Shown here: positions 1 through 22,593 of the stretch, one piece after another
Layout of the letters: the number at the start of each line of letters is the position of its first letter
Numbering within the stretch: position 1 is the first letter of the stretch
IMG/VR virus record: IMGVR_UViG_3300044623_001288
Location: 1-22,593 of that record
Strand: one strand, 5' to 3'
DNA length: 22,593 nt
DNA from: a virus
Position numbers and translations under genes: made by a program
Notes under the pieces: model-generated
Database searches by the model: none
Told to the model about the DNA's origin: nothing
The model's input: only the letters and a program-made list of their open reading frames with translations

Positions 1-345
1 GGTAACGGCGGTGCTGGAGGCACATATTCCCTTAGTGGATCGTCCGTTACATATGCAGGTGGTGGTGGTGGTGGTCAATATTCAGCTGGTAACGGCTCCG
101 GTGGAGCAGGTGGAGGCGGGTCAGGTCAAACAAATGCAGGAACTAATGGTACACCCAATACCGGTGGCGGTGGTGGCGGTTCTTATAGCGGCCCAACAGG
201 GGGGCAGGGAGGTTCCGGTGTAGTAATTGTTCGCTATGCAGATACTTACCCAGCAGCAACTACAACAGGCAGTCCTGTAATAACAGTAGCAGGTGGCTAT
301 AGAATCTATAAATTCACTGGCGATGGTACCATAAAGTTTAATTAG
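1..345 (+). CDS. Glycine-rich adhesin / tail fibre tip protein, 3' part only
   Basis: The reading frame is open from base 1 and ends at TAG 343-345, giving the last 114 residues of a protein that starts outside the window. It carries the same module end as the next two genes: a YAGGGGGG block, an NTGGGGGGSY block, GGSGVVIVRYADTY, then TTTGSP and a closing AGGYRIYKFTGDGTIKFN. Glycine-rich proteins of this kind occur at the tail-fibre end of T4-like phages, and the T2/T6 gp38 adhesins pack polyglycine helices that hold variable receptor-binding loops; a receptor-binding role is inferred from that similarity and from the neighbours. It is followed by a promoter-bearing spacer that is duplicated downstream, so it is the first member of a tandem family. 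Confidence 0.85.
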   Translation, partial: GNGGAGGTYSLSGSSVTYAGGGGGGQYSAGNGSGGAGGGGSGQTNAGTNGTPNTGGGGGGSYSGPTGGQGGSGVVIVRYADTYPAATTTGSPVITVAGGYRIYKFTGDGTIKFN

Positions 346-355
346 AAAGATAATA

Positions 356-490
356 ACATTTCTAATTTCACTGTCTACAGTGCCTATTTGCAATAGTATA
401 CATCAAATAATTGAAAGAAAATTAAGATGATATCACTATATAATTCAAAGTTTAGTGTGCTATCATAAATACATCTATTAAAGAAAACCT
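356..490. repeat. Duplicated spacer, copy 1 (stem-loop plus late-promoter-like site)
   Basis: This spacer and bases 2142-2279 align along most of their length with scattered substitutions. Shared blocks include AATTTCACTGTCTACAGTG, GTATACATCAAA, ACTATATAATTCAA and GCTATCATAAATACATCTAT. Each copy begins with a perfect CACTG/CAGTG hairpin with a TCTA loop (369-382 here) and ends just before an adhesin start codon. The homology continues into the coding sequence (TGGCGGATTCAA against TGGTGGATTCAA), so gene start and promoter were duplicated as one unit. Confidence 0.85.
464..471 (+). promoter_or_regulatory. Candidate late promoter (CATAAATA)
   Basis: CATAAATA matches the T4 late promoter octamer TATAAATA at 7 of 8 positions and ends 19 nt before the ATG at 491. 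The same octamer with the same flanks (GCTAT before, CATCTATT after) recurs before the next adhesin gene. Conservation between the two copies supports function, but part of it is shared descent. Confidence 0.6.
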
Positions 491-2131
491 ATGAAAATTA
501 CTGGCGGATTCAATTTTGCTGGCGGATTTACTGTTGAGTCACCGCTATCTGTACTAGTTGAGTATCTAGTTGTTGCTGGCGGCGGTGGCGGTGGAAGGAG
601 TGTAGGTGCTCCTGGAGCGGGAGGTGGTGCGGGCGGAATGGTTACCGAGATTTCTATTCTTGCTTTTGGAATCCCCCACACTGTTACAGTAGGTGCCGGT
701 GGCGGCGCAGCGCCATCTAGCCAAGCATATGGCCTCAATGGTGTAAATTCTGTTTTTAATGGCATAACATGTATTGGTGGCGGTGGCGGTGCATACTATA
801 CCGGTGCTGTCTTGAATGGAAATGCAGGAGGATCTGGTGGAGGCAGTTCTACAAACACAGGTGGAGCGGGGACAGCCGGTCAAGGTAATGCTGGTGGCGC
901 CGGTGGTGGCCTATATGGCGGAGGTGGTGGTGGAAAAGGTGCAGTGGGTGGTTCTGCTAATCCGTGTAATGGCGGTATAGGAGGAGAATGGCCAGCATCG
1001 TCAGGTACATATTATGCCGGTGGCGGTGGCGGCGGTGCAAACGCAGATGGTTTACCATCAAGTTCCGGTGGTCTTGGCGGCGGTGGGGCTGGGGGTAGAG
1101 GTGCCAGCCCGGGTTTTGCGGCAGTAAGTGGTACTGCTAACACCGGTGGAGGTGGCGGCGGTTCTTATGCACAAGCAGCTGGCGCTGGCGGCTCTGGAGT
1201 TGTTATTATTCGCTATGCAGACACTAACCTAGCAGCAACTACAACAGGTAGTCCCACAATAACAGTTGCAGGTGGCTATAGAACCTATACATTTACCGGC
1301 GATGGTTCAATAACTTTTAATGCTCCAACCGTCCCAGTTGATTATCTTCTTGTTGGTGGCGGCGGTGGCGGTGGACTAGGCGCGGGTGGTGGCGGCGGCA
1401 TATTATCCGGTATCTTCACTGCGTTAGGCGGACTTTATGGATCTGCATATTCCATTACAGTTGGGCCTGGTGGTCCGATAAATCCGCCCGGCGGGTATGG
1501 TGGTATTATTGGTACTGCATCGACGGCATTCTCTCTAACAGCACAGCCTGGTGGCGGTGGCGGTGGGACAACACCTCCCGGTGCTCCTAGTGCTTCGGGA
1601 ACCAATGGCGCGGGCGCCAACCACAGCGAAGCAGGCGCACTTGGAATACCTGGTCAAGGAAATGCCGGAGGTAACGGTGAAAATTATACGGGTGGCTCTG
1701 CTCCTCAACCAGGAGGTACTGGTGGTGGACTAGCCGGCGGCGGTGCCGGTCGGGGTTCTGGCGGCGTTGCTGGATGGCCCGCTGCTGCTGGAGGTGCCGG
1801 TGGCAGCTATTCAATTTCCGGAGCATCGGTAATTTATGCAGGTGGAGGTGGCGGTTGCCAGTACAATCAGGGTGGAGGTGCAGGCGGTGCCGGTGGAGGT
1901 GGTGCTGGCGGTGGATATCAAGGACCTGGTGTAGCCGGAACAGTAAATACCGGTGGTGGCGGAGGTGGCTCCTATAATAACACAGGTGGTGCTGGCGGTT
2001 CCGGTGTAGTAATTGTTCGCTATGCAGATACTTACGCAGCAGCAACTACAACCGGCAGTCCCACAATAACAGTTGCAGGTGGCTATAGAGTATATAAATT
2101 CACTGGCAATGGTACAATAAAATTCAATTAG
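491..2131 (+). CDS. Glycine-rich modular adhesin, two modules
   Basis: A 546-residue protein that starts MKITGGFNFAGGF, a short N-terminal signature shared with the next gene. Two modules follow (about residues 20-275 and 277-546). Each opens with a hydrophobic strand (VEYLVVAGG, VDYLLVGGG), runs through many Gly-5 to Gly-7 blocks separated by short variable loops, and closes with GVVIIRYADT, TTTGSPTITVAGGYR and a final FN-type strand. The glycine blocks suggest polyglycine-II helices that display the loops between them, as in gp38-type adhesins; that is inference. Receptor binding at the fibre tip is the likely role. The ribosome site is weak (AAAGAAAA). No signal peptide or membrane segment is seen. 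Poly-Gly codon runs (GGTGGCGGTGGC) give it much higher GC than the flanking DNA and make its length prone to slippage or recombination. Confidence 0.85.
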   Translation: MKITGGFNFAGGFTVESPLSVLVEYLVVAGGGGGGRSVGAPGAGGGAGGMVTEISILAFGIPHTVTVGAGGGAAPSSQAYGLNGVNSVFNGITCIGGGGGAYYTGAVLNGNAGGSGGGSSTNTGGAGTAGQGNAGGAGGGLYGGGGGGKGAVGGSANPCNGGIGGEWPASSGTYYAGGGGGGANADGLPSSSGGLGGGGAGGRGASPGFAAVSGTANTGGGGGGSYAQAAGAGGSGVVIIRYADTNLAATTTGSPTITVAGGYRTYTFTGDGSITFNAPTVPVDYLLVGGGGGGGLGAGGGGGILSGIFTALGGLYGSAYSITVGPGGPINPPGGYGGIIGTASTAFSLTAQPGGGGGGTTPPGAPSASGTNGAGANHSEAGALGIPGQGNAGGNGENYTGGSAPQPGGTGGGLAGGGAGRGSGGVAGWPAAAGGAGGSYSISGASVIYAGGGGGCQYNQGGGAGGAGGGGAGGGYQGPGVAGTVNTGGGGGGSYNNTGGAGGSGVVIVRYADTYAAATTTGSPTITVAGGYRVYKFTGNGTIKFN

Positions 2132-2141
2132 AGATATAACT

Positions 2142-2279
2142 TGGCATTTGTAATTTCACTGTCTACAGTGCATATTGGCAATGGTATACATCAAAAAATT
2201 AAAAGAAAAGTAAGATGATGTTACTATATAATTCAACGTTTTATGTGCTATCATAAATACATCTATTAAGGGAACCCTA
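2142..2279. repeat. Duplicated spacer, copy 2
   Basis: Second copy of the spacer at 356-490. Its CACTG-TCTA-CAGTG stem-loop is at 2157-2170. Here the end has changed to AAGGGAACCCTAATG, which gives a better ribosome binding site than in copy 1, so the two adhesins may be translated at different rates from near-identical promoters. Confidence 0.85.
2252..2259 (+). promoter_or_regulatory. Candidate late promoter (CATAAATA)
   Basis: Same octamer and flanks as at 464-471, ending 20 nt before the ATG at 2280, with a Shine-Dalgarno AAGGGAA between them. Confidence 0.6.
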
Positions 2280-5200
2280 ATGCAATTTACCGGTGGATTC
2301 AACTTTACAAGCGGATGGTCTTTAACTGGGGGCGGCGGTCCTCCACCTCCATTCTTAGTTGATTATCTTGTTGTTGCTGGCGGTGGCGGTGGCGGTGGGC
2401 TGGCAGCAGGTGGCGGAGGAGCCGGTGGTTATAGAACTGATACTGGGTTTGTGGTTAGCCTTGATACTCCTATTACAGTTACTGTAGGTACAGGTGGAGC
2501 GGGCTCAACAGTTGACGGAGCCCTCAATTCAAACGGCAAGGGTGTATCTGGATTAAATTCCGTATTTTCTACTATCACAAGTACTGGTGGTGGCGGTGGC
2601 GGTTCTTATTTAGCCGCGGCCAGCACATATGCAAATGGCGCAACTGGAGGATCCGGTGGCGGTGGAGGTTGTGCTGAACCATCAATAGCAGGCACCGGCG
2701 CTGCTGGCAACACCCCTGCTACATCACCTAGTCAAGGTAATACTGGAGGTAACGCTAGATATGTCGCTAGTAGTTACTATGGTGCTGGTGGCGGCGGTGC
2801 AAGTGCGGCAGGTGCCGGACTTAGCACTGTTGCTGGACCAAATGCAGGTGGTGCAGGTACTCAAAGTAGTATAAGTGGTGCTGCTGTTTATTATGCAGGT
2901 GGCGGTGGTGGCGGAATCCATTCAGCCGATACCCCTAATACTGCCGGTGGTGCCGGGGGTGCAGGAGGTGGCGGAGCAGGCGGAAGTGGGGTAGCTGGTA
3001 CTACTGCCGGTACTAACGGAACGGTTAACACTGGTGGCGGGGGCGGGGGCGGTGGTTATGCAGCTAGCTCCACTTTGACTGGTGGAACAGGTGGGTCCGG
3101 TGTAGTAATTATTCGCTATCCAGACACTGAATACGCTTCAGCTACTACAGGCTCACCCACAGTAACAGTTGCAGGTGGCTATAGAATCTATAAATTCACC
3201 AACTCTGGCACAATAACATTTTCTAAGTCGCCGCCCCCTCCACCGACAACTATCTCAGTTGATTATCTGGTTGTTGCAGGTGGTGGCGGTGGTGGTGGTC
3301 TTGTGGCTGGTGGCGGTGGTGCCGGTGGTTATAGAACTGATACTGGGTTTGTGGTTAGCCTTGATACACCTATTACAGTAACTGTAGGTACAGGTGGCGC
3401 CGGATCACCAACCTTAGCAGGTCCAACTACAAGCGGCAAAGGTGTATCTGGATTAAATTCTGTATTTTCTACTATCACAAGTGCCGGTGGCGGTGGTGGC
3501 GGCTCTTTTACGCAAGGAGGTGGCACATATGCAAATGGCGCGACTGGAGGATCCGGTGGTGGAGGAGGTATATTTGAACCCTCGGGATCGGGCACCGGCG
3601 GCACTGGCAACACCCCTAGTACATCACCTAGTCAAGGCAATAACGGAGGTAACGCTAACTATTACTTTTATGGTGGCGGGGGTGGCGGGGCTAGTGCAGC
3701 AGGAGCCGGGACTGGTAGTGGACCAAATGCAGGTGGTGCAGGCACTCAAAGTAGTTTAAGTGGTACTGCTACTTATTATGGTGGTGGAGGTGGAGGTGGA
3801 AAACATTTCGGCGCTCCCAGTCCCAGTGTTAGGGCAGCAGGTGGTGCTGGGGGTGGCGGTGGTGGAGGTGGAGGTTCTCCTATCACTACGGGTGAAAACG
3901 GAACAGTAAATACTGGCGGCGGCGGTGGTGGTGGTGGCTGGGACGGAAGTGCCGGAAACGGCGGAGCAGGTGGCTCCGGTATCGTAATTATTCGCTATGC
4001 AGACACTGAATACGCAGCAACTACAACAGGCAGTCCCACTGTAACAGTTGCAGGTGGATATAGAATCTACACCTTCACCGGCAGCGGCACAATAACTTTT
4101 AATTCGGCACCACCCCCAACCATCCCTGTTGATTATCTGGTTGTTGCCGGTGGCGGTGGTGGCGGTAGTAAAATTGCTGGCAATGCTTACGCGGGTGGTG
4201 GTGGTGGAGCCGGTGGTTTTAAAACTGCTGCTGGGCTTGACGTTAGCCTTGATACTGCTATTACTGTTACGGTTGGCCTTGGTGGCGCTGGCGGTGTTGG
4301 AACAAGCGGATCGCCTGGTTCAGATTCTGTATTTGGCACCATCACATCAACTGGTGGAGGCTATGGCACTGTAGGTTCTATCACCACTGGCGTTGTCGGG
4401 GGCCCTGGCGGTTCTGGGGGTGCTGGCACATATTTTGGAATCGGCGGCGCTGGAATTGCTGGTCAAGGGTTTAAGGGCGGGACTGATTCAAGTGCTGCGG
4501 GCGGCGGTTCACCCGGCGGTGGCGGTGCAAGTGCTCAAGGTGTTGATATCACTACTTCTTCCGCAGCCGGCTCAGCCGGTGGTGCGGGTTTGGCTTCCAG
4601 TTATTCGGGCAGTTCTGTTAATTATGCAGGTGGCGGTGGCGGTGGCGGATATACTACTACAGGCGGTGCAGGAGGTAGTGGTGGCGGTGGTAATGGCGGA
4701 AGTGGCACGGGGTCACCTGGCATCGCCGGAACCGTAAATACAGGTGGCGGTGGCGGCGGAACTGGTTCAAGCACAGCAGCCGACCAGCCTAACGGTGGTA
4801 CAGGTGGTTCTGGTATCGTAATTGTTCGCTATGCAGATACTTACCCAGCAGCCACTACAACAGGATCACCCACAATAACAGTTGCAGGTGGCTATAGAAT
4901 CTATAAATTCACCGGCAGCGGCACAATAACTTTTAATTCGGCACCACCCCCAACCATCCCTGTTGATTATCTGGTTGTTGCCGGCGGAGGTGGCGGAGGT
5001 AGTTTTGCTGGTGGTGGTGCTGGTGGTTGTCTAACTGCTACTGGATTTGAAATATCACCGGATACTCCTATTACAGTTACAGTAGGTACAGGTGGGACAG
5101 GATCAACCGCTAGTACTCAAGGCGGGAACGGAAATCCATCTGTTTTTTCAAGTATTACTTCATTGGGCGGTGGTGGTGGTGGCGCATTTAGTACGGCCCA

Positions 5201-5762
5201 GGCCAACGGATTAGCTGCAAGTGCCGGAATAACTGGATCAGGTGGCGGTGGCGGGACATCAGCTACTAGTCCATATCCAGTTGGTACTGTGGGTTTTGGC
5301 ACCAGTCCGCAAGGTTATGACGGAGGTTTGGGGGTAGCAGGTGCCTATTGCGGTGGTGGTGGAGGTGGGGCCGGAGGTACTGGATTTGCTGGTACAAGTT
5401 CTCCTTATGTTGGCGGAACTGGAGGTATTGGAATATCATCATCTATGTCAGGGACAGCAACAAATTATGCAGGTGGCGGTGGTGGCGCAGGACTCAATAC
5501 AGCCGGCACTAATTCATATGGCGGCGGAACCGGAGGGACCCAGGCGAGCCAGCCAGCCCTATCTGGTGGAACAGTAAATACCGGTGGCGGTGGCGGTGGC
5601 GGATATGCTGCTGCAGGCGGCGCCGGTGGGTCCGGTATCGTAATTGTTCGCTATGCAGATACTTACCTAGCAGCAACTACAACAGGATCACCCACAATAA
5701 CAGTTACAGGTGGCTATAGAATCTATAAATTCACAGCCTCAGGTACAATAACTTTTAATTAG
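2280..5762 (+). CDS. Glycine-rich modular adhesin, four modules
   Basis: A 1160-residue protein that starts MQFTGGFNFTSGW and then carries four modules beginning near residues 25, 325, 615 and 893, each with a VDYLVVAGGGGGG opening. Modules are joined by proline linkers (SPPPPPTTI, SAPPPTIP). Each holds an ITVTVGTGG-type strand, NSVFSTITS, a YYAGGGGGG-type block, GTVNTGGGGGG, then GGSGVVIIRYADT and TVAGGYRIYKF. Modules 1 and 2 are close paralogs, and the boundaries of modules 2/3 and 3/4 share 77 identical bases, so the gene grew by module duplication. A receptor-binding or fibre-tip role is inferred from glycine-rich adhesins of T4-like phages. The start is supported by AAGGGAA 7 nt upstream and by the conserved N-terminus. 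Only the loops between glycine blocks vary strongly, which is where ligand contacts are expected. Confidence 0.85.
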   Translation: MQFTGGFNFTSGWSLTGGGGPPPPFLVDYLVVAGGGGGGGLAAGGGGAGGYRTDTGFVVSLDTPITVTVGTGGAGSTVDGALNSNGKGVSGLNSVFSTITSTGGGGGGSYLAAASTYANGATGGSGGGGGCAEPSIAGTGAAGNTPATSPSQGNTGGNARYVASSYYGAGGGGASAAGAGLSTVAGPNAGGAGTQSSISGAAVYYAGGGGGGIHSADTPNTAGGAGGAGGGGAGGSGVAGTTAGTNGTVNTGGGGGGGGYAASSTLTGGTGGSGVVIIRYPDTEYASATTGSPTVTVAGGYRIYKFTNSGTITFSKSPPPPPTTISVDYLVVAGGGGGGGLVAGGGGAGGYRTDTGFVVSLDTPITVTVGTGGAGSPTLAGPTTSGKGVSGLNSVFSTITSAGGGGGGSFTQGGGTYANGATGGSGGGGGIFEPSGSGTGGTGNTPSTSPSQGNNGGNANYYFYGGGGGGASAAGAGTGSGPNAGGAGTQSSLSGTATYYGGGGGGGKHFGAPSPSVRAAGGAGGGGGGGGGSPITTGENGTVNTGGGGGGGGWDGSAGNGGAGGSGIVIIRYADTEYAATTTGSPTVTVAGGYRIYTFTGSGTITFNSAPPPTIPVDYLVVAGGGGGGSKIAGNAYAGGGGGAGGFKTAAGLDVSLDTAITVTVGLGGAGGVGTSGSPGSDSVFGTITSTGGGYGTVGSITTGVVGGPGGSGGAGTYFGIGGAGIAGQGFKGGTDSSAAGGGSPGGGGASAQGVDITTSSAAGSAGGAGLASSYSGSSVNYAGGGGGGGYTTTGGAGGSGGGGNGGSGTGSPGIAGTVNTGGGGGGTGSSTAADQPNGGTGGSGIVIVRYADTYPAATTTGSPTITVAGGYRIYKFTGSGTITFNSAPPPTIPVDYLVVAGGGGGGSFAGGGAGGCLTATGFEISPDTPITVTVGTGGTGSTASTQGGNGNPSVFSSITSLGGGGGGAFSTAQANGLAASAGITGSGGGGGTSATSPYPVGTVGFGTSPQGYDGGLGVAGAYCGGGGGGAGGTGFAGTSSPYVGGTGGIGISSSMSGTATNYAGGGGGAGLNTAGTNSYGGGTGGTQASQPALSGGTVNTGGGGGGGYAAAGGAGGSGIVIVRYADTYLAATTTGSPTITVTGGYRIYKFTASGTITFN
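2421..2467. repeat. 47-bp exact direct repeat, copy 1
   Basis: Identical to 3321-3367, exactly 900 bp downstream. It encodes AGGYRTDTGFVVSLDT at the start of module 1 of the long adhesin. Exact identity over synonymous positions points to recent duplication or gene conversion. Confidence 0.9.
3321..3367. repeat. 47-bp exact direct repeat, copy 2
   Basis: Second copy of the element at 2421-2467, in module 2. Further near-identity continues on both sides (for example TCTGGATTAAATTC). Confidence 0.9.
4074..4150. repeat. 77-bp exact direct repeat, copy 1
   Basis: Identical to 4908-4984, 834 bp apart. It spans the end of module 2, the proline linker and the opening strand of module 3. Recombination between the copies would delete or add exactly one module in frame (834 = 278 codons). 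Confidence 0.9.
4908..4984. repeat. 77-bp exact direct repeat, copy 2
   Basis: Second copy of the 77-bp element, at the boundary of modules 3 and 4. Confidence 0.9.
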
Positions 5763-5779
5763 AAAGAGAGAAATATAAA

Positions 5780-6154
5780 ATGGCACATTTCGCAAAACTT
5801 AATGAACATAACATTGTACAGGATGTACATTGTGTTCATAACAACGAATTGTTAGAAAACGGAGTTGAATCTGAAGAAAAAGGTATCAACTTCTTAATTA
5901 CATGGAGCGGTGGACATACATATTGGAAACAAACATCTTATAATGGCAATTTTCGTAAAAACTATGCCGGGGTTGGTTATACATATGATAATCTACGCAA
6001 TGCGTTTATTTCACCAAAACCACACGCAAGCTGGATTATGAATGAAGATACTTGTCAATGGACAGCTCCTACTACAATGCCCACTGATGGTAAACAATAT
6101 CAATGGGATGAACCAACATTGGCTTGGATAGAAGTACTCAACAGTATACTATAA
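5780..6154 (+). CDS. Small tail-fibre-region protein typical of aquatic T4-like phages
   Basis: A 124-residue protein starting MAHFAKLNEHNIVQDV, with FRKNYAGVGYTYD in the middle and PHASWIMNEDTCQW then YQWDEPTLAWIEV near the end. I recognise this pattern from many cyanophage and other aquatic T4-like phage genomes, where it stands alone or forms the end of fibre proteins; its biochemical function is not established to my knowledge. It lies 17 nt after the long adhesin, with a weak AGAGAG ribosome site, and a strong terminator follows, so it is the last gene of the adhesin unit. A structural or fibre-assembly role is inferred from position only. Its base composition is ordinary, unlike the glycine-rich genes before it. 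Confidence 0.8.
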   Translation: MAHFAKLNEHNIVQDVHCVHNNELLENGVESEEKGINFLITWSGGHTYWKQTSYNGNFRKNYAGVGYTYDNLRNAFISPKPHASWIMNEDTCQWTAPTTMPTDGKQYQWDEPTLAWIEVLNSIL

Positions 6155-6156
6155 TT

Positions 6157-6185
6157 AAAAAAGGCACTCAGGGTGCCTCTTTTTG
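6157..6185. terminator. Bidirectional intrinsic terminator
   Basis: Stem AGGCAC (6162-6167) / GTGCCT (6173-6178) with loop TCAGG. On the plus strand it is followed by CTTTTTG; on the minus strand by TTTTTTAATT. It lies between two convergent units, just past the stop at 6154, and can end both. Confidence 0.85.
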
Positions 6186-6236
6186 TTTTCTTTCTGGTGA
6201 AATATGGTATCTATGCCGGGTTTCGCCTTTTACAAC

Positions 6237-6515
6237 CTAATCATCTGAATCATCACGTTGGCAAATATCATCTGCTTCAGAATGAGTAATTACTTCATCT
6301 AACAACTCAGTGGTACTCCATCCGCTATTAGTGAGTGTTTGAATACATGACACAAACAAACTAAAAATTGTAGCGGTGTAATCAAACCCAAGTTGAACAT
6401 TTTCTTTGGCATATAGTTGTTCTAAGGCATTAGCTGCTTCAGCACCGCATACATCTAAATCAAAATGGTAAATCGTACCATCTGCTAATACTTCTACAAT
6501 TTCTGTGTCTTTCAT
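6237..6515 (-). CDS. Hypothetical small acidic protein
   Basis: A 92-residue protein, MKDTEIVEVLADGTIYHFD at the start and an acidic tail ending DDSDD. The centre (FDYTATIFSLFVSCIQTL) is hydrophobic but looks like a buried amphipathic helix rather than a clear membrane segment. I do not recognise the family. Translation is supported by AAGGAAATAAA directly before the ATG and by a 4-nt ATGA overlap with the micro-ORF upstream, so the two are probably coupled. It sits downstream of a homing endonuclease and ends at the bidirectional terminator. Confidence 0.75.
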   Translation of the reverse strand: MKDTEIVEVLADGTIYHFDLDVCGAEAANALEQLYAKENVQLGFDYTATIFSLFVSCIQTLTNSGWSTTELLDEVITHSEADDICQRDDSDD

Positions 6516-6568
6516 TTTATTTCCTTAAGTTGATCATTACGAATCTTTTCATATTGTCTTGAGTTCAT
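6512..6568 (-). CDS. 18-residue micro-ORF, coupled to the 92-residue gene
   Basis: ATG at 6566-6568 and TGA at 6512-6514 encode MNSRQYEKIRNDQLKEIK. It has a good ribosome site (AAAGGAAACGA before the ATG) that overlaps the stop codon of the endonuclease upstream, and its TGA overlaps the next ATG as ATGA. The basic helical peptide could be functional, or the reading frame could serve only to couple translation of the two flanking genes. Short length limits certainty; the two overlaps and the ribosome site are the support. Confidence 0.5.
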   Translation of the reverse strand: MNSRQYEKIRNDQLKEIK

Positions 6569-6578
6569 TTCGTTTCCT

Positions 6579-8216
6579 TTAATTTACACTTGTCACCGGC
6601 ATTATCCAAGTTCTTGTGCCACAATTCCAAATTCGTAAATAGCCAAGCTCATCCATTATAACTTTCTCCGTTTTACTAGGATCATGCCCGGCCTTTACTA
6701 AAGTATGTTTTGCGAATTTGTATCTATGATATGATATTTTCTTGACAGGATCATAGTACCAGTACCCGGCTTTATTATCCTTTTCCATGGTAAATCCTAA
6801 TTTAACATACATAGCACCAATGCTGTATTGGTTGTCTGAGTAACTTACTATTTGGATTGGGGTGTGGTCTATTATGAACTTCTTCAATAGCTTGCTTGCT
6901 CCGCCCATCACTGAACTGCTAGTTGCATAGCGTACTAGTTCGTATGTTCCGATCCCTCTATCTTTTCCAATTCCGATTCTGTTTTTTGAAAAAGTCATTA
7001 AAGCGACAATAACATCGTTGTAAGTTAGTCCATAACAATACTGAGCTACACAATATCCCTGAACATGATTTTTATCTAAAAATTCCTTTGTTTCAGCCGG
7101 CTTCAATTGAATTATTTTTGTCTGCCGAGCACCAATCTTATCGGTCTGCTTCAAGTTGATTTGATTTTTGATCTTTTCTTTCCAAATAGCTTTCTTACTA
7201 CTCCATGAGTTACCAAAAATAGTAAATAGAGTAATTCCATTTTCTTCACATTTTTTAAACTTGTCGTAATGATATGTGCTTGTTATGTGTGGAACTTTAT
7301 CGTGGTGCCAATACTCACCGTTGTACTCTATAGCTAGATTAAAATCTGGCAAAAATATATCAAGCTCTTTTCCTATTAGTTTTCTGGTATTAGTAACTAT
7401 ATTACTAATTCCCAATTCTTTTAAAAAATAAACAATTTCCTGTTCAAATGTTGACTGGTATGGTACTCTAAATCCATGCGAAGTTAGATATCGGTATACT
7501 GTATGTACATGCACTTTGCATTTATCTGCAACTTGTTCCGGAGTATATCTAGGATATAATAAGGTTAATTGATCTTTATCCTTAAGTAAATTTAAATTTG
7601 GATTTTGTTTGTCATCAGTTAGCGACCATGTATTCTTAACTCCATACTTCTGCAAACATGTTTCTTCACATTTCTTTCTGTTATTGAAGTTTGGATCACC
7701 GTGTTTATTTTGCTTGGTATCTTTTATCCTAGATGTAATAGCTGCAACTTTGTCGTGATCAGTGTAAAATAATGAGTGTGCAACTAATGCAGTCTCTGTT
7801 TGAGCATTGTTGGTTACACCGTATTTTTCTAATGTAGTTTTCTCCCTCTTTTGATTTTCTTGATCAATCGCATCAGGTGTTCTTTTCGCTTTTGCGATCA
7901 TAACCTTGTTACTAACAGATTCCCTTGCACATTCACATACCCCTGCCGGGCCGCAGAATCCAAACCCAATCGTGATGTTTTTAAACTTCATCTGACTACC
8001 AAACTTACAAATGCCTGTCTGCTGGGTAAGCGAACTATAGATATGATCTGCCCAGTTTGAAGTGTCAGGTAATTTTGAATTTAGTTTAACCCAAGTTCGC
8101 ATTATCTCAGATTTTTTAATCATTGCTGAGTAATGCTTTGGATACTTGTTAATTAGTTCTTTGATTTCGTTCATGCTACTTTTGTACCTGTTCTCGTATT
8201 TAGCACTATACAACAT
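6579..8216 (-). CDS. Vsr-like (EDxHD-type) homing endonuclease with GNAT-like C-terminal region
   Basis: A 545-residue free-standing homing endonuclease candidate. In order: a Cys-containing N-terminal region (C70, C88, C94, C96); two KYGV-x-N repeats (131-136, 190-195) of the kind seen in phage HNH/Vsr-type endonucleases; a helix-turn-helix (YTPEQVADKCKVHVHTVYRYL, about 224-248); a nuclease core with FEQE (257-260), ELDIFLPDFN (284-293), IEYNGEYWHH (296-305) and YHYDKFKKC (315-323), matching the E-D-x-H-D layout of Vsr-related endonucleases; and a C-terminal part (about 370-500) with FSKNRIG, GGASKLLKKFI and YVKLGF, which resembles an acetyltransferase fold. It lies just beyond the terminator of the capsid gene, has no clear ribosome site at this ATG, and its stop overlaps the ribosome site of the next micro-ORF. 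The role, cutting related phage genomes to spread itself, is known for the family and not shown here. Confidence 0.8.
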   Translation of the reverse strand: MLYSAKYENRYKSSMNEIKELINKYPKHYSAMIKKSEIMRTWVKLNSKLPDTSNWADHIYSSLTQQTGICKFGSQMKFKNITIGFGFCGPAGVCECARESVSNKVMIAKAKRTPDAIDQENQKREKTTLEKYGVTNNAQTETALVAHSLFYTDHDKVAAITSRIKDTKQNKHGDPNFNNRKKCEETCLQKYGVKNTWSLTDDKQNPNLNLLKDKDQLTLLYPRYTPEQVADKCKVHVHTVYRYLTSHGFRVPYQSTFEQEIVYFLKELGISNIVTNTRKLIGKELDIFLPDFNLAIEYNGEYWHHDKVPHITSTYHYDKFKKCEENGITLFTIFGNSWSSKKAIWKEKIKNQINLKQTDKIGARQTKIIQLKPAETKEFLDKNHVQGYCVAQYCYGLTYNDVIVALMTFSKNRIGIGKDRGIGTYELVRYATSSSVMGGASKLLKKFIIDHTPIQIVSYSDNQYSIGAMYVKLGFTMEKDNKAGYWYYDPVKKISYHRYKFAKHTLVKAGHDPSKTEKVIMDELGYLRIWNCGTRTWIMPVTSVN

Positions 8217-8234
8217 TTCACTACTGTTAGATAC

Positions 8235-8256
8235 AAAAAAGGGCGCCGAAGCGCCC
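8235..8256 (-). terminator. Intrinsic terminator of the head operon
   Basis: On the minus strand GGGCGC-TTCG-GCGCCC is followed by TTTTTT: a 6-bp GC stem closed by a stable UUCG tetraloop, about 50 nt after the capsid gene stop. Confidence 0.93.
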
Positions 8257-8271
8257 GTTTGTTGCTTTGTA

Positions 8272-8293
8272 TTACGGCAAGCAGTCGCCGTAA
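8272..8293 (-). other. Second stem-loop in the capsid gene 3' untranslated region
   Basis: Perfect 7-bp stem TTACGGC/GCCGTAA with an 8-nt loop, between the capsid stop and the terminator. It has no U-run, so it is more likely an mRNA-stabilising or processing element than a terminator. Confidence 0.55.
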
Positions 8294-8305
8294 TAAACCT
8301 GAAAT

Positions 8306-9508
8306 TTATTGGAATGTAAGGTTAGAAACTGCAATTTCTCCAACATAATCGGCAGCATTGCCAAACGAGGATGCAGTATTCGTTAATTCTATGTATCCAT
8401 AACGAGTCATAAATGAAACCACTGGCTCGAATGTGCTAGGGTCAAGAACAACACCAGAACTCATTAACGGGATGTAAGGGCAATAGAATGCCGCTGCATC
8501 TGTTTCTGAAGAACCTTTATAGCCAACCAATACAGGTTGTGTATCAGGTGCATAGCTGTTTACGAATACACGCATAGCGCCATTCAATGTACCAACGAAC
8601 TTAGTGTTTGTAGGTGCTTCAAATGTACCTTCTGTAGTACGAGCGAATGCTGAAGTAGTAGCAGACTGAAGAACAGTCAAGCTAGCTGGAGAGACCACAG
8701 CCCAGTTACCAGCGCCACGACGAGTACGTTGAGCGATCAAGTTAGCGACACGATTGATAAGAACAGCTAGAGCAGCGTGTTCGTCACCAACGTAAGTAGC
8801 TGTACCAGATACAGTAGCTTGATTGTATGTATACTCAGTTGTAGCTAGAGTAGCAAGAGACAAGAGAATTTCTTGGTCGATTTCAGCAGTAATTTCTTGT
8901 GCTAATGCGGCCATGATTTCTGCTTCAACGTCGATCCCATGTTGAGATTGTGCGTCTTGAGCAGCTTCAAATGTCCAACGTGCTTGCAATTTACGTGACT
9001 TAGCTTCAACAGCTTGACGTAGAATCTGAACACTGATTTGACGACCGCCATTGCCTTCAAGAGCAGCAGTGTCATTACCGGTGTAGTAGCTAGTTGTGTC
9101 ACCACCTGCACCACTTGGTTGGCGTGAATAAGCCTGAGCGATCAAGAATGGACTTAATGCTTCTTGACCAGCGACTACGCTAGTTTGAGCAGCACTATTG
9201 TCTGTTAATGACTGAGCATAACGAACACGTAGAGTGTGGATCTGACCAACTGGTCCTGTCATTGGCTGAACGCCTACCAATTCGTTAGCGATAACGGTTG
9301 GCATGACACGACGAATAACTGGAAGAATCACACGGTTTAATGTAGCGATGTTACCAGCTGTTGTTGTACCGGCTGAAGATTCAGCAAGTAGTTGCTTTTT
9401 GGTGTTTTCTAGAATAACACCCATTGTTGAACGGCGAGTTCCTTTTAGACCTTCTAACAGGGCTTCCTTGGTCTCGTTCCAACGGCCTTCTAATAATACT
9501 TTTGACAT
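8306..9508 (-). CDS. 23: Major capsid protein (gp23-like)
   Basis: A 400-residue capsid protein of the T4 gp23 family. Recognisable blocks are NRVILPVIRRVMPTVIANEL, GVQPMTGPVGQIHTLRVRYA, a helical ARWTFEAAQDAQ segment, and FYCPYIPLMSSGVV with SFMTRYGYIEL near the end. It is much shorter than T4 gp23 (521 residues), suggesting a compact form that lacks inserted surface parts. The N-terminal helix ends in L41-A42-E43|S44, which fits the L/I-x-E cleavage rule of the gp21 protease, so about 43 residues would be removed on maturation. A strong ribosome site (TAGGAGA, 9516-9522) precedes the ATG, as expected for the most abundant phage protein. It is the last head-operon gene before the UUCG terminator. 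Confidence 0.96.
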   Translation of the reverse strand: MSKVLLEGRWNETKEALLEGLKGTRRSTMGVILENTKKQLLAESSAGTTTAGNIATLNRVILPVIRRVMPTVIANELVGVQPMTGPVGQIHTLRVRYAQSLTDNSAAQTSVVAGQEALSPFLIAQAYSRQPSGAGGDTTSYYTGNDTAALEGNGGRQISVQILRQAVEAKSRKLQARWTFEAAQDAQSQHGIDVEAEIMAALAQEITAEIDQEILLSLATLATTEYTYNQATVSGTATYVGDEHAALAVLINRVANLIAQRTRRGAGNWAVVSPASLTVLQSATTSAFARTTEGTFEAPTNTKFVGTLNGAMRVFVNSYAPDTQPVLVGYKGSSETDAAAFYCPYIPLMSSGVVLDPSTFEPVVSFMTRYGYIELTNTASSFGNAADYVGEIAVSNLTFQ

Positions 9509-9535
9509 TTTATATTCTCCTAAATTATGTCTTTT

Positions 9536-10636
9536 TTATAGCCCTGCCAGACGCTTGATATCAATAACGTTATCACGTTGATCCATATCTACTTCTTGTG
9601 TTTTGGCAGCTTTATCACCAGTAACTTCTTTAACACTTTCACGTAGAGTAGTCTTATTAGACTTTCTTTCTGTTCCACTGTTTAAAACTGCTGGTAGATA
9701 CTTGTCGAAAGTGTTTTGCAATTTTGGTGTTTGCACACTTTCTAGTAAGTCCTTCATTACAGATGCTTTCTCTGCGTTTAACGGAGCAAGTAAATCGCTC
9801 ATCATTTTTTCACGCTGATTAGACTCTTTAATAATACGAACTTCACGTTCCTTTGTCTCAATCAATTTTTTAGATTGACCGATTACTTTGATAGACTCAG
9901 CCAACTGTTGGTCTTTCAATTGTAGAGCATTCATAAGTTTACGTGTTTCAGCTTTATCATTTAGATGAGTAACCGAGAACTCGCTTGCAAAACTTTCAAA
10001 TATTCTACGACCAAAATTGTTCTCACGAGCAACCTTGATATCTTCCTTCAATTGTCCTAATTCACCCTTAAGATGTGATGTTACAACTGTATTCAACCTT
10101 TTAGCAGATTCACTCACAAAACGTGACTTCAATCTTTCAAGTTGTTTACGACCTTCAGCAACTAACTTAACCTTAGCTTCAACCACAGCTTGTTTGTCTT
10201 GTGTGAATTCTTTAATTTCACGTGCCAAAGCATGAACAATAAATTGCTCAAGTTTAGATTGACTTTCCATTTGTAGTTTGCGTTCACTGCGTAATTCTTT
10301 AATTTCTTCAGCTAGTTTAGTAACCATGAAATTATTGAATTTAACTGCATTTTCACGCAATTGTTGTTTAGCCTGCACGCGGTCTTCGTTCATTGCTTGT
10401 CTTTCAGATTGAAATTCGGAAATTTCTTCTGATAAACTTTCTGTAACCATTTTATCTAGGGCTTCTACCATTACGATTCTGTCATGTTCGTATCTAGTAG
10501 CAAATTCTTCACGTAATTCAATACGAACTTGATCTCTAGCCTCATTTAATTTAGATTCAAATGCTTCGCTTATTGCAATGCTAGTATCTTCATTGATGAT
10601 TCCAGAGTCAATCAATGGTTTGAGTTGTTCAAACAT
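9536..10636 (-). CDS. 22: Prohead core scaffold protein (gp22-like)
   Basis: A 366-residue, largely helical, charged protein with repeated stretches of the form LAEEIKELRSER, ALAREIKEFTQDK and SEEISEFQSER spaced about 35-40 residues apart over residues 60-170, giving a long coiled-coil-like body. The C-terminal part contains NTFDKYLPAVLN, a block I associate with gp22 of T4-like phages. Position between protease and capsid genes is the T4 order. The scaffold fills the prohead and is then degraded by gp21; L-A-E sites (KLAEE, QLAES) suit that. It is longer than T4 gp22 (269 residues), with extra helical repeats. The ribosome site AAAGGGGAAAA precedes the ATG, which overlaps the end of a 34-residue gene. 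Confidence 0.93.
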   Translation of the reverse strand: MFEQLKPLIDSGIINEDTSIAISEAFESKLNEARDQVRIELREEFATRYEHDRIVMVEALDKMVTESLSEEISEFQSERQAMNEDRVQAKQQLRENAVKFNNFMVTKLAEEIKELRSERKLQMESQSKLEQFIVHALAREIKEFTQDKQAVVEAKVKLVAEGRKQLERLKSRFVSESAKRLNTVVTSHLKGELGQLKEDIKVARENNFGRRIFESFASEFSVTHLNDKAETRKLMNALQLKDQQLAESIKVIGQSKKLIETKEREVRIIKESNQREKMMSDLLAPLNAEKASVMKDLLESVQTPKLQNTFDKYLPAVLNSGTERKSNKTTLRESVKEVTGDKAAKTQEVDMDQRDNVIDIKRLAGL

Positions 10637-10733
10637 TGTTTTCCCCTTTAGTTAATTGCACGTTTATCTCCGTTGCTACGAGTGTTTTAGGAATGAATTT
10701 CCATCCATCCTTATTATTTTTTACACATATCAT
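10629..10733 (-). CDS. Small 34-residue protein between protease and scaffold genes
   Basis: A short frame fills the gap between gp21 and gp22. Its ATG (10731-10733) overlaps the gp21 stop as ATGA, and its TGA (10629-10631) lies 8 nt inside gp22, in a different frame. It begins MICVKNNKDGWKFIPKTL and ends TKGENNV. An AAGGA ribosome site lies in the tail of gp21, 9 nt before the ATG. Tight overlaps at both ends and a normal-looking composition argue that it is translated, with coupling to protease and scaffold. The function is unknown; a minor prohead role is only a guess from position. No known small core protein is evident from the sequence. Confidence 0.7.
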   Translation of the reverse strand: MICVKNNKDGWKFIPKTLVATEINVQLTKGENNV

Positions 10734-11386
10734 AATTTCATATCCTTAATTATTCGGGTGACAGTTTCAACAATATATTTTTGAACTTTACTATCACTAG
10801 CTAAATTCATTCCTTTAAGGTTGTCGATGTAATTATGTCCGTACTTCATATTCAACAATGATTCATATACTGCCTTGGGGTATGCTGCCGGTGCCGAGGG
10901 TTGGGCTACGATATCCACAGTAATTATTTCAAAGTCACTTACCTTGCCAGTAAAATCATCTACGTTTCCGCTACCTCTACTAGAAACACCCAATCTTACC
11001 CCGGCTTGCAACATTTTTTGTGCAAGTTCTCCCATTGGTGTTGGTAATAGTTTTAGTTTACCTGTTCCGTCATTTCCATCCATTTTCATTGCAATTATTA
11101 TATGACTAACTCTGTCTAGATTAATTTTAAGATCATCAGGATGATCAATTTCCCCGCATATTGAGTAATTATCTTTTAACTGGTCCTGTATAGTTTTTAC
11201 TGCACGAGCAATCTCATCAGTGGGGTAAATACGTTCATTGGCATTTTTTATGTTCCCTTGAATAAAAATACCTTCCATATAACAATGTTTCTTTTTTTCA
11301 CCAAACGCATCTGTCCCATCTTCCATGAATATTTTACTATTTGCGGAAGACGGACTTATGTACTCTTGTAATATTATTTTTGACAT
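10730..11386 (-). CDS. 21: Prohead core protease (gp21-like)
   Basis: A 218-residue serine protease of the T4 gp21 family (peptidase family S77; T4 gp21 is about the same size). The conserved GEIDHPDDLKINLDRVSHII block holds the likely catalytic H82, and GVRLGVSSRGSG (129-140) holds the likely catalytic serine, S135 or S136. DFEIITVDIVAQPSAP (151-166) is the third conserved block. The enzyme sits inside the prohead, activates on assembly and cleaves scaffold, core proteins and the capsid N-terminus after L/I-x-E. The start ATG lies within the 3' end of a homing endonuclease gene (13-nt overlap), so only a poor purine-rich ribosome site (AGAAAGAA) remains. It is coupled by ATGA to the 34-residue gene downstream. 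Confidence 0.95.
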   Translation of the reverse strand: MSKIILQEYISPSSANSKIFMEDGTDAFGEKKKHCYMEGIFIQGNIKNANERIYPTDEIARAVKTIQDQLKDNYSICGEIDHPDDLKINLDRVSHIIIAMKMDGNDGTGKLKLLPTPMGELAQKMLQAGVRLGVSSRGSGNVDDFTGKVSDFEIITVDIVAQPSAPAAYPKAVYESLLNMKYGHNYIDNLKGMNLASDSKVQKYIVETVTRIIKDMKL

Positions 11387-12198
11387 ACGATTCTTTCTAC
11401 AAATTCTAAAAAATCTATTTTAGAATCATTGAAATATTTTTTTATTTTATTGTCAGATACAGAAATATAATTGTTTACAAACGCTGGTTTTTTTATTTTA
11501 TTATCTAATGATGAAGTAACATAGCTAAGATAATTTTCTTGTTGTTCAACCGTTAATTTCAGTATACAAGTAGTAAGTCCTGCCAAAAGCATGCTTTTTG
11601 ATTTTTTTGCATCTTGCCACTTTAATCCAATTTTTTCCCGAGCAGCAAGAGAATGAGTTCTGTTGAACATTCCGTTATTTTTTCCGCTAGATTTAGCCCG
11701 TTGTTCTTCAGTTTTCTTCTTTCCAAAATTTGGATTATTATCTCCGCGGCGACCAAACATTGGATTTTTTTCACCAGAAAAGCCTGTATAAAATTTCATA
11801 TCTCTTTGCTGTTTGTATTCCTTATCCATTGCCGAAAATTTGACTATCCCTATATTGCCGATAATTTTTGACTTCATATTCTTCTGATTAATGTTTACAA
11901 ATTTAACTGATAATCCCCCCAATTCATATTGGTTAGTAGCGTAATCAACTATAGTGTCAATATTAGAATTCTCATTACCTTTAATTTCTACTAAGTGATA
12001 ATCCGTTTCATCAGTAAATACTAAAAAATCAGGAATTTTTCTTTTGTCAGTAATAGTAGAATGTAGCGAAAAGGGCTCGACAATAAATTGTTTCTTTTCA
12101 ATGAATTCTAGGTTTACTGCATATAGGAATTCATTATATGATCGCAAAAATTGACCATTGTAATAACCCCTAAATGCAAATTTACCGTAATTACTCAT
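11374..12198 (-). CDS. PD-(D/E)xK endonuclease with NUMOD3 repeats (homing endonuclease)
   Basis: A 274-residue protein with two parts. Residues 1-125 have a PD-(D/E)xK pattern: RSYNE (19-23), then K54-I-P-D57-F and E71-I-K73, spaced as in TnsA/Mrr-like nucleases. Residues 141-190 have three NUMOD3-type repeats (GEKNPMFGRR, GDNNPNFGKK, GKNNGMFNRT) followed by AREKIG; these are DNA-binding modules common in phage homing endonucleases. The basic C-terminus may add DNA contacts. It is inserted between the acidic core protein and gp21, overlaps the gp21 start by 13 nt, and has no obvious ribosome site at its own ATG; an 11-residue ORF ending inside its start may deliver ribosomes. It is more AT-rich than its neighbours, consistent with acquisition. 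Nuclease activity is inferred from motifs. Confidence 0.8.
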   Translation of the reverse strand: MSNYGKFAFRGYYNGQFLRSYNEFLYAVNLEFIEKKQFIVEPFSLHSTITDKRKIPDFLVFTDETDYHLVEIKGNENSNIDTIVDYATNQYELGGLSVKFVNINQKNMKSKIIGNIGIVKFSAMDKEYKQQRDMKFYTGFSGEKNPMFGRRGDNNPNFGKKKTEEQRAKSSGKNNGMFNRTHSLAAREKIGLKWQDAKKSKSMLLAGLTTCILKLTVEQQENYLSYVTSSLDNKIKKPAFVNNYISVSDNKIKKYFNDSKIDFLEFVERIVCQK

Positions 12199-12226
12199 TT
12201 ATTTTTATCAGATAAGACAAAGCCAT
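12191..12226 (-). CDS. 11-residue micro-ORF overlapping the endonuclease start (doubtful)
   Basis: ATG at 12224-12226 to TAA at 12191-12193 encodes MALSYLIKINE. AAGGA lies 10 nt upstream, next to the stop of the acidic core gene. The frame ends 8 nt inside the endonuclease, which otherwise lacks a ribosome site, so translational coupling is possible. It could also be a remnant of the original spacer. It is too short to judge on composition. Confidence 0.3.
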   Translation of the reverse strand: MALSYLIKINE

Positions 12227-12239
12227 TCTCTCAGATTCC

Positions 12240-13079
12240 TTACTTAATAATACGCTTAACTGGCTTGCGTGATTCAGCTACAGGGCTTTTAGTGTTTGTA
12301 CCGCTAGCTTGTGACTTTGATGGAGCCGGAGCCTTTTCTAAGTCAGCGTTGTTTTGTGCTGGAGCGTTTTTAAATGAACCAGCGCCTTTTACTTGTCCTT
12401 CGCCTTTTGAGTAGAAGTTACTAGCGCCTTTAGGGCCTGTAGGAACTGCCTCACTAGCGCCACTGAATTTAACTGGACGACTATCCATTCCAGCTTGTCC
12501 GCTGTTTTGTAGACTTGTGCTTCTTGTTTGAACACCGTTGTCACCGTGAGTTACGGAAACTTTCTTCAAAGTAATTGCTTCCATCATAGCTTCATCGTCA
12601 TCACCCATAGCCATGTCGTCATCGCCCATATCCATGTCATCGTCATCGCCCATATCCATGTCATCGCCGTCGCCCATTTCGTCATCGGACATATCAGCAT
12701 CACCATTGCCCATGATTTCTTCAAATTCAGCCATCAATTGGTCTAACTTATCTTCAATGCTTACTAGACGATCTTCTGTGCCTTCGGCTTCATCACCCAT
12801 GTCACCATCGGCTTCAATATCAACGATATCGTCATCACCTTCGTCATCAAAATCAATTTCTTCATCTTCTGCTTCGGTCATGCCTTCTTCTTCGGCAGAG
12901 ATTTCATCCATCATCTGGCCTACTTGGCCGCCCATGCCTTCATCCATTTCATCGGACATTATATCTTCATAGATTTCGCGGCTTTTTTCAACTACGATAT
13001 CATGGAATAATACTCGGGCTTGTTCTTCATTCTCATTAATAATCAAATCAATAAGTTGTTCAAATTTTTTGTGGTCCAT
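12240..13079 (-). CDS. Acidic prohead core protein (gp68/gp67 position)
   Basis: A 279-residue protein at the place of the T4 core proteins gp67/gp68, between portal and protease. Residues 1-45 form a charged helix (KKFEQLIDLIINENEEQARVLF). Residues 45-165 are extremely acidic, with a repeated Asp/Met/Gly pattern (DDMDMGDDDD, MDMGDDDMAMGDDD). The last third switches to a low-complexity, basic Ser/Ala/Pro/Lys tail ending RKPVKRIIK. T4 gp67 is also a small acidic core protein; the assignment rests on position and charge, not on clear sequence identity. The strong charge polarity suggests an organiser of the scaffold or a counter-ion-rich core. A strong ribosome site (TTAGGAGAAA) precedes the ATG, and a possible promoter (CATAAGTA, 13114-13121) lies about 35 nt upstream. 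Confidence 0.75.
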   Translation of the reverse strand: MDHKKFEQLIDLIINENEEQARVLFHDIVVEKSREIYEDIMSDEMDEGMGGQVGQMMDEISAEEEGMTEAEDEEIDFDDEGDDDIVDIEADGDMGDEAEGTEDRLVSIEDKLDQLMAEFEEIMGNGDADMSDDEMGDGDDMDMGDDDDMDMGDDDMAMGDDDEAMMEAITLKKVSVTHGDNGVQTRSTSLQNSGQAGMDSRPVKFSGASEAVPTGPKGASNFYSKGEGQVKGAGSFKNAPAQNNADLEKAPAPSKSQASGTNTKSPVAESRKPVKRIIK

Positions 13080-13131
13080 TGTTTGTTTCTCCTAAGTAAT
13101 GGCTTGTGTATTGTACTTATGCTATACAATT

Positions 13132-13160
13132 AAAAAATGCTTAATAAGATAGCATTTTTT
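13132..13160. terminator. Bidirectional terminator-like hairpin
   Basis: Perfect 10-bp inverted repeat AAAAAATGCT/AGCATTTTTT with a 9-nt loop; each strand reads as a stem ending in six U. It follows the stop at 13191 and would reduce read-through from the portal unit into the acidic core gene. The stem has only a GC/GC core, so termination may be partial. Confidence 0.6.
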
Positions 13161-13190
13161 GCATTAATAGGAGAGATAGAGAGTTTTACT

Positions 13191-13412
13191 CTATTGAGGT
13201 ACGGATTCTGGCTTTACACCATATTGTTCATGTACTTTTTTGATATATTTTGATTTTTCAAACGATCTAACATCTAACATTTTTCTAAGTTTACGAATCT
13301 GTCTTAGTGTTAGTTTTGTTTTGCGGCTTTCTTTCCACTTTGGCCTAGAGTTATCAGCAGCTAAATCTTGATAGCCTTCAACCGCAGGATTAAACATTTC
13401 CATTAATTTCAT
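13191..13412 (-). CDS. Small basic protein after the portal gene
   Basis: Read from the ATG at 13410-13412 it gives 73 residues, MKLMEMFNPAVEGYQDLA then a basic helical block KLTLRQIRKLRKMLDVRSFE and KVHEQYGVKPESVPQ. A longer frame from GTG 13472 would run 20 codons into the portal gene; the ATG is preferred because GGAAA lies 7 nt upstream and a late-promoter-like GATAAATA sits about 18 nt before it. Small basic proteins with an LTLRQIRKLRKM-like helix occur next to gp20 in distant T4-like phages, as I recall; it fills the gp67 slot but is basic where T4 gp67 is acidic. The function is unknown. It might bind the acidic core protein encoded next. Confidence 0.75.
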   Translation of the reverse strand: MKLMEMFNPAVEGYQDLAADNSRPKWKESRKTKLTLRQIRKLRKMLDVRSFEKSKYIKKVHEQYGVKPESVPQ

Positions 13413-13429
13413 TTTAGTTTCCGATATAC

Positions 13430-13437
13430 TATTTATC
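13430..13437 (-). promoter_or_regulatory. Candidate late promoter (GATAAATA)
   Basis: Minus-strand GATAAATA, 7 of 8 with TATAAATA, adjacent to the portal stop codon and 17 nt before the ATG of the small basic gene, a spacing like that at the adhesin genes. Confidence 0.5.
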
Positions 13438-15228
13438 TTACAGTCCGGTATCTGCTGGGGCTGGCTGTCCACCGGCAGTGTTGCCTACTGGTCCTACTAC
13501 TTCTGGTCCAGTTGGTTGTTCGCCTTCTTCTGGGTTATTTTCAATACCTTCAGCAGTTTCTAAATCACTATCAATACCACCGGCGCTAACACCAATATTG
13601 CGTAAATCGCTACTTGATGCTTCAACCTCAGCATCTTTGCCGTTTTCTTCGCGCCACATTTTCTCGTTCTTATTAATTTCTTCTTCACTTAATCCTAAAA
13701 ATCGTTCTAGTGCAAAGCGTTTACTAATATAAGGAAATGCTTCCATACTAGCAAAAGTACTTACCCTTGATGTATCTAATTCACTTTGACGATAAGCTGC
13801 AAAATTTTGTGGTGGATTAAATTCTAATGTAAACAATCCACTATCAATATTGAAACCTCTCCAACGCAGAAATAACTTGAATTCTTCATCTAACTTTTGA
13901 CTCAAGTATTTCTGTAATCTTTCGCAATATTGATTGAAACGGAACTCTTGTATCATTGCTGTTCCAACTCTACCATCATTCATTGGGGTAGTGTTGTCAT
14001 CAGGACCAGATGGTAAATATGAACTTGGTACACGCAAACCACGGGCTAATCTGTTATTGAAGTATTTCAAGTCATCAATCTCACCAAGATTTTGTCCACC
14101 TGGCAATACTTCAACACTACTTCCTCTGCCGTCTGCTGTTACTGGAAAGAAGTAATCCTCATTCATTGAAAGTGGCGAATAACTAGCATCCACAATCGCT
14201 GATCCGCCATTGGTGCTAGGAATTCGTCTTTGATGAATCTCATTTTTAATACGCTCAACAAAAGCCATGGCCAAATGACTTGGCATATTTCCAACGTCAA
14301 TCTTAAACATTCTCCGTTCTGGTGCGCGTTGTACACGATAGATAAGAACCGCATCTTCTAGTAATTCTTTCTGCTTATAAACTTTGAAAATGTTCTCTAG
14401 TATTGATTGACCAAATGGCCAGAATCTATCTAATCCTTCAGTTAAACTCAAGTGAACAATGTGTTTAGCGTCAATTGCTGATTCACTTTGTCCTAATGTA
14501 AAACGAGATCCAGTAGTATTGTAGGGCATACTTGGAACAGTATATCCACCACCGCCCCCGCCGCCTGAACCTCCACCTGTACCACCCAAGCCTGTTGCTG
14601 GATTGGCAGCAAAGTCTGAGTTAGTTTTCTGTGCTACAGTAAGATTCTGTAGATTTATATTAATGTCTTTGATAACATATTGTTCTGGCTTTTTGCCTTC
14701 GCTTTCATTAACAATAACTTTGATTACTTTAGTATTATCAATCCAGTATAGTTTGAAGTTTTCTGGATCTCGGACGAATACTTGATCTCCGTACTTGATT
14801 GTATTACGGAAGATTTTGAATGTTCTTGTTCCAAATTCGTTTAGTTTACACCATTGTTGTAATTGTGTTTTTAGCAATTCTACTTCGTGTGGAGTTGGAT
14901 CATCAGTAAATGCTAAATTGAATGGGGTATCATTGTGTTCGTTTTTCTGTGTACTGAATTCTGAAATGATATCTAAACAGGCGTTAATTTCCGCATCCAC
15001 GTCCATCATTTCGTAACTATTATATCTTTCAATGCGATTTGGGTGACCTGTATATACTTCCGGGAGTCTACTCATGTAGTTTTTATAACCCATTTCATGA
15101 TTATTCCAGCCACCGGTACTTGAACCATTCTGTCCTGGACTGCCGTTCCATGCACCGGTGTTGCTATTCCCACCACCTATGGGACTAGAGATACCACTTT
15201 TATTTGTAAACCGTTTTTTGTATGACAT
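13438..15228 (-). CDS. 20: Portal vertex protein (gp20-like)
   Basis: A 596-residue portal protein of the T4 gp20 family (T4: 524 residues). Blocks include YKNYMSRLPEVYTGHPNRIERY, MDVDAEINACLDIISEF, FWPFGQSILENIFKVYKQKE, the YRVQRAPERRMFKIDVGNMP motif and VEVLPGGQNLGEIDDLKYF with LRVPSSYL. Twelve copies would form the ring through which DNA enters and on which the scaffold starts. Extra length comes from a Gly/Ser/Asn-rich N-terminus (residues 15-45), a glycine-rich insertion near residues 213-228 (GLGGTGGGSGGGGGGG) and a Pro/Gly/Glu tail. The ATG has no recognisable ribosome site; it follows a GIY-YIG endonuclease stop by only 4 nt, so the native leader was probably altered by insertion. Confidence 0.96.
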   Translation of the reverse strand: MSYKKRFTNKSGISSPIGGGNSNTGAWNGSPGQNGSSTGGWNNHEMGYKNYMSRLPEVYTGHPNRIERYNSYEMMDVDAEINACLDIISEFSTQKNEHNDTPFNLAFTDDPTPHEVELLKTQLQQWCKLNEFGTRTFKIFRNTIKYGDQVFVRDPENFKLYWIDNTKVIKVIVNESEGKKPEQYVIKDININLQNLTVAQKTNSDFAANPATGLGGTGGGSGGGGGGGYTVPSMPYNTTGSRFTLGQSESAIDAKHIVHLSLTEGLDRFWPFGQSILENIFKVYKQKELLEDAVLIYRVQRAPERRMFKIDVGNMPSHLAMAFVERIKNEIHQRRIPSTNGGSAIVDASYSPLSMNEDYFFPVTADGRGSSVEVLPGGQNLGEIDDLKYFNNRLARGLRVPSSYLPSGPDDNTTPMNDGRVGTAMIQEFRFNQYCERLQKYLSQKLDEEFKLFLRWRGFNIDSGLFTLEFNPPQNFAAYRQSELDTSRVSTFASMEAFPYISKRFALERFLGLSEEEINKNEKMWREENGKDAEVEASSSDLRNIGVSAGGIDSDLETAEGIENNPEEGEQPTGPEVVGPVGNTAGGQPAPADTGL

Positions 15229-15232
15229 GTTA

Positions 15233-15814
15233 TTATTTATCTATTCTACAGTTTTCAAAATGATATCTTTTCATATTAGCTGAACCCCCTGTTTTATCAC
15301 AATGAGGGCAAGTTATTTTAGGATGAGGGGTGGATACTCCTATTCTTGCTTTGCTAATGTTATTACATGTTTCTGTTGAACGCAACGTACCAATATGTGC
15401 TTTCATTCGTTTTTCAACATGTTCTTTTGTTTGTTGTTTACCCTCCATGGGAGAAGGGGATCCCTTCATAAGTTCTTTCATTAGTTTACTATGGGCTTGT
15501 CTTCTTTCTACTGTTTGTACTAAACCCCCGGTACCATCGCCACCGTTAGTTTTATTTCGTAATATTCCTGTACCTATATCTTTACGACCATATGCTTCTA
15601 TTAGATTTTTTTCATGGGTAAATGCGGCATCTTCGGGTATGCTAGCTTCTAAAATTACAGTACGTGAAAGGTCTGTTGGAGGGTGTACTTCACCTTTGTG
15701 CTTAGTCCAAGCACGTTTTCCTTTACCCTTACCAATATAATAAGGTGTGCCATCTGGTCTTAGATAGGCATAAACATAATATCCTTCGGGTGGATTTTTT
15801 TTGCTAAATATCAT
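15233..15814 (-). CDS. GIY-YIG homing endonuclease with C-terminal zinc finger
   Basis: A 193-residue endonuclease. The GIY-YIG core is clear: YYVYAYL (12-18), [12 protein letters not shown] (25-36) with R34, catalytic-type E68 in [10 protein letters not shown], and NKTNGGDG (87-94). A linker with NUMOD3-like features ([37 protein letters not shown]) leads to a C-terminal zinc finger, C169-x2-C172 with H185 and C189. This layout matches Seg-type free-standing homing endonucleases. AAGGA lies 8 nt before the ATG. It fills the gap between tape measure and portal genes; its final codons (ATA GAT AAA TAA) form the late-promoter-like GATAAATA before the portal. Target and activity are unknown. Confidence 0.88.
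15234..15241 (-). promoter_or_regulatory. Candidate late promoter inside the endonuclease stop region
   Basis: Minus-strand GATAAATA overlaps the last codons of the GIY-YIG gene and ends 5 nt before the portal ATG. If used, the portal transcript would be nearly leaderless, which fits the missing ribosome site but is unusual. Confidence 0.35.
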
Positions 15815-15836
15815 TGCTGTGATTCCTTTTAAATCA

Positions 15837-15872
15837 TAGTGTAGTTGGGCCGGCCAGCCGCGAACTACACTA
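15837..15872. other. GC-rich long hairpin between tape measure and GIY-YIG genes
   Basis: Perfect 10-bp inverted repeat TAGTGTAGTT/AACTACACTA enclosing a 16-nt GC-rich loop with the palindrome GGCCGGCC. It has no U-run on either side. It may be a processing or pausing element, or mark the endonuclease insertion site. Confidence 0.6.
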
Positions 15873-15875
15873 ATG

Positions 15876-15883
15876 TATTTAGT
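15876..15883 (-). promoter_or_regulatory. Possible late-promoter variant (ACTAAATA)
   Basis: Minus-strand ACTAAATA within TACTAAATAC; the same 10-mer occurs upstream of the tape measure gene (18516-18525). It follows the tape measure stop directly and would feed the GIY-YIG and portal genes. It is only 6 of 8 with TATAAATA. Confidence 0.3.
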
Positions 15884-15884
15884 A

Positions 15885-18464
15885 TTAAACCCTAGAATAC
15901 ATTAATAATTTTTCTTGGGTGTCGTTACTATTCGCTAATTTATCAATGACTGAATCCAATTTAGCTGACATCATTGCATACAAATCTGCCATAATTTGGC
16001 TAGTATTATCAGTAGAGGTATTATTAGTAGTGTTATTATTCATTTCTTTATTGAGTTGTGCTTCACTAGTGTTTAATAACTTAGTAATAATTGATTCAGG
16101 ATTTAATGGGATTATTGCTTCATTTCCATGGAATGTAGCCGCCATCGGATAACCTGACATAGGGCCGTCTACTACACCCCCGTTCCTCGCTTGGAAGTGT
16201 ACCGGATCTCCGGGTACTTTTTGTGATAGTCCTTGTTTATTAAGAGCAGCAACTGCGGCTGGATCTTTATAGTTTTGAATATCAACTGCTTCACCTCTTT
16301 CATGTAAACTTTTTCCTGGCTTACCGATAGCCATTCCTGTTGGGCCCTTGCCTGGTCTACCGGCTGCAACTGATTCATCCCATAATCTTTTTTGATCTTC
16401 CGGATCTCGTTTAGCACTATTAATCATAAACTTACTTCCAGTAGCCGCATTATATTCAGTAGCGGCTGCAATTACAGCCTCTTTTATTGCAGGTGTTAAT
16501 CCTTCAAAATTTTGTTGAGTGCCCGAGCCTGTTCCAAATTTTAATATGCTACCCAAAGAAATTGTTTTTGTTGCTTCTACCGCCCCCGCGCCTTCCGGTG
16601 GTTGGGGAGTTAGCGTTGCACTTTTCCTAGCAGTTCTGTTACCTTCATTGCCCATTGCTACTGGTGCAGTAGCCGCTGTAGGTGCACCTGGAGTTCTTCT
16701 ACCTTCATTACCCATTGCTATCGGCTCTGCAGCCACTTTTGCCGGTGCGCCTTTTATACTTTCCTCTATTTTTTTGTCTGTACTTGACATCAACACATCT
16801 ACAATTTTATCACTAATTTTGAATGTATCGTTAAGCATCGTGCCAAATGCAAAACCGCCAGCGCCCGCAGCTAATACACCGGCACCTGTTGCTAGTTTGC
16901 CGGCACCACCAACAGCACCAGCAGCACCAGCAGCGGCGCCGCCCATTGCTTTTCCTGCTAATGCTGCGGTGCTGGCCAAAGCCAATGCTGTCAATGCCAA
17001 TGTAGCTGCTCCCAATCCATCATTAAACCCGCTGATTAAAGGATTAGTTGCTTGTACTATTTTATCAAATGCTACAGTGGTTACGATTGCGGCTGTAGTT
17101 GCTATATTTCTGGCGTTTTCGGCAGTGTCTGCCTTTGTGCCATTTTGTAGGGCCAGAGCCTTTGCTTCAGCATCCTTTTTAAATTGTGCTTCATCTATGC
17201 CTATTCTGGCATTAAGAGTTTGAAGATTTTTTGTATTGAGTAATGTACTATCTCTTAAAGAAGCATTGTATAACGCCGCTGTTCCAAGTTGATCTACTTG
17301 TCTACCGGTTGCATCTTTCATTGCCTGTTGAAATTCAGCAGTAACATCTTTGCCGGCTTTGATTTTTTCTCTGAAGCCTTCCATATCAACACCGGCAGTA
17401 GCAAATTTAGCTGATGCCTCCGTGTATGAGCCTGTAGTTAAAAACATCGCTAGGCCGGCTTTATCACTTTCACTTAGATACTGAGATGTAGATTTTATTA
17501 ATTTATCTCTAGCTTCCATTTCTTCTGTTAATTGTTTTGCTCTTGCTGTGTCACCTGAAGCATTAGCTCTATCAATTTCCCGTTGCTGCATTGTATTAGC
17601 AAGCACATATTCATACCGCTCTTTTTCAGCTTTTATGTTTTGCTGTGTAGTTGCAAGATCATTACCAGAAATATTAGAAAGCTCCACTAAGTTTCTGGTA
17701 TAATCCAATGATGCTTTTTGTAGGGCCTCACCGGATTTGCCTTGCTTTGACATTTGCATTCCGGATGCTTTTTGTAATGCTAGGTAATCACCCTGGTATC
17801 CCATCAATTCTTCTTGGCTGATACCTAACCGTTGGAATCCTTCACGCTGTTCATTGGTGACAGCAACCATTTTTCCAAAAGCAACAGCACCGTCACCAAA
17901 CTTGTCACCTAATCCAATAACTCCGGATCCGGCTTTCTTCATTGCATTGGTTAACTTGCCTGCTTCAGCAGCAGATAATCCAGCGCCGTGCACCATATCC
18001 ATTACTTGTTTAGTTGACAGTGCTCCGGCATTTCCTAACTTCTTTATCTCATCACTGGCTTTTAATGCATCATCAGCTTGCTTTAATTGCATTGTGATTA
18101 CTTTAGTACCAACTTGTACTATGCCGCCAAAAACTTTTCCAAGCAGACCAAAATTATTTGCTAAGGAAGCAACAGCGCCGGACGCTGATTCCATGCCGCT
18201 ACTAAATTTACTAAACCCGCCCTCAGCACCACTTGTTAATGCTTTGCCAAAACTAGCCATACTTCGTATAGCTTCATTTGTAGCCTTTTCCATGTTGGCT
18301 TTTGATGCTTTTGTGATTGCGGCAGCTTCTTGCTCAGCCTTGGCAGCTTCAGTCATTCCCTCAGCAAATGTTTTTGTACTAGTGGTAGCCTCAGCTACAC
18401 CTTCTCGCATATACCTAAAGTGGTCATTGAGTTCTTTTAAAATTTGCGGGTCTAGGTCTGACAT
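15885..18464 (-). CDS. Tape-measure-like tail protein with M15 peptidase domain
   Basis: Read from ATG 18462-18464 this is 859 residues; an upstream GTG at 18503 would add 13, but the ATG has GGAA 8 nt before it. The N-terminal half is helical and Ala/Lys/Glu-rich, a coiled-coil style typical of tape measure proteins. Residues about 480-545 are an Ala/Gly-rich hydrophobic stretch. Two AMGNEGxRT repeats follow (about 583-612). Residues about 655-760 form an M15-type (VanY/CwlK-like) zinc peptidase domain: [16 protein letters not shown], then [11 protein letters not shown] with ligands H721 and D728, and DPVHF with H756. The end, [21 protein letters not shown], is a motif common near tape measure C-termini. 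It would set tail length and cut peptidoglycan during DNA entry. Placement directly upstream of the portal gene differs from T4, where the tail tube gene is there. Confidence 0.82.
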
Positions 18465-18501
18465 ATTATTATTCCATTTAAATTTTAGCCATTTTTTAGG
18501 C

Positions 18502-18524
18502 ACTAAATATCTTTAGTATTTAGT
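18502..18524. promoter_or_regulatory. Inverted repeat, candidate divergent late promoters
   Basis: ACTAAATA (18502-18509) and its complement TATTTAGT (18517-18524) form a perfect 8-bp inverted repeat with a 7-nt spacer. One copy faces the gp26-like gene (53 nt to its ATG), the other the tape measure gene (52 nt to its ATG). The octamer resembles TATAAATA at 6 of 8 positions. The symmetry suggests a shared divergent promoter. Confidence 0.45.
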
Positions 18525-18526
18525 AT

Positions 18527-18544
18527 CGGGTAAGACCCGTTTTT
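18527..18544 (+). terminator. Weak terminator or leader hairpin before the gp26-like gene
   Basis: CGGGT-AAG-ACCCG followed by TTTTT on the plus strand. It is shaped like an intrinsic terminator but lies between the inverted repeat and the gene, so it could block antisense read-through from the left or act as an attenuator in the leader. Confidence 0.45.
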
Positions 18545-18562
18545 ATCAAAGGAATACCACTA

Positions 18563-19387
18563 ATGTTATCAAACAATCCATTAAAGCAATATTTTCGTAG
18601 ACCATCAATTTACTTGAGATTACCAAGTGGCGGTGAAGGATATGATCCAGAAGTCTTAACTATGTCAGAAACTGGTGAATTGCCTATATATCCTATGACA
18701 GCAATTGATGAAATTACAGTTAGAACCCCGGACGCTTTATACAATGGTCTTGCTATAGTAGAATTAATCAAAAGCTGTGTTCCTGCAATCAAAGATCCTT
18801 GGCAAATCAAAAGTATTGATGTAGATGCAATCTTATTAGCTATCAAATCCTGCTCACAGGGCAATGATTTAGAAGTTGAATCTGTTTGTCCAGCATGTGC
18901 TGAATCTGCCACTTACGGAGTTAATCTTATTGGGATGCTGCAAAATATCAAAAAAGTTGATTACACTACCCCGTTGAAATTAGGAGAGTTAGCAATTAAG
19001 TTCAGACCACTCATCTACAAAGAAATGAGTGAAGCTGGTAAACACCAATTTGAAATTCAGAAAATGTTTGCAAGTTTGCAAGATTTGTCAGATGAAGAAA
19101 AAACAAAAAAGTCACATGAAGCTATAGTAACCATTACTACTATCACAATGGAATTATTATCACATACAATTGAATACATTAAAGTCAACGATGAATTAGT
19201 AACACAAAAGGATTTTATACTTGAATTTTTGCAAAATTGCGATAAAAACATCTACAAAGAAATACGAGATTATCACGGTAAACTAAAAGACCAATCAAAA
19301 TTAGAGCCACAAAAAATCAAATGTATTCATTGTCAACATGAATATTCACAAGAAATTGTAATTAATCAATCTGATTTTTTCGGTTGA
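18563..19387 (+). CDS. 26: Baseplate hub protein (gp26-like)
   Basis: A 274-residue protein I place in the T4 gp26 baseplate family: N-terminal NPLKQYFRRPSIYLRLPSGG, then LPIYPMTAIDEITVRTPDAL, GLAIVELIKSCVPAIKDPW, and two cysteine pairs, CPAC (109-112) and CIHC (254-257), that could form a zinc ribbon across the fold. T4 gp26 takes part in building the central hub of the baseplate. AAAGGAA precedes the ATG by 9 nt. The small gene at 19384 starts inside its stop codon, so the two are translationally coupled, and both point away from the tape measure gene. T4 gp26 is shorter (208 residues); the extra length includes a Lys/Glu-rich helical section around residues 150-240. Confidence 0.85.
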   Translation: MLSNNPLKQYFRRPSIYLRLPSGGEGYDPEVLTMSETGELPIYPMTAIDEITVRTPDALYNGLAIVELIKSCVPAIKDPWQIKSIDVDAILLAIKSCSQGNDLEVESVCPACAESATYGVNLIGMLQNIKKVDYTTPLKLGELAIKFRPLIYKEMSEAGKHQFEIQKMFASLQDLSDEEKTKKSHEAIVTITTITMELLSHTIEYIKVNDELVTQKDFILEFLQNCDKNIYKEIRDYHGKLKDQSKLEPQKIKCIHCQHEYSQEIVINQSDFFG

Positions 19388-19611
19388 GGCTTCTACACCT
19401 CAACCCTGAGGGTGTTCAGAAGCTGTTAGATGGCATGGAAAAAGAATGTAGTGAGATAAAGAAATCTGCTTTAACTTTATCTTGGTACATGCGGGGAGGT
19501 GCTTCGTATGAGGATGTACTAAACATGTCCCATGACGAAAGAAAGTTAGTTAACGAATTAGTAGAAAGTAATTTGGAAACAACTAAGAAAACTCAAATGC
19601 CATTTTTCTAG
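19384..19611 (+). CDS. Small baseplate-hub-associated protein (gp51-like position)
   Basis: A 75-residue protein read from a TTG that overlaps the stop of the gp26-like gene (TTGA). It contains LNPEGVQKLLDGMEKECSEI, LSWYMRGGASYEDVLNMS, and ends ETTKKTQMPFF. Small proteins with the WYMRGG and KK-x3-PFF patterns follow gp26-like genes in T4-like phages as I recall, and gp51 is a hub assembly catalyst in T4, but the match to gp51 is by position and size, not by proven homology. A start at the internal ATG 19435 would lose the LLHLNPEGVQKLLDG part, which looks genuinely coding, so the coupled TTG start is preferred. No ribosome site is seen, consistent with coupling. Confidence 0.7.
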   Translation: MRLLHLNPEGVQKLLDGMEKECSEIKKSALTLSWYMRGGASYEDVLNMSHDERKLVNELVESNLETTKKTQMPFF

Positions 19612-19626
19612 CCGTAAATATTCATT

Positions 19627-19634
19627 TATAAATT
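19627..19634 (+). promoter_or_regulatory. Possible late promoter (TATAAATT)
   Basis: TATAAATT matches TATAAATA at 7 of 8 positions on the plus strand, just after the small hub gene. Because ATTTATAAAT is a palindrome, the minus strand also reads TATAAATG. It could drive the structured region; the call is weak. Confidence 0.3.
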
Positions 19635-19763
19635 TCGTGTTGTTTCAATAACAGATGAACTGGCGTTCATCTAAGAACTCACTGCGTTCGTTCTTTGTTT
19701 TTACGGTACTCGATTGTTTTATACTGTAATGGTTTAGATATCAATTGCCGATTAGAGAGCCAT

Positions 19764-19785
19764 GGTAGTGCAAATTTGCACTACC
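19764..19785. repeat. 22-bp perfect palindrome
   Basis: GGTAGTGCAAA (19764-19774) is followed directly by its exact reverse complement (19775-19785). A further T-A pair and, after one bulged A, A-T and C-G pairs extend the stem outward. No U-run follows on either strand, so it is not a terminator. It could be a protein-binding dyad or an RNA hairpin or dimer site. Confidence 0.85.
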
Positions 19786-20122
19786 AATGGGTAAAAGTGT
19801 GTTTGCCACGACCGTCGACCTTTGCATTCTATTCCCCGTATAATCGCCTATTTCTGACATTATACGCAACCGGTTGTCCTGTAATGTTTTTGGGACTGTA
19901 GTGAAGCTGCCAATGTCTTTCAATTGGTCCTTCGACAACGCATGTTCTATATCCGCAAGATAGAGTTGGATATAGACTCATTGAAGGTTCGCTTTGACGA
20001 GAGCCTTCTCGGTTTTCCATGAATATTGCTATTCATGCATACTCCAGAATCTGCTTGCGTGTAACTTTCAACGCAAACTCAAGGAGGACTCACAAACTGA
20101 GCCAGCAAATTGTTACTATATA

Positions 20123-20542
20123 TTAGATATTAATTGTTAATTGAGAATTATTTTTTGTTGACTTGGTGTCAGTGGAACAATATGATTTTAATAAATCAGT
20201 ATTGTTTAAGAAGAAACTATCAAATTCAAAAATCATCCAGTCTCCGTATTTTTTTGATGTATAATAAGTGAAATTATCGGCAACCCATGTTAATTTGCTT
20301 TGTACAGCAATATAACGACCTTTACGATTAAACTTCATAAAAAGAATGTTCAAATCATTGGGGTCGGCTACATCCATAAGTTGCCCGATCCATGCATCTA
20401 TTACTTTACATTCCCCTGTAAGCAATAGATGAAAAGGAAAGTCGTTTAGTGTTTCAACATTGAAATTAATTCTATCACGATTAAATGACAGTAATAAAGT
20501 GTTGATTTCTTCGTCTACGGTAACTGACATTTCACTTATCAT
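20123..20542 (-). CDS. Hypothetical protein downstream of the SegE-like gene
   Basis: A 139-residue protein, not recognised. It starts MISEMSVTVDEEINTLLLSF; a second ATG four codons on is equally possible, and neither has a clear ribosome site (GAG or AAGTGA only). The middle has alternating aromatic strands (GRYIAVQSKLTWVADNFTYY) and DWMIFEFDSFF, suggesting a beta-rich fold; the tail is polar (STDTKSTKNNS). No signal peptide or membrane helix is apparent. It lies 28 nt after the SegE-like gene and is probably the last gene of the gp46 unit. Its stop borders the structured noncoding region, with no terminator visible between them. Confidence 0.7.
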   Translation of the reverse strand: MISEMSVTVDEEINTLLLSFNRDRINFNVETLNDFPFHLLLTGECKVIDAWIGQLMDVADPNDLNILFMKFNRKGRYIAVQSKLTWVADNFTYYTSKKYGDWMIFEFDSFFLNNTDLLKSYCSTDTKSTKNNSQLTINI

Positions 20543-20570
20543 CTTATATTTACTCTATCTTTTTCATTGC

Positions 20571-21014
20571 CTATTTTTTCATCTTCGCTTCTTCTGGCGT
20601 CTCTCCCGGTGGGATAAATTTTATCCCAGAAATTAGTCCATTATAGTACTTTCTCTCACCGTTGGGTAATCTAGTTCTAAGAACCTCTTCATTTATCTGG
20701 AGTTTAACTTCGGCGTAAACTAACGAGGCTCTGGTCTTGTGAAGGGACACTATTTCAAATTTATAATTATTTTTGCCCAAAGCAGAGATTGCTAAATTTA
20801 ATCGCACAGAAGATCCTGTATATGTTTTCCAGTCAGATTCCTTAATCACTTTTTTCTTATTTACTTTACCCTTGACTGTTTTTCTCAAGTGTTGATGTAG
20901 TTGTTTTTTACCTAAATATTCCATACCGGAAGATAATTCAGTTATCCTATATAGGAAACCAAACCATTCATCAATATTGAAATCATGAGGGAACTCCCAG
21001 TGACCTTTGTGCAT
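20571..21014 (-). CDS. SegE-like GIY-YIG domain protein
   Basis: A 147-residue protein with a divergent GIY-YIG nuclease fold: WFGFLYRITELSSG (17-30) holds the first strand, MEYLGKKQ (31-38) the YIG-like strand, then a basic insertion KGKVNKKKVIKESDWKTYTGSS (48-69), RLNLAISALGKNNYKFEIV, a candidate catalytic E102 in VYAEVKLQ, and N125 in YYNGL. SegE-like GIY-YIG proteins are widespread in T4-like phages; whether this one is a homing enzyme or a domesticated repair nuclease is open. Its place directly after gp46 (15 nt gap) hints at a role in DNA metabolism. It lacks the NUMOD or zinc-finger parts of the homing endonucleases in the head cluster. The ATG follows a TATAAATA octamer by 6 nt. Confidence 0.75.
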   Translation of the reverse strand: MHKGHWEFPHDFNIDEWFGFLYRITELSSGMEYLGKKQLHQHLRKTVKGKVNKKKVIKESDWKTYTGSSVRLNLAISALGKNNYKFEIVSLHKTRASLVYAEVKLQINEEVLRTRLPNGERKYYNGLISGIKFIPPGETPEEAKMKK

Positions 21015-21020
21015 GTGTCA

Positions 21021-21028
21021 TATTTATA
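21021..21028 (-). promoter_or_regulatory. Perfect late promoter octamer (TATAAATA)
   Basis: The minus strand reads TATAAATA exactly, between the gp46 stop and the SegE-like ATG. Only 6 nt separate it from that ATG, so transcription from it would give a leaderless mRNA for the SegE-like gene or serve the 139-residue gene downstream. Confidence 0.45.
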
Positions 21029-21029
21029 C

Positions 21030-22593
21030 TCATTCTATATCCACTAAGTTATTGTATTGTGTAAAACCATTTTCTTTCACAACTTTCAGCACATTAGGTA
21101 CCCTATTTACTAATTCCTCTTTGTGAGAAACAAGCCATATTGATTTGTGTCTGCGGCGGGCCATATCCTTTAGAATCGCCAGAGAATTTTCAACTCCAAC
21201 ACTATCTGTGCCGTTATCCAACAGTTCGTCAATGAACAACACATTTATGGGTTGATATAAGTTTTCCCAAACATCACGGAATGCCCAAGACAATGATAGA
21301 ATAACTCTATTCATTTCTCCCCTTGATAAATTATAAAAGTCCATTTCACGACCCAATTCCGTAATCTCAACTTGCAAATCATTTTTAAATATTACTTGAT
21401 GTGGAAGTCCAATTTTATCTAAGTAATGCGTTAATCTACTATTCAAGTATGCCAGATTTTGATCAATGATCTTCTTCCGAACAAAACTATCTTTACTAGT
21501 TAAAATATCAAGCAAGAATTTCTGATGTTCCATAGTGCGGGTCAACCGATTAATCTTGTCAAAATTAATCTCTTGTAATGCTTGATTTTCCATCTCGGTA
21601 ATCTGTTCATTATATGGGTCAACATCTTCACTTTTTCGTTCAATATCTTTAATTGTATTAGCTACTTTACTACGATGTTCAATTGCCTGCGATTCAGTAT
21701 CATAATGAGTTTCTGGCTGACGCCCCAACTCAAGCTCCGTATATTCTGCTAATTGATCAGAAAAAGGATTAGCTTCTAGCTTTTTATCTTCCCAAACTGT
21801 TTTCAAGTTACTTAGGTCGCTACTATGTCTGATTGCTTCAGCTTCGGTTTTGTACAAAGTGGTAGGCTTCATCCCCAAGTCTTTTATAAGTGCTTGATTA
21901 GTAGCTACACTAGTTTGTAATTCATTAATCTGCACCACTGCATTACCCAACAGTTCTTGCTTATCAATTAACACCTTGGCGTGACTGTCATCATGGAAGT
22001 CTTGCCCACACGCATAACAAGTATGATCTTCTAATAACTCAACTTCTTTTTCAAGTTTAGAAATTAATTCTTTTTCTTTTACTATACTTTTGGTTAGTGT
22101 AGAAATCGTACTAGCAATAGTAGATTGACTGATAAATTCGCGTGACCACTCGTTCAATTTAGTCCATGCTGCTAGTTCATCTTCAATGTTATAGCGATTC
22201 TTATCTACATATATTTTATCGGCAGCAGATACATCACTGTCATGCTTTTGTTGCCAGGCCAAAGACCGAGCAAACAATGAATTATAAGCATCCTGTTGTT
22301 TTTTCTTTTCGTTCCAAGCTGATAATGCGGTATGAGACTGTAATTCAATATCAATATCAATGATAATCAACCGTTGATAATCAATAGCAAGTTTCTCCAA
22401 GTCCTCATCGTGCTTCATCTTCCACAATTTCTGTCTACGTTTAGTAGCATCAATTTGTTCTTGTACACGTTTGTTGGCCTCTTCAATTGCTTTTACATTA
22501 AATTCTTCTTGTTGAATATGATCTTTACTATCTTTGACCATTCCTTTAATGATTTCTGCCTTCTCACTAAGTAAAGTAATGCCCAATAGTTGT
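21030..22593 (-). CDS. 46: Recombination endonuclease subunit gp46 (SMC/Rad50-like), 5' part outside window
   Basis: The last 520 or so residues of a Rad50/SbcC-like ATPase. The frame is open to the window edge, and the Walker A region lies beyond it; the first in-window start-like codon is an internal TTG. Visible parts: long coiled-coil arms, a zinc hook CYAC (about residues 190-193 counted from that TTG), the ABC signature LSRGEMNRVILSLSWAF, Walker B VLFIDELLDNG, and the switch histidine in IWLVSHKEEL. gp46 pairs with gp47 (Mre11-like) to resect DNA ends for recombination-dependent replication and host DNA breakdown in T4. The signature Ser-Arg-Gly replaces the usual Ser-Gly-Gly. The SegE-like gene follows by 15 nt. 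Confidence 0.93.
   Translation of the reverse strand, partial: QLLGITLLSEKAEIIKGMVKDSKDHIQQEEFNVKAIEEANKRVQEQIDATKRRQKLWKMKHDEDLEKLAIDYQRLIIIDIDIELQSHTALSAWNEKKKQQDAYNSLFARSLAWQQKHDSDVSAADKIYVDKNRYNIEDELAAWTKLNEWSREFISQSTIASTISTLTKSIVKEKELISKLEKEVELLEDHTCYACGQDFHDDSHAKVLIDKQELLGNAVVQINELQTSVATNQALIKDLGMKPTTLYKTEAEAIRHSSDLSNLKTVWEDKKLEANPFSDQLAEYTELELGRQPETHYDTESQAIEHRSKVANTIKDIERKSEDVDPYNEQITEMENQALQEINFDKINRLTRTMEHQKFLLDILTSKDSFVRKKIIDQNLAYLNSRLTHYLDKIGLPHQVIFKNDLQVEITELGREMDFYNLSRGEMNRVILSLSWAFRDVWENLYQPINVLFIDELLDNGTDSVGVENSLAILKDMARRRHKSIWLVSHKEELVNRVPNVLKVVKENGFTQYNNLVDIE

Follow-up and report, generated by a model that had tools for sequence, protein, structure and literature searches.

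A large structured RNA predicted between the gp46-nuclease and gp26 genes of a clade of T4-like jumbo phages

What occupies the 511 bases, devoid of any credible gene, that separate a convergent plus-strand gene set (gp26/orf75) from a minus-strand one (gp46-nuclease) in a fragment of a T4-like jumbo phage? The window, by which we mean the whole stretch of 22,593 nucleotides analysed, carries T4-like portal, gp26 and gp46 genes and has the majority of its genes on the minus strand; beyond the element described here, minus-strand genes start again at 18503, 1.2 kb past it. The surrounding genes are as follows.

18563-19387, plus strand: gp26-like baseplate hub gene (phrog_150 / PF12322), convergent with the RNA
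19384-19611, plus strand: small orf75, convergent with the RNA
20123-20542, minus strand: orf139, immediately upstream of the RNA, with PDDEXK-like nucleases as homologues
20571-21014, minus strand: SegE-type GIY-YIG gene, beside orf139
21030-22586, minus strand: gp46-like SbcC subunit gene (phrog_77, 2.7e-45), upstream of the RNA on the same strand

The homologues of orf139 in relatives are PDDEXK-like nucleases of 185-190 aa, and the copy in the window is without their N-terminal part. This catalytic part is replaced in the window clade, where the SegE-type GIY-YIG gene adjoins, an arrangement that suggests damage by a homing event. Elsewhere in the window, near tail-fibre-type sequence, two adjacent large ORFs (491-2131 and 2280-5762) both match phrog_2295, of unknown function, and are likely to be a duplication.

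A preliminary description had proposed that about 490 nt of dense stem-loops in this gap (19612-20103), in a region of raised GC, form an undescribed large phage RNA, possibly of a new class. The stem density is indeed beyond chance: there are five perfect stems of at least 8 bp against 0.3 in dinucleotide shuffles, and 13 of at least 6 bp against 6.5, with none of 100 shuffles having as many in either class. The folding z-score against shuffles is -4.52 for the minus strand and -2.16 for the plus strand, and an open reading frame check found no credible gene. The GC content, by contrast with the claim, is 0.409, compared with 0.413 for the whole window and 0.438 for the RNA proper.

Hundreds of IMG/VR loci hold homologues in the same slot, which extends from the gp46/PDDEXK-nuclease operon to the convergent gp26 genes. 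Via the flanking proteins about 170 loci were found, and in well over 100 of them the intergenic stretch is kept at 66-100% identity (blastn). A motif scan of viral contigs gave at least 77 scorable loci, all confirmed by a covariance model of the RNA core, R1. From these homologues a set of 109 non-redundant sequences (353-411 nt) was used for a covariation test on R-scape logic, with a FastTree tree, Fitch ancestral states, nulls that keep tree and composition, and a G-test with APC; the E-values are rough, since the implementation is our own and not R-scape itself.

Under this phylogeny-aware null, 22 column pairs covary at E<0.05, and 19 of them are standard pairs in helices and a pseudoknot. 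These 19 trace the hairpins 20037-20018, 20008-19983, 19981-19942 and 19866-19837, the helix 19939-19934/19878-19873 and the pseudoknot 19963-19959 / 19829-19825. The rest are two cross-pairs between neighbouring covarying pairs and one non-Watson-Crick pair, 19811-19751, which reads GG/TT/GA/CC and perhaps reflects alignment register, a clade effect or a tertiary contact. Applied to 75 sequences, RNAalifold predicts 118 pairs on the minus strand; 93% of their cells are standard, and 64 of the pairs show at least two Watson-Crick types. Within a core of 30 pairs, pairing holds in 97.7% of cells, compared with 84.5% when shuffled and 27-38% when slid; changes occur on both sides in 21 of the 30 pairs, and 0 of 500 shuffles reach the core's score. 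We regard it as nearly certain that this is a real structured RNA.

The same comparison bears on the strand, which the preliminary description had left open (plus favoured at three sites, minus at two). Because the G-U exchanges sit on the minus reading of the helices, the molecule reads from 20112 to 19745; a plus-strand RNA was rejected, as A-C mismatches appear on plus where the same helices have G-U on minus. Assignment to the minus strand is thus made with high confidence. There is no conserved reading frame in the RNA: lengths modulo 3 are evenly spread among the 109 sequences (36/35/38), and the longest stop-free run in homologues has a median of 69 aa and a maximum of 123. A small ORF from an AUG behind the 3' hairpin was also discarded, as its length changes by single bases and, in the window, it soon meets a stop.

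The hairpins at 19653-19695 do resemble a plus-strand terminator, and one could see in the whole stretch nothing but a double terminator, or else hairpins arising by chance or a gene that went unrecognised. The covariation and the absent conserved frame refute this reading, whose probability we put as negligible. The terminator-like features belong to the left part, 19612-19745, which lies outside the conserved RNA and holds two hairpins followed by TTCTTTGTTTTT on the plus strand.

19653-19672, plus strand: hairpin AGATGAAC..GTTCATCT, conserved with compensatory changes, outside the RNA
19673-19705, plus strand: hairpin AAGAAC..GTTCTT and then a T-rich tract, conserved pairing, outside the RNA

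Judged from their sequence, the two hairpins with the T-rich tract are best read as a putative plus-strand terminator of the gp26/orf75 genes, of which the first hairpin is probably the first half. An outer stem 19612/19700, said earlier to enclose two hairpins, was dropped as it is not conserved among homologues. With its ends placed by conservation, the RNA comes to about 370 nt rather than 490, and is made up of the following parts.

19745-20112, minus strand: conserved structured RNA, 5' end near 20112 and 3' end near 19745
20042-20086, minus strand: hairpin domain at the 5' end; its outer helix, CUCC/GGAG, is invariant and pairs in 74-75 of 75
20018-20037, minus strand: 8-bp hairpin, strongly covarying (pair 20033-20022, E=2e-4)
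19868-20014, minus strand: core domain (model R1), closing helix 20014-20010/19872-19868 (UACCG/CGGUA)
19983-20008, minus strand: core hairpin GAAGG..CCUUC with inner UCG/(G)CGA, 100% paired, E about 2e-4
19942-19981, minus strand: core hairpin with pseudoknot loop 19959-19963, best pair E=1e-6
19873-19939, minus strand: covarying helix 19939-19934/19878-19873, enclosing a variable arm and a conserved segment
19879-19903, minus strand: near-invariant, mostly unpaired segment ACUACAGUCCC..A..UUACAG, with invariant alignment columns
19837-19866, minus strand: long hairpin with many G-U exchanges, seven pairs at E<0.05, which fixes the strand
19825-19829, minus strand: 3' strand of the pseudoknot, 5 bp with loop 19963-19959, consensus UUAUC / GAUAA type
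19760-19790, minus strand: 3' hairpin (CCAU)UGGUAGUGC..GCACUACCAUGG, then GCUUC, almost invariant in sequence

In the hairpin at 19983-20008, four of the five outer pairs are doubly changed, as are 10 of 11 pairs in the hairpin at 19942-19981, and in the long hairpin pair 19857-19847 reads GC 62 / UG 28 / AU 6. The helix 19939-19934/19878-19873, which is GUUGUC/GGACAAC in the window and GUUGC/GCAAC elsewhere, confirms one half of a nested pair suggested from the window; the CCAAT/ATTGG stem proposed within it falls in the variable arm. Pairing of the pseudoknot is seen in 94-98% of the 109 sequences, with CG/UA, GC/AU and UA/CG exchanges, and a helix offered by RNAalifold, 20106-20101/19824-19829, was rejected in its favour, being only 60-89% paired. 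The window itself has mismatches at two of the five aligned pseudoknot pairs, and a shifted helix, UCUAU 19964-19960 / AUAGA 19832-19828, is a possible alternative there.

Three elements are invariant in sequence: the 5' CUCC/GGAG helix, the ACUACAGUCCC..UUACAG segment and the GGUAGUGC..GCACUACCAUGG hairpin. The 5' helix, CUCCUUGA/CUGGAG, is conserved in sequence beyond pairing, whereas its inner arm is variable and compensated (AU/GC/UA pairs), the domain pattern being present in 74 of 75 sequences. An invariant CUCCUU stands opposite GGAG and, unlike the other helices, hardly varies. The strand CUCCUUGA resembles the anti-Shine-Dalgarno end of 16S rRNA, and the helix pairs this anti-Shine-Dalgarno-like strand with a Shine-Dalgarno-like one. 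The 3' hairpin, GGUAGUGC..GCACUACCAUGGCUUC, is likewise conserved beyond pairing, its rare changes being compensated. Its exact pattern is found in 11 of 12 large R1-positive records searched (the exception, L119, is a compensated variant), once in most member genomes and twice in one record, G015, and is absent from the searched phages that have no such RNA, with zero control matches. A pairing of the core CACUAC with GUAGUG of this hairpin was considered and rejected, as the L120 hairpin reads GGTAGAGC/GCTCTACC with the core motif unchanged.

Could the pairing serve a DNA strand instead, as a single-stranded DNA structure or a replication or recombination site? The neighbouring genes are recombination nucleases, single-stranded DNA can form G-T wobbles too, and an element of GAP32-type phages found in the same slot (see below) recurs 4-5 times in one orientation at roughly even intervals. 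However, a pseudoknot and long invariant single-stranded segments are typical of RNA, and window-type genomes hold a single copy, so that we consider a DNA-level element improbable.

In a gp46 tree, built by a quick method and with some long branches, the RNA marks one clade (support 98): all 46 members with enough flank carry it, and no row outside the clade does. The order gp46-nuclease-RNA-orf75-gp26 is kept in nearly all copies. Among the matches listed, none of 80 pattern matches in bacterial genomes was confirmed, and all confirmed copies lie in viral contigs. Annotated phage records gave no match to the window RNA, and neither did R1 on the whole genomes of GAP32, Atu_ph07, PA5oct, Phosso and SCTP-2; weak R1 matches in G008 and G018 (E 0.03-0.05) have many broken pairs and look like chance. 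The computed result is a minus-strand structure with a pseudoknot and seven or more helical elements; it is non-coding, lies in one slot and is retained clade-wide. It is retained by all sampled members, so its loss is probably costly, and we have little doubt that its function is conserved throughout the clade.

How such an RNA would be made is suggested by its position. The core begins ~90-115 nt past the nuclease stop codon, nearly constantly in most loci, and a T4-type late promoter, TATAAATA, upstream of the RNA is not conserved (4 of 93 loci); a search for a promoter or 3' terminator of the minus-strand RNA found none. From this distance and the lack of a conserved late-promoter motif we infer that its transcription may be shared with the gp46-nuclease operon or may start at a promoter within the nuclease gene. 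The RNA would then fold into a compact particle held together by the pseudoknot and act in trans during infection, the invariant elements being where it might contact a protein, the ribosome or a further copy of itself.

The case for action in trans draws on size, fold and a relocated copy. The record G015, a 103-kb contig, has two divergent copies (L229:2150-2950 and L230:2500-3300): one occupies the usual slot and has its core interrupted by a long insertion, the other is flanked by unrelated genes. Both copies have the 3' hairpin; the one outside the slot is complete, with core and 3' hairpin, and neither gp46, nuclease nor gp26 adjoins it. The RNA is therefore not dependent on the gp46-gp26 setting. 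As a lone exception G015 is thin evidence, since most genomes have a single copy in one setting, and we put action in trans, rather than in cis, at only slightly better than even.

The same observations on position are also consistent with a cis-acting element, namely a long 3' UTR of the gp46-nuclease transcript (for stability or processing) or, in a variant, a control of RNA polymerase as it crosses the convergent gp26 island towards the minus-strand genes that resume 1.2 kb beyond the RNA. Besides the near-constant distance to the stop codon and the lack of a conserved promoter, the multi-copy RNA of GAP32 sits on the coding strand in co-directional gene runs, with one copy directly after an annotated terminator. 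Against a 3' UTR stand the second G015 copy and the state of the window clade, where the nuclease gene has been truncated but the RNA is intact; in size and elaboration the RNA also exceeds the antitermination and UTR elements known to us. A cis role of either kind is less probable than action in trans but is its chief and a serious rival. The explanation we lean towards is a large stand-alone structured non-coding RNA of ~370 nt on the minus strand that acts in trans.

Few non-coding RNAs are at once large, conserved and elaborately folded, and the window RNA is absent from every RNA catalogue searched. In Rfam cmscan searches (window at E<=1, 14 diverse homologues at E<=10), no match was obtained to GOLLD, ROOL or OLE, nor to intron, RNase P, tmRNA or ribozyme models, the few matches being chance. 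This also bears on a catalytic RNA or its remnant (group I-like intron, RNase P-like or a new ribozyme), for which the compact pseudoknotted core with invariant unpaired segments and a homing-type endonuclease gene close by might argue; as no catalytic model matches and no gene is interrupted, we deem this very improbable.

GOLLD is a large pseudoknotted phage-encoded RNA of unknown function found through metagenomes, ROOL an ornate, pseudoknotted RNA, likewise carried by phages, for which no protein partner is known, and OLE a large conserved structured RNA that forms a dimer in cryo-EM (PMC12286853). The window RNA resembles GOLLD in being phage-borne, large and pseudoknotted, but GOLLD measures 800 nt or more against ~370 nt here, and the window RNA occupies a jumbo-phage slot between gp46 and gp26. 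With ROOL it shares a phage host and a pseudoknot, but it is shorter than the solved ROOL (659 nt). Like OLE it is large, conserved and structured, but OLE is bacterial. The RNAs of the GOLLD and ROOL families assemble into homo-oligomeric cages. They often lie near a tRNA island, whereas ARAGORN finds no tRNA or tmRNA in the 22.6-kb window. GOLLD and ROOL are the systems nearest in kind, and the failure of their models, the shorter length and the lack of a nearby tRNA set it apart as a class of its own within that general kind, not the distant relative of either that had been suggested. A new class is thus supported. No description of such an RNA was found in the literature searched, outside which lie subscription journals and most preprints, and text searches of the CBB, MIJ3 and Atu_ph07 genome papers gave no mention of one.

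In cultured jumbo phages the same slot is a gap of 650-900 nt that is gene-free or has only tiny predicted genes, and following the window RNA into it led to a second, unannotated, multi-copy and covarying RNA in jumbo phages of E. coli and relatives. This family B element, gene-free and ~500-700 nt long, is present in 4-5 copies per genome, which all point the same way and are separated by tens of kb (in GAP32 near 35, 99, 178, 262 and 341 kb). Its carriers are Mimasvirus/Eneladusvirus/Asteriusvirus-type jumbo phages, including GAP32, 121Q, PBECO4, CBB, BF and Munch (copies in L493-L522, from GAP32, BF, Munch, XaC1, SD-1_S14 and Kaldavass, e.g. L174:6044-6847). Its conservation extends across genera; genome annotations leave it blank or fill it with tiny hypothetical proteins. 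Across 31 copies, 19 pairs covary at E<0.5 and 11 at E<0.05, all mostly standard, with a pseudoknot; G-U counts favour the strand of the window RNA by 37 to 13.

One family B copy shares both gene slot and RNA strand with the window RNA, and family B also has a covarying structure, a pseudoknot involving a hairpin loop and the motif GUUGC..ACAGAGCAAC. It differs in copy number, 4-5 per genome against one in most window-type genomes. The family B model, R2, gave no match within the RNA of window-type sequences, and R1 run unfiltered on family B gave a best E of 0.84, at a chance place. As neither covariance model detects the other family, the two RNAs are kept as separate families; motif, slot and strand are suggestive of a common origin, but this was not adopted, given the lack of a model match.

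Other contents of the slot were also seen. In relatives that lack the window RNA, the interval between gp46 and gp26 holds different conserved stretches free of ORFs (L121-L145, L165, L170, in the gap downstream of gp46; L141/L142; L160), which are possibly further structured RNAs; one adjoins a SegE-like gene, with GGGGGTACCGGTCAACCGCCTCC conserved. In PA5oct-type phages and Sinorhizobium phage Phosso the slot spans 1.0-1.5 kb with no ORFs or only tiny predicted ones (Cassandra, L489:8026-9539; PA5oct, L176:7526-9038; Phosso, L177:9233-10246).

Tentatively, the gp46-gp26 slot of T4-like jumbo phages may hold a fast-diverging superfamily of large non-coding RNAs, single-copy in the window clade, in 4-5 co-oriented copies in GAP32/121Q-type phages and possibly in other forms elsewhere. 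If this were true, such RNAs would be a core part of jumbo-phage biology, for example in the control of polymerase over very long transcription units or as an RNA particle, and their elaboration would be comparable to that of GOLLD and ROOL while having been overlooked in cultured, well-annotated phages. The presence of family B in cultured phages (121Q, PBECO4, GAP32, CBB, BF and Munch) makes the role of such RNAs testable in laboratory strains.
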